A stretch of 64,000 bases of DNA from Sinomicrobium soli (GTDB taxonomy: Bacteria > Bacteroidota > Bacteroidia > Flavobacteriales > Flavobacteriaceae): contig NZ_QLNV01000005.1 of assembly GCF_003285545.1 (NCBI RefSeq), positions 1-64,000 of the forward strand, written 5' to 3'. Under the pieces are notes generated by a model. It searched no databases and was not told the DNA's origin. It was given only the letters and a program-made list of their open reading frames with translations. Positions 1-64,000 of this stretch are shown here, one piece after another. Made by a program: the position numbers and the translations under genes. The stretch's first letter is position 1. Every line of letters begins with the position of its first letter.

Positions 1-176
1 GCTTTTCATTGTGACAGTTTGAATTTAAAGTTAGTAAATTCGAATTTAAAACTGTCCTATTTTTAGGGAAGCCTACAAGTTAAACTATGTAGATGAGATA
101 AAAAATATGAAGTTCAATAAGCTCAATAACCGTAAGGGTTTCCGAAGAAGTTTGAGCATATATTAGAGCAAACAAA
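1..176. other. Left-edge non-coding region with nested inverted repeat
   Basis: No credible coding sequence is seen here. Positions 13-56 form a nested inverted repeat: GACAGTTT at 13-20 pairs with AAACTGTC at 49-56. Inside it GAATTTA at 21-27 pairs with TAAATTC at 35-41, and a further GAATTTA copy sits unpaired at 42-48. It could be the terminator or 3' structure of a gene left of the window, but no clear T-tract supports this. Confidence 0.4.
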
Positions 177-213
177 AAAGCCTTAAAAATACTTTTCTGA
201 TTTTTAAGGCTTT
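177..213 (-). terminator. Terminator hairpin downstream of tRNA(CAU)
   Basis: A perfect 14-bp inverted repeat (177-190 with 200-213, stem core AGCCTTAAAAAT, 9-nt loop). On the minus strand it is followed by a T-rich run (complement of 168-180). It lies 15 bases past the 3' end of the minus-strand tRNA gene, as expected for an intrinsic terminator. Confidence 0.75.
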
Positions 214-227
214 ACAATTTATTGAGG

Positions 228-301
228 TGGTCCCACATGGGCTCGAACCATGGACCCCCTGATTATGAGTCAGGTGCTCTAACCAGCTGAGCTATAGGAC
301 C
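228..301 (-). tRNA. tRNA with CAU anticodon (elongator Met or Ile2)
   Basis: The minus strand folds as a 74-nt cloverleaf. Acceptor GGTCCTA pairs with TGGGACC, U8-A9 is present, the D-stem is GCTC/GAGC, the anticodon stem CCTGA/TCAGG holds loop CTCATAA (anticodon CAU), and the T-stem is CATGG/CCATG with TTCGAGC. The discriminator is A and the CCA tail is not encoded. The first acceptor pair is G-C and the anticodon stem lacks three G-C pairs, so this is not an initiator. Whether it reads Met or, after lysidine modification, Ile (AUA) cannot be decided by eye. Confidence 0.93.
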
Positions 302-366
302 CGCATTTTGCGGATGCAATATTACTACATATTTTGATTTGCTGCAAGCTTTTCCGGTTTTTTATA

Positions 367-804
367 TCAGCCTTCTTTTGCCGTTTTCCCGGCAGATCCG
401 GGCCCTGAAATATCCTGGCAAAGCTCTATCAGTACTCCATTGGCATCCTTGGGATGCAGAAAAGCTACCTTCTTGTTATCGGCTCCCTGTTTCGGGGTCT
501 CGTTCAATACCGTAAAGCCTTCTTTCCGCAACCTGCGGATCTCCGCTTCGATATCTTCCACATCAAAGGCAATATGGTGTATGCCCTCTCCCCTTTTTTC
601 GATAAAACGGTGAATGGGGCTTTCCGTATTCGTCGCTTCCAGAAGTTCTATCTTGCTTTCGCCCACCCGGAAAAAAGAGGTTCTGACACCTTCGCTCCCT
701 ACTTCTTCGGTCTTGTAGGGAGGCACTCCCAGCAATTTGGTATACACGATATTAGACGCTTCTATACTGGCCACGGCAATGCCGATATGTTCTATTTTTC
801 TCAT
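367..804 (-). CDS. mce: Methylmalonyl-CoA epimerase
   Basis: A 145-aa glyoxalase/VOC-fold protein. It would interconvert the (2R) and (2S) epimers of methylmalonyl-CoA, linking methylmalonyl-CoA mutase to propionyl-CoA metabolism in the cytosol. The sequence opens with KIEHIGIAV, placing metal ligand His6 on the first strand. GIHHIAFDV (His76/77) and GVLIELCQ (Glu127) supply the expected metal/active-site positions in the second half. Length fits the family (about 135-150 aa). The last ~15 residues (Gly/Ser/Lys-rich) are an unconserved tail. The gene stands alone and is divergent from rbfA, with its own promoter element at 820-828. No mutase or carboxylase genes are nearby. Confidence 0.92.
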   Translation of the reverse strand: MRKIEHIGIAVASIEASNIVYTKLLGVPPYKTEEVGSEGVRTSFFRVGESKIELLEATNTESPIHRFIEKRGEGIHHIAFDVEDIEAEIRRLRKEGFTVLNETPKQGADNKKVAFLHPKDANGVLIELCQDISGPGSAGKTAKEG

Positions 805-819
805 GTTTCACTAATTTAC

Positions 820-828
820 GCAAATATA
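820..828 (-). promoter_or_regulatory. Bacteroidota -7 promoter element of mce
   Basis: TATATTTGC on the minus strand matches TAnnTTTGC exactly and ends 15 nt before the mce start codon. No convincing -33 TTG element was assigned. Confidence 0.6.
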
Positions 829-1001
829 TTCATAGCGATCCGAAATGCCCGGGAACCGCTGTCAAAAATGTGCTGTACCGTGCAATTTCAAAGCGTTCTT
901 TGCGGGCTTTACGATTCATTTTCAAAAGAATTTTACCGGGCATCCCACCGGGATGATAGCGATTTATCCCCCATCCCTGGCCACGGCGTTACTGTATTTG
1001 C

Positions 1002-1010
1002 TATTTTTGC
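1002..1010 (+). promoter_or_regulatory. Bacteroidota -7 promoter element of rbfA
   Basis: TATTTTTGC matches TAnnTTTGC exactly and ends only 3 nt before the rbfA ATG at 1014. Transcription would start at or next to the start codon, implying a leaderless message. Confidence 0.6.
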
Positions 1011-1013
1011 AGT

Positions 1014-1406
1014 ATGGAAAGTAACAGACAAAAGAAAATAGCAGGGGTCATTCAGCGCGACCTGGCGGATATACTGCAGCGTGCTGCTACCGAAAACGGG
1101 ATGCAGGGGGTATTGATCTCCGTGACCAAGGTATCGGTAACGACAGACCTCTCCATGGCCAGGGCATACCTCAGCATTTTCCCGAATACCAGGAGCAGCG
1201 AACTGATAGAAGGCATAAAAAACAACGGCCCGCTTATCAAGCACGAGCTGGCCCAGCGCACCAGGAACCAGTTGAGAAGGGTTCCGGAACTGGAATTTTT
1301 TATAGACGATTCCCTCGAATATATCGACAAGATCGAAAAATCGCTGAAGGGAACGGAAAACCCCATTCAAAATCCGGGAATGCTGGACAAAAGGAAAAAA
1401 TCCTGA
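1014..1406 (+). CDS. rbfA: Ribosome-binding factor A
   Basis: A 130-aa RbfA. It binds the 30S subunit during late assembly and helps 16S rRNA 5'-end maturation and cold adaptation. Recognised from the N-terminal RQKKIAGVIQRDLADIL helix, the strand VSVTTDLSMARAYLSIFP and the C-terminal RRVPELEFFIDDSLEY, all RbfA hallmarks in a one-domain KH-like fold of usual length. The lysine-rich C-terminus (KRKKS) is typical. The start is the ATG at 1014, the only one compatible with the conserved N-terminus. It is followed after 64 nt by the FtsX-like permease on the same strand, a pair that may be co-transcribed. The promoter element lies immediately upstream with no room for a ribosome-binding site. Confidence 0.95.
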   Translation: MESNRQKKIAGVIQRDLADILQRAATENGMQGVLISVTKVSVTTDLSMARAYLSIFPNTRSSELIEGIKNNGPLIKHELAQRTRNQLRRVPELEFFIDDSLEYIDKIEKSLKGTENPIQNPGMLDKRKKS

Positions 1407-1470
1407 TAAAACATGTTGACTTCACCCGGTAGACAACAATAAAAATCCATAAATACGGTTGCATAACACA

Positions 1471-2679
1471 GTGTACTTTCCGATATACATAGCCAAGAGA
1501 TACCTGGTATCCAAAAGCAGCCAGAATGTGGTCAATATCATTAACCTGGTCACCTTTCTCGTAGTGGTTATCGGTGCGGCGGCGCTGTTTATCGTACTGG
1601 CGGCTTTCTCCGGATTAAAGACCTTTACCCTTTCTTTCAGCAATGCTTTTGACCCTGACCTCAAAATTACAAGCGATGGCGGCAAGTTTATATCCTTTAC
1701 CGCCAAAGAAGAAGAACAACTGGCTGGTATAGACGAAGTGGTCTGGTATTCCAGGGAAATCGAAGAGCAGGTTCTGCTGGCCCATAAACAGAAAAACCAC
1801 GTAGCCCTGATCAAGGGGATCGATACGCTGTATCCGCGGGTAGTGAAAACAGACAGCATCCTGTATTACGGCAACTGGTTCGACCGCGAACTCCACGAAG
1901 TGGTGGTGGGAATTGGTACGGCAAGCCTGTTAGGGCTGGCTTTAAATGACTACCAGTCCCCTTTGAGGTTACTGGTACCCAAACCCGGAAAAGGAAGCAT
2001 TACTTCACAATCTACCCCCTACAATGAAGTGGCGGTAACGGTTTCCGGGGCGTATGCGGTGACCGAAGACCTGGACAGGAAATACGTATTCGCAGACCTG
2101 GAACTGGCACAGAAAATGCTGCATAAAAACCCGGAGGAAATTACCGGTATCAATATCAGGCTCACTCCGGGCGCCGACATTTCCCGGGTCAAATCGCAGT
2201 TGTCCGGGATTTTTGACGGAAAGGTCCTGGTCAAGGACCGTATCGAGCAGAACGATGCCCTCTACCGTATGCTCAATACCGAAAACATGGCCACATACCT
2301 CATCTTTACGCTGGTATTGGTCATCGCCCTTTTTAACGTGGTAGGGGCTATTATCATGATGATCCTCGACAAACGAAAGAACCTGAATACCCTGTTCAGC
2401 ATGGGGGCCCCCCTGAAGCAACTGCGGCGTATTTTCTTTATACAGGGGGTTATGGTAGCCCTGGTAGGAGGTGTCATGGGCATTGCCCTGGGGGCATTGC
2501 TTACCCTTTCACAGATCGTATTCGGATGGCTTCTTATTACTCCCTCCCTGCCCTATCCGGTAGAAATTCACCTGCCTAATACCTTTATCGTATTCGGTAC
2601 CATAATAGTCCTGGGGCTTATCGCTTCCTGGATAGCTTCCGGGCGTATTTCGGAAAAACTGATCAGGGAACAGGGATAA
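1471..2679 (+). CDS. FtsX/LolC-LolE-like ABC transporter permease
   Basis: A 402-aa inner-membrane permease of the FtsX/MacB/LolE superfamily. It has one N-terminal membrane helix (about residues 23-46, VTFLVVVIGAAALFIVLAAF), a periplasmic domain of about 220 residues, and three C-terminal helices (TYLIFTLVLVIALFNVVGAIIM; a segment near GVMVALVGGVMGIALGALL; and IVFGTIIVLGLIAS). The opening YFPIYIAKRYLVSKSSQN is the usual start of these Bacteroidota proteins. I therefore prefer the GTG at 1471 over an in-frame TTG at 1459. The likely role is lipoprotein release or a related mechanotransmission function. No ATPase gene is adjacent, so the partner must be elsewhere and the LolE assignment is tentative. 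Confidence 0.82.
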   Translation: MYFPIYIAKRYLVSKSSQNVVNIINLVTFLVVVIGAAALFIVLAAFSGLKTFTLSFSNAFDPDLKITSDGGKFISFTAKEEEQLAGIDEVVWYSREIEEQVLLAHKQKNHVALIKGIDTLYPRVVKTDSILYYGNWFDRELHEVVVGIGTASLLGLALNDYQSPLRLLVPKPGKGSITSQSTPYNEVAVTVSGAYAVTEDLDRKYVFADLELAQKMLHKNPEEITGINIRLTPGADISRVKSQLSGIFDGKVLVKDRIEQNDALYRMLNTENMATYLIFTLVLVIALFNVVGAIIMMILDKRKNLNTLFSMGAPLKQLRRIFFIQGVMVALVGGVMGIALGALLTLSQIVFGWLLITPSLPYPVEIHLPNTFIVFGTIIVLGLIASWIASGRISEKLIREQG

Positions 2680-2706
2680 ATAGGATTTTGGTAATCCCCT
2701 TCTCCC

Positions 2707-3699
2707 CTATACAAATTCGTGATCCGCGAATTTTTCCAGTACCTCGTCAAAGGCTGCAAAAACATCGGCGGCATCATCGGAGGTGACCATTTTCTGGCGG
2801 TATTCCTTAAAATGGGGAATTCCCTTGAAGTAATTGGTATAGTGCCTCCGGGTCTCGAATACACCCAGTTTTTCGCCTTTCCAGTCGATGGCCATGTTCA
2901 GGTGCCTCCGGGCAGCTTCCACCCTTTCTTCCATGGTCGGAGGCGCGGCATGCGTACCGGTTTCAAAAAAGTGTTTTACCTCCTTAAAAAACCACGGGTA
3001 TCCTATACTGCCACGGCCTATCATGGCACCGTCCAGCCCGAACCTGTCGCGCATTTCCACCGCTTTTTCCGGGCTGTCCACATCGCCGTTGCCAAAAACG
3101 GGAATACGCATCCTCGGATTGTGCTTTACCTCGGATATGGGCCTCCAGTCTGCCTCTCCCTTATACATCTGTACCCGTGTCCTTCCGTGTATGGATATGG
3201 CTTCTATGCCCACATCCTGAAGCCGCTCCGCCACTTCCACGATCTTTACCGAATCACGATCCCACCCCAGCCGGGTCTTCACCGTTACAGGGAGCCCGGT
3301 ACGCTTTACTATCGCTTCGGTAAGTTTTACCATAAGGGGTATATCGCGCAGAATACCAGCGCCGGCATTCTTACATACTACCTTTTTTACCGGGCAGCCG
3401 AAATTGATATCGATAATATCCGGGTTCGATTGCTCTACGATATCCACCGCCCGCAGCATGGAATCGAGTTCCGCACCGAAGATCTGTATCCCTACCGGAC
3501 GCTCCTTTTCATAAATATCCAGCTTCTGTACACTCTTGGCCGCATCGCGTATCAGTCCTTCGGAGGAAATAAATTCGGTATATACCACATCCGCCCCCTG
3601 CTCCTTGCACAGCGCCCGGAAAGGAGGATCGCTCACATCTTCCATAGGAGCCAGCAAAAGCGGAAAAGCCCCTAATTCCATGTTACCTATCTTAACCAC
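2707..3699 (-). CDS. dusB: tRNA-dihydrouridine synthase (DusB type)
   Basis: A 330-aa FMN-dependent TIM-barrel enzyme that reduces specific uridines in tRNA D-loops to dihydrouridine using NADPH. Visible landmarks are LLLAPMEDVSDPPFR (FMN loop), DINFGCPVKKVVCKNAGAG carrying the conserved active-site cysteine region, TVKTRLGWD, SIHGRTRVQMYKGEADW, PVFGNGDVDS and MIGRGSIGYPWFF (phosphate binding). These are in canonical order. The C-terminal helical RNA-binding domain follows from about residue 245. The reading frame starts at GTG 3699 (MVKIGN...), matching family N-termini; an internal ATG at 3681 is the alternative. It is a single gene convergent with the permease, with a promoter element at 3721-3729. 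Confidence 0.94.
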   Translation of the reverse strand: MVKIGNMELGAFPLLLAPMEDVSDPPFRALCKEQGADVVYTEFISSEGLIRDAAKSVQKLDIYEKERPVGIQIFGAELDSMLRAVDIVEQSNPDIIDINFGCPVKKVVCKNAGAGILRDIPLMVKLTEAIVKRTGLPVTVKTRLGWDRDSVKIVEVAERLQDVGIEAISIHGRTRVQMYKGEADWRPISEVKHNPRMRIPVFGNGDVDSPEKAVEMRDRFGLDGAMIGRGSIGYPWFFKEVKHFFETGTHAAPPTMEERVEAARRHLNMAIDWKGEKLGVFETRRHYTNYFKGIPHFKEYRQKMVTSDDAADVFAAFDEVLEKFADHEFV

Positions 3700-3720
3700 A
3701 ATACTTTAGTTTATCGCGCT

Positions 3721-3729
3721 GCAAAGATA
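3721..3729 (-). promoter_or_regulatory. Bacteroidota -7 promoter element of dusB
   Basis: TATCTTTGC on the minus strand matches TAnnTTTGC and ends 21 nt before the dusB start. Confidence 0.55.
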
Positions 3730-3810
3730 AAGCAAAATTTGCGAATGCTTCTATGAATGTATGAATCTTGACGGAGCACGAAGCCCGGAGCAGGATATGA
3801 CCTCCGTGTG

Positions 3811-3850
3811 ACTAACAAACTAAGAACTCCGAACTAACAAACTAACAACC
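3811..3850. repeat. Degenerate ACTAAC-type low-complexity tract
   Basis: About 40 nt built from repeated CTAACAAACTAAGAACT-like words. Similar tracts occur at 5437-5463, 15299-15338 and 27154-27198, all intergenic, with a reverse-orientation relative at about 31481-31580. The composition differs sharply from the genes on either side. Confidence 0.5.
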
Positions 3851-3919
3851 AAATTCCCCCGGTTTTTCTGAAAAAAATCCTTAATTTGTTCTTTACTCTA
3901 TGCAAAATTTCAATACATC

Positions 3920-5350
3920 ATGTTAAAAAAGGTCCTGCTTTTCACCGTAGTTTTCCTCACCTTGTTGTCGTGCACAGAAAAAGAAAAAACGAAGGGGAAC
4001 GATACCCCGCCCAACGTGATCATCATCTTTACCGACGACCAGGGGTATGAGGATGTCGGCTGTTTCGGATCTCCGGACATCAAAACCCCCAACCTCGACC
4101 AGATGGCGAAGGAAGGAGTAAAACTCACCTCGTTTTATGCAGCACAGCCCGTTTGTTCGGCATCCAGGGCAGCATTGCTCACCGGGTGCTATCCGAACCG
4201 GATCGGTATCCACAACGCCCTGATGCCGCATTCTCCCATAGGCCTGAACCCGCAGGAAACCACACTGGCCGATATGCTGAAATCCAATGGCTATACCACG
4301 GCCATTTACGGCAAATGGCACTTGGGTGACGATCCTGATTTTATGCCCAATAACCAGGGATTTGACGACTTTTTCGGGATTCCCTTCTCCAACGATATGT
4401 GGCCCAATCATCCGCAACAGGGCACCGTATTCGATTTCGACCCGCTGCCGTTATACGAAAACGAAACGGTGATCGATACGCTTGAAGAGCAGTCCATGCT
4501 CACCACGCAGATCACGGAAAAAGCGGTGGATTTTATCGGAAAAAACAGGGAAAATCCCTTTTTTCTCTATGTAGCACATCCGCAACCCCATGTACCGCTA
4601 TTCGTCTCGGATAAATTCCGCGGCAAATCGGAAAGAGGGCTCTACGGCGATGTCATCATGGAAATAGACTGGTCGGTAGGCGAAATACTCCGTGCGCTCG
4701 AAGAACAGCAACTGGATCAAAACACCCTCGTCATCTTTACTTCCGACAACGGCCCGTGGCTCTCTTACGGCGACCACGCCGGTTCGGCATACCCGTTTCG
4801 CGAAGGAAAGGGGACTTCCTGGGAAGGCGGACAGCGCGAGCCTTTTATCGCCAGGTTCCCGGGCAGATTACCGGAAAACAGGACCATAGGCACCCCGGTC
4901 ATGGCGATCGACCTTTTTCCTACCATTGCATCCGTAACAGGCGCCAGGCTGCCCGAACACAAGATCGACGGGAAAAACGTATGGGACATCCTCACGGGGA
5001 AAACAGATGAAAATCCGCACGAAGCCTATTATTTTTATTACAAGGTCAACGAACTGCACGCGGTGCGCTACAACGACTGGAAACTGTACTTTCCTCATCG
5101 CTACCGAAGCATGGAAGGGCAGGAGCCGGGCAGGGGAGGGCAGCCCGGAGCGTACAGACAGGTAGACCTCAAAGACATGGAACTGTACGACCTGGCCGCC
5201 GATTCTTCGGAAACCCGTAATGTAGCGGAAAATCATCCGGAAATCGTGGAGAAAATGGTGGACCTGGCCAATGCCAAAAGACAGGAACTCGGGGACAACC
5301 TCCTCGGGATCGAAGGAAAGGAAAACCGCACGCCGGGTAAAGTCAAATGA
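3920..5350 (+). CDS. Lipoprotein arylsulfatase (formylglycine sulfatase)
   Basis: A 476-aa sulfatase of the alkaline-phosphatase superfamily that hydrolyses sulfate esters. The N-terminus MLKKVLLFTVVFLTLLSC is a lipoprotein signal with the lipidated Cys at residue 18, so it is membrane anchored, periplasmic or surface exposed. NVIIIFTDDQG supplies the metal-binding Asp39/Asp40. PVCSASRAALLTG is the C-x-[PA]-x-R signature with Cys79 as the residue oxidised to formylglycine. GKWHLG and TSDNGPW supply further active-site and calcium ligands. Length is normal. It is not next to SusC/D, a glycosidase or a sulfatase-maturase gene, so no operon context indicates its substrate. The neighbours are dusB (divergent) and lepA (downstream after 213 nt). 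Confidence 0.9.
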   Translation: MLKKVLLFTVVFLTLLSCTEKEKTKGNDTPPNVIIIFTDDQGYEDVGCFGSPDIKTPNLDQMAKEGVKLTSFYAAQPVCSASRAALLTGCYPNRIGIHNALMPHSPIGLNPQETTLADMLKSNGYTTAIYGKWHLGDDPDFMPNNQGFDDFFGIPFSNDMWPNHPQQGTVFDFDPLPLYENETVIDTLEEQSMLTTQITEKAVDFIGKNRENPFFLYVAHPQPHVPLFVSDKFRGKSERGLYGDVIMEIDWSVGEILRALEEQQLDQNTLVIFTSDNGPWLSYGDHAGSAYPFREGKGTSWEGGQREPFIARFPGRLPENRTIGTPVMAIDLFPTIASVTGARLPEHKIDGKNVWDILTGKTDENPHEAYYFYYKVNELHAVRYNDWKLYFPHRYRSMEGQEPGRGGQPGAYRQVDLKDMELYDLAADSSETRNVAENHPEIVEKMVDLANAKRQELGDNLLGIEGKENRTPGKVK

Positions 5351-5378
5351 TATTTGTCCTGGGGGGTTACCGGTTAGG

Positions 5379-5427
5379 CCGGTGGCTGAGTGCCCGAGCG
5401 CAGCTACGGGTGTATCGAAGCCACCGG
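5379..5427. repeat. Short hairpin repeat element, copy 1
   Basis: CCGGTGGCT (5379-5387) and AGCCACCGG (5419-5427) form a perfect 9-bp inverted repeat around 31 nt. The inner word GGCTGAGTG and the TGTATCGAAGCCACCGG end recur at 24982-25033. It is a REP-like dispersed intergenic element. Confidence 0.6.
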
Positions 5428-5436
5428 GTTGCAGGT

Positions 5437-5463
5437 ACTACGAACTAAGAACTAACAACTAAT
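5437..5463. repeat. Degenerate ACTAAC-type low-complexity tract
   Basis: TACTACGAACTAAGAACTAA-type sequence directly after the hairpin repeat. It belongs to the same family as the tract at 3811-3850. Confidence 0.45.
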
Positions 5464-5491
5464 ATAAATCCGGAATCCCCGAAAATAAAAT

Positions 5492-5500
5492 TATATTTGC
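5492..5500 (+). promoter_or_regulatory. Bacteroidota -7 promoter element of lepA
   Basis: TATATTTGC matches TAnnTTTGC exactly, 63 nt before the preferred lepA start, giving a leader of about 55-60 nt. Confidence 0.6.
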
Positions 5501-5563
5501 AAATTAAACCTGTCCTGAAAACCGGGCGCTATTCCGGATAATCAGCGACCTATAATGTTTGCT

Positions 5564-7360
5564 ATGAAGCACATCCGGAATTTTTGCATTATTGCCCATA
5601 TAGACCACGGGAAAAGTACCCTGGCCGACAGGCTGCTGGACTATACCGGATCGGTAACCGAACGGGAAAAGCAAGACCAGTTACTCGACAATATGGACCT
5701 GGAGCGCGAGCGCGGGATTACCATCAAGTCGCACGCCATACAGATGGAATATGTTCACCAGGGCGAAACCTATATCCTGAACCTGATAGACACTCCCGGG
5801 CACGTGGATTTCTCGTATGAAGTATCCCGTTCCATAGCGGCCTGCGAGGGGGCATTGCTCATCGTGGATGCCGCACAGAGCATACAGGCACAAACCATAT
5901 CCAACCTCTATCTCGCGCTGGAAAACGACCTGGAGATCATTCCGGTACTGAATAAGATAGACCTTCCCAGCGCCAATCCGGAAGAAGTTACCGACGATAT
6001 CGTGGACCTCCTGGGCTGTGACCCCGAAGAAGTGATCCCGGCCAGCGGAAAAACCGGGCTCGGTGTAGACAAAATACTGGAAGCCATTATAGAAAGGGTA
6101 CCGCCGCCGAAAGGAAATACGGACGAACCGCTGCAGGCCATGATCTTCGATTCGGTATACAACCCTTTCAGGGGCATTGAAGTGATCTTCAGGGTGGTAA
6201 ACGGGGAGATCACCAAAGGCCAGAAAATAAAATTCATGGCGACCGGCAAGGAATACTATGCCGATGAGATCGGTACGCTCAAACTGACACAACATCCGAA
6301 ACAGGTGATCAGAACAGGAGATGTAGGCTACCTCATTTCCGGGATCAAGGAAGCCCGGGAAGTGAAGGTAGGGGATACCATCACCGATGCCAAAACACCT
6401 ACGAAAAACATGATCGCCGGTTTCGAGAACGTAAAACCGATGGTCTTTGCCGGTATTTACCCGGTAGACACCGAAGATTACGAGGAACTGCGCGCTTCGA
6501 TGGAAAAACTGCAGCTCAACGATGCTTCCCTGGTATTTACGCCCGAAAGTTCCGCGGCACTGGGATTCGGTTTCCGCTGCGGTTTTCTCGGTATGCTCCA
6601 TATGGAGATCATCCAGGAACGCCTGGAACGGGAATTCGATATGACGGTGATCACTACGGTACCCAACGTGTCGTACCTCGCTTACAGCAAAAAAGAACAG
6701 GATACCCCGATCGTGGTTAACAATCCTTCCGACCTGCCCGACCCGTCCAAAATGGACCGGGTAGAGGAACCTTATATCAAGGCCACCATTATTACCAAGG
6801 CCGATTTCGTAGGCCCGGTTATGAGCCTTTGTATCGACAAAAGAGGCCAGATCACCAACCAGACCTATCTCACTCCCGAACGGGTGGAACTCACTTTCGA
6901 TATTCCGCTGGCAGAGATCGTTTTCGATTTTTACGACCGCCTGAAAACCGTTTCAAAAGGTTACGCTTCCTTCGACTATTCGCCTATAGGAATGCGCACC
7001 TCCAAACTGGTAAAAGTGGATATCCTGCTCAACGGACAGTCTGTAGACGCACTTTCCGCACTCATTCACGCCGACAATGCGTATAACATCGGTAAAAAAA
7101 TGTGCGAAAAACTCAAGGAACTCATTCCGCGTCAGCAATTCGACATCCCGATACAGGCCGCCATAGGGGCAAAGATCATTTCCCGCGAAACCATTAAGGC
7201 TTTGCGTAAGGATGTTACTGCCAAGTGTTACGGGGGAGACATCTCCCGGAAGCGGAAACTGCTCGAAAAACAGAAAAAAGGTAAAAAACGCATGCGCCAG
7301 GTAGGTAATGTGGAAATACCCCAGCAGGCATTTATGGCCGTACTGAAGCTCAACGATTAA
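5564..7360 (+). CDS. lepA: Elongation factor 4 (LepA GTPase)
   Basis: A 598-aa translational GTPase that acts on the ribosome (back-translocation and/or initiation support) under stress. G motifs are present: AHIDHGKST (residues 11-19), the switch region with [20 protein letters not shown] and NKIDLP. Elongation-factor-like domains follow. The C-terminal LepA-specific domain includes [19 protein letters not shown] and ends in a basic helix [16 protein letters not shown]. An ATG at 5555 would add three residues. The ATG at 5564 gives the canonical [18 protein letters not shown] start and is preferred. It is followed by the FAD oxidoreductase after 39 nt and may be co-transcribed with it. Confidence 0.97.
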
Positions 7361-7399
7361 AATACGGCCCCGTATATACATTTTGAATACCCGATCGAT

Positions 7400-8518
7400 A
7401 TGGAACTCTCATACTGGGAAAAATCGGAATGGATATCCGATACCGACTTTACCATAATCGGCAGTGGCATCACCGGGCTCAACTGCGCCCTGGCACTCCG
7501 GGAAAAATACCCGGAGTCCGGAATACTTATCCTGGAAAAAGGGATACTCCCCGAGGGGGCCAGTACCAAAAATGCCGGGTTTGCCTGTTTCGGAAGTATT
7601 TCGGAGCTCCTGGACGACCTGAACCACAGTTCGGAAGACGAGATGGTAACCCTCGTCGAAAAACGCTGGAAAGGGCTGCAAATGCTCCGGGAGAATGTCG
7701 GTGACGACACTATGGAATACCACCAGTACGGCGGACAGGAACTGTTTACGAAAGATGACCGCCACGGGCTGTATGAAAAATGCCTCGACAACATCAGCCG
7801 GATCAACAAACTGTTGTACCCCGTTTTCAACCGGGAAGTATTTTCGGTGAGAGACAATATATTCGGGTTCGGACAGGTGCGGGAAAAATATATTTATACC
7901 CCGCTCGAAGGGCAGATAAACACCGGTAAAATGATACAGGCCCTGCTTAAAAAATGTGCCGTAAAGGACATTCGTATACTGCAGGGCATCGAAGTAAAGG
8001 AGTTTGAAGATACCGGAAGCGGGGTTTTTGTAAAAACCTCACGCTTCGGTCTCCGCACACAAAAACTGTTCGTGGCCACCAACGGTTTCTCTTCAAAGCT
8101 GATACGGGAGGACGTCGTGCCCGCCCGGGCACAGGTACTTATTACCAAACCCGTACACCATCTCCGGATCAAGGGTATTTTTCACCTGGACGAAGGATAT
8201 TACTATTTCCGGAATGTAGGGAACAGGATACTCTTCGGAGGCGGAAGGAACCTGGACATTCCGGGAGAAACCACTGTGGAATTCGGGGAGACCCCGCTCA
8301 TACAGGATCGCCTTGAATACCTGTTGAAAACCGTGATTCTTCCCGGGGTCCCTTATGAAACGGAACAGCGGTGGAGCGGGATTATGGGAATGGGGAAGCA
8401 GAAAATACCCATCGTAAAAAAACTGTCGGACAATGTCTGTTGCGGGGTAAGGCTCGGCGGTATAGGGATCTCCATCGGTACCTGGACAGGCCGGGAACTC
8501 GCAGCGCTTGCAGATTAG
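7400..8518 (+). CDS. FAD-dependent oxidoreductase (DAO/glycine-oxidase family)
   Basis: A 372-aa flavoprotein of the D-amino-acid-oxidase (DAO, PF01266) superfamily. The dinucleotide-binding motif FTIIGSGITGLNCALALRE is near residues 16-34 and is followed by ILILEKGILPEGASTKNAGFACFG, typical of DadA/glycine-oxidase-like enzymes. A C-terminal GVRLGGIGISIGTWTGRELAALA closes the FAD fold. No membrane segment or signal peptide is seen, so it should be cytosolic. The substrate amine is not indicated by sequence or context. It sits between lepA and mtgA (16-nt gap to mtgA), suggesting co-transcription with mtgA. Confidence 0.85.
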   Translation: MELSYWEKSEWISDTDFTIIGSGITGLNCALALREKYPESGILILEKGILPEGASTKNAGFACFGSISELLDDLNHSSEDEMVTLVEKRWKGLQMLRENVGDDTMEYHQYGGQELFTKDDRHGLYEKCLDNISRINKLLYPVFNREVFSVRDNIFGFGQVREKYIYTPLEGQINTGKMIQALLKKCAVKDIRILQGIEVKEFEDTGSGVFVKTSRFGLRTQKLFVATNGFSSKLIREDVVPARAQVLITKPVHHLRIKGIFHLDEGYYYFRNVGNRILFGGGRNLDIPGETTVEFGETPLIQDRLEYLLKTVILPGVPYETEQRWSGIMGMGKQKIPIVKKLSDNVCCGVRLGGIGISIGTWTGRELAALAD

Positions 8519-8534
8519 GTAATTTATAAATGAT

Positions 8535-9215
8535 ATGCTGAAAAAAGCAATACGATTTATCACTAAATGTATTTTCTGGTTTGTCGTGCTCTCTGTTTTC
8601 CTGGTATTGCTGTACAAATGGTGCCCGGTCTATATGACGCCCCTCATGCTTATACGGAGTGCGGAACAACAGCTGGAAGGGAAGACCGTGGTGATGAAAC
8701 ACCAATGGGTGCCCATGGAAAAAATATCCCGGAACATGCAACTGGCCGTAATTTGCAGCGAAGACCAGAATTTCACCAGCCACAACGGTTTTGACTTCGA
8801 GGCCATAGAAAAAGCCTACAAAAACAATTTGAAAGGAAACCATATCCGCGGTGGCAGTACCATAAGCCAGCAAACCGCCAAAAACGTATTCCTGTGGCCC
8901 GGCAGGACCTGGCTGCGAAAGGGCCTGGAAACCTACTTTACCTTCCTGATAGAATTGTTCTGGAGCAAGGAACGCATCCTGGAAGTATACCTCAATTCCA
9001 TAGAAATGGGCGATGGCATTTACGGGGCCGAAGAAGCTGCCGTGTTCTGGTTCAATGTCCCTGCCGAAAACCTCAGCAAACCACAGGCCGCGGCCATGGC
9101 CGCCATATTGCCCAATCCTACGGAACTCATGGCCAATCCCCCTTCGGACTATATCGGGGACAGGATAGACTGGATAGTCCGGCAAATGGGATTTTACGGC
9201 AGGCTGGAACTGTAA
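8535..9215 (+). CDS. mtgA: Monofunctional biosynthetic peptidoglycan transglycosylase
   Basis: A 226-aa GT51 enzyme that polymerises lipid II into glycan strands on the periplasmic face of the inner membrane. It has an N-terminal membrane anchor (about residues 8-30, FITKCIFWFVVLSVFLVLLYKW) followed by a single transglycosylase domain. The GT51 motifs are present: AVICSEDQNFTSHNGFD with the catalytic Glu, RGGSTISQQTAKNVFL, KERILEVYLNSIEMGDGIYGAEEAA and a late PQAAAMAAILPNP. The absence of a penicillin-binding domain and the family-typical length identify MtgA rather than a class A PBP. Confidence 0.95.
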   Translation: MLKKAIRFITKCIFWFVVLSVFLVLLYKWCPVYMTPLMLIRSAEQQLEGKTVVMKHQWVPMEKISRNMQLAVICSEDQNFTSHNGFDFEAIEKAYKNNLKGNHIRGGSTISQQTAKNVFLWPGRTWLRKGLETYFTFLIELFWSKERILEVYLNSIEMGDGIYGAEEAAVFWFNVPAENLSKPQAAAMAAILPNPTELMANPPSDYIGDRIDWIVRQMGFYGRLEL

Positions 9216-9230
9216 TTATACGGTCTTTGC

Positions 9231-9695
9231 CTAAAAGTCATGCTTTGCCTGTGGTACCCGTATCATTGCAATATGGGGTATACCGTCTTCCAGGTACCCT
9301 TCGCCCTCCTGTTCAAAACCGTGTTTTTCATAAAACCGGACCAGGTATTCCTGGGCCGATATCCGTATCCTTTTTTCAGAAAAATGATTTGCAATTGCAG
9401 TTATGGAAGCCTTTATAATATCATGCCCGTAGCCGTACTGCCTGTAGTTGCCTTTTACCACCACACGCCCTATGCTTGCCTCTTCAAAATACATTCCCGG
9501 TCTAAAAATACGGGTATAGGCCACCACCTCATCACCCTTTTTCCCGATAAGGTGCAGGGCCCCGGAATCCCTACCGTCGATATCCTGGTATACACAGTCC
9601 TGTTCCACCACAAATACCTCCGACCGCAACCGGAGTATATCGTATAATTCCCGCAGGCTGAGTTCGTCAAATGATTTTACCGAAACCGAAAGCAT
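9231..9695 (-). CDS. GNAT acetyltransferase, ElaA type
   Basis: A 154-aa GNAT-fold protein close to the ElaA family. The N-terminus SFDELSLRELYDILRLRSEVFVVEQDCVYQDIDGRD is the ElaA signature (LRxxVFVVEQ...YxDxDGxD). IGRVVVKGNYRQYGYGHDII provides the acetyl-CoA-binding motif A (R/Q-x-x-G-x-G). The substrate is unknown; ElaA proteins remain poorly characterised. It lies 9 nt downstream of rpiB on the same strand and is probably co-transcribed with it. Length matches the family (about 150 aa). Confidence 0.87.
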   Translation of the reverse strand: MLSVSVKSFDELSLRELYDILRLRSEVFVVEQDCVYQDIDGRDSGALHLIGKKGDEVVAYTRIFRPGMYFEEASIGRVVVKGNYRQYGYGHDIIKASITAIANHFSEKRIRISAQEYLVRFYEKHGFEQEGEGYLEDGIPHIAMIRVPQAKHDF

Positions 9696-9704
9696 AAGCC
9701 GGAG

Positions 9705-10142
9705 TTATGAACAGCCCGTCGGGATCTTGTCTACACGATTCTGGTGCCTTCCGCCTTCAAACCTCGTATTGAGAAAGGTCTTTACCATATCCAGCGCCTG
9801 CGGCAGGGAAACAAAACGCGCAGGGATACTCAGTACATTGGCATTGTTGTGCTCCCGGGCCAGCTGGGTTATTTCCCTGGTCCAGCACAGTGCCGCGCGA
9901 ACTCCCTGGTGCTTGTTGGCGGTTATCGCAGCCCCGTTACCGCTTCCGCAGATAATAATCCCCAGATCGGCATCTCCCTTTTCCACATCGTCAGCCACCG
10001 GGTGGATAAAATCGGGATAATCCACGCTGCTCTCCGCATCCGTACCGTGATTGGTTACCGCAATCCCCATCTCTTCGAGAAACTCCTTTACTGCAAATTT
10101 ATATACAGTGCCCGCATGGTCGTTACCTATGGATATTTTCAT
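9705..10142 (-). CDS. rpiB: Ribose-5-phosphate isomerase B
   Basis: A 145-aa RpiB/LacAB-family sugar-phosphate isomerase interconverting ribose 5-phosphate and ribulose 5-phosphate in the pentose phosphate pathway. The start MKISIGNDHAG contains the active-site His9. GIIICGSGNGAAITANK carries the catalytic Cys65 and the phosphate/anion-hole loop, and CWTREITQLAREHNNANVLSIPARF is the conserved second half. Upstream in-frame codons exist to 10172, but the ATG at 10142 gives the canonical N-terminus and matches the promoter element at 10169-10177. It is the first gene left of the candidate replication origin and points away from it. Confidence 0.95.
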   Translation of the reverse strand: MKISIGNDHAGTVYKFAVKEFLEEMGIAVTNHGTDAESSVDYPDFIHPVADDVEKGDADLGIIICGSGNGAAITANKHQGVRAALCWTREITQLAREHNNANVLSIPARFVSLPQALDMVKTFLNTRFEGGRHQNRVDKIPTGCS

Positions 10143-10168
10143 GGCGTATACGTTTATATAATAGCTAT

Positions 10169-10177
10169 GCAAAGGTA
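10169..10177 (-). promoter_or_regulatory. Bacteroidota -7 promoter element of rpiB-elaA
   Basis: TACCTTTGC on the minus strand, an exact TAnnTTTGC match, 26 nt upstream of the preferred rpiB start at 10142. This supports that start over the more distal in-frame codons, which would begin at or inside the element. Confidence 0.6.
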
Positions 10178-10700
10178 CTAAATAAGGCTTTTGAACTGCT
10201 ATAAACAGCCTTGTTAATTTGATTTTATAATGATTTAATACTGAATTAATTATATCTTAACAGTAGGTGTTGATATTTATGGATTATAATCTCACAAAAT
10301 AATTTGCATATATCGGAAGATATTGCAATATGCTTTTTTATCTGAAGAAAGCAAGCGGATTCTTTTAAAATTTCCCGGCCGGTTATCAAGATACAAAACC
10401 CGGTTATCAACAACTGTCAACAGTCTTATTTATCAAAAAAATACCGTTATTCACTGTTGTTGACAACTGTTAATTACTTTCCGGTTACACATAAAAATGA
10501 AAGGGTTATCTCCGGTAAAAGCTGTTAATTACCCGGTATATTTTTTAATAAGAGGGGAAGTCAAGCTTTTCCCGGAAATTTTACGCTACAAATCAACAGC
10601 CTATAATAACACATCAAAAAATATTTTTTTAAAAAAGAATTTATAATGATAATGTTAACTGTTGTTAATTATTTCGCACTGAAAAGAAAATAAATATTTC
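10178..10700. other. Candidate chromosomal replication origin (oriC)
   Basis: A roughly 520-nt AT-rich gap with no coding sequence. It carries three exact TGTTAATTA words on the plus strand (10468-10476, 10523-10531, 10663-10671) plus TGTTAATTT at 10212-10220. DnaA-box-like words are TTATCAACA (10404-10412), TTATTCACT (10447-10455) and TTGTCAACA (minus strand, within TGTTGACAA at about 10458-10466). An A/T-only run around 10618-10637 could be the unwinding element. Hand counts show plus-strand genes to the left tending to C>G and plus-strand genes to the right G>C, as expected at an origin. parS-like sites lie 14-17 kb away. dnaA is not adjacent, and this is inference, not proof. Confidence 0.6.
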
Positions 10701-10943
10701 TCAAACGATCCGCATCGAGGTACCCTTATCGTCGAACTCCCTGAGGATCTCGAGTACGGCTTCGGCATCTTCACGGTGCACCTTCAGGCGTATTCCGCCC
10801 AGGGCGTTGGAGTAGAAAGGCGTCACATTTACCATGGTCTCGTTCTCGAAGACATGAGGAATTTCTGCGTCTTCCAGGACAAGGCGAAGCACCGCGTATT
10901 CATAGGGGTACGTAAAGGTCGCAACGGTTACGAATTCTTCCAT
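10701..10943 (-). CDS. DUF2007 domain protein
   Basis: An 80-aa protein of the DUF2007 family (putative signal-transducing, ferredoxin-like fold). The pattern is VATFTYPYEYAVLRLVLEDAEIPHVFENETMV...GGIRLKVHREDAEAVLEILREF: a strand, a helix spanning the conserved exchange of a compact domain, and a second strand-helix unit. Members are small, cytosolic and of unknown role. It abuts the candidate origin and is transcribed toward it. No other gene shares the transcript except possibly the 53-aa ORF just upstream at 10998-11159. Confidence 0.75.
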   Translation of the reverse strand: MEEFVTVATFTYPYEYAVLRLVLEDAEIPHVFENETMVNVTPFYSNALGGIRLKVHREDAEAVLEILREFDDKGTSMRIV

Positions 10944-10997
10944 GAAGTTAATTCTTGGTTAAGTTCGTATAAAAATAGAAAAATTGACGGATATTTG

Positions 10998-11159
10998 CTA
11001 CGAATAAAAGGAGATATGCAGTGGGGATCCCGTTGCAGTTTGTTCTTCCCTGTTGTGCTCTTTCTTCTCCAGGGCACAGTCTATGTAAGTGGTAAATGAT
11101 ACTATCCCTGCAATGAATATGAAGAAAAATACTATGGTGATGTGATATGCCTTTTTCAT
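10998..11159 (-). CDS. Small predicted membrane/secreted peptide (53 aa)
   Basis: A 53-codon frame from an ATG at 11159 to a TAG at 10998. The product begins MKKAYHITIVFFFIFIAGIV, a Lys-Lys start followed by a hydrophobic stretch of about 16-18 residues. A short charged tail rich in Glu/Lys with one Cys (residue 28) follows. This is the shape of a single-pass membrane peptide or a signal-peptide-bearing micropeptide. No family is recognised. It sits between DUF2007 and rnr with no other explanation for the 364-nt gap. The frame could be fortuitous. Confidence 0.4.
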   Translation of the reverse strand: MKKAYHITIVFFFIFIAGIVSFTTYIDCALEKKEHNREEQTATGSPLHISFYS

Positions 11160-11307
11160 TTGGAATTAGTTTAAGCAAGCTCTTATTAAACAGACGTAAA
11201 GAAGGACAGATTGTTACAGCTGGGTTTAATTAAATTTTAACTTGTGCACTTCCACAGTGTTACTTCGATTATTATTTGTACTTTTCGAATTAAATAGAAA
11301 CGATTAT

Positions 11308-13503
11308 ATGTCAAGAAAGAAAAAACGTGCTGAGAAGCACAAAAAAAATGAAATTACCAAGGGAATATTTTCAGTACTCGAAAAGAGTCCCGAACAATCA
11401 TTCAACTATAAACAAATAGCTTCAAGACTGGGGATTACCGATGCGGGCGGACGAAATCTTCTCATAAAGAAACTGGTAGAGCTCAGGGAAAAGAAATCCG
11501 TTAAGGAAGTAGAACGCGGAAGATACCAGGCTATCCCGTCGCTCAATTATTTTACGGGAATTGTGGATGTTACGGGCCGGGGAAATGCCTATGTGGTGTG
11601 TGAAGGACTGGAACAGGATGTTTTTGTACCGTCTAACCTGCTCGGAAAAGCCTTGCATGGCGACGAAGTGGAGGTGTATGTTTTTCCCGGACGACGGCGG
11701 AACGGAAAGAAACTCGAAGGGGAGATCACCAGGATCATTTCCAGGAAAAAGACTGCTTTTGTGGGAGTCGTGCAGATGCAGAAAAATTTCGCTTTTGTAA
11801 TACCTTCCGATTTCCGGATGTATACCGATATTTTTGTACCCAAAAGCAAGATAAACGGTGCCGAACATGGCGACAAAGTGCTGGTGGACATCGAAGACTG
11901 GCCGGAAAAGGCCGATTCTCCTTACGGAAGCATACAAAAGGTTTTCGGAAAACCCGGGGAGCACAATACCGAAATGCACGCCATCCTGGCCGAATACGGC
12001 CTGCCTTACGCTTTTCCGGAAGAGGTGGAGCACTATGCCGATCAGCTGGATACTTCCATTACTCCCGATGAGATAAAGAAACGCCGCGATATGCGTGACA
12101 TACTTACCTTTACCATAGACCCGGCAGATGCAAAGGACTTCGACGATGCCCTGTCTTTCCGCGTGCTGGATAACGGGAATTTTGAGGTGGGGATACACAT
12201 TGCGGACGTATCGCATTACGTCAGGCCGGGAAGCATTCTCGACGAAGAAGCGTATAACCGGGCTACTTCGGTGTACCTGGTAGACCGGGTAGTGCCCATG
12301 CTGCCCGAAATACTGTCGAACAATGCCTGCTCGCTGCGGCCCAACGAAGAAAAATATACCTTTTCGGCAGTTTTTGAAATGAACGGAAAGGGAGAGGTGC
12401 TCGACAAATGGTTCGGGCGTACCGTGACCTATTCCGACAGGCGGTTTGCCTATGAAGAGGCCCAGGCCATTATCGAAAGCGGGGACAACCGGGTGCCGGA
12501 AGAGGCATCGCTTACCGGTAAGGCTTACCAGGTGGAGCAGGAGGTGGCCGATGCCATTCTGAAACTGGATGAGATGGCGAAAGTGATGAGGGTAAAACGG
12601 ATGGGACACGGTGCTATTTCGTTCGATAAGGTAGAGGTAAAGTTCTTCCTCAACGAAGAGAACGAGCCCACCGGGGTCTTTTTCAAGGAGGCCAAAGATG
12701 CCAATAAACTTATCGAGGAGTTCATGCTGCTGGCCAATCGTAAGGTAGCGGAGTATATCGGAAAGATGAAACCCCCGAAAACTTTTGTATACCGGGTGCA
12801 CGACGAACCGGATGAGGATAAACTGATACAGCTGCAGGGCATTATTTCCCGATTCGGATATTCCCTTGACATGAAGAGCAAAAAGACCATTACAAGCTCT
12901 TTAAACAAGCTTCTCGGGGATGTTCAGGGCAAGAAGGAGCAGAACCTGGTCGATACCCTGGCCATACGCAGTATGAGCAAGGCGGAATACACCACGCACA
13001 ATATCGGGCATTACGGACTGGCTTTTGACTATTACACACATTTTACCTCCCCCATACGCCGGTATCCCGACGTTATGGTACACCGGCTGTTACAGCATTA
13101 CCTCGACGGTGGCGAATCGGCGAAAGAGGAAACCTACGAAGAAAAGTGTAAGCATTCTTCCGGTATGGAAAGCCTTGCGGTAAATGCCGAAAGGGATTCT
13201 GTCAAATACATGCAGATCAAGTTTATGGAGGAACACAGGGACGAAGAGTTTGTCGGGGTTATTTCCGGGGTTACCGAATGGGGTATTTACGTGGAGATTA
13301 TCGAGAATAAATGCGAGGGCATGATCCGCACCCGTGAGATTAAAGACGATTATTATGTGTTTGACGAAAAACAGTACGCCCTGGTGGGAGAAGTGACCAA
13401 AAATATGTACCAGCTGGGCGATGAAGTGATTGTAAAAGTTAAGAGTACCGACCTGATAAAACGCCATCTTGATTTCGAATTGCTGGGAAAAGCCGAAGAT
13501 TAG
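11308..13503 (+). CDS. rnr: Ribonuclease R
   Basis: A 731-aa 3'-5' exoribonuclease of the RNB family that degrades structured RNA and takes part in mRNA and rRNA quality control. Domain order: a basic N-terminus (SRKKKRAEKHKKNE), a winged-helix segment (residues ~15-70), two cold-shock/OB domains (~75-220), the RNB catalytic domain (~255-585) with TIDPADAKDFDDALSFR supplying the Mg-binding aspartates, YTHFTSPIRRYPDVMVHRLL, and a C-terminal S1 domain (~645-725, EFVGVISGVTEWGIYVEI). An in-frame TTG at 11242 would add 22 non-conserved residues. The ATG at 11308 is preferred. It is the first large gene right of the candidate origin, co-directional with replication. Confidence 0.96.
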   Translation: MSRKKKRAEKHKKNEITKGIFSVLEKSPEQSFNYKQIASRLGITDAGGRNLLIKKLVELREKKSVKEVERGRYQAIPSLNYFTGIVDVTGRGNAYVVCEGLEQDVFVPSNLLGKALHGDEVEVYVFPGRRRNGKKLEGEITRIISRKKTAFVGVVQMQKNFAFVIPSDFRMYTDIFVPKSKINGAEHGDKVLVDIEDWPEKADSPYGSIQKVFGKPGEHNTEMHAILAEYGLPYAFPEEVEHYADQLDTSITPDEIKKRRDMRDILTFTIDPADAKDFDDALSFRVLDNGNFEVGIHIADVSHYVRPGSILDEEAYNRATSVYLVDRVVPMLPEILSNNACSLRPNEEKYTFSAVFEMNGKGEVLDKWFGRTVTYSDRRFAYEEAQAIIESGDNRVPEEASLTGKAYQVEQEVADAILKLDEMAKVMRVKRMGHGAISFDKVEVKFFLNEENEPTGVFFKEAKDANKLIEEFMLLANRKVAEYIGKMKPPKTFVYRVHDEPDEDKLIQLQGIISRFGYSLDMKSKKTITSSLNKLLGDVQGKKEQNLVDTLAIRSMSKAEYTTHNIGHYGLAFDYYTHFTSPIRRYPDVMVHRLLQHYLDGGESAKEETYEEKCKHSSGMESLAVNAERDSVKYMQIKFMEEHRDEEFVGVISGVTEWGIYVEIIENKCEGMIRTREIKDDYYVFDEKQYALVGEVTKNMYQLGDEVIVKVKSTDLIKRHLDFELLGKAED

Positions 13504-13594
13504 CGGTATATTTGGAATGGTTATTGAACACTGTTTTTGTGTGTAACGGGTTAGGGTTTGGCCCGCCGGACCCTAAGATTAAAATAATGAGTTT

Positions 13595-14269
13595 ATGAAA
13601 CGCATGTTTTTTGTTGTGGTACTGTTGGTCGGTACCTGCACTTTTGCTCAGGAGGGCATTACGAAGGAAACCGGAAAATTTGATGAGGTAAAGGTATTCG
13701 ACGGTATCTCGGCGCAACTCTTTCCTTCGGGGGAGAACAAGGTGGTGATCTCCGGGGAAGATGCAGAGTCCGTGAACGTTGTGAACAACAACGGGGTCCT
13801 CAAGGTACGTATGAATTTTGATAAATCATTCAACGGGCATAAGACATTTGTCGAAATACATTACAACCAGAAACTGAGCCTTCTCGATGTCAATGAAAAT
13901 GCCTTTATAGGTGCCCCTGAGCCCTTTAAACAGATAGACCTGGAGCTCAGGGCCCAGGAAGGGGGAGAAATAGATATTACAGTGGAGGCAGACAAGCTGA
14001 AATCGAGAGCGGTAACAGGTGGCATCCTTACCGTGAAGGGAAAAGCCAAAAACCAGGAAGTCAGGATCAATACCGGGGGAACGTTTAACGGAAGTACCCT
14101 GGAAACCGAACAGACTACCATAAACCTCAATGCCGGGGGCAATGCCGGTATCAATGCCTCGGAATACGCAGAAGTAAAAGTGAAAGCCGGGGGAACGGTT
14201 AAGGTTTACGGTAATCCGAAAGTACTGGACAAACAAACATTTCTGGGAGGAAAAATCATAGAGGAATAA
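13595..14269 (+). CDS. Head-GIN domain (DUF2807) secreted protein
   Basis: A 224-aa exported protein. The N-terminus MKRMFFVVVLLVGTCTFAQ is a Sec signal peptide cleaved after Ala-Gln. The mature part is a repetitive beta-strand protein of the head-GIN (putative autotransporter adhesin, PF10988) type. Alternating strands and Gly/Asn turns include VFDGISAQLFPSG, LDVNENAFIGA, EGGEIDITVEADKL, TGGILTVKGKA, NAGGNAGINASEYAEVKVKAGGTVKVYGNP and a final GGKIIEE. Such proteins form a right-handed beta-helix; their role is not established. It lies 91 nt after rnr and 13 nt before the LysE-type exporter, probably in one transcript. Confidence 0.82.
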   Translation: MKRMFFVVVLLVGTCTFAQEGITKETGKFDEVKVFDGISAQLFPSGENKVVISGEDAESVNVVNNNGVLKVRMNFDKSFNGHKTFVEIHYNQKLSLLDVNENAFIGAPEPFKQIDLELRAQEGGEIDITVEADKLKSRAVTGGILTVKGKAKNQEVRINTGGTFNGSTLETEQTTINLNAGGNAGINASEYAEVKVKAGGTVKVYGNPKVLDKQTFLGGKIIEE

Positions 14270-14282
14270 TCAAAGTAACGTA

Positions 14283-14963
14283 ATGCAGGATATTCTCGCT
14301 GCCATTCCGTGGGGTATTTTACTGGCTTTTACCATAGGGCCCGTGTTTTTCGTACTGTTGGAAACCAGTGCCATCAAGGGAATAAGGGCCGGCATTGCGT
14401 TCGACTTGGGAGTGATTACCAGTGATATTGTTTTTATCCTTATCGCGTATTTCAGTACCAACCAGATCCTGGAAAAACTCAAGGACGATCCCGCACTGTT
14501 TATTTTCGGGGGGGTACTGCTGCTGTGTTACGGTATTATTTCCTTTCTAAAGATACGGCGGGAATATCGCAGAAGCGCACATAATCTCGATGATTTTACC
14601 ATTTACCGGAAAAATTATGCAGCACTGTACATGAAAGGGTTCCTGCTTAATTTTATCAATATAGGCGTCCTCGGCTTCTGGCTGGGGATTATCATTGTTT
14701 TCGGACCCAAACTGGATATGGAACCCAGGCGGATCATTACCTTTTTTGCTACTATTATTATCACTTACCTGGTCATAGATTTTATCAAGATCGTCCTGGC
14801 CAAACAGTTAAAAGGCAAACTTACGGCCTGGCGTATCTACAGGATAAAGAGGGTGATAAGCATCGTGCTGATGGTTTTCGGTATAGCACTGGTTATACAG
14901 GGATTGTTTCCCGGTGAAAAGGAAAAGATCAAGGAAGCTATCGAGGATATCAGGAATAAGTAG
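14283..14963 (+). CDS. LysE/RhtB-family amino-acid exporter
   Basis: A 226-aa inner-membrane protein of the LysE superfamily, which exports amino acids or related metabolites. About six hydrophobic segments are visible, including ILAAIPWGILLAFTIGPVFFVLLETS, SDIVFILIAYFS, ALFIFGGVLLLCYGIISFL, GFLLNFINIGVLGFWLGIIIVF, IITFFATIIITYLVIDFI and VISIVLMVFGIALVIQGLF. The opening WGILLAFTIGPVFFVLLETS with the central Gly-Pro is the LysE hallmark. Substrate is not predictable. The C-terminal tail is short and charged. The 13-nt spacing to the head-GIN gene suggests co-expression, though no functional link is obvious. Confidence 0.85.
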   Translation: MQDILAAIPWGILLAFTIGPVFFVLLETSAIKGIRAGIAFDLGVITSDIVFILIAYFSTNQILEKLKDDPALFIFGGVLLLCYGIISFLKIRREYRRSAHNLDDFTIYRKNYAALYMKGFLLNFINIGVLGFWLGIIIVFGPKLDMEPRRIITFFATIIITYLVIDFIKIVLAKQLKGKLTAWRIYRIKRVISIVLMVFGIALVIQGLFPGEKEKIKEAIEDIRNK

Positions 14964-14981
14964 TTGTGTGTGAAACAAAAA

Positions 14982-15014
14982 ACGCCTCAGGATACTACCA
15001 TGAGACGTCTTTTT
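14982..15014. terminator. Bidirectional terminator between lysE-type gene and tRNA-Cys
   Basis: ACGCCTCA (14982-14989) pairs with TGAGACGT (15001-15008) with one mismatch. It is flanked by an A-run before it and CTTTTT after it (15009-15014). It follows the exporter stop on the plus strand and the tRNA-Cys 3' end on the minus strand, so it can serve both. Confidence 0.6.
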
Positions 15015-15015
15015 G

Positions 15016-15086
15016 AGGCACCGAGCGGATTCGAACCGCTGTACAAGGTTTTGCAGACCTCTGCCTAGCCACTCGGCCACGGTGCC
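15016..15086 (-). tRNA. tRNA-Cys (GCA)
   Basis: The minus strand folds as a 71-nt cloverleaf. The acceptor GGCACCG pairs with CGGTGCC, the anticodon stem GAGGT/ACCTT (one G-U pair) holds loop CTGCAAA (anticodon GCA), and the T-arm is CAGCGGTTCGAATCCGCTC-like. The discriminator is U73, the identity base of tRNA-Cys. CCA is not encoded. Confidence 0.95.
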
Positions 15087-15200
15087 TTGTACCGGACGGC
15101 AAATCTACTAATTTATTTTTTAAATCGGATAAAATAATAGGGTCGAATTCTTTTCGGTCTCATCCGGAGTCGGGAGTTGTCATTCCAACTGTAGCGCTTT

Positions 15201-15295
15201 GTCATTCCGACGAGAGGAGGAATCTCCTTTTTGCCATTATGCTGTTAAAGATCCTTTGGGCTTGGCCGGAGATTCTTCACTGCGTTCTGAATGAC
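15201..15295. repeat. Dispersed inverted-repeat element, copy 1
   Basis: Starts GTCATTCCGAC and ends GAATGAC. Inside, GGAATCTCC (about 15218-15227) is complementary to GGAGATTC (about 15267-15275). Ends, inner arms and a middle segment (CTGTT-AAG...CTTTG) match the copy at 28259-28398. A truncated start, GTCATTCCAAC, sits just before at 15179-15189. It is a MITE- or REP-like non-coding element. Confidence 0.65.
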
Positions 15296-15298
15296 ACT

Positions 15299-15338
15299 TA
15301 TAACTAAAAACTAATAAACTAAATTAACCCAATAACCA
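15299..15338. repeat. Degenerate ACTAA-type low-complexity tract
   Basis: TATAACTAAAAACTAATAAA-type sequence immediately after the inverted-repeat element. It is the same family as the tract at 3811-3850. Confidence 0.4.
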
Positions 15339-15360
15339 GTTTTCCCTTCTCCCTGATAGG

Positions 15361-15744
15361 CTATAATTGGGTGGGGTCACTGTAATCACTGCGATGCAGG
15401 GTCATGGCTATGGTTACCATTTCCACGTTGCCCCCTATGGGCGGATTGATCTTGGAGACTTCTACCGAAGCTTCCTCGGCGATGTCTATTTCGTTAAAAA
15501 TGCGTTTTATTATACGCTTGCACACTTGTTCGAGAAGCTTGGAACGGATGGCCATTTCTTCTTTAACAATTTGGTTTACAAGTACGTAATCTACAGTGTC
15601 CTTCAGGTGGTCTGAGGTGGCAGAAGGCTGCAGGTTGGCCGTGACCGATACGTCTACCCGGTAATCACTGCCTATTTTCCCTTCTTCCACCAGGCATCCG
15701 TGATAGGCGTATACACGAATGTTCGTAAGTTTTATGATTCCCAT
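15361..15744 (-). CDS. folB: Dihydroneopterin aldolase
   Basis: A 127-aa FolB-family enzyme that converts 7,8-dihydroneopterin to 6-hydroxymethyl-7,8-dihydropterin plus glycolaldehyde in folate synthesis. The T-fold features are visible: ITNIRVYAYHGCLVEEGKIGSDYRVDVSV with the active-site Tyr/His region, TVDYVLVNQIVKEEM, LLEQVCKRIIKRIF, and ASVEVSKINPPIGGNVEMVTIAM containing the catalytic-lysine-type K-x-N/K-P-P. Length is normal for the family. It is a single gene. A promoter element lies at 15796-15804. Confidence 0.92.
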   Translation of the reverse strand: MGIIKLTNIRVYAYHGCLVEEGKIGSDYRVDVSVTANLQPSATSDHLKDTVDYVLVNQIVKEEMAIRSKLLEQVCKRIIKRIFNEIDIAEEASVEVSKINPPIGGNVEMVTIAMTLHRSDYSDPTQL

Positions 15745-15795
15745 GGTTTTATGGTGTCAATTGATGTTTATGGCGGTGCTGTGTGGTACCACGAT

Positions 15796-15804
15796 GCAAA
15801 AGTA
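15796..15804 (-). promoter_or_regulatory. Bacteroidota -7 promoter element of folB
   Basis: TACTTTTGC on the minus strand matches TAnnTTTGC and ends 51 nt before the folB start codon. Confidence 0.55.
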
Positions 15805-15950
15805 AGGCTATTACGGGCAAAGACAAAGTATAATGTGTCAATATGCCCCTCGGATGATGTGAAGGGATCTTATGTTCTGATGGCGGTTATACGGGAACTG
15901 CCTTATATATTTTATAGGGAGTATGAAGCCGTGAATTCAAATCGTTGACG

Positions 15951-15959
15951 TATTTTTGC
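15951..15959 (+). promoter_or_regulatory. Bacteroidota -7 promoter element of glnS
   Basis: TATTTTTGC matches TAnnTTTGC exactly, 65 nt before the preferred glnS start at 16025. An upstream in-frame codon at 15956 would lie inside this element, which argues against it as the start. Confidence 0.6.
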
Positions 15960-16024
15960 AGTCTGAAGGCCGGGGGTCCGTATATTTTAAATTGCACCCG
16001 GTGCGCAAAAGAAATGCAACTGTT

Positions 16025-17710
16025 ATGTCGGAAAAAGAAAGATCGTTAAATTTTATAGAGCATATTATCGAAGAAGATCTTGGGGAAGGATTCCCGAAAG
16101 ACAAGCTGAGGTTCCGCTTTCCGCCGGAGCCTAACGGTTATCTTCATATCGGGCATGCCAGTTCCATCTGCCTGAATTTCGGACTGGGACTGGATTACAA
16201 GGCTCCCGTAAACCTGAGGTTCGACGATACCAACCCGGAGAAGGAAGAACAGGAATATGTGGATGCCATTAAAAAGGATGTCGAATGGCTGGGCTTTAGA
16301 TGGGACCGGGAGTGTTATGCTTCCGATTACTTTCAGCAGTTGTACGACTGGGCCGTGGTGCTTATAGAAAAGGGAAAGGCCTATGTAGACAGCCAGACTT
16401 CCGAAGCGATTGCCGCACAGAAGGGAACGCCCGTAAGGGCAGGAGAGGAGAGCCCGTACCGGGACCGTTCCGCAGCGGAGAACCTCGACCTTTTCAGACG
16501 AATGAGAGCCGGAGAGTTCGAATCGGGAACTCACGTATTGCGGGCAAAAATAGATATGGCGTCTTCCAATATGCTTATGCGCGACCCGGTGATGTACCGC
16601 ATCATGCACAAACACCATCACCGTACCGGTAACGAATGGCCGATATATCCGCTGTACGACTGGACACACGGGGAAAGTGATTATATAGAACAGGTGTCCC
16701 ATTCGTTCTGTACCCTGGAATTTGCCATGCACAGGGAATTGTACGAATGGTTTCTCGATAACGTATACGAAACGGGAAGAGTAAAGCCAAAGCAGCGTGA
16801 ATTTGCGCGTCGTAACCTCAGTCATACCGTGGTGAGCAAACGGAAACTGCTGCAACTGGTCAAAGAAGGCGTCGTTTCCGGCTGGGATGATCCGCGTATG
16901 CCTACGATTTCCGGTTTGAGGCGAAGAGGGTATACCCCGGAATCCATACGCAATTTTACCGGCACTATTGGTATAGCCAAAAGGGAAAATCTTATCGATG
17001 TGTCGCTGCTGGAATTCTGTATCCGCGAAGATCTCAATAAGAAAGCCCCCAGGGTAATGGGCGTGCTGGACCCGGTAAAGGTAGTGATCACCAACTACCC
17101 GGAAGGGGAGGAGGAATGGCTTGATGCGGAGAATAACCCGGAAGATGCAGGGGCAGGATCGAGAAAAGTTCCCTTTTCTCGGGAGATCTATATCGAAAGG
17201 GAGGATTTCCGGGAAGAGGCAAACAGGAAATTTTTCCGCCTGAAACTGGGAGGTGAAGTGCGACTGAAGAATGCCTATATCATAAAGGCAGAGGAAGCGG
17301 TTAAGGATGCCGGAGGCCATATTACCGAGATCCGCTGCACTTACGATCCGCTCAGCAAGAGCGGAAGCGGTACCGAAGAGAGTATGCGCAAGGTAAAGGG
17401 AACCCTGCACTGGGTGTCTGTAAAGCACGCTGTGGAAGCGGAGATCCGTATCTATGACAGGCTGTTTACCGACCCGGAACCGGACGGACATAAAGATAGG
17501 GATTTTATGGAATTCGTCAACCCTGATTCGTTGGAAATTACTACCGGCTACCTGGAACCGTCACTGGAAAATGTAGTGGAAGGGGAGCAATACCAGTTCC
17601 AGCGACTGGGATATTTTTGTGTGGATAAGGATTCCGGATCCGGTAAGTTGGTATTCAATAAGACGGTGGGATTGCGGGATAGCTGGGCTAAATTACAGGA
17701 TAAGAATTAA
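16025..17710 (+). CDS. glnS: Glutaminyl-tRNA synthetase
   Basis: A 561-aa class I aminoacyl-tRNA synthetase charging tRNA-Gln. The Rossmann catalytic core carries RFPPEPNGYLHIGHASSICLNFGL (HIGH motif) and TVVSKRKL (the KMSKS equivalent). FDDTNPEKEEQEYVDAI, PMYDWTHGESDYIEQVSHSFCT-like and DDPRMPTISGLRRRGYTPESIRNF are the GlnRS-specific blocks. The C-terminal beta-barrel anticodon-binding domains run from about residue 340. The start at ATG 16025 (MSEKERSLNFIEHIIEEDL) fits family N-termini and the promoter position. Direct GlnRS charging implies no need for the GatCAB route for Gln. The coding strand is strongly G-rich in places, as expected for the leading strand. Confidence 0.96.
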   Translation: MSEKERSLNFIEHIIEEDLGEGFPKDKLRFRFPPEPNGYLHIGHASSICLNFGLGLDYKAPVNLRFDDTNPEKEEQEYVDAIKKDVEWLGFRWDRECYASDYFQQLYDWAVVLIEKGKAYVDSQTSEAIAAQKGTPVRAGEESPYRDRSAAENLDLFRRMRAGEFESGTHVLRAKIDMASSNMLMRDPVMYRIMHKHHHRTGNEWPIYPLYDWTHGESDYIEQVSHSFCTLEFAMHRELYEWFLDNVYETGRVKPKQREFARRNLSHTVVSKRKLLQLVKEGVVSGWDDPRMPTISGLRRRGYTPESIRNFTGTIGIAKRENLIDVSLLEFCIREDLNKKAPRVMGVLDPVKVVITNYPEGEEEWLDAENNPEDAGAGSRKVPFSREIYIEREDFREEANRKFFRLKLGGEVRLKNAYIIKAEEAVKDAGGHITEIRCTYDPLSKSGSGTEESMRKVKGTLHWVSVKHAVEAEIRIYDRLFTDPEPDGHKDRDFMEFVNPDSLEITTGYLEPSLENVVEGEQYQFQRLGYFCVDKDSGSGKLVFNKTVGLRDSWAKLQDKN

Positions 17711-17724
17711 ATAGTTTCTGATTA

Positions 17725-18141
17725 TCAGATCACTATTTTCTCCATAATAAGTTCGGATTGTGTCGTAGTACGGAATCCGAATTTTTTATATAAGCCGTGG
17801 GCATCGAGTGTCTTGAGCCCCCATTTCTCTATTCCGGAAAGTTCGGGATGTGAGATGATATCTTCGAGCAGCATACGCCCGAGGCCGTTTTTCCTGTACC
17901 CGGGAATGATAAATACATCCATGATCCACGCAAATACCGAATAATCCGTAACCACACGGGCAAAACCTACCTGTTGCCCGTTGTGGGCATACACTCCGAA
18001 ACACATGGAATGTGCAATTGATTTTTCTATGGTATCGCGTTTTCTTCCTTTGGCCCAATACGACCTTCGGGCCAGAAAATCTTCTATAAGATCCAGGTTA
18101 AGCCTGGATTTGTCGGTAGAAACATAATAATCGGGGTGCAC
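17725..18141 (-). CDS. GNAT-family N-acetyltransferase
   Basis: A 138-aa GNAT-fold protein. The N-terminus YYVSTDKSRLNLDLIEDFLARRSYWAKGRKRDTIEKSIAHSMCFGVY is typical of a common small-GNAT group (Acetyltransf_1). FARVVTDYSVFAWIMDVFIIPGYRKNGLGRMLLEDII holds the acetyl-CoA-binding R/K-x-x-G-x-G motif. The acceptor substrate is unknown. It converges with glnS (14-nt gap) and is a single-gene unit. Confidence 0.87.
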   Translation of the reverse strand: MHPDYYVSTDKSRLNLDLIEDFLARRSYWAKGRKRDTIEKSIAHSMCFGVYAHNGQQVGFARVVTDYSVFAWIMDVFIIPGYRKNGLGRMLLEDIISHPELSGIEKWGLKTLDAHGLYKKFGFRTTTQSELIMEKIVI

Positions 18142-18242
18142 GGTATCTGATTAAAATTATCTATTGTAAATACGAGTCTAATTTACAAATTTTATTATAG
18201 TTAAAAATTATCGTATCGTAAAATGACATCATTGTAATTAAT

Positions 18243-18287
18243 AAAAAACGACCTTCACAGCGTTATGTATGGTGAAGATCGTTTTTT
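18243..18287 (-). terminator. Terminator downstream of the SPFH gene
   Basis: A 16-bp stem with one mismatch (18243-18258 with 18272-18287, core CGACCTTCAC/GTGAAGATCG) flanked by A6 and T6. It lies 68-112 nt past the stop of the minus-strand SPFH gene. The symmetric A/T flanks would allow use from either side. Confidence 0.7.
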
Positions 18288-18354
18288 ATCTGGTATGTTC
18301 CCTCACTTTCAGTAAAAAACTTCGGGAAAACGTCTTATTTGCCTTTTTTGAATG

Positions 18355-19296
18355 TTATTCCTGCTTATCGGTTTTGTTACCGTCCTTTTTGGTGGTTTTC
18401 TTCATGGCTTCACCGATCTGGTTACTCGTGGCAAATGCGGCCACCATATTGTTGAGCATATCGGTTCCGGCCTGGGGAGAGTTGGGAAGGAGAATAAGGT
18501 TGCTGTTGGTTTCTTCTCCTATCGATTGCAGGGTGTCGTAATGCTGGGTCACCACAATAAGAGCAGAGGCTTCCTGTGAATTGATACCTACCCTGTTCAG
18601 TACTTCTACCGACTCTTCGAGACCTCTTGCGATCTCCCTGCGCTGGTCGGCTATACCCTGTCCCTGCAGCCGCTTGCTCTCGGCCTCAGCCTTGGCTTTT
18701 TCCACGATCCGTATACGTTCGGCATCACCGTCGAACTGGGCTGCGATCTTTTCGCGCTCGGCAGCGTTGATACGGTTCATGGCCGACTTTACCTGGGCAT
18801 CAGGATCGATATCCGTAACCAGGGTCTTGATAATATCGTAACCGTATTCCAGCATGGCTTCCTGTAATTCCCCTTTTACCGCAATGGCAATATCATCCTT
18901 TTTTACAAAGACATCATCGAGTTTCATTTTCGGTACTTCGGCGCGAACCACATCAAAGACATAACTGGTGATCTGGTCGTGCGGATATTCGAGTTTGTAA
19001 AAGGCTTCGTATACCTTATCGCGGATAACGACGTATTGTACCGATACTTTCAGTTTTACAAACACATCGTCCAGAGTCTTGGTCTCGACAATAACATCGA
19101 GTTGCTGTATCTTCAGGCTCAGTCTTCCCGCTATACGGTCTACCAGCGGAATTTTCAGTTGCAGTCCCGAATGGCGTATGCTCTGAAAACGTCCGAACCG
19201 TTCTACCACCACAGCAGTCTGCTGTTTGACAATAAAAAATGACGAGATAAAAATAATGATCCCGAAAAATATCAAAGGATAAATGAAAATACTCAT
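18355..19296 (-). CDS. SPFH/Band 7 (stomatin-prohibitin) membrane protein
   Basis: A 313-aa SPFH protein of the slipin/QmcA group. An N-terminal membrane helix (residues 3-22, IFIYPLIFFGIIIFISSFFI) is followed by the band 7 domain (about 23-200): QTAVVVERFGRFQSIRHSGLQLKIPLVDRIAGRLSL, then ITSYVFDVVRAEVPKMKLDDVF. A long Ala/Glu/Lys coiled coil follows (about 190-245, AAEREKIAAQFDGDAERIRIVEKAKAEAESKRLQGQG). The C-terminal LPNSPQAGTDMLNN motif is typical. Such proteins oligomerise and organise membrane microdomains or regulate proteases such as FtsH. No NfeD partner gene is adjacent. Confidence 0.9.
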   Translation of the reverse strand: MSIFIYPLIFFGIIIFISSFFIVKQQTAVVVERFGRFQSIRHSGLQLKIPLVDRIAGRLSLKIQQLDVIVETKTLDDVFVKLKVSVQYVVIRDKVYEAFYKLEYPHDQITSYVFDVVRAEVPKMKLDDVFVKKDDIAIAVKGELQEAMLEYGYDIIKTLVTDIDPDAQVKSAMNRINAAEREKIAAQFDGDAERIRIVEKAKAEAESKRLQGQGIADQRREIARGLEESVEVLNRVGINSQEASALIVVTQHYDTLQSIGEETNSNLILLPNSPQAGTDMLNNMVAAFATSNQIGEAMKKTTKKDGNKTDKQE

Positions 19297-19407
19297 AGGG
19301 CTTTATTTTAATGGATTAATTTTTATGTAAACACCGGGGTGGAATTTTGAATTATAAATTTTAAATGAGGGTGGCACTCTACCACTATTTTATCCGTGAA
19401 TATACGT

Positions 19408-19442
19408 AAAAAACCCCATAGAATTTTCCCTATGGGGTTTTT
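19408..19442 (-). terminator. Terminator of gltX
   Basis: A perfect 13-bp stem (ACCCCATAG-type arm at 19408-19421, partner 19430-19442) with an 8-nt loop and A/T-runs on both sides. It lies 22 nt past the gltX stop on the minus strand. Confidence 0.8.
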
Positions 19443-19463
19443 GAGTGTTAAATTATGAATGCG

Positions 19464-20981
19464 CTATCCCAATGCCTGTATGGCTTTTTGTATCCGTGAG
19501 ATGGTTTCTTCTTTTCCCAGCAGTTCGGTAATATCAAAGATGTGCGGACCTTTCATGGCGCCTACCAGGGCCAGTCGCAGGGGGGGCATGATCTGCCCGA
19601 AGCCGAGACCGTTGTCGCCTATCCATTGCTTTACGGCAGCTTCGGTGGGGGCAGAGGTAAAATCATCTGCCGGTTGCAATACCTCTTCGGCAAGCCTGCC
19701 CAGCAGTGACGCGGTATTTTCCTTCCACTGTTTTTTGGAAGCCTTGGCGTCATAGCTGTCCGGGGTCAGAAAAAAGAAGGAAGCCTGTTCCCACAAGTCA
19801 GTTATAAAAGTGGCCCTTTCCTTGACCAGGCCCACTACTTTTTCAAGAGGGAGGGTAGTGGTAATCCCCTTTTCGTCGAGTAGTCCCGAAAAAGCCCGGG
19901 CAAGCCAGGTGTTGTCTTTTTGCTGCAGGTAGTGATGATTAAACCATTTTATTTTTTCAGGGTCGAAGCGCGCTCCCGATTTGTTGACCCTTTGCAGGTC
20001 GAATGCATCGATAAGCTCTTCCCGGCTGAAGAGTTCCTGTTCCGTACCGGGGTTCCATCCGAGGAGGGCGAGGAAATTGACTACCGCTTCCGGGAAATAA
20101 CCGTCTTCGCGATAACCCCTTGACACATCCCCTGTTTCCGGATCGGTCCATTGCAGGGGAAAGACCGGGAACCCCATTTTGTCGCCGTCCCTTTTGCTCA
20201 GTTTTCCCTTACCTGTGGGTTTTAGGATCAGGGGCAAATGCGCAAATTCGGGGGCGTCCCATCCGAAGGCGCGATAGAGCAGATGATGCAGGGCCAGTGA
20301 CGGGAGCCATTCTTCCCCGCGGATCACATGGGTGATTTCCATCAGGTGATCGTCTACGATATTGGCCAGGTGATACGTAGGCATTCCGTCGCTTTTAAAA
20401 AGGACCTTGTCGTCGAGTATCCCGGTATCTACCGTAATTTCGCCGCGGACCAGGTCTCTGAGCAGCAGGGATTCGCCCTCGTTGCACTTGAAGCGGATTA
20501 CGTGGTCGGCTCCGCTTTCCAGCCGTGACCGTACTTCTTCTTCGGAGAGTGACAGCGAATTGTTCAGCTCATTCCTGTTGTGCCAGTTGTATATAAAGGT
20601 CTTCCCCTGCGATTCATACGATTTCCGGAGGGCATCGAGTTCGCCGGCAGTGTCGAAGGCATAATAGGCATGCCCCTTAGCTATCAGTTCGCCGGCATAA
20701 CTCTGGTAAAGATGTTTGCGTTCACTCTGGCGGTAGGGGCCGTATCCCTTGTCTTTTCCAATTCCTTCGTCAAAAGAGATACCACACCAGTTCAGGGATT
20801 CCACGATATAGTCTTCCGCACCGGGCACATACCTGCCCTGATCGGTATCTTCGATGCGCAATATGAAATCTCCGCCGTGTTTTCTGGCAAACAGATAGTT
20901 GAACAACGCCGTACGCACTCCGCCGATATGTAACGGACCGGTGGGACTTGGTGCAAAACGCACACGAACTTTTCTTGTCAT
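19464..20981 (-). CDS. gltX: Glutamyl-tRNA synthetase
   Basis: A 505-aa class I aminoacyl-tRNA synthetase charging tRNA-Glu. VRFAPSPTGPLHIGGVRTALFNYLFA contains the HIGH motif (HIGG, residues 18-21). PTGKGKLSKRDGDKMGFPVFPL contains the KMSKS equivalent (KLSKR). HVIRGEEWLPSLALHHLLYRAFGW is the GluRS/GlnRS block. The helical anticodon-binding domain occupies roughly residues 330-500. A GlnRS is present elsewhere in the window, so this GluRS probably does not have to misacylate tRNA-Gln. It is divergent from the DUF4175 gene. The shared 114-nt gap carries its promoter and two DnaA-box consensus sites. Confidence 0.97.
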   Translation of the reverse strand: MTRKVRVRFAPSPTGPLHIGGVRTALFNYLFARKHGGDFILRIEDTDQGRYVPGAEDYIVESLNWCGISFDEGIGKDKGYGPYRQSERKHLYQSYAGELIAKGHAYYAFDTAGELDALRKSYESQGKTFIYNWHNRNELNNSLSLSEEEVRSRLESGADHVIRFKCNEGESLLLRDLVRGEITVDTGILDDKVLFKSDGMPTYHLANIVDDHLMEITHVIRGEEWLPSLALHHLLYRAFGWDAPEFAHLPLILKPTGKGKLSKRDGDKMGFPVFPLQWTDPETGDVSRGYREDGYFPEAVVNFLALLGWNPGTEQELFSREELIDAFDLQRVNKSGARFDPEKIKWFNHHYLQQKDNTWLARAFSGLLDEKGITTTLPLEKVVGLVKERATFITDLWEQASFFFLTPDSYDAKASKKQWKENTASLLGRLAEEVLQPADDFTSAPTEAAVKQWIGDNGLGFGQIMPPLRLALVGAMKGPHIFDITELLGKEETISRIQKAIQALG

Positions 20982-20999
20982 TTTTTCCGGGTTTGAACA

Positions 21000-21008
21000 G
21001 CAAATTTA
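21000..21008 (-). promoter_or_regulatory. Bacteroidota -7 promoter element of gltX
   Basis: TAAATTTGC on the minus strand matches TAnnTTTGC and ends 18 nt before the gltX start. Confidence 0.55.
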
Positions 21009-21013
21009 CGGGT

Positions 21014-21053
21014 TTATCCACAAGCTGCAAACCCCGGCCGGTACTGTGGAAAA
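21014..21053. promoter_or_regulatory. Inverted pair of consensus DnaA boxes
   Basis: TTATCCACA on the plus strand (21014-21022) and TTTTCCACA on the minus strand (21045-21053) both match TTWTNCACA. They face each other 22 nt apart, directly upstream of the gltX promoter element and of the DUF4175 start. They could make one or both promoters DnaA-responsive, or act as a DnaA-titrating site near the origin. Chance occurrence is possible, and binding is not shown. Confidence 0.45.
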
Positions 21054-21095
21054 AATTGTACTTTTATAAGTTGGAAATGAATTTATAGCAATACG

Positions 21096-24000
21096 ATGCA
21101 ACACCACCGGGAAAAATACGAAACGGAAGCATTGAAGGGGATAAAACAAAAGCTGGAGCACTTTATCCGGAAGTATTATGCCAACAGGCTGATAAAGGGC
21201 ATACTCCTCTTTACAGCCATCGGGCTGTTGTATTTCCTGTTTACGTTGTTCGTGGAACATTTGCTGTGGCTCGGTAAAACCGGCCGTACCGTCCTGTTCT
21301 GGCTCTTTGTCGCGGTAGAGGTCTGCCTGCTGTACCGCTTTATTGCCATGCCCCTGTTGAAAATGTTCCGCATACAAAAGAGGATGGATTATAAGGAAGC
21401 ATCCGCCATCATAGGGGCATATTTTCCGGAGGTGGGGGATAAACTTGTCAATGTGCTGCAGCTTTCCGAGAGCAGTGCGGAATACAGCGAGCGGGACCGG
21501 GAACTGCTCCTGGCGGGGATCGCACAGAAATCGGCCCGGCTGCAACCTTTTTCTTTTCATTTCGCGGTCGATTTTAAGCAGAACCTGAAGTATGTCAAAT
21601 ATGCCTTGATTCCGTTCATACTTATTTTTATCGTATGGATTAGTGGTAATATTAATTGGTTTTCAGATAGTTATAAAAGGGTTGTGGATTACCGTACCGC
21701 TTATGAACCTCCGGCTCCCTTTAGCTTTTTTGTAATGAATGAAACCCTGAACGGTGTGGCCAGCAAGCCTTTTGAACTTCAGGTAAAGGTGGTTGGTGAT
21801 GTGCTCCCGGAAGATGTCGGGATCCACTTTAACGGGCAGCATTATTTTATGCAGAAGGAAGGAGCCGACCGCTATAAGTATGTTTTTAAACAACCGGGGG
21901 AAAATATCGGGTTTTACCTGTCTTCGGGAAAAGTGGCTTCGCGACCTTATCTGTTAACGGTCGATGCTGCCCCGGTAATGACGGGTTTTGAAATGCAGTT
22001 GCGCTATCCTTCGTATGTAGGGCGTACTCCGGATACGCTTAAGGGTACCGGAAATGCGACCGTTCCGGAGGGTACGGAAGTGGTGTGGACCCTGGATACC
22101 GAAAATACTGCCGTGGCGGAGTGGAGTTCGGCAAATACGGTGATCCCGTTCAGAAAGATAAAGTCTATCGGGGATAGGGATATTTTTTCTGCAGCCCACC
22201 GGTTGTACGGGAATACCTCTTACGAAATTACCACGGGTAATGAAAAACTCCCGGATTACGAGTCGCTCGGGTTTGATATCCGGGTGGTAAAGGATGAATA
22301 TCCGGAGATCGTGGTAAAAGAGGTCCCGGATTCCACCGCGATGAATGGTACCGGTTTTGCAGGGCAGATATCTGATGACTACGGATTTTACGGACTAACG
22401 ATAAAGTATTACCCGGAAGGAGAGGAGAAGAAGGTGAAGGAAAAAAAGATAGCGGTTACCCCTGGTGTGAATGTGTTCCGTTTTGCCCGGGCTTTTCCGG
22501 GGGATATCAGGTTGAGTGAAGGGGTCAGTTACACCGTGTATTTCGAAGTGAGGGACAATGATGCGCTTCGGGGTGGAAAATCTTCGGCATCTTCGCGGTT
22601 TTCCTACAGGGTGCGTACAAGGGAAGAGATCGAAAGGGAAGTTTCGGCAAAGCAGAAGGAGGCTATAAACAGTATGGAGCGTACGCTGGGAGAGATGGAA
22701 AACAGGGAAGAGGAAGGAAGGGAGATCCGGGCATTGAATATGGAAAAGGAAGAAAAGAGCTTTAACGACCGGCAGCGGATCGACAATTATCTCAGGGAGC
22801 AGATGGAACAGGAGGAAATGATGAAGCGTTTTACCCGGGAACTCGAAGAGAGACTGGAGCAGGCGCCGGAAAGCGAAGATCCGCTGGAAAAGAAATTGTT
22901 GCAGGAGCGATTGGAACGGCAGCATCAGGAACTGGAAAAGAACAAGAAGCTGCTGGAAGAATTAAAGAAGGTTTCCGATAAGATAGACCGGGAAGACATG
23001 GCCAGGCGACTGGAACAGCTTGCGAGGTCGGAGCAGAACGGGAAGCGCAACCTGGAGCAGGTACTGGAACTTACCAAAAGATATTACGTGACCCAGAATG
23101 CCGCGAGGTTGCAGCAGGAGCTGGAGCGTATGGCGGGACGGCAGGAGGACCTCGCGAAAGATAGCACCGGGGGGGAGGAACTGAAGAAAAAGCAGGAAGA
23201 ACTGAATAAGGAATTCGGGTTGTGGAGCGAAGAATTGAGAAAGTTGGAAGAGGATAATGAAGGTTTGAAGAAACCGATGGAATTGGGAACTGACCATAAG
23301 GAGGAGGAAAATATCCGGAAGGAACAGCAAGGTGCCGTGGATGATATGGAGAAATCGGACCGGGAGAATGCCGCGAAAAAGCAGCGCAGTGCTGCGGGGC
23401 AGATGAAGGAAATGGCGGAAAAAATGAATGCGGCCATGCAGGAAGGAGAGGCCTCTTCCGATATGGAGGATGCGAGGGTATTAAGACAGATACTGAAAAA
23501 CCTGGTCACTTTTTCTTTCGGGCAGGAAGATCTTATGAAGTTCGTCAACCAGCTGCAAAGCGAGACCCCGGATCTTACCGGAAGTATTCACGAACAGCAC
23601 AACCTCAAGGAAATGTTTACGCATATAGATGACAGTCTTTTTGCACTTTCCCTGAGGCGTCCGGAACTTTCGGAGCAGGTGAACAAGGAACTTACCGAGG
23701 CGCATTTTAATATTGATGCGTCGTTGGAGCAGCTTGCGGAGAACGAGGTTTACAGGGCAGTGGCCAGTCAGCAGTACAGTTTTACGGCAGCCAATAACCT
23801 CGCTGCGTTGCTGGGTGAAGTGCTGGACAATTTGCAGCAGAACATGTCTATGGGCAGTGGCAGCGGAAGCGGTGAAATGCAGTTGCCGGATATTATCCAG
23901 GGGCAGGAAGAATTGAATGAACAGATGCGGCTGCAGATGAACGGAAAAGAGGGCAAGCCCGGAGAAGAGGGAGAACAGAAAGGAGAGGGCAGAGAGGGAG

Positions 24001-24452
24001 AACAGGATGGTGATGGGGAAGGAGAAGGAGAAGGAGAATCCGAAGCCTTGTATGAGATCTACAAACAACAGCAGTTATTGCGTGAGGCCCTGGAAAAGCA
24101 GCTCAGGGATATGGAAGGAACTCCCGGCGAAAACGACGGGCAACAGTTGTTAAAAGACATGGAGCACATTGAAGATGCCCTGTTGCGCGAAGGGATGAAC
24201 GAGGCCACCATGAAGCAGATGCTGAACCTGAAACACGAGCTTTTAAAACTGAAGGATGCTGCGATGGAACAGGGAACCGAAAGCCGCAGGGAAAGCAGAA
24301 CGGGCAGGGAAGATTTCGAAAGGGAAACGGTAAAGCCATTGCCCGGGGCAGAGGAATATTTGCAGGGGATGGAGATATTAAACAGACAAGTATTACCTTT
24401 GCGGCAAATTTATAAAGATAAGGTAAAAAAATATTTTAGGAATGATGATTAG
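21096..24452 (+). CDS. DUF4175-family large membrane coiled-coil protein
   Basis: A 1118-aa protein matching the Bacteroidota DUF4175 family, whose role is unknown. Membrane helices are at about residues 34-57 (GILLFTAIGLLYFLFTLFVEHLLWL), 67-86 (TVLFWLFVAVEVCLLYRFIA) and 163-180 (LIPFILIFIVWISG). A beta-rich, likely periplasmic region spans ~190-505. It is followed by about 300 residues of Glu/Lys/Arg-rich coiled coil (from ~507, with many EEL/ERLE units). A Gly/Glu low-complexity segment (~948-985, GEGEGEGE) and a last helical part end at RQIYKDKVKKYFRNDD. The 3' end overlaps ybeY by 11 nt, so the two are translationally linked. The low-complexity segment is prone to length change. Confidence 0.82.
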   Translation: MQHHREKYETEALKGIKQKLEHFIRKYYANRLIKGILLFTAIGLLYFLFTLFVEHLLWLGKTGRTVLFWLFVAVEVCLLYRFIAMPLLKMFRIQKRMDYKEASAIIGAYFPEVGDKLVNVLQLSESSAEYSERDRELLLAGIAQKSARLQPFSFHFAVDFKQNLKYVKYALIPFILIFIVWISGNINWFSDSYKRVVDYRTAYEPPAPFSFFVMNETLNGVASKPFELQVKVVGDVLPEDVGIHFNGQHYFMQKEGADRYKYVFKQPGENIGFYLSSGKVASRPYLLTVDAAPVMTGFEMQLRYPSYVGRTPDTLKGTGNATVPEGTEVVWTLDTENTAVAEWSSANTVIPFRKIKSIGDRDIFSAAHRLYGNTSYEITTGNEKLPDYESLGFDIRVVKDEYPEIVVKEVPDSTAMNGTGFAGQISDDYGFYGLTIKYYPEGEEKKVKEKKIAVTPGVNVFRFARAFPGDIRLSEGVSYTVYFEVRDNDALRGGKSSASSRFSYRVRTREEIEREVSAKQKEAINSMERTLGEMENREEEGREIRALNMEKEEKSFNDRQRIDNYLREQMEQEEMMKRFTRELEERLEQAPESEDPLEKKLLQERLERQHQELEKNKKLLEELKKVSDKIDREDMARRLEQLARSEQNGKRNLEQVLELTKRYYVTQNAARLQQELERMAGRQEDLAKDSTGGEELKKKQEELNKEFGLWSEELRKLEEDNEGLKKPMELGTDHKEEENIRKEQQGAVDDMEKSDRENAAKKQRSAAGQMKEMAEKMNAAMQEGEASSDMEDARVLRQILKNLVTFSFGQEDLMKFVNQLQSETPDLTGSIHEQHNLKEMFTHIDDSLFALSLRRPELSEQVNKELTEAHFNIDASLEQLAENEVYRAVASQQYSFTAANNLAALLGEVLDNLQQNMSMGSGSGSGEMQLPDIIQGQEELNEQMRLQMNGKEGKPGEEGEQKGEGREGEQDGDGEGEGEGESEALYEIYKQQQLLREALEKQLRDMEGTPGENDGQQLLKDMEHIEDALLREGMNEATMKQMLNLKHELLKLKDAAMEQGTESRRESRTGREDFERETVKPLPGAEEYLQGMEILNRQVLPLRQIYKDKVKKYFRNDD

Positions 24453-24864
24453 TTTTCATTATGAGTCTGGTTTTTCCCTGAAGGACGAAGCATCTTATGC
24501 GGCGTGGATAGACCGTGTGATCCGGTCGGAAGAAAAAGAAACGGGAGAGATCAGTTATATTTTCTGTGATGACGACTATCTTTTGACCCTGAACCGGAAG
24601 TACCTCGATCACGACACCCTTACAGACATTATCAGTTTTGACTATACCGAGGGGAACACCATTCACGGGGATGTTTATATCTCTGTGGAGAGGGTCGGGG
24701 AGAACGCCCTGGATTTTGATGTGGATACGGAAGAAGAGCTCAGGAGGGTCATGGTTCACGGCATATTGCACTACTGTGGATACAAGGATAAATCTGTGGC
24801 AGAAAAGGAAGTAATGCGGAAAAAGGAGGAGGAAAAAATGGAATTGTTCCACGTGGAACAGTAG
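24442..24864 (+). CDS. ybeY: Endoribonuclease YbeY (rRNA maturation)
   Basis: A 140-aa zinc-dependent endoribonuclease involved in 16S rRNA 3'-end maturation and 70S quality control. The UPF0054 signature MVHGILHYCGYKD is present at residues 104-116, a one-His-shifted form of the H-G-x-L-H-x-x-G-H/Y-D zinc motif. It is preceded by TDIISFDYTEGNTIHGDVYIS. The start is ATG 24442 (a second ATG follows), overlapping the DUF4175 gene by 11 nt. The last codons spell ELFHVEQ because a 16-bp parS-like palindrome (24845-24860) is embedded in the reading frame just before the stop. Confidence 0.93.
   Translation: MMISFHYESGFSLKDEASYAAWIDRVIRSEEKETGEISYIFCDDDYLLTLNRKYLDHDTLTDIISFDYTEGNTIHGDVYISVERVGENALDFDVDTEEELRRVMVHGILHYCGYKDKSVAEKEVMRKKEEEKMELFHVEQ
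24845..24860. other. parS-like centromere site 1 (inside ybeY)
   Basis: TGTTCCACGTGGAACA, a perfect 16-bp palindrome. It matches the bacterial ParB site TGTTTCACGTGAAACA at all but the symmetric T/C and A/G pair. It lies in the final codons of ybeY. Confidence 0.8.
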
Positions 24865-24981
24865 TTGTTTTGTCATGGAGTTTTGAATTATAAACCTGCC
24901 TGTCTATGTACAGGCCATGAATGTTATTGTGCCGGTTTAGCGCAACTCGGAATTCTGCGGGTTGCATTCTGAACTAAAAAA

Positions 24982-25033
24982 GCGGCTGAGTGTTTTCCCG
25001 CTTTGAGTCGGGGAATGTATCGAAGCCACCGGC
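24982..25033. repeat. Short hairpin repeat element, copy 2
   Basis: Shares GGCTGAGTG near its start and the end TGTATCGAAGCCACCGG with copy 1 at 5379-5427. The outer arms (GCGGCT / AGCCACCGGC) pair less perfectly here. Confidence 0.55.
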
Positions 25034-25059
25034 TTTAAAACACCCCTCCTCCTTTATAA

Positions 25060-25075
25060 TGTTCCACGTGGAACA
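25060..25075. other. parS-like centromere site 2
   Basis: TGTTCCACGTGGAACA, identical to site 1 over all 16 positions, 103 nt upstream of the mnmG start codon. Confidence 0.82.
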
Positions 25076-25177
25076 ACCAAAGTTCAGGGGGTAAAATGAT
25101 GCCGCTGGCAGAAGGATTCAGGACGGGGTCGTTTAAGGAAATATAGAAAACAGATATAACAGAAAACAAGTTTAGGC

Positions 25178-27049
25178 ATGTTTGACAGCACGTATGATGT
25201 TATTGTGGTAGGAGCGGGCCATGCCGGTTCGGAAGCAGCGGCGGCGGCGGCCAATATGGGGTCCAGGACGTTGCTCATAACGATGAATTTACAGAATATC
25301 GCGCAGATGTCCTGTAACCCCGCCATGGGCGGGATAGCCAAAGGACAGATCGTTCGCGAGATCGATGCCATGGGAGGATATAGCGGTATTGTGACCGACA
25401 GGACCGCCATTCAGTTTAAAATGCTCAACAAGTCGAAAGGTCCGGCCATGTGGAGCCCGAGAGCACAGTCTGACAGGATGCGCTTTGCAGAAGAGTGGAG
25501 GCTGATGCTGGAACAGACCCCCAATCTGGATTTTTATCAGGAAATGGTGTCCGGACTCCTGGTGGAGAACGGGAAAATTACCGGGGTAAAAACATCTCTC
25601 GGCATTGAAATAAAGGCAAAAGCGGTGGTGCTGACCAATGGGACTTTCCTGAACGGACTGATCCATATCGGCGAAAAGCAGTTCGGCGGAGGCCGGGCCG
25701 GGGAGCGGGCCGCTACGGGTATAACGGAAGACCTGATCAATCTCGGTTTTGATGCCGGTAGAATGAAAACGGGAACACCCCCGAGGGTGGATGGAAGATC
25801 GCTGGATTATTCCGTAATGCAGGAACAGCCCGGAGATGATATCCCCGAAAAGTTTTCGTATTCAGACCTCACACGCCCTCTTGAAAAACAACGGTCCTGC
25901 CACATGACCTATACCAGCCCGGAAGTGCACGACCTGCTCCGTGAAGGTTTCGACCGTTCTCCCATGTTCAACGGCAGGATTAAAAGTATAGGCCCGAGAT
26001 ACTGTCCTTCGATAGAGGATAAGATCAATCGTTTTGCCGATAAAGACAGGCACCAGTTGTTTGTGGAGCCGGAGGGGTGGAATACGGTGGAAGTTTATGT
26101 CAACGGTTTTTCGACATCCCTTCCCGAAGAGGTCCAGTTCAAGGCCCTGCGTTCGGTAACGGGATTTGAAAACGTGAAGTTTTTCCGCCCCGGGTATGCC
26201 ATAGAATACGATTATTTTCCGCCCACCCAACTCAGGCATACCCTGGAGACAAAGCTGGTGGAAAACCTGTTTTTTGCCGGGCAGATCAACGGAACTACAG
26301 GATATGAAGAGGCCGCTTCACAGGGGCTTATTGCCGGGATGAATGCACACCTGAAAGTTTTCGGGAAAGATCCTTTTATCCTCAAAAGGAGTGAAGCGTA
26401 TATTGGGGTGCTTATCGACGACCTGATCACCAAGGGCACCGAAGAGCCGTACCGGATGTTTACGTCGAGGGCGGAATACCGGACCCTCTTGCGACAGGAT
26501 AATGCCGATTTCAGGCTTACCCCGAGATCTCATGCTGTCGGACTGGCCTCCGGGGAACGGTTGCGCCGTATGGAAAAAAAGAAGGATAATGCCGACGCCT
26601 TTATTCACTTTTTCAGGGAGACCAGTGTAGACCCTTCGGAAATGAACCCGGTATTGGAAGAGAAAAAATCCTCACTGATGAAACAGTCCGATAAAATGTA
26701 CAAGGTGTTTTCACGACCGAATATTACGATGGACGACATGATGAAAATAGGGGAGGTAAGGCAGTATGCGGAGCACCATCAACTGGATAAAGAAGTGCTG
26801 GAACAAACCGAGATACAGGTAAAATATTCCGGGTATATTGAGAAGGAAAAGAACAATGCGGATAAACTGAACAGGCTGGAAGACATCGCCATTCCGTCCG
26901 GTTTTGATTACGACAAGCTGAAATCCCTTTCTTTTGAGGCAAGGGAAAAGCTGAAGCATATCCGCCCGGCCACACTTTCACAGGCGTCGCGTATCAGCGG
27001 TGTGTCGCCCAGCGATATCAGTGTAATGCTGGTGTATATGGGGAGGTAA
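25178..27049 (+). CDS. mnmG: tRNA uridine-5-carboxymethylaminomethyl modification enzyme MnmG
   Basis: A 623-aa FAD protein (GidA) that with GTPase MnmE installs cmnm5U at the wobble position 34 of certain tRNAs. The N-terminal VIVVGAGHAGSEAAAAAANMG is the FAD-binding Rossmann motif. MSCNPAMGGIAKGQIVREIDAMGG and GRMKTGTPPRVDGRSLD are conserved GidA blocks. GQINGTTGYEEAASQGLIAGMNA binds the FAD pyrophosphate. RAEYRTLLRQDNADFRLT leads into the C-terminal helical domain (about 460-623), ending with RPATLSQASRISGVSPSDISVML. Length is standard. It lies between two parS-like sites, in keeping with the frequent position of gidA near origins. Confidence 0.97.
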   Translation: MFDSTYDVIVVGAGHAGSEAAAAAANMGSRTLLITMNLQNIAQMSCNPAMGGIAKGQIVREIDAMGGYSGIVTDRTAIQFKMLNKSKGPAMWSPRAQSDRMRFAEEWRLMLEQTPNLDFYQEMVSGLLVENGKITGVKTSLGIEIKAKAVVLTNGTFLNGLIHIGEKQFGGGRAGERAATGITEDLINLGFDAGRMKTGTPPRVDGRSLDYSVMQEQPGDDIPEKFSYSDLTRPLEKQRSCHMTYTSPEVHDLLREGFDRSPMFNGRIKSIGPRYCPSIEDKINRFADKDRHQLFVEPEGWNTVEVYVNGFSTSLPEEVQFKALRSVTGFENVKFFRPGYAIEYDYFPPTQLRHTLETKLVENLFFAGQINGTTGYEEAASQGLIAGMNAHLKVFGKDPFILKRSEAYIGVLIDDLITKGTEEPYRMFTSRAEYRTLLRQDNADFRLTPRSHAVGLASGERLRRMEKKKDNADAFIHFFRETSVDPSEMNPVLEEKKSSLMKQSDKMYKVFSRPNITMDDMMKIGEVRQYAEHHQLDKEVLEQTEIQVKYSGYIEKEKNNADKLNRLEDIAIPSGFDYDKLKSLSFEAREKLKHIRPATLSQASRISGVSPSDISVMLVYMGR

Positions 27050-27068
27050 AGTGCGGATTTGCAAAAGA

Positions 27069-27084
27069 CGTTCCACGTGAAACA
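27069..27084. other. parS-like centromere site 3
   Basis: CGTTCCACGTGAAACA shares the central TTCCACGTG core and the right half TGAAACA of the canonical parS site, 19 nt past the mnmG stop. It is less symmetric than sites 1 and 2. Confidence 0.72.
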
Positions 27085-27153
27085 TTCCGGTCAATCCGCA
27101 TATATGTTGATCCTGGCTATAACCAGTAACCCGATATGAGTTCAGAATTCAGA

Positions 27154-27198
27154 GTTAAACTACCAACTAAAGAACTACGAACTATAAACCAAAAAAAC
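27154..27198. repeat. Degenerate ACTAAC-type low-complexity tract
   Basis: GTTAAACTACCAACTAAAGA-type tract upstream of the methyltransferase gene. It is the same family as the tract at 3811-3850. Confidence 0.4.
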
Positions 27199-27211
27199 CA
27201 ATTTCCTGTAA

Positions 27212-28078
27212 ATGGATAAGCCAGCAGCTTCACATTACCTGATGTGTAAAGACTATACCGTAAGCGGAGAACTTTTTGCCCTGGTCCGGGATGAAGAACT
27301 ACAGATGTTGAGAACCGTTCCCGCTCCGGCGGAAGACCGGTTGCCGGAATACTACAAAAGCGAAAACTATATTTCCCATACCGACGGAAAGAGAAGCCTT
27401 TTTGAAAAGTGCTATCATATGGTAAAGCGATACGCCCTTAAACAAAAGCTGAAATATATCAACAGGGAAAATCCGGAAAAGGGGAGGTTACTCGATATCG
27501 GTGCGGGCACCGGTGATTTTTTGCTGGTGGCTAAAGCAGACGGATGGCAGGCCGAAGGAATAGAACCCAATACCTCTGCCCGTAAAAGAGCGAAAGAAAA
27601 AGGGATCTCTTTACGGGAGGAGTCGGATGAGGTTTTTATGGAAGACCGGTCGGGAGCATATACCTCCATTACCCTATGGCATGTTCTGGAACACGTGCCC
27701 GATCTGCACCGGCAGATCAGCGAATTGAAAATACTGCTTAAAAGGGAAGGCACCCTTTTTGTGGCCGTACCCAATTTCAGGTCGTACGATGCGGAACACT
27801 ACAAAAGTTTCTGGGCCGCGTATGATGTGCCGAGACATTTATGGCATTTTTCCCCGGAAGCGATAAAAGCCGTTTTTCAACAACACGACATGAAAGTCAT
27901 CCGGCAGATCCCCATGAAATTCGATGCCTTTTACGTAAGCCTTCTTTCTGAAAAATACAAAACCGGGAAAATGAATTTTTTGAAGGCTTTTCGCCTCGGA
28001 TGGCGGTCTAACCGCAAAGCAGCCTCCAGCGGACAATACTCTTCCCTGATTTATGTGATAAAACACGCGAATACTTGA
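27212..28078 (+). CDS. Class I SAM-dependent methyltransferase
   Basis: A 288-aa methyltransferase-like protein. RLLDIGAGTGDFLLVAKADGWQAEGIEPN (from about residue 91) is motif I with its following acidic loop. SITLWHVLEHVPDLHRQISELKILLKREGTLFVAVPNF is the motif IV-VI region characteristic of the Methyltransf_23/11 group. The first ~85 residues (DYTVSGELFALVRDEELQMLRTVPAP...YYKSENYISHTDG) match the N-terminal extension seen in methyltransferases that often act on glycans or lipids. The substrate is unknown. No partner gene is adjacent. The frame begins at ATG 27212. Confidence 0.85.
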   Translation: MDKPAASHYLMCKDYTVSGELFALVRDEELQMLRTVPAPAEDRLPEYYKSENYISHTDGKRSLFEKCYHMVKRYALKQKLKYINRENPEKGRLLDIGAGTGDFLLVAKADGWQAEGIEPNTSARKRAKEKGISLREESDEVFMEDRSGAYTSITLWHVLEHVPDLHRQISELKILLKREGTLFVAVPNFRSYDAEHYKSFWAAYDVPRHLWHFSPEAIKAVFQQHDMKVIRQIPMKFDAFYVSLLSEKYKTGKMNFLKAFRLGWRSNRKAASSGQYSSLIYVIKHANT

Positions 28079-28258
28079 AATAAGAGGATTTAAGCTGCTT
28101 TCAGCCGACATGGGGCGCAATGATGTGCCGAAAAACCAAAACACGCGGAAAACGGCTGTAAACAAGCGGGTTTTGATTGCGTTTTATTATTGAATTCGGG
28201 TTGTTTATAAGAAAAAACTATAGTCTTAAAATGGTCCTCCTGTGTTTGTAGTGGCTTT

Positions 28259-28398
28259 GTCATTCCGACGGTAGTGCCTGTCCCGACCTTTCCCGATGCT
28301 CGGGACAAGTTAGTCGGGGAGGAATCTCCGGGCTCTCCGTTATACTGTTGAAGTTTCTTTGCTCTTGGGTGGAGATTCTTCCCTTTGGTCTGAATGAC
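28259..28398. repeat. Dispersed inverted-repeat element, copy 2
   Basis: Starts GTCATTCCGAC and ends TGAATGAC, with inner arms GGAATCTCC and GGAGATTC. It aligns with copy 1 at 15201-15295 including the middle CTGTTGAAG...CTTTG. It carries about 45 extra nt near its left end, containing its own inverted repeat TGTCCCGA/TCGGGACA. A partial unit, GTCATCCCGAGTGTAGTCGA, follows at 28408. Confidence 0.65.
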
Positions 28399-28534
28399 AT
28401 CGATCTTGTCATCCCGAGTGTAGTCGAGTGATCTCCATTCTTTCCATGATGTGATTGAAGTGTCTTTTACCAAAATACCGAAAAGCACCCTCAAAAATAA
28501 AATGGAGGAAAACAGCCTGTCTGGAAAACTTTTC

Positions 28535-28543
28535 TATTTTTGC
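28535..28543 (+). promoter_or_regulatory. Bacteroidota -7 promoter element of the OmpH-like gene
   Basis: TATTTTTGC, an exact TAnnTTTGC match, 21 nt before the start codon at 28565. Confidence 0.6.
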
Positions 28544-28564
28544 GTGTAAACAAATTTTAAACCG

Positions 28565-29080
28565 ATGAAGAAAATTGTTATAGCCGCGGTGGCTTTGTTC
28601 GGATTGTTTTCCTGCCAGCAGGATAAGATCGCTTTTATAGACAACACCAGGCTCATTAATGACTACCAGGAAAAGAAGGATATAGAGGCCAAATTCAAGT
28701 CGAAGCTCGAGGTTTTCGAAAAGAAGACCGACAGCCTTTCCAGGGCATTACAGACCGAAGCCCAGGCCTTTCAGAGCGAAGCCTCTAAAATGTCGCAGGG
28801 CAAGGCCCAGGAAAAGTACGAACAACTGATGCAGAGAAGGCAGCAGATACAGCAGGAAGTACAGCAGGAAGAGATGCAGCTGCAACAGGAAAGCCAGGGA
28901 GAGATCGATTCCCTGATCAAGAAGGTCCGGGAGTTTGTAAAAGATTACGGTAAAGACAACGGTTATACCTATATCCTGGGATCTAATGACGCCGGAAGTG
29001 TCCTTTATGGCGTTGAAGAAAAGGACCTTACGGACGAACTGCTGAAAGCCCTTAATGACAACTATTCAGAAAAGAAGTAA
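28565..29080 (+). CDS. OmpH/Skp-family lipoprotein
   Basis: A 171-aa protein. MKKIVIAAVALFGLFSC is a lipoprotein signal with the lipidated Cys17. The mature part is of the OmpH/Skp periplasmic chaperone type: IAFIDNTRLINDYQEKKDIEAKFKSKLEVFEKKTDSL, then an extended Gln/Glu-rich coiled coil (about 55-120, QLMQRRQQIQQEVQQEEMQLQQESQ), then the closing VKDYGKDNGYTYILGSNDAGSVLY strand motif. Skp-like proteins hold unfolded outer-membrane proteins in a three-armed trimer. Being lipidated rather than soluble, it may act tethered to a membrane. It is a single gene with its own promoter and terminator. Confidence 0.88.
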   Translation: MKKIVIAAVALFGLFSCQQDKIAFIDNTRLINDYQEKKDIEAKFKSKLEVFEKKTDSLSRALQTEAQAFQSEASKMSQGKAQEKYEQLMQRRQQIQQEVQQEEMQLQQESQGEIDSLIKKVREFVKDYGKDNGYTYILGSNDAGSVLYGVEEKDLTDELLKALNDNYSEKK

Positions 29081-29107
29081 TTGTCTGTAAAACAGTCTTT
29101 TATATAC

Positions 29108-29140
29108 AAAACCCGGTTGCAAGAACCGGGTTTTCTTTTT
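29108..29140 (+). terminator. Terminator of the OmpH-like gene
   Basis: A perfect 11-bp stem (AAAACCCGGTT at 29108-29118 with 29124-29134), 5-nt loop, followed by CTTTTT. It lies between convergent genes and may also stop transcription from the minus-strand glycosidase gene. Confidence 0.85.
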
Positions 29141-29178
29141 GAAGCACTTCGGTGGGGAAGGCAGGCCGTATAAGGAGC

Positions 29179-30339
29179 TTAGTTTCCGGGCCTGTACGTA
29201 TTGACCAGGGTAATAAAATCCTTATGACACAGCGGGTTCTCCGACACCGAGCCATCGGCTGCGGGCAGAAGGGATTTCTGGCAGAAGATGGGATTGATAA
29301 ACCAGGCGGGGGAATCGGCAGTCATGTTTTCCGGGCAGCTTTGCTGAAACAGGGGATAGGTGGCCAGGACCACCCCGTATTTTTCAAAGCGGTCGAAATA
29401 GATATTCAGATAATGCTGCGGATACCAGCTCCGGGTGGCAAAGAGGGCTTCCCATTCTTCGGGGCTTACGCCATTCGTATTGGCATGGCCGAACCACTGG
29501 TACAGCTTCCAGTCGGGGTCGCGGTCGTATTTGCGGGCAAATGCCCTGCCTTTGGCATTGACATTGAGAGGTTCAGACAGCATCGACCTGTACAGGCGGT
29601 GCAATGAAAATTCCGGGACAATAATCGGTTTGTTTTTTACAATACTCCGGGCATACCGGAAAGCCTGGTCTATTTCCAGGGTATCGGCAATGTGAAGGTG
29701 CAGTGATAGCCCGGTGATATCGTCGTTTTCGTGTGTGTATTCCAGAAGGGCATTTACGGCCTCGTTTTCCTGGAAACGCTCTTCAAAAAGAGCGGGAAAC
29801 GAACCGATATATATCCCGGGCAAGGGGTTTCCGCGTTTCCTGAAATAGGGGAGTACCACCTTGTATAACAGGCGGTCGGTAAAGCGCACCAGGGGAATAT
29901 TTCCGTGGTCATCCCTGCGCATATCCTTTTCCAGGGTTTCCAGGTTCGGTTCGTTGCCCAGTTTAAAGAGATCGACATGGGGCCCTACGACTTCCAGTAT
30001 ACTTGTCGCCATGTCGAAAAGTTCCTTTTCCCGTGCGGAACCCGGCCGGGGAATGGTTTCCCCGTGACTGGCAAAATCCCAGCGAAACCCGAAGGCTACC
30101 TGGTAACCGCGCCGGCCCGCTTCGACAACTTTTGAAAGCCCCGGATCATTTTTTACCTTTAGTTTTCCATCAGCATAATCCAGAATTCTCGGGGTGGTCC
30201 TCACCCAGTCTACCCCGGCTTTTTCGAGATATCCGAAATCGATGATCTCCGGGTTGTGATTAAAGTTGGACCCGAGTTCCTGTGCCGGCAGATAGGCCAT
30301 ACACAGGAACATGACGATTACTGAAACAGTGTTTTTCAT
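29179..30339 (-). CDS. Clan GH-A-like glycoside hydrolase, family unassigned
   Basis: A 386-aa secreted TIM-barrel-like protein. MKNTVSVIVMFLCMAYLPAQ is a Sec signal peptide. The start is ATG 30339; an in-frame extension to 30399 would overlap the GH43 gene. VDLFKLGNEPNLE (Glu130) is the clan GH-A Asn-Glu-Pro acid/base motif at the end of strand 4. NKPIIVPEFSLHR (Glu243) is a plausible nucleophile at the end of strand 7. GYQVAFGFRWDFASHGETIP and IYIGSFPALFEE fit barrel strands. I cannot assign it to a CAZy family. It is the last gene of the polysaccharide locus, 10 nt after GH43, so it probably acts on the same glycan. Confidence 0.68.
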   Translation of the reverse strand: MKNTVSVIVMFLCMAYLPAQELGSNFNHNPEIIDFGYLEKAGVDWVRTTPRILDYADGKLKVKNDPGLSKVVEAGRRGYQVAFGFRWDFASHGETIPRPGSAREKELFDMATSILEVVGPHVDLFKLGNEPNLETLEKDMRRDDHGNIPLVRFTDRLLYKVVLPYFRKRGNPLPGIYIGSFPALFEERFQENEAVNALLEYTHENDDITGLSLHLHIADTLEIDQAFRYARSIVKNKPIIVPEFSLHRLYRSMLSEPLNVNAKGRAFARKYDRDPDWKLYQWFGHANTNGVSPEEWEALFATRSWYPQHYLNIYFDRFEKYGVVLATYPLFQQSCPENMTADSPAWFINPIFCQKSLLPAADGSVSENPLCHKDFITLVNTYRPGN

Positions 30340-30349
30340 GATTTTCGGT

Positions 30350-31474
30350 TTAATAATCATATTTAAAAAGTGCTCCGGCTTCGGGCCAGCCGTCTTCATC
30401 CGTACCTAACCTTTGTATTCCCATTCTGATCCCGTTACGTGCAGGAGGATTCTTTAACCAGTAGGAATAGCTCACCCAGTCAGGATGTGTACCGTCGAGT
30501 TTATCTCCGTATATGAGACCGACATGCCCCGGGGCGATACGGGTACTTTCGTCCCACTCAAAGGTTTGTTGATTAGACAGGAAAACCGTTCCGCCTCCGT
30601 CATACATGCTGTTTCCCTCTTTGTCCAGATAGGGGCCCCGGATATCCTGAGACCAGCCCATCTTGACTTCATAAGTGGCGTTTTCTCCATTTGCGATGGA
30701 GTTGCCCGTACCCCAGTTGACAAAGAGCCAGAAGCCTTCCTCTCCGTTTTTTGTACCTGGATACAGTGCAGGAGCCTCAATGGCATTCCGGAAGGTATTT
30801 TCCTTTCTGGCCAGATCCGAGATCTCCGTGATCCCCGGGTGCATTTTTCCGTCTTCGCCCAGCCGTATGAGTTTTATACCGCCGAAATGGGAGCCGAATG
30901 TTAAAAACCACGCACCGTCAGGCCGTTGTACGGGACAGGGGTCGAGTGCATTGAAGCCGTCCACACCCTCTATCGAGGAGATGACAATGCCCTGATCTAT
31001 CCATCCGTATTCAGGGTTGTCGGGGTTAAGGGTCTTATTGGTAGCCAGCCCGATGGCTGAAGTGGAACTTCCCAGTTTGGACACGCAGTAATACATGCGG
31101 TATTCTGACGATTTTTCGTCGAATACCACATCCGGGGCCCAGGCGATATTTATCGGACTGTACCCGGCCCACCACGCGGGGCGTTCCGGGAAAACATCGG
31201 GCCCTGTATTCCACTGTCCGGAGGACAGGGAGGAGGCCCATATCATCCTGATCCCTCCCCCGGTGGCATAGCAGAAGATTTTTCCGTCCGACCTTATCAG
31301 TCGGGAGGTGTCTTTTAATCCGGTAATACCCGTCATTTCAGGTGCGGGGTCCTGCTGTTCCTGTTCTTCTTCCGGCACCGGAGGTGCCTGTTCATCACTG
31401 CTTTTGCATGACAGGGACAGTAAGAACAGGAATGTAAAAGGGATAAATTGTCGGGAAAAGAAATATGGTTTCAT
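30350..31474 (-). CDS. GH43-like lipoprotein glycoside hydrolase
   Basis: A 374-aa lipoprotein. The signal FTFLFLLSLSC (Cys at about residue 23) is followed by an acidic Pro/Glu/Gln linker (PPVPEEEQEQQDPAP). It then has a five-bladed-propeller GH43-like domain: LKDTSRLIRSDGKIFCYATGGG carries the catalytic base Asp (HDPS-type motif), NIAWAPDVVFDE the pKa-modulating Asp, and RNAIEAPALYP the general acid Glu. GH43 enzymes of this type are mostly arabinanases, arabinofuranosidases or xylosidases. The start at ATG 31474 is preferred over an upstream in-frame codon at 31513, as it begins the signal peptide. Lipidation suggests an outer-membrane location next to the SusC/D complex. Confidence 0.83.
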   Translation of the reverse strand: MKPYFFSRQFIPFTFLFLLSLSCKSSDEQAPPVPEEEQEQQDPAPEMTGITGLKDTSRLIRSDGKIFCYATGGGIRMIWASSLSSGQWNTGPDVFPERPAWWAGYSPINIAWAPDVVFDEKSSEYRMYYCVSKLGSSTSAIGLATNKTLNPDNPEYGWIDQGIVISSIEGVDGFNALDPCPVQRPDGAWFLTFGSHFGGIKLIRLGEDGKMHPGITEISDLARKENTFRNAIEAPALYPGTKNGEEGFWLFVNWGTGNSIANGENATYEVKMGWSQDIRGPYLDKEGNSMYDGGGTVFLSNQQTFEWDESTRIAPGHVGLIYGDKLDGTHPDWVSYSYWLKNPPARNGIRMGIQRLGTDEDGWPEAGALFKYDY

Positions 31475-31652
31475 TATATAGTTTTTTAGTTCTTGGTTGC
31501 AGGTTTCAATCATAACTGGTTACAGGTTACAAGTTGCAGGTTTGAATCAAACTTCGAGCTTCCGACTTCGGACTCCCGACTTCCTGCCATTTCGTCGTTT
31601 GCAAACTAACGTTATATTTGCTTTTCTTAGGACAAACCGGCCTCAGATATTC
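31475..31652. other. SusD-GH43 gap with low-complexity tract
   Basis: 178 nt without a gene. 31481-31580 is a degenerate GGTTACAGG/GACTTCGGACT tract, the reverse-orientation relative of the ACTAAC tracts. TATATTTGC on the plus strand (31613-31621) is an exact promoter -7 element pointing into the SusD 3' end. On the minus strand TTAGTTTGC (complement of 31601-31609) is a one-mismatch element that could serve GH43. Confidence 0.4.
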
Positions 31653-33104
31653 TTATCTAAGGGCCGGGTTGGCATTTACTTCTTTTTGCGGATAAGGGAA
31701 AACGACCTGGTCTTCCCGGGCATTCAGCCCCCTGTTACGCGCGTATTCGATAAATTTGTCATGCCTTACGAGGTCTTCCCTCCGTTTTCCTTCCGTATAG
31801 AATTCCCAGCCCCTTTCCTGAAGGATGATATCCCTGAACTCACTCTTATCGCCAATTTCGCTCATGAAGTAGGGATCATCGATAGAACGGGTCCTTACCT
31901 CGTTCACCAGGGCGAGGGCTTCCTGGGTTGGCCCGTTAATCTCATTGATCGCTTCGGCCCTGCACAATAGTATATCGGCATACCTGATATAGGGAAAATC
32001 ACTACCAGCAAAATTACCTGTCTGATCGTTATCCCAGTATTTCAGGCTTCTTGAATTGTCGGGGGTCCCCCTGAGATTTACCGTATTACCGGCCCTGTTC
32101 TCATAGGTTTCGATTACCGCGTCCTTGCGGTCGTCCTCCGGATCAAAGGAGTCGGTAAAACCGTCCCTCAGGCTAAACTGGGTAGGCCAGTTTGCCATCG
32201 AAGGAGTCCATTCAAATTCGGGAACGGTGGGGGTGCTTTTAAAACCCGGGGGAAAGGCTCCGTTCTGGTATTGTAACCCGAAACCCTGTTCGTTTTTATA
32301 GGAATATGTTACGATAATCTCCCTGTTCCCTTCATTGTCGATAAAAAATATCGATCGATAGTCCGGGCTCAGTTCATAATAGTTAAGCCCTATCAGTGAA
32401 TCTGTAGCTTCAATGACTTTTTCCCATTGCCTTGTTCCCATCAGGAATTTTGTCAGCACGGCATAGGCATGTCCTTTGGTGGCCCTGCCTTGCTGGTTCT
32501 GTGTGTCAGGGCGTGGCAGGTCGACGGCGGCTTCCCGGAGTTCGGTTTCGATAAAGGAATAAAATTCTTCCTCCCCCGGCAGGGGCAGTTCCTGGGGCTG
32601 TACTTCCAGGTCGGAGGTGGTTCGCAGGGGCACCAGGCCGAAGTCTCTGAACAGTTTTACGTATTGTGCCGCCCTGAGATACCGGGCCTCTGCGGTAAAT
32701 AACCGCTCATCACTTTCGGAGAGCGGCGGCTCCTCGATTTTTTCGAGTACGATATTGGCATCCCTGATGGCCTGGTACCGGCGCAGCCAGAAAGCATTCT
32801 CCAGAATGGGGTCTGAGGCATCCCAGTTAAAGTCCAGGAAAGGCTTCATTTCCCGTTCCACCGCACCTATTCTTACGTAGGATATATCTGTGGTCACCTC
32901 GTTGATCAGAATTTCGTTCTTAACCATCCCGGTAGCCAGCTTGTCAAATTCATAACCGGAAAGCAATACGGCTTCCAGACCTTCCTTAGATTGAAAGAGA
33001 CCTTCGGGCTCGAATTCGTCTACCGGAGGCATGTCCAGTTCGGCCTCACAGGAAAACAGTGTAAGAACCCCCAGTATGAAAGTAAGTTTTTTTATTGTTT
33101 TCAT
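31653..33104 (-). CDS. SusD/RagB-family outer-membrane glycan-binding lipoprotein
   Basis: A 483-aa SusD-like protein. MKTIKKLTFILGVLTLFSC is a lipoprotein signal (Cys19), and the following EAELDMPP is a typical short acidic start. RYLRAAQYVKLFRDFGLVPL and GHAYAVLTKFLMGTRQWEKVIEATDSLI are tetratricopeptide-like helices of the fold. The C-terminal SusD_RagB motif includes YPYIRYADILLCRAEAINEING, ILQERGWEFYTEGKRREDLVRHDKFIEYA and a late VVFPYPQKEVNANP. It caps the SusC barrel and binds the oligosaccharide. It begins 9 nt after the susC stop, in the standard C-D order. Confidence 0.95.
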   Translation of the reverse strand: MKTIKKLTFILGVLTLFSCEAELDMPPVDEFEPEGLFQSKEGLEAVLLSGYEFDKLATGMVKNEILINEVTTDISYVRIGAVEREMKPFLDFNWDASDPILENAFWLRRYQAIRDANIVLEKIEEPPLSESDERLFTAEARYLRAAQYVKLFRDFGLVPLRTTSDLEVQPQELPLPGEEEFYSFIETELREAAVDLPRPDTQNQQGRATKGHAYAVLTKFLMGTRQWEKVIEATDSLIGLNYYELSPDYRSIFFIDNEGNREIIVTYSYKNEQGFGLQYQNGAFPPGFKSTPTVPEFEWTPSMANWPTQFSLRDGFTDSFDPEDDRKDAVIETYENRAGNTVNLRGTPDNSRSLKYWDNDQTGNFAGSDFPYIRYADILLCRAEAINEINGPTQEALALVNEVRTRSIDDPYFMSEIGDKSEFRDIILQERGWEFYTEGKRREDLVRHDKFIEYARNRGLNAREDQVVFPYPQKEVNANPALR

Positions 33105-33113
33105 AATTGTGTT

Positions 33114-36100
33114 TTAAAATTCTACATTAAGGCCTATGAGATACGTCCTGGGCAGGGGATACGCATTAAAATCGAGGGCAATCGTGTTGCTTCCCGTAGC
33201 ATTTGCCGCAGGGTCCACACCGTTGTAATCGGTGATGGTGAATAAATTCTGTCCCGTTACATATACCGATAAACGGCTGAACAACCCCATCTTGCTCACG
33301 GGTACTTCATAACCGAGCCGTACCGATTGCAGCCGGATATAGGAAGCATCTTCTACGGTACGACTGTTAATCAGGGCATTTGCTCCGCCCTGCGCAGTCG
33401 GGTTGACAAAAGAAGGGTATTTGTTCGTCGGGTTATCCGGAGTCCACCTGTTGAGCAGGGGCTCTGCAATCCGGTTACGACGGAAATCATTGGGAGCATA
33501 GGTGTTGATAAGGTTTCCGTTCAGGCGATCCGCACCTTCTACGCCCTGTAACAGGATGTCCAGAGTAAAATTCCGGAATCTGAAATTATTGGTAAGCCCC
33601 CAGGTAATATCGGGGATAGGGCTTCCCAGAACGACCCTGTCGGACGCATCGATGATACCGTCGCCGTTTATGTCTCTGTACTTCACATCACCGGGAGAAA
33701 CCTGGGATTCTGTCGTGCTGAAGTCATCATTCACCTGCCACACCCCGTCTACTATAAAACCGTAATAGGAATCCAGCGCCTCTCCCGGGGCCACCAGTGA
33801 AAAATCCGGGATCTGGGACTGGCTGCCCCGGATAATATCTCCGCTATCACCGATATCGAGAACTTCATTTTTCAGGGTGGCCAGGTTTCCGGAAATGTCC
33901 CAGGTAAAATCCTCAGTAGTGACGGCAGCAAAGTTTAAGGTCAGCTCCACTCCGCTGTTCCTTACGCCTCCGAGGTTCTGGGTCTGAAATTCAAAACCGG
34001 TATTTAATGCCTGGGGAACATTCAGCAGCAGGTCTTTTGTTTCCTTGTTAAAATAATCGATGCTTCCGTTCAGCCTGTTTTCAAAAAGGCCGAAATCCAC
34101 CCCGATGTCGTACTGTACGGCACGTTCCCAGGTGAGGTCGGGGTTTGCCAGCCGGGTCGGATAGATGGTGTTGTAGAAATCATCTCCGAACAGCAGGTCG
34201 GCACCCGAAGAGAAAGTCTGATAGGTCAGGGCATTTCCTATATTGGCATTCCCGGTACTTCCCATGCTGACACGGGGTTTCAGCTGACTGATCCACGAAA
34301 TATTATCCATAAAACCTTCTTCGTGCATTTTCCAGGCAAAGGCCCCGGAAGGAAAGTATCCGAATTTGTTGTTTATTCCGAACCTCGAAGAACCGTCGGC
34401 CCTTATGGATGCCGTAAACAGGTATTTGTTGTTTAAACTGTAATTCACCCTTCCCAGGTACGATATAAAACGGGCCTGGGTTCTTCCGCTCCCGAGGTTA
34501 TTTAGTTCCGGGTCGCCGGAACCAATGGCATTGGTGCCGAGGTCGGGCAAGGCATACCCGCGGCCATTTCCCGTAAAAGACTTGGTCTGGAAATATTCGT
34601 AGGTGGCCCCCAGTACTGCGGTAATATTATCATCGCCGATATCCTTGTTATAGTTGACGGTACCTTCTGCCGAAACATAGTCCTTTCTGCCCGTCTGTAT
34701 CGTCGCCAAACCTCCTGTACCGCGTCCCTGCAGGGTAAACGGTTGAACAAAAGTATCCCTTCTTACGTCCTGTACATCTCCTGCGAGTTGTAATTTGGCA
34801 GAAAACGAGGGCATGAAGAAGTATTCGAAAAAGGTGTTTCCATAGAACCTGAACGTTTCTCCCCGGGCATTGGCTCCATTCAGAATGGACAAGGGATTGT
34901 CGATATTTACAAAGCCGGATTCCCTGTACGATCCGTCGTCGTTATACGGCCGGATGGTAGGGTCAAAATTGATCGCGGAGTACAGTGCTCCTCCATTGTT
35001 ATTGATACCGACCCCGGTAGAAGCGAAATCGTCTTTTATATAGGAGGCGTTCATGTTGATCCCGTATTTATACTTCTCATTCGAATCGGAGTTGAGATTT
35101 ATCCTGATATTATACCGGTCCATTCCGGAACCTTTTACCAACCCTTCCTGGTTAAAGTAGCTCAGGGAAGCGTAGTAATTGAGATCTTCCTTCGAACCCG
35201 AAAACGACAGGTTATGGCTTTGGGTGGGAGCGTCGCGGAGCACCAGGTCCATCCAGTTCGTGCCTTCTCCCTCTATCTCCGTGACCCTCTGCCCGGGGTC
35301 TCCCCCTCCGTCATCGATGATGGCATTGAGTACTTGTTGGTATTCGGCCGGGGATAAAAGGTCGAGCCGCTTTGCAGCCTCCTGGAAGCCGTAATACATA
35401 TCATAGCTGATCTTCATCTTTCCGGCTTTTCCCTTCTTGGTGGTGATCAGGACAACCCCGTTGGAACCCCTGGAACCATAGATAGCGGTACTCGAGGCAT
35501 CTTTTAATACCTCAATGGACTCGATGTCGTTCGGATTCAGTGAATTGAGAGGGTTCCTGGGAGTTCTGTTGCCCGTAAAACCCTGTCCCCCGGTGGCCGC
35601 AACAGCACCGTTATTGACAATCATGCCGTCGATGACATAAAGAGGCTGCGAACCGGCATTGATGGACCCTGCCCCCCTGATGTTTACGCTCAGCCCTCCT
35701 CCGGGCTCATTGCTGCTCTGGGAGATCTGAACACCGGCAATACGCCCCTGAAGGGCCTGCTCGGCAGAAACATTGGCCCCCTGGTTCAGGTCTTCCGCCT
35801 TTATGGAAGAAACGGCCCCGGTAAGGTCGCTTTTTCTGACACTTCCGTAACCTATCACGACTACTTCGTCCAGCGATTCCTGGTTGGTTTTCATCGCTAC
35901 ATCTACGGTGGTCGATGTGCCGACGACCCTTTCTTCCTTTTGAAAACCGATATAACTGAATACCAGGATTGCCCCTCTTTCTGCGGTTAGGGTGTAATTC
36001 CCGTCCATATCCGTCTGTGTACCGTTCGCGGTTCCCTTGACCAGGATGTTTACCCCGGGAAGGGGCATATGGTCGTCAGCGGAAGTTACATTACCTGTTA

Positions 36101-36197
36101 TGGTCGTATCCTGTGCCATGACCGAAAAACCGGTCAGGAGCAGCAGTAATGACAACTTTCGTGAAAACAGGCATTGCCAGTAATTGTTTTTTGTCAT
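33114..36197 (-). CDS. SusC/RagA-family TonB-dependent glycan transporter
   Basis: A 1027-aa TonB-linked outer-membrane protein. A signal peptide (about 1-28, LSLLLLLTGFSVMAQ) is followed by a carboxypeptidase-like regulatory beta-sandwich (GNVTSADDHMPLPGVNILVKGTANGTQTDMDGNYTL, ~33-110). The plug domain (GYGSVRKSDLTGAVSSIKAEDL...IEVLKDASSTAIYGSRGSNGVVLITTKKG) and a 22-strand barrel ending in Phe (YLIGLNVEF) complete it. It imports the oligosaccharides released at the surface, using TonB energy. No STN domain is present, in agreement with regulation by the HTCS rather than an anti-sigma pathway. Confidence 0.96.
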   Translation of the reverse strand: MTKNNYWQCLFSRKLSLLLLLTGFSVMAQDTTITGNVTSADDHMPLPGVNILVKGTANGTQTDMDGNYTLTAERGAILVFSYIGFQKEERVVGTSTTVDVAMKTNQESLDEVVVIGYGSVRKSDLTGAVSSIKAEDLNQGANVSAEQALQGRIAGVQISQSSNEPGGGLSVNIRGAGSINAGSQPLYVIDGMIVNNGAVAATGGQGFTGNRTPRNPLNSLNPNDIESIEVLKDASSTAIYGSRGSNGVVLITTKKGKAGKMKISYDMYYGFQEAAKRLDLLSPAEYQQVLNAIIDDGGGDPGQRVTEIEGEGTNWMDLVLRDAPTQSHNLSFSGSKEDLNYYASLSYFNQEGLVKGSGMDRYNIRINLNSDSNEKYKYGINMNASYIKDDFASTGVGINNNGGALYSAINFDPTIRPYNDDGSYRESGFVNIDNPLSILNGANARGETFRFYGNTFFEYFFMPSFSAKLQLAGDVQDVRRDTFVQPFTLQGRGTGGLATIQTGRKDYVSAEGTVNYNKDIGDDNITAVLGATYEYFQTKSFTGNGRGYALPDLGTNAIGSGDPELNNLGSGRTQARFISYLGRVNYSLNNKYLFTASIRADGSSRFGINNKFGYFPSGAFAWKMHEEGFMDNISWISQLKPRVSMGSTGNANIGNALTYQTFSSGADLLFGDDFYNTIYPTRLANPDLTWERAVQYDIGVDFGLFENRLNGSIDYFNKETKDLLLNVPQALNTGFEFQTQNLGGVRNSGVELTLNFAAVTTEDFTWDISGNLATLKNEVLDIGDSGDIIRGSQSQIPDFSLVAPGEALDSYYGFIVDGVWQVNDDFSTTESQVSPGDVKYRDINGDGIIDASDRVVLGSPIPDITWGLTNNFRFRNFTLDILLQGVEGADRLNGNLINTYAPNDFRRNRIAEPLLNRWTPDNPTNKYPSFVNPTAQGGANALINSRTVEDASYIRLQSVRLGYEVPVSKMGLFSRLSVYVTGQNLFTITDYNGVDPAANATGSNTIALDFNAYPLPRTYLIGLNVEF

Positions 36198-36212
36198 AAT
36201 TATTGTTTTAAG

Positions 36213-36491
36213 TTAGTCTTGGTATTCATTGTCCTGTATGGCTATAAAATCCTCGGCCCAGGCGTAGTTGAACTGAAACTTTCCTGTATCCGGGTCGGGT
36301 TCTACGGTGCGGTTGGCGTATAAGCCGTTAAAATTCACGCCGAGGTTCCTGCTGTCGTCCAGAAGGATGGCCTGAGGTGTTCCCGGGTCGTCGTCTTCCG
36401 GGATACCTTCTCCCTCTGATGAGGAACAAGCGAGGCTTATCCCGGAAAAGACGAGGGAGATCCATGTGTTAAACTTTAAATGCGAAATCAT
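36213..36491 (-). CDS. Short PUL lipoprotein, possibly a truncated hydrolase
   Basis: A 92-aa lipoprotein: WISLVFSGISLAC gives the lipobox (Cys22), and an acidic EGEGIPEDDDPG linker follows. The rest, RNLGVNFNGLYANRTVEPD...FNYAWAEDFIAIQDNEYQD, ends abruptly. LGVNFN resembles the mature start of the clan GH-A protein in this locus (ELGSNFN), and the tail reads like the first strand-helix of an enzyme domain. It is therefore either a real small lipoprotein or the 5' remnant of a hydrolase whose remainder was deleted. It lies between GH2 (24 nt) and susC (15 nt) in the operon. Confidence 0.5.
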   Translation of the reverse strand: MISHLKFNTWISLVFSGISLACSSSEGEGIPEDDDPGTPQAILLDDSRNLGVNFNGLYANRTVEPDPDTGKFQFNYAWAEDFIAIQDNEYQD

Positions 36492-36515
36492 AATTCATCT
36501 GGTTTTGATTGGTGT

Positions 36516-38828
36516 TTATTTCAACAGGCCTGTTCCGTCGGCCTCTTTTTTCCCGGAGACGGACGTGGTGTATATTCCGAGGTCGAAAGAACGTTCTTCT
36601 TCCTTGCCTTTTACGGAGACCGTTATATGATTTTTCCCGGTATGCAGGTATGCTGCTGCGTTTTCTATCAGCTGATTCCTGTAATGTCTTTTTCGGCCGC
36701 CCTTAAAGCCTTGCTGCATAAGCTGCCTGCCATTGATATAGATGTCCATATCAGCCTTGTCCAGGTAATAGCGTAGTACAAAGGTTTCCGGAACATCCTC
36801 TACCTCAAACTCCTTATACAGGAAAAGGTCTTCGTTTTTATCCCAGGTACTGCCTTCGGGAAGGGCATAGTTGTCGTAAGTGCTGAACGGAGCCTGTTTT
36901 TCTGTTCCCCGTTTCAGTTTTCCGGATGGTTTATACCAGCGCTTTCCCGCCTTGTACCGCACGGTCCACGATGTGGGCCCGTGTTCCGAATCGGCGATCA
37001 GGACATGGTGTTTTTCAGCTTCGTTGTACAGCCGGTCAAAAAGCGGCCGGGTCTCTTCCGGGCTTATTTTGATCACTTCCCGGTCGTAGGTCATCATGCC
37101 GTTTACCTCGCCCTCTACATCCGTGGTCTGGGTATAAACAGCGGCAGAGAGCCCGAAACTTTTCAGGCTCACGAGGTCGTTTACCAGCGTTCTGAACCGG
37201 TCTTTAAAAGCATCCTGGTTGTCCATGGTCAGGTATCCCCAGTTGCGCTTGTTCCACCACATATGATCCGGAACGGCCCATCCGATCCCGCCGAATTCAC
37301 CCAGCACAGAAGCGCGGTTAGCTTCCGGGTATTCCAGGCCGGGGCCGGGATACAGGTGGATGTCTATCATGTCGCCCACACCGCGGTCGGCCCATCCGCT
37401 GGGGGAATCGATGAGTCGGCTGGGATCGTATTTTTCCACCCACCGGGTCACCCGTTCGGTATCGTACTGCCCCCAGCCCTCATTAAACGGTACCCAGACG
37501 ACAATGGAGGTAAAATTGTGAAAGGCGTCCATCATTTCCCTGAGCTCGGCCTCAAACTGCCGGGCCGAGGCTTCTGTCCGATGTGCATCTTCGGTTTCCC
37601 AGGCCTCTATTCTCAGGTCTTTAAAGTAATTTCCGTTGGGCATATCCTGCCATACGAGCATTCCCATCTTGTCGCATTGGTAATAAAAACTGGCCGGTTC
37701 TACCTTTACATGCTTGCGCAGCATGTTGAAACCCCATTTCCGGGTCATTTCCACATCGTACATCATGGCCTCTTCGGTAGGTGCGGTAAACAGGCCGTCG
37801 GGCCACCAGCCCTGGTCGAGCAGCCCGAACTGGAATACGGGCTTGTCGTTCAGCAGGATGCGGGTATACCCGTTGTCGTCCTTGCCCAGGGCAATTTTGC
37901 GCATACCGAAGTAGCTCATAACCTGGTCCCTGGTTCCGGACCCCTTGTCCGTAAGGGTTATTTCAAGATCGTACAGGTGCGGGTCGGAAGGGCTCCAGAG
38001 CCGCTGGCCGGGGATATCCAGGGATACTGTTCTGATCGTGTCTCCCCGGTGCAGGGCAATGGTTTCGGAAGCGATAACCTCACCGTGGTCCAGGGCTTTT
38101 ACCAGGAGCTCTCCCTCTCCGTCCGGCGAGCTGAAGGCGATCTCGGTATGCAGGGCTGAACGGTCGATATCCGGGGTGTTCTTTACCTGCCTGATATGGG
38201 TGCCCGCCGTTTTTTCCAGCCATACGGTCTGCCATATCCCGGTAACGGGGGTATACCATATCCCGGTAGGGTCGGCAACCTGTTTTCCACGGGCCTGGGT
38301 ACCGGCATCGGTAGGGTCCCACACTTTTACCACCAGCTGCTGTTCTCCCTGTTCCAGGAAAGAGGTAATGTCGAAGTGAAAAGGGGTAAAACCGCCCTTG
38401 TGTTCTCCTGCTTTCCGGCCGTTCACATATACCGTGGCTTTCCAGTCTACCGCACCGAAATGCAGGTGCAGCCTTTGTTTCGGGGCCAGGCTGTCGGTTT
38501 TAAAAGTAGTTTTATACCAGAGTATGTTGTCCTCTCCGACAGTCTTTTTAACCCCGCTCAGCTGCGACTCCACGGCGAAAGGGACCAGGATGTCCCCGTC
38601 GAAGGCCGCCGGTTGCGGGGCCTCTTTCGGGGTAATGGCGTATTGCCAGGTACCGTTGAGGTTTTGCCAGTTGTCCCGCTTCATCTGGGGCCTGGGGTAA
38701 ACATTCCACACATTGTCCGGCTGTACGGCATCGGTCCAGGGCGTATCCATCGAAAAGCGGAGTACATCTTTTTGTTGCGCCCAGGAGAGCATGGGAAGGA
38801 GAAACAGTAAAACGATTTTTTTCTTCAT
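36516..38828 (-). CDS. Glycoside hydrolase family 2 enzyme
   Basis: A 770-aa secreted GH2 protein. MKKKIVLLFLLPMLSWAQ is a signal peptide (start ATG 38828; an in-frame extension to 38846 is less likely). The N-terminal jelly-roll sugar-binding domain (~45-205) contains HLHFGAVDWKATVYVNGRKAGEHKGGFTPF. An Ig-like domain (~210-315) ends in SYFGMRKIAL. The TIM barrel contains MLRKHVKVEPASFYYQCDKMGMLVWQDMP, VVWVPFNEGWGQYDTERV (acid/base Glu near 450) and RASVLGEFGGIGW (nucleophile Glu near 511). A C-terminal malectin/CBM-like module follows. Activity could be beta-galactosidase, beta-glucuronidase or arabinopyranosidase; sequence reading cannot choose. Confidence 0.88.
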   Translation of the reverse strand: MKKKIVLLFLLPMLSWAQQKDVLRFSMDTPWTDAVQPDNVWNVYPRPQMKRDNWQNLNGTWQYAITPKEAPQPAAFDGDILVPFAVESQLSGVKKTVGEDNILWYKTTFKTDSLAPKQRLHLHFGAVDWKATVYVNGRKAGEHKGGFTPFHFDITSFLEQGEQQLVVKVWDPTDAGTQARGKQVADPTGIWYTPVTGIWQTVWLEKTAGTHIRQVKNTPDIDRSALHTEIAFSSPDGEGELLVKALDHGEVIASETIALHRGDTIRTVSLDIPGQRLWSPSDPHLYDLEITLTDKGSGTRDQVMSYFGMRKIALGKDDNGYTRILLNDKPVFQFGLLDQGWWPDGLFTAPTEEAMMYDVEMTRKWGFNMLRKHVKVEPASFYYQCDKMGMLVWQDMPNGNYFKDLRIEAWETEDAHRTEASARQFEAELREMMDAFHNFTSIVVWVPFNEGWGQYDTERVTRWVEKYDPSRLIDSPSGWADRGVGDMIDIHLYPGPGLEYPEANRASVLGEFGGIGWAVPDHMWWNKRNWGYLTMDNQDAFKDRFRTLVNDLVSLKSFGLSAAVYTQTTDVEGEVNGMMTYDREVIKISPEETRPLFDRLYNEAEKHHVLIADSEHGPTSWTVRYKAGKRWYKPSGKLKRGTEKQAPFSTYDNYALPEGSTWDKNEDLFLYKEFEVEDVPETFVLRYYLDKADMDIYINGRQLMQQGFKGGRKRHYRNQLIENAAAYLHTGKNHITVSVKGKEEERSFDLGIYTTSVSGKKEADGTGLLK

Positions 38829-38877
38829 GTTCAGGATGATGTTCAAATTGTATTCGGATTAGTTTGATATTTACGGG

Positions 38878-40533
38878 TCAGGGGGCAGGATGCGCGAGGA
38901 GCTCTTCGGCCAGTTCCTGCCATCGTTTTTTCATTTGTTCCAGCCTTTCAGGGTGCTTCCCGGCCACATTGCGGGTCTCCGTCGGGTCGGTTTTCAGGTC
39001 GTAGAGTTCCCAGTCACTGCCGTTGTCGAGCTTTACGAGCTTCAGGTCGCCCTGTCGCAGGGCCGCAGAACCGAAGTGCTCCCAGAAGTACTCTTCCTGC
39101 GAATTCCCGACGGTTTCCCCGGAGAGTATGGGGATGATACTGTGGCCGCGAGTGGGAGTCACGGAATGTCCGTTGAACTCCTCCGGATAGGTAGTCCCTG
39201 CGAGATCAATACAGGTGGCCATAAGATCGGTAAGGTGTGCTGCCGAAGTACGTATCTCCCCTTTCGGAAGTTTTGCCGGCCAGTGGGCGATAAAAGGTGT
39301 TTTTATCCCTCCTTCGAATACCCTTGCCTTCCAGTACCTGTAGGGAGTATTGGCCACATGAGACCATTCGGGGCCGATGCCGGAGGTCACCGTCTGCGGT
39401 CCGGGCAGGGCATCTTTTTCCACAGGGAATGCAATGGGCGTTCCGTCGCGGGTACTTCCCGGCCGGTCGAACCCGGGGCCGTATCTGGAGGGGTGCTCCG
39501 AGCTGGCGCCGTTGTCTGAAAGGAAAAAGATAACGGTATTCTCCAGTTCTCCGGTGGCCTCCAGCTTGTCTACAAGGTTCCCTATCGTCCGGTCCATGAT
39601 GTCTACCATGGCCGCATGGGTGGCCATGGCCCGGATGTCCCATTCCCTGTCGGGGTTGCTCTGCCATTCCTTTTCGGGGAACATGAATTCCGGAAGGCCG
39701 GTACCGGACTGTATGATCCCGGCTTCGATCAGGTTCCGGTACCGTTGCGCCCGTATATTTTTCCATCCCCGGCGGTATGTTTCGGTGTATTTGTCGATCA
39801 CCTCCTCCGGGGCCTGCAGCGGCCAGTGCGGCGCGCAATGGGCGACATACAGGAAGAAGGGATCTTTGCCGGCGGCAAAGCGGTCTACATAGGCTACGGC
39901 AGAGTCGCCTATGGCATTGGTATAGTAAAAGTCGTCGGGGACATCCTTTACCGGCTCGGTACCGTTGACCAGGCTAAAGGGATCGTAGAAATCCACGACA
40001 CCCCATATATTTCCGTAATAGTGGTCGAAACCCCGTGCTGTGGGATAGGTCTTTACATCGGCAAAATCACCATAGTCTTCCTGGTGTGAGAGCCATTTCA
40101 GTTGTTTTTCCTTTTCGAGCTCGGGGGTTTCCGAAACATGCCATTTCCCGACCATTCCGGTCTGGTATCCGCTCTGTTTGAGCACTTCGGCGATAGTCAC
40201 GGTTTCATCGTCCAGCGTGCCCTGGTATCCGGGCAATCCCATGTTTTTGGTCATGCGCCCTATACCGGCCTGGTGCTGGTACAGGCCGGTGAGCATTGCT
40301 GCACGCGAAGGGCAGCAGCGCGAAGTATTGTAGAACGACCCCATCCGGACCCCGTTTTCGGCAAGCCTGTCCAGATTGGGAGTCTGTATTTCCCCTCCGT
40401 AACACCCCAGGTCGGAGAACCCGAGGTCATCGGCCATGATGATGATGATGTTGGGCCTCCCGTCTTCTTTCTCCCCGGAACAACCGGTAAGGGCCAGCGC
40501 GGAAAAGAACAGTGATAGTACTCTTTTATTCAT
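38878..40533 (-). CDS. PUL sulfatase (formylglycine type) lipoprotein
   Basis: A 551-aa arylsulfatase-like enzyme. MNKRVLSLFFSALALTGC is a lipoprotein signal (Cys18). NIIIIMADDLGFSDLGCYGGEIQTPNLD carries the metal-binding Asp35/Asp36. NTSRCCPSRAAMLTG is the C-x-P-x-R signature with Cys73 as the formylglycine precursor. MVGKWHVSE and FLSDNGASSEH supply further active-site residues. It removes sulfate from the glycan so the hydrolases can act. It is the first gene of the minus-strand locus (about 45 nt before GH2) and is divergent from the HTCS regulator. Its anaerobic or FGE-type maturase is not in the window. Confidence 0.93.
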   Translation of the reverse strand: MNKRVLSLFFSALALTGCSGEKEDGRPNIIIIMADDLGFSDLGCYGGEIQTPNLDRLAENGVRMGSFYNTSRCCPSRAAMLTGLYQHQAGIGRMTKNMGLPGYQGTLDDETVTIAEVLKQSGYQTGMVGKWHVSETPELEKEKQLKWLSHQEDYGDFADVKTYPTARGFDHYYGNIWGVVDFYDPFSLVNGTEPVKDVPDDFYYTNAIGDSAVAYVDRFAAGKDPFFLYVAHCAPHWPLQAPEEVIDKYTETYRRGWKNIRAQRYRNLIEAGIIQSGTGLPEFMFPEKEWQSNPDREWDIRAMATHAAMVDIMDRTIGNLVDKLEATGELENTVIFFLSDNGASSEHPSRYGPGFDRPGSTRDGTPIAFPVEKDALPGPQTVTSGIGPEWSHVANTPYRYWKARVFEGGIKTPFIAHWPAKLPKGEIRTSAAHLTDLMATCIDLAGTTYPEEFNGHSVTPTRGHSIIPILSGETVGNSQEEYFWEHFGSAALRQGDLKLVKLDNGSDWELYDLKTDPTETRNVAGKHPERLEQMKKRWQELAEELLAHPAP

Positions 40534-40801
40534 GGTGATAAATGTTCATTATGTTTAAAGGTTCAGCTTTTTTGTTTTGTCGGCCCATTATTCGGAATGT
40601 TGAATAAATGACCTTTTTTATTGCCATATTTTATATTTTAGCTGCTCAAACAAGCATATTTTTATTATTTGACGGTGTAATGTTAGATGAATACGTAAAC
40701 ATCTGACTGTATTTTTGTATAATCTGATAGCATTATTGTCCATTTCCGGCAGAATGACACTCTTTTAAGGACAAACCTTTTGACACCTGTTTATTTATTA
40801 C
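40534..40801. promoter_or_regulatory. Divergent control region between PUL operon and HTCS
   Basis: 268 nt of AT-rich DNA between the sulfatase and HTCS starts. TATTTTTG at 40710-40717 (plus) is a possible HTCS -7 element. TTATTC (40588-40593) and GAATAA (40602-40607) form a short inverted repeat 40-60 nt upstream of the sulfatase start, where an AraC-type response regulator could bind. No clear minus-strand TAnnTTTG was found for the operon, as often seen in activator-dependent promoters. Confidence 0.4.
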
Positions 40802-43800
40802 ATGAAAACATTCAGACAACATATGGCTTACACGATCATTTTGATCGTATGCTTCCCGAATCACACAAGTACGGCACAGGAGCGTATTTTCGAAAAGATC
40901 ACGGTAAAGGAAGGACTGTCGCACAGTACGGTATACGATATTGCCCAGGACGAATACGGGGTAATGTGGTTCGGTACGAGGGAGGGGCTGAACAGTTTTG
41001 ACGGAAACAGGATCACCACCTTCAAGCATGACAAGAGCGGACCGGGCAGCCTGAGCGACAGTGAGGTCAATGCGATACGGGCCACTCATTCGGGATTACT
41101 GGTAGGAACATACAAGGGACTGGACCGGTATGTGCCGGAGACACACAGGTTTGAAAGGATATTGCACGGTGTAGCGGTGAGCACCATTTTCGAGACTCCG
41201 GACAGTACCGTTTTTGCCGGAACGCAGCAAGGGCTTTTTAAAATAGAAGGGAAGAAGAAAACATTGCTCCTGGAGGGAATGGCCATACAGGATATGGCGG
41301 CGTTCAGGACCAATGTGTTCTGGGTGGCGCTGCACCAGCGTATACTGCTGATCAACAATATGGGAGAGGTAATAAGCGAATACAGTTTGCCGGAAAGCCC
41401 TTATAACAATACGGCAAAGAATGTCTATACAATCAACACCCTTTTTAAGGATTCGGAGGGCACCTTGTGGATGGGAACTTCTCACGGACTTTTTTATTTT
41501 GATACCGGCAAAGACAGATTCAACCACATCGGCCTGACGGACAGGGACAATATCGAAGCCGAGGTGATCCGCAGTATTCTGGAAGATACGGAGGGAAATT
41601 TATGGCTGGGCACCGAGAGCGGTATTTTTGTGTTCGACAGGAAGAAAGGTTCCGTAATCAACTATACCCAGTCTTTTAACGTGCAGCCGGAAACACTGTC
41701 TGATAAGTCGGTGTACAGTTTGTTCCAGAGCAGGGACAATATCATATGGGCAGGGACCTATTTCGGGGGGGTTAACTATACCATGCCGGGGTCCAACGGG
41801 ATAAGGAAATACATGCCCGGGGACTACCGGAATTCCATTAACGGAAAGGCCGTAAGCCAGATCACCGGGCTGGACGACGGGACGATATGGATCGGGACGG
41901 AAGACGGGGGCGTAAGCATATTCCACCCCGACCGGCAACATTTTGACCGCCTGACCACCCGGGACGGACTGAGCAGTAATAATGTTCATGCCATAGAAGA
42001 GGACGGGCAGGGAAATGTATGGATAGGAACATTTCTGGGAGGAATAAACCGCTATGACAAAAAGGACGGGACCATTACGGTATATAAAAATAGCGGGGAT
42101 ACTTCCGGTTCCCTGTCCAATAATTATGTATATGCCATCTTACAGGACCGGAACGGCACGTTGTGGGCAGGCACGCAGTACGGTCTTAATACCTTCGATT
42201 ATGGTTCGGGGGAGTTTCATCTTTTTATGCCCGGAGAACTGGGCGATAAGTTTGTGTACGACATCCTTGAAGACCGCCGGGGCAACCTCTGGTTCTGTAC
42301 GCGCCACAACGGGGTATACCAGTACCTGACAGACCGGAAAAAACTCGTCCGGTATACGGTCTCCGATGAAAAAAGGGGACATTTTATCAGCGCCTATGAA
42401 GATTCCGGCGGCACCATCTGGTTCGGTACGCTGAACGACGGGCTCTTCAGGTACGATTACGGGCAGGGGGCATTGTCTCCCTTTATGCTGAATGACAGGC
42501 TTCCCAACAAGAACACCTACGGGATGCTTGAAGATGATGAAGGCAGGTTGTGGATATCCACTAATAGCGGGATCAGTGTATATACGCCCGGCAGTACCGA
42601 ATTGCTGCACCTGGAAGTGAAAGACGGCCTGAGCACCAACCAGTTCAACTTCAAATCATTCTACAGGGATGCACGGGGAAGGCTTTATTTCGGCTCCATA
42701 AACGGGTTGAATGTCATCGACCCCGGCAAGCTGAATGTTTCCCCCGGCGCTCCCGGGATCAGGTTTACGGGGCTGCAGCTCTTTAACAAGGCGGTGCCCA
42801 TTGACCGGGACGGGGTGTTGAAAGAGGACCTTAACTATGTTGGAAAAATTGTGCTGAAACACAACCAGAATGTATTGGGCCTGGAATACAATGCCATTGA
42901 CTACCTGCAGGGGGCATCGGTGCGATATGCCTATAAACTGGACGGTTTCGACGAAAACTGGAACAGGGTGGGAACAAAGAACAATGCCACCTATACCAAC
43001 CTGGAGCCGGGAGATTATGTGTTCAGGGTAAGGACATTGCCATTCACCTCCGTCAACAATGAAAAACAGGTACAACTCACCATATTGCCGCCCTTCTGGA
43101 AAAGCAACGGGGCATATGCGCTGTACACCCTGCTGTGCTTGCTGCTCATCTATGCCTACTGGCGTTTTGTGCGTTTTGTACACGCACAGAAACTGGCCGT
43201 ACAGATGGAACGGCTGGAGAAGGAAAAGATTCGGGAGCTCAACCAGCACAAACTCAATTTTTTCACCTTTATCTCGCATGAGTTCAAAACCCCCTTAACG
43301 CTGATCATTGCCTCGGTGGAAAAGTATTTTAAGGAAAGTGTGAACAGGGCTTCCCCTCCCGAAGAACTGCTTTCCGTAAAGCGGGGTGCCGAAAAACTGA
43401 ACCAGCTGATATTCCAGTTGCTGGAATTCCGGAAAATAGAGACCGACCATGCCAGGCTGGAACTTCGAAAGGGAGACATCATACTTTTTTTAAGGAATAC
43501 CTTCGATGCCTTTACCCCGCTTTTTTCACGGAAAGAGGTCAAATATACCTTTAAAAGCCATTTTAAGGAATACCACTGCTATTTCGACCCGGAAAAGGTG
43601 GAAATGATCGTAGCCAATCTTATATCCAATGCCCTGAAAAATACCCCGGCAGGCGGAACGATCACGCTGCAGGTCGCGATAAGTACGGCACTCGACAGCC
43701 GGAAAAGGAGCCTTATGGACATCGATGTTACCGACAACGGGAACGGGATGTCGCCGGAGCAGGCAGCGCATATTACGGAGCCGTTTTACCGGACCGACGG

Positions 43801-44827
43801 AGAAGGAAAGTCACAGAATACCGGCCTGGGGCTGGCCCTGGTAAAAAGCCTGACCGGGTTTCTCGAAGGGTCGTTACACATCGCTTCGGAACCCGGTGAA
43901 GGGACGAAGGTCAATGTGCGGTTTCCATTGCTGTTAAAGGCCCCTGAAAGCCATAAGATCGCACCGGTGGCGGGCAACAGGGCAGCAGGCCTGCTTCCCG
44001 GGGATACGGGTGACGGTGAAAATACCGGTCCTGACGAGACATCAACTCCGGCTTCCGGGGGAAATTACAAGATCATTATCGCAGAAGACAATACCGAGCT
44101 GATGCGCTTTCTTCAGAAACATTTTTCAAGGAGGTTTAATGTCATCGTTGCAAAAGACGGCATGCAGGTACTGGAGAAAATGAAAAACAATACCCCCGAC
44201 CTGATCGTTTCGGATGTAAAAATGCCTGAGCTGAACGGGATAGATCTCTGCAAGAGAATAAAATCGAACCCGGAAACCCGGTATATCCCCTTTGTGCTGC
44301 TGACCGCAAAGGACGAAGAGCAGCTCAAACTGGATGCCCTTGCGGCCGGGGCCAATGCCTATCTGTCCAAACCCTTTAATCTCAGGGAACTGGAACTGCT
44401 CATAAAAAACCTGCTCGAGACCGGGAAAAACCTGGAAAACCGGTTTTCCCCGATCAGCGGGATAAAAGACGATATACCCATGCCGGCCAATAACCGGGAC
44501 AGGGAATTTCTGCGGAAAATAGTGTCGCTGGTCGAAGCGAACTACCAGGACCCCAAATTCGGAGTGGAAACCCTGGCCGACCGGGCAGGGATAAGCCGGT
44601 CATTGCTACACCTTAAAATGAAACAGGTAACGGGATTGAGCGCTTCCGGGTATATAAAAAGGATTCGTATGAAAAAGGCATGCCGGTGGATCAGGGCCGG
44701 AAAAAGTATTTCCGAAGTCGCTTATAACGTGGGTTACAGCGACCCCAATTATTTCAGCAGGGCATTTAAAAAGGAATTCGGGCAAACCCCTTCCCGTTTT
44801 GCGGGAAAACAGGGAGGCGGCAGATGA
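40802..44827 (+). CDS. Hybrid two-component system sensor/AraC regulator (HTCS)
   Basis: A 1341-aa one-polypeptide regulator. A signal peptide (~1-25) precedes a periplasmic double beta-propeller of Reg_prop repeats (~28-690), seen as recurring DxxGxLWxGTxxGL units. A Y_Y_Y Ig-like domain (~700-765) and a membrane helix (~770-790, ALYTLLCLLLIYAYW) follow. Next are HisKA (HKLNFFTFISHEFKTPLTLI, phospho-His near 825), HATPase (~930-1045, ANLISNALKNTPAGG, TDNGNGMS, GLGLALVKSL), a receiver (~1088-1205, DLIVSDVKMPELNGI, phospho-Asp near 1137) and an AraC helix-turn-helix (~1243-1338). It senses a locus-specific oligosaccharide and activates the divergent PUL operon. Confidence 0.96.
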   Translation: MKTFRQHMAYTIILIVCFPNHTSTAQERIFEKITVKEGLSHSTVYDIAQDEYGVMWFGTREGLNSFDGNRITTFKHDKSGPGSLSDSEVNAIRATHSGLLVGTYKGLDRYVPETHRFERILHGVAVSTIFETPDSTVFAGTQQGLFKIEGKKKTLLLEGMAIQDMAAFRTNVFWVALHQRILLINNMGEVISEYSLPESPYNNTAKNVYTINTLFKDSEGTLWMGTSHGLFYFDTGKDRFNHIGLTDRDNIEAEVIRSILEDTEGNLWLGTESGIFVFDRKKGSVINYTQSFNVQPETLSDKSVYSLFQSRDNIIWAGTYFGGVNYTMPGSNGIRKYMPGDYRNSINGKAVSQITGLDDGTIWIGTEDGGVSIFHPDRQHFDRLTTRDGLSSNNVHAIEEDGQGNVWIGTFLGGINRYDKKDGTITVYKNSGDTSGSLSNNYVYAILQDRNGTLWAGTQYGLNTFDYGSGEFHLFMPGELGDKFVYDILEDRRGNLWFCTRHNGVYQYLTDRKKLVRYTVSDEKRGHFISAYEDSGGTIWFGTLNDGLFRYDYGQGALSPFMLNDRLPNKNTYGMLEDDEGRLWISTNSGISVYTPGSTELLHLEVKDGLSTNQFNFKSFYRDARGRLYFGSINGLNVIDPGKLNVSPGAPGIRFTGLQLFNKAVPIDRDGVLKEDLNYVGKIVLKHNQNVLGLEYNAIDYLQGASVRYAYKLDGFDENWNRVGTKNNATYTNLEPGDYVFRVRTLPFTSVNNEKQVQLTILPPFWKSNGAYALYTLLCLLLIYAYWRFVRFVHAQKLAVQMERLEKEKIRELNQHKLNFFTFISHEFKTPLTLIIASVEKYFKESVNRASPPEELLSVKRGAEKLNQLIFQLLEFRKIETDHARLELRKGDIILFLRNTFDAFTPLFSRKEVKYTFKSHFKEYHCYFDPEKVEMIVANLISNALKNTPAGGTITLQVAISTALDSRKRSLMDIDVTDNGNGMSPEQAAHITEPFYRTDGEGKSQNTGLGLALVKSLTGFLEGSLHIASEPGEGTKVNVRFPLLLKAPESHKIAPVAGNRAAGLLPGDTGDGENTGPDETSTPASGGNYKIIIAEDNTELMRFLQKHFSRRFNVIVAKDGMQVLEKMKNNTPDLIVSDVKMPELNGIDLCKRIKSNPETRYIPFVLLTAKDEEQLKLDALAAGANAYLSKPFNLRELELLIKNLLETGKNLENRFSPISGIKDDIPMPANNRDREFLRKIVSLVEANYQDPKFGVETLADRAGISRSLLHLKMKQVTGLSASGYIKRIRMKKACRWIRAGKSISEVAYNVGYSDPNYFSRAFKKEFGQTPSRFAGKQGGGR

Positions 44828-44856
44828 GAGCCGGTTTGCCTGGCAGCACTACCGGA

Positions 44857-45795
44857 TCACAGCATTCCGTTTTCGTAAAAACCCTGCAATAAGACAGCCC
44901 CGAGAGGGACCAGTACGAGCGACAATCCGGTAGAGAGCAGGATCAGTAAAGCCGCTTCTTCTTCCCGTGATTTCAGGAAGGAAGCAAAAACCGCAAGATT
45001 GACCGCTATGGGAAAAAGCGATACAAGGGCCATGACCTGTCGTTCTTCCGGGTTCAGCCCGTTTATCAGCCTGTATTCCAGGAATAACAGGAGCGCTGCA
45101 ACAGCGATGGCTGCCAGAACCCGGAAACCGAGTATCCGGGCATAGTAGTTCCATGAAACCGCCCGGAATTTTATATGGGTAAGGCTCATCCCGATAATGG
45201 TCATTCCGGCAACTGAAACGAGAACACTCAGAGCGCGGCTTACGGGACCCATAATCGCGGGAGAATGTACGTTAAAAACCTTCAGGATAAGCGCCAGGCT
45301 TATGGCGTAGATAAAAGGAACTTTAAACACTTCGCTTACAGCCTTCCGCGTAGTGAACCTCGATTTTGCCACCTGTATAAACCCGAAGATATTGCCGTAG
45401 AGTGCCGACCCTATGTAAATGCAGATAAGTATGGTAATGCCTTCTTCCCCGAACAGGGCAGTCACTACCGGAATGCCGAAGAAAGCGACATTAAAGTAGG
45501 CATAGCTGCTCTTCAGTATATTGATGTTCAGCGAGGGTTTCAGTTTGTGTTTTACCCATACGGCCGGCAGCAGCATCAAGGCAGACAGGGAGAAAGACAT
45601 CACTGCCAGAATGGCTATGTTGGCGGCACGGGCTTCCAGCACCTTGTCTATGACCAGTACAGGCAGGAGTACAAAGAGCAGGGGCTTGTTGATATAAGCT
45701 TTGGGAACCAGCTTGTGCCTGCTCAGGATGTAACCTGCCGGAATAAAACAGAGATAGGGAAATAAATTGAAGTAAAGCGACTTAAGAACGTCCAT
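44857..45795 (-). CDS. AEC-family (auxin efflux carrier-like) permease
   Basis: A 312-aa polytopic membrane protein of the AEC/BART family with about ten hydrophobic segments. NLFPYLCFIPAGYILSRHKLVP and the paired half SVAGMTIIGMSLTHIKF are the usual family landmarks (Asn/Pro-containing broken helices in each half). It transports organic anions or related small solutes; the substrate is unknown. Its start overlaps the end of the FAD/NAD(P)-binding protein by 14 nt, so the two are translationally coupled and likely share a pathway. It is convergent with the HTCS gene. Confidence 0.82.
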   Translation of the reverse strand: MDVLKSLYFNLFPYLCFIPAGYILSRHKLVPKAYINKPLLFVLLPVLVIDKVLEARAANIAILAVMSFSLSALMLLPAVWVKHKLKPSLNINILKSSYAYFNVAFFGIPVVTALFGEEGITILICIYIGSALYGNIFGFIQVAKSRFTTRKAVSEVFKVPFIYAISLALILKVFNVHSPAIMGPVSRALSVLVSVAGMTIIGMSLTHIKFRAVSWNYYARILGFRVLAAIAVAALLLFLEYRLINGLNPEERQVMALVSLFPIAVNLAVFASFLKSREEEAALLILLSTGLSLVLVPLGAVLLQGFYENGML

Positions 45796-47299
45796 TCCGG
45801 GTAATTTTAGAAATGATCCCGGTGGCCATCCGGGCTATGGTCCTTACGTTGAACCACACGGCGTTCACATCCATCAGCATTCCGTTTACCAGGTGTCCCA
45901 CGCCGTAGATGTGCGTTCCGCCCTTTTCCGAGATACACTGCATGGTATGCGGATCGATAACGGCACCGCCCAAGGGGTGGGGTTGAAGGTATTTTTTCTT
46001 GAGCAGGTTTTCCAGTAGAATATTGTCCATCTCTTCCAGTTTTCCCGCACTTCCGGTAGCGTTCACCAGTTTGTCCGCATTGTGGGTCCTTCCCGAAGCG
46101 GTATGGATCCGGAACTGCCTGCTTCCGCGGTCGAATTCCACTTTTTCGTTTTCGGCTACGACTTCCAGGGTCCCTTCCCGGAGCAGGGCGGCGATCTTCC
46201 GGGCATTGTAAAGGGGCATGGCATGCCTGTTGGCCTTCCAGTAGCTTCCGAGCCACTTCCGGAACATCTGTTGTTCTCCGGGGTCCATCCATCCCCAGAT
46301 CACCGAGGTATCGTAGCGCAGCGCATACGTCATGTTCAGTACGGTATCTCCTCCCTTTTCCGCCAGCCGGATATCGTCTTCGAGGAAAGGCAGGGGCGGC
46401 CTGGCACGGCGTTTCATGGCTTTCCAGTCCGGCTTTTTGCCTTCGGCAGCCTCTACATCCTTTATAAAAAGCCGGAAAAGCTCCTTTACGGTGGGGGAGT
46501 GGTCTTTCTGCCGTTTTAGCCGGTGCAGGTTCTGGAGGGTGAGATGGTGTTTTTCTATATTACCGGCCTCATCAGGCTGTACCCTGGGCAGCATGCCATC
46601 AGGCGAAAACATGGTGATCTTTCCACGGTGCCCGTTATCCACCAGGGTCATGACGGTATCTATCCCGCTGAGGCTGGTTCCCAGGATGCCTACGTGATCC
46701 TTTTTTTCTATCCTTTCCCGTAAGCGGTGTACGGGCCAGGGAAAGTCGATATATTCCCTGAGTGCACCAAATTCTTTAAAGGAATTGGGCTTGGGAGTTC
46801 CCGGAGCCAGCAGTATTTCGTCGGCGGTAACGGAAGAACCGTTGTCCAGCATTACAGTCAGCTGCTCGTTCTCCAGGCGGTCTATCTCCGTGGCTTCTGC
46901 GTGTATCAGGTCTACGGAGATCCCGTGTTTCCGGGCCTTTCCGATGTTTTTTTCCAGTTCTCCCGCTACGTAATGCCCGTACAGTATCCTGCTGGTATAG
47001 GCACTTTCCTCGTCACTGCCGCCCTTGACATCGCTTCTTTCCTTTCCCCCGCGATTGCGGAGCCATTCGGCAAAGTGGCCCGGCTCGTAAGCGTAGATCC
47101 CCATGAGGTCGGCCTGGGTGTTCAGCAGGTGCGACCTCTGTTCGGTGCCGAAAGCGACCCCGTAACCTACGCGGGCACTGCGTTCTATGAGGGTGAAACG
47201 GACCTTTTTGTATAGTTTCCCGGTAATAGTAAGGATAAGGAGTTCTATAAGAGCAGCCGACCCACAGGCCCCGCCACCGATGATCACAACGTTTTTCAT
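45782..47299 (-). CDS. FAD/NAD(P)-binding protein (NAD_binding_9 type)
   Basis: A 505-aa cytosolic flavoprotein. MKNVVIIGGGACGSAALIELL is the dinucleotide-binding motif, preferred as the N-terminus (ATG 47299) over an in-frame codon at 47320. RSARVGYGVAFGTEQRSHLLNTQADLMGIYAYEPGHFAEWLR is the block typical of the FAD-NAD(P)-binding family PF13454, related to flavin N-hydroxylating mono-oxygenases. HVGILGTSLSGIDTVMTLVDNG is a second nucleotide-binding motif, and KLVNATGSAGKLEEMDN gives the ATG-type block. The reaction is unknown. It is coupled with the AEC permease, which suggests a small organic substrate or product that is transported. Confidence 0.8.
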   Translation of the reverse strand: MKNVVIIGGGACGSAALIELLILTITGKLYKKVRFTLIERSARVGYGVAFGTEQRSHLLNTQADLMGIYAYEPGHFAEWLRNRGGKERSDVKGGSDEESAYTSRILYGHYVAGELEKNIGKARKHGISVDLIHAEATEIDRLENEQLTVMLDNGSSVTADEILLAPGTPKPNSFKEFGALREYIDFPWPVHRLRERIEKKDHVGILGTSLSGIDTVMTLVDNGHRGKITMFSPDGMLPRVQPDEAGNIEKHHLTLQNLHRLKRQKDHSPTVKELFRLFIKDVEAAEGKKPDWKAMKRRARPPLPFLEDDIRLAEKGGDTVLNMTYALRYDTSVIWGWMDPGEQQMFRKWLGSYWKANRHAMPLYNARKIAALLREGTLEVVAENEKVEFDRGSRQFRIHTASGRTHNADKLVNATGSAGKLEEMDNILLENLLKKKYLQPHPLGGAVIDPHTMQCISEKGGTHIYGVGHLVNGMLMDVNAVWFNVRTIARMATGIISKITRNGRS

Positions 47300-47387
47300 G
47301 GTTTCCTGTTCGCTTAGCATCTAAGTTAAAGAGATAAAAGGGAACAAAAAAATATAATGTCCTGCGTCTGAACCGCCATCCGGTGCC

Positions 47388-48533
47388 CTAAGCCCTGTGC
47401 AGCAACCTCGTGAGCTTTATGGAAAGGTCGGTAAGGATGATCTTGGCATTGCCGTTGCGCTCTATGTGATAGATGGCATCCTGCAATTCTCCGTTGATCC
47501 CGTTGATATTGTTGCCGCTTACGAAGGGTGCGAATTTTTCCAGCCGGAAACTTTCCGTCCGGAACTCCATAAATACCAGCGACGGAGCATTGTAGTTGAG
47601 GAGTAATGCCTGCCTGAAGACATCCATACAATAGTGGAGAAAGAGTTTCTGTGTTTCCCTGCCGGTTGCCGCGATCTCTTCGCCCCAGGCGATGAGGTCG
47701 TGAATGGCAGCCTTGTTGCCCCTGGCCCTGAAGGCAGTGCGTACCCAGGTAATAAACCAGGTCTCGAAAGTCAGGTCGTTCTGGTCTTTGTCGGCCAGGA
47801 CGAGCGCCTTGTTGTAGTCGCCATTGGCCTGGTGGGCAATTTTTACCGCTTCGTTTTCCGGGATGCCCCGGGCGGTAAGCCCGGTGCGTACCGCTATTTC
47901 CGACAGGGGGGGGAAATGCAGTATCTGGCATCGGGAAAGAATGGTCTGCAAAATCTGTCCCTCGTCCTTTGCAAGGAGCAGGAAAAGCGTTTTTTGCGGA
48001 GGTTCTTCTATGAGTTTGAGAAGCTTGTTGGCCGCTGCAATGTTCATCTTTTCCGCCATCCAGATGATCATCACCTTATAACCGCCTTCATACGATTTTA
48101 ACGAAAGTGATTTTACGATGTCCTGGGCTTCGTCCACACCGATCTGCCCCTGCTTGTTCTCAATGCCCAGGGACTGGTACCATTCGAACAGCGTGCCATA
48201 GGGTTTTTGTTTCAGGAACTGCCGCCATTCCTCGAGGAAGTGATTGCTCACCGGGTGCGATTTCACCCTGGAGTTGCCCGCTACGGGAAAGGCAAAATGA
48301 AGGTCGGGATGTGCCAGGTGGTCGAACTTCAGGTTGCAGGAAGCATTTCCCGTATCGTTCTCCCCGCCCTGGTTTCCGCAAAGCACATACCGGGCATAGG
48401 CAATGGCCATCGGGAGTACCCCGCTGCCTTCATTGCCCACAAAGAGTTGTGCATGCGGAATGCGTTGCTGGTCTGCGCTTACCGTAAGGTGCTTTTTTAT
48501 GTGCTCCTGTCCGAGAATATCTTTGAATAGCAT
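47388..48533 (-). CDS. holB: DNA polymerase III subunit delta'
   Basis: A 381-aa clamp-loader subunit of the AAA+ family. MLFKDILGQEHIKKHLTVSADQQRIPHAQLFVGNEGSGVLPMAIAYARYVLC covers the fold start and a degenerate Walker A (GNEGSGVL, lacking the Lys-Thr pair, as expected for a non-hydrolysing delta' subunit). VMIIWMAEKMNIAAANKLLKLIEEPPQKTLFLLLAKDEGQILQTILSRCQILHF holds the Walker B-like region and the SRC sensor motif shared with tau/gamma. The C-terminal helical collar follows from about residue 240. The start is an ATG directly preceded by a -7 promoter element (48537-48545). Confidence 0.9.
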   Translation of the reverse strand: MLFKDILGQEHIKKHLTVSADQQRIPHAQLFVGNEGSGVLPMAIAYARYVLCGNQGGENDTGNASCNLKFDHLAHPDLHFAFPVAGNSRVKSHPVSNHFLEEWRQFLKQKPYGTLFEWYQSLGIENKQGQIGVDEAQDIVKSLSLKSYEGGYKVMIIWMAEKMNIAAANKLLKLIEEPPQKTLFLLLAKDEGQILQTILSRCQILHFPPLSEIAVRTGLTARGIPENEAVKIAHQANGDYNKALVLADKDQNDLTFETWFITWVRTAFRARGNKAAIHDLIAWGEEIAATGRETQKLFLHYCMDVFRQALLLNYNAPSLVFMEFRTESFRLEKFAPFVSGNNINGINGELQDAIYHIERNGNAKIILTDLSIKLTRLLHRA

Positions 48534-48536
48534 ATG

Positions 48537-48545
48537 GCAAATATA
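48537..48545 (-). promoter_or_regulatory. Bacteroidota -7 promoter element of holB
   Basis: TATATTTGC on the minus strand, an exact TAnnTTTGC match ending 3 nt before the holB ATG. This is the same spacing as at rbfA and implies a leaderless message. Confidence 0.6.
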
Positions 48546-48618
48546 GCGTGTTTCCCCAAATATGGGGTATTTAACAATATTCTAATAAAACCGCTGGTTC
48601 GGAAAACCAATATTTAAT

Positions 48619-48626
48619 TACATTTG
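48619..48626 (+). promoter_or_regulatory. Possible -7 promoter element of pgk
   Basis: TACATTTG matches TAnnTTTG, 73 nt before the pgk start codon, leaving a leader of about 65 nt. Confidence 0.5.
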
Positions 48627-48699
48627 TGCTCCATAGTATCCCTGTTTAGCTTTATGACAGACAGGGAACACTTGTTTTAAAACCGTAAATACACACTTT

Positions 48700-49890
48700 A
48701 TGAAGACCATAGATGATTTCGATTTCAAAGGAAAGAAAGCATTGATCCGGGTAGATTTTAATGTGCCCCTCGACGGGGAGTTCAACGTTACCGATACTAC
48801 ACGTATAGAGGCAGCAAAACCCACGATTATCAAGATACTGGAAGACGGGGGAAGCGCGGTGTTGATGAGCCATCTCGGGCGTCCGAAAGGGCAGCCCCAG
48901 GATGCCCTGTCGCTGAAGCACATTGTAGGGGCGGTATCGGACATCATCAGTGTGAAGGTGAATTTTGTAGAAGACTGCGTAGGCAGAAAGGCAGAGGAGG
49001 CCGTCGCCAACCTTAAGAGCGGCGAGATACTGTTGCTGGAAAACCTCAGGTTTCACGCCGAGGAGGAAAAGGGAGACGAAGCTTTTGCAGAACAGCTGTC
49101 AAAGCTGGGGGATATCTATGTAAACGATGCTTTCGGTACGGCACACCGCGCCCACGCATCGACCACTATCGCAGCGAAGTTCTTTGAGGGAAGAAAGTGT
49201 TTCGGATACCTGCTGGCCAAGGAGATAAAGAGTATTGACAAGGTGATGAAAGACGGTGAAAAACCCGTAACCGCCATACTGGGAGGATCGAAAGTCTCTT
49301 CCAAGATTACCATTATAGAAAACATACTGGACAAGATAGACCATCTTATTATCGGGGGAGGCATGACCTATACCTTTGTGAAGGCACAGGGAGGAAAGAT
49401 CGGGGATTCCATTTGTGAGGATGACAAGCAGGAACTCGCTCTGGACATCCTGAAAAGGGCCGAAGAAAAAGGTGTAAAGGTACACTTGCCCGTAGATGTT
49501 ATTGCTGCCGATGATTTCAGCAACGATGCCAATACACAGGAAGTTCCCGTAGACCAGATTCCCGACGGATGGCAGGGACTGGATGCAGGGCCGGAAACAC
49601 TGGAGCAGTTCAGAGAAGTCATCCTGCAGTCCAGGACCATACTCTGGAACGGCCCTATAGGGGTTTTTGAAATGGAACGCTTCCAGAACGGCACCAAGGC
49701 CATAGGTTATGCCATAGAGGAAGCCACCAGAAAGGGAGCGTTTTCACTGGTAGGCGGCGGAGATTCCGTAGCCGCCGTAAAACAGTTCGGGTTCGAGGAT
49801 AAGGTGAGCTATGTATCTACCGGGGGAGGGGCCATGCTGGAAAGCCTGGAAGGAAAAACACTCCCGGGAATTGCCGCCATACTGGAATAG
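48700..49890 (+). CDS. pgk: Phosphoglycerate kinase
   Basis: A 396-aa glycolytic enzyme transferring phosphate between 1,3-bisphosphoglycerate and [18 protein letters not shown] is the signature near residues 13-27. SHLGRPKGQ and [42 protein letters not shown] cover substrate binding. [12 protein letters not shown] and [13 protein letters not shown] line the nucleotide domain. [43 protein letters not shown] is the canonical C-terminus. Length is standard. It is a single gene with a strong terminator (49927-49960) and a GTAAGCGCTTAC palindrome just past the stop. Confidence 0.98.
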
Positions 49891-49891
49891 C

Positions 49892-49903
49892 GTAAGCGCT
49901 TAC
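49892..49903. promoter_or_regulatory. 12-bp palindrome past pgk
   Basis: GTAAGCGCTTAC, a perfect palindrome starting 2 nt after the pgk stop. It resembles an operator half-site pair in form only. Function is unknown. Confidence 0.25.
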
Positions 49904-49926
49904 TGCCCTGTTGATTGAGAATATAC

Positions 49927-49960
49927 CCCCGTCTTTTGCGAATAAAGGCGGGGATTTTTT
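49927..49960 (+). terminator. Terminator of pgk
   Basis: CCCCGTCTT (49927-49935) pairs with AAGGCGGGG (49945-49953), one G-U pair, followed after one base by T6 (49955-49960). It is a classical intrinsic terminator. Confidence 0.88.
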
Positions 49961-50045
49961 ATTTTAACATCCTCTAAGGCTATTATTTAAACGAAAAATA
50001 CGATTTTTACGGAATTTCTGTTTTATTAAAAATAACCTAAACCCG

Positions 50046-51596
50046 ATGAAGAGCTTTTTTACTACCCTTTTATTTATTGTATTGATCGTTCCGGGCCATG
50101 CGCAGGATATTGCAGAAGCAGACCGGAAGCAGGAAAGCGACTTTTCAGGAACACCTGTAATTACCGGGAGGGACAACGACTCCATAATTCCCGATGTGAC
50201 CATAGAAAAGGTAGATGGCAAATTCCGACTTCGCGATAACGTGCTCGCTGCGCGTATAGACAGCATGTGGCGAAAGGAACTCTATGACAGCAGTCTTTTC
50301 GATACCATTGCCGAAGCCATCAGCTCGATGGAATACAAAGACATAGCGTACAGCGAACTTCCTACCGACGTATTAAAGGCCCGTCTCGAGGCCTTAAATG
50401 AAAAAACACCTTTTAACGTTTCGTATAACCCGGAGCTCGAGAGTGTTATCAAGAATTTTCTCAAGAACAAAAGGGGCTTCCTGGAGCGAACCATGCTGAA
50501 GAGCCAGTACTATTTTCCCCTGTTTGAGCAGGAACTTGACAATAACGACATTCCGCTGGAGATGAAATACCTGGCCATTATCGAATCTGCCCTGAACCCC
50601 AGGGCCAGGTCCTGGGCCGGTGCTACCGGGATCTGGCAGTTTATGTACAGCACGGGAAAAATGTACGGGCTGGAAGTCAGTTCGTATGTAGATGAGCGGA
50701 GCGACCCGGTAAAGTCTACCAAGGCGGCCTGTATATACCTGGGAAAACTCTATGAAATATTCGGCGACTGGGACCTGGCGCTGGCAGCGTATAACTCCGG
50801 CCCCGGAAATGTGTCCAAGGCCATACGGCGTTCCGGAGGATACCAGAACTACTGGAACCTCCGGCCTTTCCTTCCGAGGGAAACCGCCGGCTACGTACCC
50901 TCGTTCCTGGCCATGATGTATATTTTCGAATATGCGGATGAACACGGACTAAAAGTTCCCCGGCCGGAAATGCCCTATTTCGAGACCGATACGGTACACC
51001 TGAAACGGTCGGTCAGCTTTGACCAGGTCTCTGAAATTGTGGGAATTGAAGTCGAGCAACTGCAGTTCCTGAACCCGGCCTATAAACTCGATGTCGTGCC
51101 GTGTATCAAGGGAGAGGTACACTCGTTGCGCCTGCCTTCCGAGGCCCTGGGAAAGTTTATTACCAACGAGAATGCCATATATGCCCATATAGAAGCCGAA
51201 GAGGCCAAAAAGGAAAAACCCCTTCCGCAGTTCTTTGAAAAGAACAGCAGTCTTACCTACAGGGTCAGGAAGGGAGATTACCTGGGCCGGATAGCCAGCA
51301 AATACGGGGTGCGGGTAAGCGACATCAAAAAGTGGAACGGGCTCAGGAATAACCGCCTTAAAATAGGGCAGAAGCTTACGATATACTCCCGGAAGGCGAT
51401 GCTTGCGGCGGCAAAAAGTACCAAAGATGTTCAGAATGCACCCGAAAACAGGATATATACCGTAAAGAGCGGAGATACACTCTGGACCATTTCGAGAAAA
51501 TTTCAGGGAATTTCCATAAAGAATATACGAGAATGGAACGATATTAGTGGCGATAAACTAAAACCGGGAATGAAGCTGAAGCTTTGTAACTGTTAG
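50046..51596 (+). CDS. Lytic transglycosylase with two LysM domains (MltD-like)
   Basis: A 516-aa exported murein hydrolase. MKSFFTTLLFIVLIVPGHAQ is a signal peptide. The SLT domain (~165-270) holds EMKYLAIIESALNPRARSWAGATGIWQFMYSTGKMYGL with catalytic Glu180, then GDWDLALAAYNSGPGNVSKAIRRSGG. Two LysM peptidoglycan-binding domains follow at ~403-447 (YRVRKGDYLGRIASKYGV) and ~469-514 (YTVKSGDTLWTISRKFQG). It cleaves glycan strands to 1,6-anhydro ends for remodelling. No lipobox is present, in contrast with E. coli MltD. It probably belongs with the following DUF4837 gene only loosely (a 183-nt gap). Confidence 0.93.
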   Translation: MKSFFTTLLFIVLIVPGHAQDIAEADRKQESDFSGTPVITGRDNDSIIPDVTIEKVDGKFRLRDNVLAARIDSMWRKELYDSSLFDTIAEAISSMEYKDIAYSELPTDVLKARLEALNEKTPFNVSYNPELESVIKNFLKNKRGFLERTMLKSQYYFPLFEQELDNNDIPLEMKYLAIIESALNPRARSWAGATGIWQFMYSTGKMYGLEVSSYVDERSDPVKSTKAACIYLGKLYEIFGDWDLALAAYNSGPGNVSKAIRRSGGYQNYWNLRPFLPRETAGYVPSFLAMMYIFEYADEHGLKVPRPEMPYFETDTVHLKRSVSFDQVSEIVGIEVEQLQFLNPAYKLDVVPCIKGEVHSLRLPSEALGKFITNENAIYAHIEAEEAKKEKPLPQFFEKNSSLTYRVRKGDYLGRIASKYGVRVSDIKKWNGLRNNRLKIGQKLTIYSRKAMLAAAKSTKDVQNAPENRIYTVKSGDTLWTISRKFQGISIKNIREWNDISGDKLKPGMKLKLCNC

Positions 51597-51779
51597 AAAC
51601 TGTTTGATTTTGTTTTTGGAATATTTTATAGTGTATTTTTTTGCCAGACGAGGGTATTTGGAGCCACATAGCCATAGCTACGTGGGGAACAAATAGCCGA
51701 AGTATGGTAAAAAAAGACGCATAAAAGAACCAAAGGATAAAATTTAAACAGTTTCTTGGAACCACTAAAACCTGAAAAA

Positions 51780-52874
51780 ATGAAACATGACGAGACTGCC
51801 CTTTGCCGGGTGAAACTGCCGGACAACGGGCGGAAATCCGAAAATGTTCCCTGTAGGCATTTCTGGCGATCTGCTGTTTTAATGCTATGTGCAATAGTTT
51901 TTTTTACTGCGTGTAAAGAGGAGAAAAAAGGCAAAAGAGGATACGTTCCGGATTCGGTCGGGGCCATTAACTCCCTTGCCGTCGTTATAGATAACGAACT
52001 TTGGAACGGTGAAGTGGGAGATGAAATACGGGATTTCTACGCGGCGCCGGTTGACGGGCTGCCTTCCATAGAGCCTCTTTTTACCCTGCACCAGATACCG
52101 CCTTCCGTGTTTAGCGGTACGACGACCAGGAGCAGGAACATACTTTTGATACAAAATGATTCGGCTGCATATTCCGGGCTTAAAACGGATGTGCATGCCC
52201 GGCCCCAGCAGGTGGGGGTGATACAGGCTTCCGACCATCAGACACTTATAGACCTCATCGGGAAGACCCACGATGAATATATCCATGCCTTTAAGGAAAA
52301 CGATGTCAAGGCCAATCAGAAAAGGTTCCTGATCTCTCCGAACAAGGAAAACTATCTGGAACAGAAATTCGGGATTACCCTGAAAATGCCCTCGGTATAC
52401 AAAACAGGAACACAGAAAGATAATTTTATATGGATGGAACGGGTAATACCGAAAGGAACCATGCATATTCTGGTGTATCAACTGCCCCTGGATGCGATTC
52501 CCGATAACGATAGCGACAGGGTCGATGCCTTTATAAAAATGCACGATTCCATCGGTAAGGAATACGTTCCCGGAAGGGAAGAAGGCATGTATATGGTAAC
52601 CCAGAAGGATTACGCGCCCTATGTGTTTGATATTACCGTTGCCGGGAAGCCGACGATGGAAACCAAGGGAATATGGGAAATGAAGAACTTTTCGATGGCC
52701 GGCCCCTTTGTAAACTATATTATCAGGGATGAGGCAAACAACCGGCTTTTGGTACTGGAGGGACTTACCTTCGCGCCCTCGGAAGATAAGCGTGATTACA
52801 TGTTTGAACTCGAATCCATTCTGAAAAGTGTAACGTTTACCGGGGGGCATGAGACCACTCCCGGAACAAAATAA
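51780..52874 (+). CDS. DUF4837-family lipoprotein
   Basis: A roughly 364-aa protein of the Bacteroidota DUF4837 family, function unknown. A hydrophobic segment AVLMLCAIVFFTAC ends in a lipobox Cys. Upstream of it lie ~30 polar residues (MKHDETALCRVKLPDNGRKSEN), an unusually long N-region, so the true start may be further in (no ATG is obvious). The conserved body begins VGAINSLAVVIDNELWNGEVGDEIRDFYAAPVDGLPSIEPLFTLHQIP, with later EDNV-type KRFLISPNKENYLEQKFGITLKMPSVY and GIWEMKNFSMAGPFVNYIIRDE. The N-terminal choice at 51780 is preferred to 51756 but uncertain. Confidence 0.8.
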   Translation: MKHDETALCRVKLPDNGRKSENVPCRHFWRSAVLMLCAIVFFTACKEEKKGKRGYVPDSVGAINSLAVVIDNELWNGEVGDEIRDFYAAPVDGLPSIEPLFTLHQIPPSVFSGTTTRSRNILLIQNDSAAYSGLKTDVHARPQQVGVIQASDHQTLIDLIGKTHDEYIHAFKENDVKANQKRFLISPNKENYLEQKFGITLKMPSVYKTGTQKDNFIWMERVIPKGTMHILVYQLPLDAIPDNDSDRVDAFIKMHDSIGKEYVPGREEGMYMVTQKDYAPYVFDITVAGKPTMETKGIWEMKNFSMAGPFVNYIIRDEANNRLLVLEGLTFAPSEDKRDYMFELESILKSVTFTGGHETTPGTK

Positions 52875-52896
52875 GGACCTGAATAACACTTAAGGG

Positions 52897-52930
52897 GCAT
52901 ACCGGAAACCATTTACCCGGTATGCTTTTT
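52897..52930 (+). terminator. Terminator of the DUF4837 gene
   Basis: GCATACCGG (52897-52905) pairs perfectly with CCGGTATGC (52917-52925), followed by T5. It lies 17 nt upstream of the tex start codon, so tex transcription must start within or after it, or read through. Confidence 0.85.
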
Positions 52931-52946
52931 CTTTTTAAAATTTTTT

Positions 52947-55079
52947 ATGGAGAAACTGCAGGAATATGTTATCCGTCATACCAGCCTGCCCGGAAGGGGT
53001 GTTGCCAGCACATTGAAGCTGCTGGAAGAAGACAGTACCGTGCCGTTTATCGCCCGTTACCGTAAGGAAATGACCGGTAACCTCGATGAGGTACAGATCC
53101 TGGAAATACAAAAACTGAAAGCGGCTTTCGAAGAATTGCAGAAGCGAAAGGAGTCTGTACTCAGGTCTATAGAGGAGCAGGAAGCCCTTACCCCTGAATT
53201 GAAACGAAGTATAGAGGAGGCCGCCTCCCTTACCGGGGTGGAAGACCTCTACCTGCCCTTTAAGCGAAAGCGGAATACCCGTGCCGGGGTGGCCCGGGAA
53301 AAGGGTCTGGAACCCCTGGCAGGAATACTGATGTCCCGGTCCGGGGCCGATCCCGAAACCGCCGCGTTGCGGTTTGTCAATGACAAGGTGGAAACGGTAG
53401 AGGACGCCCTGCAGGGCGCGGTAGACATTATGGCCGAATGGATCAGTGAGAACGGAAGGGTGAGAGAGATACTCCGGCGCATGTTCTCGCGTCATGCCGA
53501 AATATCCGCAACAGCGGTCAAGGGAAAGGAGAGCGACGAACAGGCCCAGAAATACCGGCAGTATTTCGACTGGAGCGAACCCCTGTACCGCTGTCCGTCC
53601 CACCGTTTGCTGGCCATGCTCCGTGCCGAAAAGGAAGGAGTGGTCCGGGTGAAGATAGGGGTGGATAAGGAACGGGCTGTCGGAAGCGTGGAACGGGCCG
53701 TTCTGCGCAACGAACTCTCAGCGTCGGCATCCTGTGTACGGCAAGCGGTAAAAGAGGGGTATGAGCGTTTGTTATATCCGGCAGTGTCCAATGAGGTGCT
53801 CAGGGAAGCCAGGCAAAAAGCAGATGCCACGGCCATCAATGTCTTTTCGTCCAACCTGCGGCAGCTATTGCTGGGCGCACCCCTCGGGGAGAAGCGCATA
53901 CTCGGGATAGACCCTGGCTATAAAAGCGGGTGCAAAATTGTATGCCTGGACGAAAGGGGAAACCTGCTGCACAACGAGAACATATACCCGCATGCACCGC
54001 AGCGCGAATCGGCCCGGGCGATGAAAAAGCTGAGGTCGCTGGTCAATGCCTATCAGGTACAGGCCATTGCCATCGGCAATGGTACGGCTTCCAGGGAAAC
54101 CGAGGCCCTGGTCAGGAAAACAGCCTTCGACCGGGACATACAGGTCTTTGTAGTGAACGAAAGCGGGGCGTCTGTATATTCCGCTTCCGCCATTGCAAGG
54201 CAGGAATTCCCGGATTACGATGTTACCGTAAGGGGAGCAGTTTCCATAGGCCGCAGGCTTGCCGACCCGCTGGCGGAACTCGTCAAGATCGATCCCAAAT
54301 CCATAGGGGTGGGGCAGTACCAGCACGATGTGGATCAGTCCCTGCTGAAAACCGAACTCGATGCCGTAGTGATGAGTTGCGTGAACAGTGTCGGGGTTAA
54401 TGTCAATACGGCAAGTTCCAGCCTCCTGGGGTACGTTTCCGGAATAGGGCCTTCCCTGGCAGAAAAGATCGTGGCCTACCGGGGCGAAAAGGGGGAAATA
54501 CGGTCGAGAAAGGAACTGCTGAAAGTGCCCCGCCTCGGCAACAAGGCTTTTGAACAGAGCGCGGCTTTTCTTCGCGTATTGCAAAGTGATAACCCCTTCG
54601 ACAATTCGGCCATTCATCCCGAAAGTTACGGTATTGTGGAACAGATGGCCGCAGACCTGGGGGTTGAAGTCCGCCAGCTGATAGGGAATAAGGAGTATAT
54701 AAGCAGGATTAAACCGGAAAAATACTGTTCCGGCACTATCGGGCTTCCTACCCTGAACGATATATTGAAAGAACTGGAAAAACCGGGATTGGACCCCAGG
54801 GAGAAAGCCGGCGTTTTTGAGTTCAGCAAGGATCTGAAAACCATAGAAGATGTACGGGCAGGAATGACCGTTCCGGGCATTGTAAACAACATCACCAATT
54901 TTGGCTGTTTCGTGGATATAGGGATCAAGGAAAGCGGCCTGGTGCATATATCCAATCTCAGCAGGGAATTTGTAAGTGATGTAAACAGTGTGGTCAGGCT
55001 GCATCAGCACGTAATGGTGAAGGTGCTGGATGTAGACCTGCAAAGGAAGCGCATACAGCTGTCTATGGCAGGCGAATAA
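52947..55079 (+). CDS. tex: Tex-family RNA-binding transcription accessory protein
   Basis: A 710-aa Tex protein, a nucleic-acid-binding factor linked to transcription and RNA turnover. The N-terminal helical Tex_N domain contains TVPFIARYRKEMTGNLDEVQILEI and GVEDLYLPFKRKRNTRAGVAREKGLEPLA. The YqgF/RNase H-like domain (~310-450) has ILGIDPGYKSGCKIVCLDERG and AIGNGTASRETEALV. Helix-hairpin-helix motifs lie at ~480-550 (NVNTASSSLLGYVSGIGPSLAEKIVAYRGEKGEI). A C-terminal S1 domain (~630-706) has GMTVPGIVNNITNFGCFVDIGIKESGLVHIS. Domain order and length are canonical. The start is the ATG at 52947. Confidence 0.96.
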   Translation: MEKLQEYVIRHTSLPGRGVASTLKLLEEDSTVPFIARYRKEMTGNLDEVQILEIQKLKAAFEELQKRKESVLRSIEEQEALTPELKRSIEEAASLTGVEDLYLPFKRKRNTRAGVAREKGLEPLAGILMSRSGADPETAALRFVNDKVETVEDALQGAVDIMAEWISENGRVREILRRMFSRHAEISATAVKGKESDEQAQKYRQYFDWSEPLYRCPSHRLLAMLRAEKEGVVRVKIGVDKERAVGSVERAVLRNELSASASCVRQAVKEGYERLLYPAVSNEVLREARQKADATAINVFSSNLRQLLLGAPLGEKRILGIDPGYKSGCKIVCLDERGNLLHNENIYPHAPQRESARAMKKLRSLVNAYQVQAIAIGNGTASRETEALVRKTAFDRDIQVFVVNESGASVYSASAIARQEFPDYDVTVRGAVSIGRRLADPLAELVKIDPKSIGVGQYQHDVDQSLLKTELDAVVMSCVNSVGVNVNTASSSLLGYVSGIGPSLAEKIVAYRGEKGEIRSRKELLKVPRLGNKAFEQSAAFLRVLQSDNPFDNSAIHPESYGIVEQMAADLGVEVRQLIGNKEYISRIKPEKYCSGTIGLPTLNDILKELEKPGLDPREKAGVFEFSKDLKTIEDVRAGMTVPGIVNNITNFGCFVDIGIKESGLVHISNLSREFVSDVNSVVRLHQHVMVKVLDVDLQRKRIQLSMAGE

Positions 55080-55124
55080 GATAAACAGGTTCCGGTCCCG
55101 GCTTTGGGATGGTCAAAGAGAAGA

Positions 55125-55157
55125 AAACCGGAAGCAGATATTTTCTGCTTCCGGTTT
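55125..55157. terminator. Bidirectional terminator between tex and the M16 gene
   Basis: A perfect 14-bp stem (55125-55138 with 55144-55157, core CCGGAAGCAGA/TCTGCTTCCGG) with a 5-nt loop and flanking A/T runs. It sits between the convergent tex and M16 protease genes. Confidence 0.85.
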
Positions 55158-55221
55158 AGTTCCTGGCAGGTCGCCTGTTTTTATGAGCAATCCGTAAACA
55201 TCCTGAAGTGGGTCCGGCAGA

Positions 55222-58017
55222 TTAATGATCTTCCGGCTGTAAAACCCCTTCCACGATATTGCCGTTCTCTTTTATTTTTCCCGCAACGGTCATTATGTGT
55301 TCCGGAGAAATATCATTTACCAGAGCAATGGATTCCTCCTTGCCGGTTATGGGAATTCCATTTTGCAGGCTACTGGTGATTTTTCTCAGCCAGTAACTGT
55401 TTTTGTCCTGGTTTTCAAGGATGTTTTTTTTCAGGTTGCTTTTAACCTCCGCAAGATCTTCCTTGTCGACCTCTTCAGACAATCTGTCCAGTTCTTCATA
55501 AACGATGGCCAGCAACTTATCTACTTTGTCCGGATTACATTTAAAGCTAACCGTCAGCTTATAGTTTCCCACCGGTACGGTTCTGAGCGAAGCCCCCGCA
55601 CTGACTCCATAACTTCCTCCTTCTTCTTCCCGTATCCGGTCCATATACTTCTTTTTCAACAATTGTCCAATACTGTAGATCTCCATGGCTTTTTCCCTCG
55701 AATACGGCATTTTTCCGATAAGAGAAACATATACTGTACTCTGCGGGGTTTCCATTTCTTTTTTCAGGTGGATCCTGGTCATGGGTTTTTGGGGAAACAT
55801 ATGATGATCAACGTATTGTTCCTTTTCTCCCGAAGGGAGGCTTCCGAGGTATTTCCGGGCAAGTTCCAGAAGCTTTTTTTCGTCAAAATCTCCTACGAAG
55901 ACAAATATGAAATCCCCTGCATTGGTGATACGGCTGGCAAACACCGAAGCAGCGCCTTCCAGGCTTACGTTATCGATAAGTTGCTGATCAAAAAGTATCT
56001 GGCGTGTACTGTAACCGTTGGCAGCCATGGTAAGAGAATCCTTAAAGGCACTTGAGACGTCGTTGTTCTTCGAATTGAGGTTTGATGTCATACTGAGTTT
56101 GATCCGCTCAAACGCCGAACGGTCAAATCGCGGCCTGGTGAATGTCAGGTAGATTCGTTTAAACAGGGTCTCGAGGTCTTGTTGCACAGAAAAGCCTTTC
56201 ACTGTTTCCCAGAAGCCGTCTATGCTGACATTCACTGAGGTTTGCTTTCCGGCAAGCATTTTTTTAAGGGTAATATAGTCTGTATCCCCTAATCCCGACT
56301 GTGAGGCCAGGTACGAGGAGATAAATACATGAGGGAGTTCTTCCTCGTCAAGAAGTGATTGTCCGCCGGGACTGAATGCCTGCATATATATTTTTTCCTT
56401 GTCAAAATCCGTAGGAAAAAGAGCCAGCTGCAGGCCATTGGATAGAGTATATAATTTTGCGTTGATCCCCTCAAGATCTTTTGAAGAGACAATGTTCCCT
56501 TCTTTTATGGTCTCATCGACCAGGGTTTCATCTGTGACCGTGTCTTCAAAGGGATGCAGTTGCTCTTTTTCGGCCTGTTCCAGGAAGGAAATGATTTCCC
56601 CCTTGTCCGGGTACTCATATTGGTCCGTACCGGTAATGCCTATTACATGACCCTCGCTGCCGTGAAATGCCCCGAGAAACCCGAGAATGTCTTCATTGGT
56701 AATCTTGTCCAGGAATTTCAGCTTGTAGTTCAGTTCCCACGCATAGTCGGCCACGGGCTCGCCCCGGAAAAAAGCAGTGTATAATTCCTTTGCATAAGAA
56801 TCATTATTTCTCTTGTTCCTGTTTTTCAGACTGCTTTCCAGGCTTGATCTCAGGGAGGCTCTGGCACGATCGATCTCGGACGGGGTTGCCCCGAATCTCC
56901 CGAAGCGCCTGTAAGCTGTCATGGCGTATTGCAGGGCGGGCAGCAGGCTGTCTTTTTTGGGTTGGATCACGTAATTCATAACGGTTAATGGCCTTACGAA
57001 TTCCTGTGTGCTCAAATACATGTTCAGTACCGGGCTCTCTTTATTCAGTTTTAGCTCGGAGAAGCGGTTATTTACAATATATTGTGTAAAGCTCCGGGTA
57101 GTCTCCAATTCTATTCTTTCCGTACCGGAAACATCCGGAGTGTTCCGCTTGATATAGTACTGGACGGAAGGATCTCCGAGTTCCCTGTCGCTGGAATTGA
57201 TGTATATCAGGTCTTTATTGATCTTAAGACCGAATTCGGGACGTTCGGGAAGCCCCGGTTTCAGGGGGATGGAGGAAAAGAGCTCTTTTACCTTGTTTTC
57301 CATCTCGCCGGTATCGATATCTCCTACGATAATCACAGCCTGCTGATCCGGGCGGTACCATCGGTGATAATAGTCCCGCAATTCATCGTACTTGAAATTA
57401 TTGACGATATCCATCTTTCCGATAGGCATGCGCTCACTGTATTTTGAATTCACCAGAAGTCCGTCGAGCCATATTTTCGAAGAGGCCCGGAAACCGGCGG
57501 TATTCCGGGAACGCCACTCCTCCCGGATGACACCCCGTTCGTTGTCGATCTCGGTATCGGTAAGGGAGAGATGCCCGGACCAGTCGTGCAAAACGAGGAG
57601 TACGGAGTCCATGAGCTGTTTATTGGTTACCGGTACCTGGTTTATGTTGTATACGGTTTCGTCGAAGCTGGTAAAGGCATTGATCTCCGCCCCGAATTTA
57701 ATCCCGTTCTTCTCCAGGTATTCCAGCATGCCTTTATCCCTGAAGTTTTGGGTGCCGTTAAAGGCCATGTGCTCCAGGAAATGGGCGAGCCCCTGCTGAT
57801 GGTCTTCTTCCAGTATGGAGCCGACATTCTGGGCAAAATAAAAGGAGGCCCTGTTTTTGGGTTCTTCATTGTGCATGATATAATAATGCATGCCGTTGGC
57901 AAGTTTTCCGCTGACCAAGTTGGCCGGCGTAAAATCTACTTCGGGGACAGCCTGTGCCGGCATGATTTGCGGTACGATCAGGGAGAGTATCGGGAATACC
58001 TTTTTTCCAATATTCAT
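55222..58017 (-). CDS. M16-family zinc metalloprotease (PqqL-like)
   Basis: A 931-aa periplasmic two-lobed M16 peptidase. MNIGKKVFPILSLIVPQIMPAQA is a signal peptide. The inverted zinc motif HFLEH (His79, Glu82, His83) lies in GLAHFLEHMAFNGTQNF, and ERGVIREEWRSR supplies the third ligand (Glu160), spaced as in PqqL. The second half (~500-931) is the inactive M16_C-type lobe, with its own FVFVGDFDEKKLLELARKYLGSLPS. It degrades peptides inside a closed chamber. It is the last gene of the STN-SusC locus, 35 nt after the TlpA-like gene, suggesting peptide processing after import. Confidence 0.92.
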   Translation of the reverse strand: MNIGKKVFPILSLIVPQIMPAQAVPEVDFTPANLVSGKLANGMHYYIMHNEEPKNRASFYFAQNVGSILEEDHQQGLAHFLEHMAFNGTQNFRDKGMLEYLEKNGIKFGAEINAFTSFDETVYNINQVPVTNKQLMDSVLLVLHDWSGHLSLTDTEIDNERGVIREEWRSRNTAGFRASSKIWLDGLLVNSKYSERMPIGKMDIVNNFKYDELRDYYHRWYRPDQQAVIIVGDIDTGEMENKVKELFSSIPLKPGLPERPEFGLKINKDLIYINSSDRELGDPSVQYYIKRNTPDVSGTERIELETTRSFTQYIVNNRFSELKLNKESPVLNMYLSTQEFVRPLTVMNYVIQPKKDSLLPALQYAMTAYRRFGRFGATPSEIDRARASLRSSLESSLKNRNKRNNDSYAKELYTAFFRGEPVADYAWELNYKLKFLDKITNEDILGFLGAFHGSEGHVIGITGTDQYEYPDKGEIISFLEQAEKEQLHPFEDTVTDETLVDETIKEGNIVSSKDLEGINAKLYTLSNGLQLALFPTDFDKEKIYMQAFSPGGQSLLDEEELPHVFISSYLASQSGLGDTDYITLKKMLAGKQTSVNVSIDGFWETVKGFSVQQDLETLFKRIYLTFTRPRFDRSAFERIKLSMTSNLNSKNNDVSSAFKDSLTMAANGYSTRQILFDQQLIDNVSLEGAASVFASRITNAGDFIFVFVGDFDEKKLLELARKYLGSLPSGEKEQYVDHHMFPQKPMTRIHLKKEMETPQSTVYVSLIGKMPYSREKAMEIYSIGQLLKKKYMDRIREEEGGSYGVSAGASLRTVPVGNYKLTVSFKCNPDKVDKLLAIVYEELDRLSEEVDKEDLAEVKSNLKKNILENQDKNSYWLRKITSSLQNGIPITGKEESIALVNDISPEHIMTVAGKIKENGNIVEGVLQPEDH

Positions 58018-58052
58018 GTGTAGTGCTTTTAATGCCTGTGTATAACAGACGT

Positions 58053-59189
58053 TTATTTAAAAATTTGAGACAGTTTTTTCTCTACCACGTACCCTCTCAG
58101 GTTTTTGGCTATGATCCTGCCCTCCGGGTCTATTAACAGGTTCTGGGGTATGGCCTTTATATCGTATTGGAGGGCGACTTTGTTCTTAAAGCCTTTCAGG
58201 TCCGACACATGGCGCCAGGCAAGGTCCTCTTCCTCTATGGCTTTCAGCCACTCGTCCCGTTTGGTGTCCAGGGATACGGCAAGGATATCAAAGCCTTTAT
58301 CGTGATATTTGGAATAGGCCGCTACGAGATAGGGGTTTTCCTTTCTGCAGGGACCACACCAGGAGGCCCAGAAATCGACCAGAAGGTATTTTCCCCTGTA
58401 ATCGGAGAGTTTTACCAGGTTGCCATCGGGATCGTTTTGAGCAAAATCTGTGGCCATATCCCCTATGTTCTCATTGGCTTTCTCCAAACCGGCCAAAACC
58501 TCTTTTCCGAATCTCAGCTTCCGGAGTTCCGGGGATAAGGTTCCGTACAGCTTTTTGAGCTTTTCGGGATCGTCTTTTGTTTTCAGTTTGTCAAGGGCTT
58601 CAAGGCTGAAATAGGAGTCCGGGTTATTGTTGATGTAAACAAACCTCAGGGAATCTTTTATCCGTATCATTTCCATAAGGACGGTGTTCATTTCTTTTAT
58701 CAGGCGCTCCTTTTCTTCGCCTTCCGCCTGCTTTATATCTTCGGTATGGAGCTTTTCCTTGATGTATTCAGGCAAGGCTATGGCATTGATATATTCTTCA
58801 TACTGATCGTTGATCTTTGACCCCTGAATTTTTGAATTGGCGAGGGAATCCTTGGCTCGAACAGAAATATCTGCCCGTTCCAGGTACAGCATTTTCATGT
58901 CGTTTCCCGGTTTCAGTTCCTGCAGGCCTTTACCGGAAGGATCAAATATCAGAAAGGCGATTTGCGGTTCCGTTAAGGTATCTTCGAGGATAAACATATT
59001 ATTTTCATAAGACGCCGAATCAATAATGTCTTCCGGCTTTATTTTATAGGGTTTTCTGGATAAATACACCCTGGCATCAGGATGTTCCATCTGTTCCATT
59101 TCGATCGAAACGGTAAATCCGGTTTTTTCTTTTTTACTACAGAAAGTCAGTAATAATACGCTGGAGAGACAAGCAAGTTTTTTAATCAT
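58053..59189 (-). CDS. TlpA-like thioredoxin lipoprotein with DUF4369-type N-domain
   Basis: A 378-aa lipoprotein. MIKKLACLSSVLLLTFC gives a lipobox (Cys17). The N-terminal ~100 residues (FTVSIEMEQMEHPDARVYLSRKPYKIKPEDIIDSA...) fit the DUF4369 beta-domain. A helical middle (~130-240) precedes a C-terminal AhpC-TSA/thioredoxin domain with VDFWASWCGPCRKENPYLVAAY (Cys278 and Cys281). It is a periplasmic thiol-disulfide oxidoreductase. It sits between susD and the M16 protease in the same transcript, so it likely reduces disulfides in imported polypeptides or maintains the locus proteins. Confidence 0.9.
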   Translation of the reverse strand: MIKKLACLSSVLLLTFCSKKEKTGFTVSIEMEQMEHPDARVYLSRKPYKIKPEDIIDSASYENNMFILEDTLTEPQIAFLIFDPSGKGLQELKPGNDMKMLYLERADISVRAKDSLANSKIQGSKINDQYEEYINAIALPEYIKEKLHTEDIKQAEGEEKERLIKEMNTVLMEMIRIKDSLRFVYINNNPDSYFSLEALDKLKTKDDPEKLKKLYGTLSPELRKLRFGKEVLAGLEKANENIGDMATDFAQNDPDGNLVKLSDYRGKYLLVDFWASWCGPCRKENPYLVAAYSKYHDKGFDILAVSLDTKRDEWLKAIEEEDLAWRHVSDLKGFKNKVALQYDIKAIPQNLLIDPEGRIIAKNLRGYVVEKKLSQIFK

Positions 59190-59232
59190 TTCGTGTTTTT
59201 TTATATGTTTGATTTATTTCGTATTCCTTATC

Positions 59233-60585
59233 CTAATTGAGGTTGGGGTTTTTCAGCGTTTCGTCGTAAGGGATGGGAAATATGACGTCTGCAGGGTCCC
59301 ATCCTTCCTTATACGATCCGAACACTTCGTCTGCCCTTTCTGTCCTTATGGTGTCGAACCACCTATGGCTCCATTCCGCAAACAGTTCCCGGGCTCTTTC
59401 GTCGTAAATGACCTGTAGCATGGCCGCTTGTGTTGCAGCCGTGACACCTCCGAGATTTGCTCTGGAGCGGATGACATCCAGGTCTGATGTTGCACTGTTC
59501 TCTCCCGTAAGATTGTTTTGATGTGTACGGGCTTCTGCCCGTATGAGATACATTTCGGCAAGACGGATAACCATATTGGCTTCTTCGGTTTCCGGACCTG
59601 CCGTATTGGAATAGGCCCTGTATTTCAGGGGGCCGTTTCCCGTAGGCGTAAGCCAGGCCGATCTCCGGCTGTCTTCTTCCAGGATCAGCCCCGCCATGAC
59701 CTCGGTCAGGAATACCCTGGGGGTCTCTATGGCATTCGCAGTGAGCTGAACGTTGGTATAACGGTTCGATCCTGCATTGGCAAATTGCAGTATGCTTTCC
59801 CCGGAATCTGCATAAAATACCCTGTCGAGATCTTCCAGTTCGTAGAATCCGGCGTTTATTACTTCTGTGGCCAGACTTTCGGCCTCTTCCCAGTTTTCGC
59901 GGTATAGCTGTACGCGGGCCAGGAGTGCTGTGGCGACCCATCTATTGGCACGTATTCTTTCTCCTGCGAGGGTAAAAAGGTCTTCGCTTAGCGATGTTCT
60001 GGCCTCGTTAAGGTCCATTATGATCTGGTCATATATCGCAGAAACCGGTGAACGCGGCAGTAACCGCGTTTCCTCGTAATCCGGAATAAGTGCAAGAGGA
60101 ACCTCCCCGTACAGGTTTACCAGGTAAAAATAACTCAGGGCTCTCATGAATTTGGCTTCTCCGGCAAGTTGTTGTCTGGTTTTTTCTTCCAGTGCCGTAG
60201 AGCCTGCGATATTGCCGATAAGGTTATTACACTGGTAAATAATGTTGTAATACCCGCGCCAAAGATTAGTGGTCGACGACCCGGTCGGGTCAATTTCATT
60301 GATGGCAAATTCCAGATAGGAGGAGGAATAACTTGCCCGTTCCATTTCATCCGATGCCAGTCCGATGTGGCTGGTGAGGTATGTTATGGAGCTACTGCCG
60401 GTGGCATAGGCATAAATGCCTCTTACCGCTGCATTTGCAGATCCCTGGTCAGAAAAGACTTCTTTGGTGTCCAGTAGCTCCGGCGGCAGGTCTACATCGA
60501 CAAAATCGTTACAACCTATCGGCAATAAAGATGTCAGGATACTGAATACCAGGAAGCGGAGAAATCGTGTTTTTTTATTTTTCAT
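59233..60585 (-). CDS. SusD/RagB-family lipoprotein (second system)
   Basis: A 450-aa SusD-like outer-membrane lipoprotein (start ATG 60585; an in-frame codon at 60594 adds three residues). FLVFSILTSLLPIGC is the lipoprotein signal, and the following NDFVDVDLPPELLDTKEVFSDQGSANAAVRGIYAYATG is a typical SusD N-terminus. AKFMRALSYFYLVNLYGEVPLALIPDYE and RWVATALLARVQLYRENWEEAESLATEVI are its helical repeats. RARELFAEWSHRWFDTIRTERADEVF and a C-terminal FPIPYDETLKNPNL(N) close the fold. It is paired with the STN-SusC gene 29 nt upstream. Confidence 0.95.
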   Translation of the reverse strand: MKNKKTRFLRFLVFSILTSLLPIGCNDFVDVDLPPELLDTKEVFSDQGSANAAVRGIYAYATGSSSITYLTSHIGLASDEMERASYSSSYLEFAINEIDPTGSSTTNLWRGYYNIIYQCNNLIGNIAGSTALEEKTRQQLAGEAKFMRALSYFYLVNLYGEVPLALIPDYEETRLLPRSPVSAIYDQIIMDLNEARTSLSEDLFTLAGERIRANRWVATALLARVQLYRENWEEAESLATEVINAGFYELEDLDRVFYADSGESILQFANAGSNRYTNVQLTANAIETPRVFLTEVMAGLILEEDSRRSAWLTPTGNGPLKYRAYSNTAGPETEEANMVIRLAEMYLIRAEARTHQNNLTGENSATSDLDVIRSRANLGGVTAATQAAMLQVIYDERARELFAEWSHRWFDTIRTERADEVFGSYKEGWDPADVIFPIPYDETLKNPNLN

Positions 60586-60614
60586 GAATGTCATAACAGT
60601 AATTTCTTTAAGGA

Positions 60615-63600
60615 TTAAAGACTGAGTTGAATTCCCATAACAACGGTTCTGAGCGGGGGAAGGGACCGCAGTGTAGCGGTCTCCGGATCACCGGCATTAT
60701 AGGATGTTATGGTGAGGAGATTATGGCCTTGTGCATACACCGACAGGGAGCTCAGCCCGAGGTGATTCAGTACTTTTTTCTTAAACTGGTAGGACAGTGC
60801 CACATTTTTCAACCGGATAAAAGAAACATCCGTATACATCATTGAGGAAAATACGCTGGGGGCATGCCCTCCGTTCAGGTCGTATAAATCCAGAAAGGAG
60901 GCGGTAGTGGTATATTTTTGAATGGGATTGGTATCTCCCGGATTTTGCCAGCGGTTCAGGACTACGGAGGGATAGTTTTTTCCGACATACCCGATAGGTT
61001 GTGTCAGGGAAGAAGCATATGAACTCAGCCAGCTAAAGCCTTTCTTTTTCCTGAATTGGAAAAAAATATCCAGATTAAACCCTTTATAGGAAAACGTATT
61101 CCTCAATCCGCCGTAGAAATTGGGGTCGGTGTCCAGCAATGGCCTGAAATCGCCTCCTCCTTTATCATAGGCAGGCTCATAGGTTCCGTTGCCGTTATAA
61201 TCTTTCATGCGGTACAGACCGGTTTCGGGATCTACTCCTACCACATGGCCGGAAATGACTGTGTTGAGTGATTTTCCGATGATAAAATCACTGCTATAGC
61301 TCGATGATTCCAGTCCCGGAAACTTCTTGAGTTCGTTTTTCGGAATAGTAATATTAAAATTGGTGGTCCATCGGAAATTCCCGTTGCTGATGTTGGTCGA
61401 GGACAACATCAGTTCCCAGCCCCGGTTTTGAACCAGCACATCTTCCAGGTTGGCCACCACATTGGCATAGCCCGTAATAAGGGGAAGCGGATAATTTACC
61501 AGCGGATCGGAAGAATTGTTGCGGTACCAGGCGGCGGAGAGCCTCAGGCGGTCCATGAAAAAATTCACATCCATTGCAAACTCCAGCTTTATATTCTTTT
61601 CCCAGTGCAGGGTAGGCTTGAATAACGATTCCGGGATCAGGGCAACTTCACCGTCATAACTCCCCGGCCCCGAAAACCCGTTCTGAGTAGCGTATACATC
61701 CTGAAACTTGTAATTACCTATCTTATCGTTTCCGGTTACGCCATAACTCCCCCTGAATTTCGCAAAGCTGACAGCGGTAAGGTTTTGCATGAAATGCTCA
61801 TCGCTGATAATCCATGCCGCACCTATTGCACCGAAGCTGGAAAAGCGGAAATCGGGTCCGAAACGGCTGGAACCATCCCTTCTTCCGGAGAGGTTAATGA
61901 TATATTTATTGTCATGAGCATAATTTACCCTGCCGAAAAAGGCGCCGTAACGGTATTGTGAAAAGCTGCTCGACGGATTCATGAACATGTCCGGTGTTAC
62001 CGGGCTCAGAGACCCTATCAATCTGTCGTTTTCATATCCTTTGATGGTTAGTGAATACCTGTTTTGCTCATTGCTTTGCAGCGACCCCCCGATAAGAGTG
62101 TTCAAAACACCTTTTCCAAGCTTCAGCGTATATTCCACCTGGGGTTCCCAGATCCAGCTTTTAAACTCACTGTTCCCCAGATAGTATAATCCGTCAGCTC
62201 CCGTTCTGTCCAGGGGGTTAAATGCCGTGGAAGGCCAGATCTTATCATCTTCTGTTGTGATGAGATTATATCCTATGCTACTTTTCAGGATAAGGTTTTT
62301 AATTGGGGTATAGGTGATAAAGGCATTGGCATTCAGCGTTCTGGTTTTTGCCTCGTATTTTCTATAGATATACGACAAGGGATTATCGCTGTCATAGCCC
62401 CCTTCATTCCAGGCCAGATCGCCGTTTTCTTCGTATAGTTTGTAATTTGGGGGAAGTGATATGGAAGCAGTAAGGTCGGAAGACGGGCTGGTGTTCCTTG
62501 TAGCGGTATAGCTGGCGGAAAACGACCCGGAAAATTTTTCGTCCCGGCTTTTGGTGGATATGTTTACGAAACTCGATACCCTGGTATTGGGAAAGTCTCC
62601 CGGGAAAACATTGGTTTCCCTGTGATAGTTACCTCCGAGCCTGAACTGGATCAGCTCACTGCCCCCCGAAAGCGAAAGCTGTGCATCATGAGTATAGGCC
62701 GTACCACCTATGAGCTGTTTGACAAGGTTGTGGTCTCTTAAGGTATCGTATTGTGCAAGGTCGTATACCTGGTTCCGGTCTGAGGCCCTGGAGCTGTTTG
62801 CCAGTTCGTAAAGGTCCAGTCCGTCATTTCCCAGGGCTTCTTTTCGCATGGCCACATATTGCTTTGTACTAAGCATGTCGGGCAAAGGGGCCATACTGGC
62901 ACCACTTGAAATGTTGGCGTCGAACTTCAGGGTGCCGGATTTCCCCTTTTTCGTAGTGATCAGCACCACGCCATTGGCCCCCCGGCTCCCGTAAATGGCC
63001 GTGGCATCGGCATCTTTCAATACCTCGATACTTTCTATGTCTGCCATGTTAATATTGTACAGGGGGCTTAGTCCGCTCGTGCTGTTGGCGCTTATGGCAG
63101 AACCGATATTGTCGAGAAATTCCCCACCACTTGCTATAGGCACATTATCTACTATAATTAACGGTTCGTCTGAAGCGCCGTTCAGTTTATCTATCTGGGT
63201 ACGACCCCTGATCTCGATATCAAATCCGGAACCCGGATTACCATTGTTCTGGGTGATCAGCATACCTGGTATCCTCCCCGACAGGGCAGCAACCGGATTA
63301 ACCACGGGAGACTGGCTCAGTTCTTCGCTGGTAATCCTGGAGATGTTCCCGGTACGCATTCTCTCGGAGGTGGAATAATATCCTGCATTTATCGTGACAC
63401 CGTCCAGCATATCCACTTTTGTGACCAGGGTAATGTCAATAACTGATTTATCCCTAACGGTTATTTCCTGTGATTCAAACCCCATTGCGGTGAAAACCAG
63501 TACATTTTCGCGGTTGGGTACTGCAATGGTATAATTCCCGTCCATATCGGTAAAAGTTCCCGAAGAAGTTCCTTTGATACGTACGGTAACACCGGGCACG

Positions 63601-63968
63601 GGGAGACCCTCATCGTCGGTCACCGTACCGCTTACTCCTTCCTGAACCCTGTTAAACTGAGATTTCTCACGGATAATGATGGTGTTGTTACTGGTGAGTA
63701 TGATATTGAAATCTTTTTTCTTTATGACCATTCCAAGGAGTTTGTTGGCATTGATGTTTCCTTTCCTCAGAAAAATTTTCGGGAAACCTGCAAAGAGGTC
63801 AGACCTGTAAATAAAGGAATATTCTGTCTGTTGATTGATCAGGTCGAAGACCTCGTCCACACTGTAATTGCGGTCGCCTGAGATAGTAATTTCCCTGTTT
63901 TGTGACAAAACTTCCCTGGGAGAAAAACCGAATACTGTCGTACAGAATAAAAGAATAAAAATTCTCAT
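60615..63968 (-). CDS. SusC/RagA TonB-dependent transporter with STN domain
   Basis: A 1117-aa TonB-linked receptor. After a signal peptide (~1-22) comes an STN/secretin-N domain (~25-103: REITISGDRNYSVDEVFDLINQQTEYSFIYRSD), the module that contacts an inner-membrane anti-sigma factor in FecA-type signalling. A carboxypeptidase-like beta-sandwich (~112-190, GTVTDDEGLPVPGVTVRIKGTSSGTFTDMDGNYTI), the plug (IESIEVLKDADATAIYGSRGANGVVLITTKKG) and the barrel ending VVMGIQLSL follow. It is the first gene of the operon with susD, tlpA-like and M16. A FecR-like anti-sigma factor would be expected just right of the window. Confidence 0.95.
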   Translation of the reverse strand: MRIFILLFCTTVFGFSPREVLSQNREITISGDRNYSVDEVFDLINQQTEYSFIYRSDLFAGFPKIFLRKGNINANKLLGMVIKKKDFNIILTSNNTIIIREKSQFNRVQEGVSGTVTDDEGLPVPGVTVRIKGTSSGTFTDMDGNYTIAVPNRENVLVFTAMGFESQEITVRDKSVIDITLVTKVDMLDGVTINAGYYSTSERMRTGNISRITSEELSQSPVVNPVAALSGRIPGMLITQNNGNPGSGFDIEIRGRTQIDKLNGASDEPLIIVDNVPIASGGEFLDNIGSAISANSTSGLSPLYNINMADIESIEVLKDADATAIYGSRGANGVVLITTKKGKSGTLKFDANISSGASMAPLPDMLSTKQYVAMRKEALGNDGLDLYELANSSRASDRNQVYDLAQYDTLRDHNLVKQLIGGTAYTHDAQLSLSGGSELIQFRLGGNYHRETNVFPGDFPNTRVSSFVNISTKSRDEKFSGSFSASYTATRNTSPSSDLTASISLPPNYKLYEENGDLAWNEGGYDSDNPLSYIYRKYEAKTRTLNANAFITYTPIKNLILKSSIGYNLITTEDDKIWPSTAFNPLDRTGADGLYYLGNSEFKSWIWEPQVEYTLKLGKGVLNTLIGGSLQSNEQNRYSLTIKGYENDRLIGSLSPVTPDMFMNPSSSFSQYRYGAFFGRVNYAHDNKYIINLSGRRDGSSRFGPDFRFSSFGAIGAAWIISDEHFMQNLTAVSFAKFRGSYGVTGNDKIGNYKFQDVYATQNGFSGPGSYDGEVALIPESLFKPTLHWEKNIKLEFAMDVNFFMDRLRLSAAWYRNNSSDPLVNYPLPLITGYANVVANLEDVLVQNRGWELMLSSTNISNGNFRWTTNFNITIPKNELKKFPGLESSSYSSDFIIGKSLNTVISGHVVGVDPETGLYRMKDYNGNGTYEPAYDKGGGDFRPLLDTDPNFYGGLRNTFSYKGFNLDIFFQFRKKKGFSWLSSYASSLTQPIGYVGKNYPSVVLNRWQNPGDTNPIQKYTTTASFLDLYDLNGGHAPSVFSSMMYTDVSFIRLKNVALSYQFKKKVLNHLGLSSLSVYAQGHNLLTITSYNAGDPETATLRSLPPLRTVVMGIQLSL

Positions 63969-64000
63969 GAAAAAAGAGAATAATATTTTTAATTTTGGAA
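63969..64000. other. Right-edge upstream region of the STN-SusC gene
   Basis: Only 32 AT-rich nt upstream of the gene are included. No promoter element or gene is recognisable in them. Confidence 0.3.

Follow-up and report, generated by a model that had tools for sequence, protein, structure and literature searches.

A predicted parS centromere of three palindromes bracketing mnmG and overlapping ybeY in Sinomicrobium soli

The window, meaning the whole stretch of 64,000 nucleotides analysed, carries ybeY (24442..24864, + strand; rRNA maturation RNase, NCBIfam TIGR00043, 102 bits against a cut-off of 45), mnmG, also called gidA (25178..27049, + strand; TIGR00136, 847 bits against a cut-off of 525), and a methyltransferase gene (27212..28078, + strand; Pfam Methyltransf_23). 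Three palindromes, with no strand assigned, lie among these genes inside 2.24 kb. Site 1 (24845..24860) is the perfect palindrome TGTTCCACGTGGAACA and sits within the last codons at the 3' end of ybeY, where it encodes an FHVEQ tail. Site 2 (25060..25075) has the same letters and is intergenic, in the ybeY-mnmG gap, 102 bp upstream of the mnmG start codon. Site 3 (27069..27084), CGTTCCACGTGAAACA, joins one GTTCCAC half to one GTTTCAC half just past the mnmG stop codon, starting 20 bp beyond the last mnmG base, and mnmG is thereby bracketed. All three are 16-bp parS palindromes with a NGTTNCACGTGNAACN core, as in chromosomal ParABS systems, and their coordinates and letters agree exactly with the original prediction.

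The sites are few and clustered rather than spread over the genome, again as expected of chromosomal ParABS. Allowing up to 3 mismatches, TGTTCCACGTGGAACA matched three places in the window, compared to a mean of 0.22 and a maximum of 2 in 100 dinucleotide shuffles; the sole extra match in a window scan with TGTTTCACGTGAAACA was a 3-mismatch site at 13358. The original prediction had asked for a scan of the whole genome at 2 mismatches and would have given way to many evenly spread copies. Across the entire S. soli assembly (4.61 Mb in 43 contigs, 99.7% complete), TGTTYCACGTGRAACA with up to 2 mismatches occurred at six places, the three sites having 0, 0 and 1 mismatch and the other three having 2 each. 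Since the reversed control pattern itself gave two places, the three extra ones are near background, and no further place with 1 mismatch or fewer was found in the 4.61 Mb.

The genome also encodes the proteins expected to act on such sites. A parA gene (257 aa) and a parB gene (299 aa) lie side by side on contig C22 (locus L005), so the absence of parAB, named beforehand as a ground for rejecting a centromere, does not apply. The ParB has ParB_N, HTH_ParB and ParB_C domains (N-terminal, helix-turn-helix and dimerisation), and its best match among solved ParBs was 7bnk_A (E 1.5e-52), with Bacillus subtilis Spo0J chain 6sdk_A at E 7e-48. The CTP-binding motif of ParB proteins is GERRxRA, and the S. 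soli translation reads GERRFRA, aligned with the solved ParBs. At the positions matching Caulobacter ParB 173, 179, 184 and 201, which were mapped through a Noc alignment and the accessible text of PMC7383237 rather than through a Caulobacter alignment, it reads R-Y-K-G. According to that text, R173 and G201 mark parS-type binding and are called absolutely conserved in ParB. We sampled 31 loci (our own and the 30 best-scoring), one of which did not match the pattern used; R and G were present in 30 of the 30 ParBs read, that of S. soli included. A second ParB-like protein, a 657-aa frame on contig C40 (L006, G000:C40:269351-269848), could also bind; similar frames of about 600 aa are present in several relatives, perhaps as part of a mobile element. 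Among 60 genomes, S. soli included, a ParB match was absent from three. Two of these, G008 (80% complete) and G059 (83% complete), yet keep exact sites, and the third, G051 (0.3 Mb), has neither a ParB match nor an exact core, nor any place with 1 mismatch or fewer. Conversely, G010, G041, G046 and G058 have ParB and lack the exact core.

Loading of Smc-ScpAB by ParB-parS presupposes that Smc and ScpA are encoded. ScpA was not found in the S. soli genome, by a search that was positive in 9 of 14 controls, and no SMC_prok_B match exceeded the cut-off in any of the 60 genomes, compared to 10 of the 14 controls; Smc and ScpA were the components searched for. This agrees with two Bacteroidetes described as having no known condensins (accessible text of PMC10197239). 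SMC_N gave 18 matches in the S. soli genome, four of them over the cut-off, in frames of 365 to 597 aa that are too short for Smc. On contig C42, a frame of 1253 aa did not reach the SMC_N cut-off; it has a CPVC motif in the part read and by eye resembles SbcC.

By synteny with G002, a one-contig genome of the same genus, the sites appear to lie close to the replication origin, an indirect placement for a genome that is itself in contigs. The cumulative GC skew of the window has its minimum at 10800, inside the gap between rpiB and rnr (10173..11304, no strand assigned), the probable oriC; rnr is RNase R by TIGR02063, and rpiB was named by eye from its ORF. As the window includes only 10 kb on the left-hand side of the proposed oriC, the case for the origin depends mainly on G002. 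There, the sampled 20-kb stretches had negative skew in 8 of 8 cases up to 1.91 Mb and positive skew in 10 of 10 from 2.7 to 5.15 Mb, and the cumulative minimum, in 400 kb read unbroken, fell at 2,316,110, by synteny in the same rnr-rpiB gap; near the minimum the skew is uneven (positive at 2.13-2.16 and 2.18 Mb, negative at 2.35 Mb). Three parS sites of G002's own are found at 2,299,912-2,301,975, 14-16 kb from this minimum. The skew of G002, switching in the rpiB-rnr gap 14 kb from its own sites, thus lends independent support to the proposed link to oriC. In G028 the minimum of the 200 kb read is at 1,014,331, about 16 kb from its sites, on a noisy skew, a weak result on which the placement does not rest. 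Skew was used because clustering of DnaA boxes (TTATCCACA, up to 1 mismatch) showed no distinct peak for oriC, whether in the window or in G002. Positions 10330-10700, in the probable oriC gap, hold repeats such as GTTATCAACA and CTGTTAATTA and no exact TTATCCACA box, so the DnaA boxes there may be of another form.

A parAB operon near the origin is usual in chromosomal ParABS systems, although not strictly so, and parAB does not appear to lie near these sites: in S. soli it is on a different contig, and in G002 the chromosomal-type parB is at 606 kb, about 1.7 Mb from the skew minimum. The sites offer a way to mark the origin in draft genomes of this group, in which dnaA can be located in another place, as it is here on contig C33.

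The bracketing of mnmG recurs among relatives. The exact 14-base core was found in 55 of the 60 genomes (S. soli included), with exactly two copies in 39. Positions relative to mnmG could be compared in 58, leaving out G010 (mnmG not found) and G020, whose mnmG is divided between two contigs and has a core outside both of its ends. Exact cores lay within about 500 bp of mnmG on both sides in 44 of the 58, on one side in nine and on neither in five (G041, G046, G058, G051 and G028), the first three of which have a one-mismatch site at mnmG. Within the window's family, 33 of 35 genomes showed the two-sided arrangement, compared to 11 of 23 belonging to other families of the order.

We also examined named loci fetched by MnmG similarity, namely the best 80 of at least 592 stretches, which are mutually related, so that the counts are not independent events. 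With a 500 bp window, and with the last 60 mnmG bases scored as downstream, exact cores stood on both sides of mnmG in 66 of these best 80, upstream only in nine, downstream only in three and on neither side in two; with up to 1 mismatch allowed, 74 were two-sided. Of the two blanks, L143 stops where its contig does, and another contig of that genome opens with 35 residues matching the end of mnmG and then two sites, suggesting that the two contigs join at the end of mnmG; the second is a Capnocytophaga MAG. In the same best 80 of at least 592, the 79,225 bp near mnmG held 175 cores, plus two overlapping its stop codon, compared to nine in the remaining 951,608 bp, and the reversed control with up to 1 mismatch had no match in these loci.

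Several loci show variations on this arrangement. In Flavobacterium, L083, L084 and L089 carry arrays of 6 to 7 exact cores upstream of mnmG, those of L083 being interspersed with four one-mismatch copies at a spacing of about 117 bp. Six loci from Polaribacter, Tenacibaculum and a UBA2540 MAG (L112, L113, L115, L117, L119 and L127) have an exact upstream site and a downstream site with 1 mismatch at varying positions. The upstream sites of L109 and L118 share an identical one-base departure, GTTCCACATGGAAC, three and two times, respectively, possibly reflecting a shifted site preference. A one-mismatch place, mostly TCTTCCACGTGAAACA, occurs about 4.5-5.6 kb past mnmG in L071, L073, L074, L076, L077, L080 and L085. 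Two MAG contigs labelled Limnohabitans and Chitinophaga (L079 and L097) carry an equally bracketed mnmG with 79-80% protein identity to that of the window, and their labels look wrong.

Beyond the order, an exact core lay no more than 500 bp from mnmG in 16 of 20 genomes from other orders of the same class (upstream only in 15, on both sides in one), and likewise in 16 of 20 from outside the class, one from each of 20 families (seven on both sides, five downstream, four upstream). Among 30 further loci with the best MnmG scores of the phylum draw, a few of whose genomes also occur in the other sets, 28 had an exact core within the same distance. Eight class or phylum genomes had no exact core there: G091 and G113 have one-mismatch sites at mnmG, the core of G161 is slightly past 500 bp, G095, G122, G092 and G166 have exact sites elsewhere, and G149 has a one-mismatch place only. 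Because the reversed control with up to 1 mismatch gave 0 to 8 places per genome, lone one-mismatch places far from mnmG mean little. From these counts, parS is tied to mnmG throughout the phylum, while bracketing on both sides is the rule for the window's family. Among the papers listed by our literature searches, judged mostly by titles and the starts of abstracts, none dealt with parS beside mnmG or ybeY in Bacteroidota, which is no proof of absence; a 2007 survey by Livny and colleagues, going by its title, concerns parS sites predicted in a wide range of bacteria.

Two lineages have mnmG and the sites in separate places. The mnmG of G028 is about 280 kb from the cluster and has no site beside it, while its three sites, 3 kb from rnr, surround the homolog of the methyltransferase gene located just downstream of mnmG in the window. 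The Capnocytophaga MAG (L126) likewise has no site at mnmG, within 6 kb of which 0 of 16 other window genes tried had a match; its three sites adjoin a methyltransferase homolog on another contig, an association that rests on MAG binning. Since the sites stay by the methyltransferase gene in both, they belong to the chromosome region rather than to mnmG. The original wording, that the sites lie near mnmG, needs correcting in that they bracket mnmG in most relatives and are independent of it.

The overlap with ybeY allowed us to examine what is conserved, the peptide or the DNA. Of 114 ybeY matches in the scanned loci (some genomes counted twice), 48 had an exact core touching the last 90 bases; 39 of these 48 gene ends read the core as FHVE or FHVK, and some others have it in a different reading frame, where it encodes VSRET. 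When genes were chosen by peptide only, FHV[EKDQ] occurred in the last 14 residues of 39 of 110 distinct ybeY genes. These 39 used CAC in 39 of 39 cases, GTG in 39 of 39 and GAA in 35 of 35 E codons (the other four being AAA for K), with F encoded by TTC in 30 and TTT in nine, both of which the core allows. The bodies of the same 39 genes used CAC at 74 of 172 codons, GTG at 60 of 288 and GAA at 416 of 580 (Fisher p from 2e-5 to 1e-23 for tail versus body, uncorrected for relatedness). The synonymous codons of the ybeY tail are thus frozen, and it is the DNA word that is kept.

Exclusive sites, a parAB operon, a ParB with the matching parS-type residues, the skew-switch neighborhood placed by synteny with G002 and DNA-level conservation, all computed here, support the original call, and we have high confidence that these three sites make up the chromosome's parS centromere, to which ParB is predicted to bind. 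We also weighed other readings. The palindromes could be operators for a regulator of mnmG (or ybeY), their resemblance to parS being secondary. Among those of the best 80 of at least 592 loci that have an exact core upstream, the closest one is a median of 16 bp from the mnmG start, where a bound protein could affect transcription. However, this distance is 102 bp in the window, an mnmG operator ill fits sites past the stop codon, two of which overlap it, and in G028 and the Capnocytophaga MAG the sites keep company with the methyltransferase gene and mnmG goes without; we regard this reading as very unlikely. A role of the palindromes as RNA hairpins around mnmG, either as terminator or as attenuator, is extremely improbable, even though six bases in a perfect site could form pairs around ACGT and the downstream sites are close past the stop codon. 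No T run follows site 3, and mixed sites on the mnmG strand of the best 80 of at least 592 loci, related sequences that are not independent, broke the stem (C opposite A) rather than formed a U-G wobble by 17 to 16 upstream and 23 to 8 downstream.

Binding by a Noc-like nucleoid occlusion protein in place of ParB would draw on the best NCBIfam score of the S. soli ParB, which is to the Noc model (240 bits), and on its K at position 184, also the Noc residue. However, 240 bits is below that model's cut-off of 315, whereas parB_part was passed (167 against 58), and K or R occupies position 184 in about 28% of ParBs (accessible text of PMC7383237). The switching positions are R and G, not the Q173 and R201 of Noc, and the sites lack the A at position 1 and the C at position 6 that are the NBS letters in the same text. 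The chance that Noc is the binder seems close to nil.

For the centromere, characterized ParABS systems suggest a mechanism. ParB, encoded by parAB at another place on the chromosome, would recognize each site in dimeric form, with a helix-turn-helix for either half-site, then close as a CTP clamp and slide off over ybeY-mnmG and their neighbors. A partition complex would be built about 14-16 kb from oriC, and ParA would move such complexes apart early after replication. Because neither ScpA nor an above-cut-off Smc was detected, the main task is likely segregation by ParA rather than Smc-ScpAB loading. In the window's family the bracket might even be a functional cassette, in which ParB clamps slide over mnmG from loading sites that face each other across about 2 kb, building the partition complex of bacteria with no detected Smc or ScpA and tying mnmG transcription to origin segregation, an idea that we consider improbable. 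The parS element itself is familiar in type; what a specialist may not expect is that it brackets mnmG and overlaps ybeY, and that Smc and ScpA were not detected. A parS address held beside one gene across several classes, even within a coding region, suggests that the position of the centromere is under strong selection.

Among known systems, the Spo0J/ParB-parS system of B. subtilis has a ParB of the same protein family as that of S. soli. According to the accessible text of PMC13342612, B. subtilis ParB recruits Smc at parS, a partner not found here. Pseudomonas aeruginosa offers a close likeness, with a small cluster near oriC (parS1-4) and parAB present; the 16-mer of sites 1 and 2 is identical to its parS2 and parS3, high-affinity sites that rank first for binding in vitro, and a single oriC-proximal parS suffices (all as given in the available parts of PMC4368675). 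The same 16-mer is listed for P. putida, and a one-base variant for Myxococcus, in a table of PMC7022226, whose accessible text also describes repression of adjacent genes by P. aeruginosa ParB at parS3 and parS4. S. soli differs from P. aeruginosa in that its sites bracket mnmG, parAB is unlinked, and ScpA and an above-cut-off Smc were not detected. Nearer in descent are Bacteroides caecimuris and Muribaculum intestinale, which are not flavobacteria and for which the accessible text of PMC10197239 mentions neither mnmG nor a bracket. That text reports no known condensins in either species and leaves open, for Bacteroides, what ParB-parS does without condensin, a question for which a ParABS system with no detected Smc or ScpA is a natural setting. 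As in S. soli, a parS cluster is used there to locate the origin in these two members of the same phylum.
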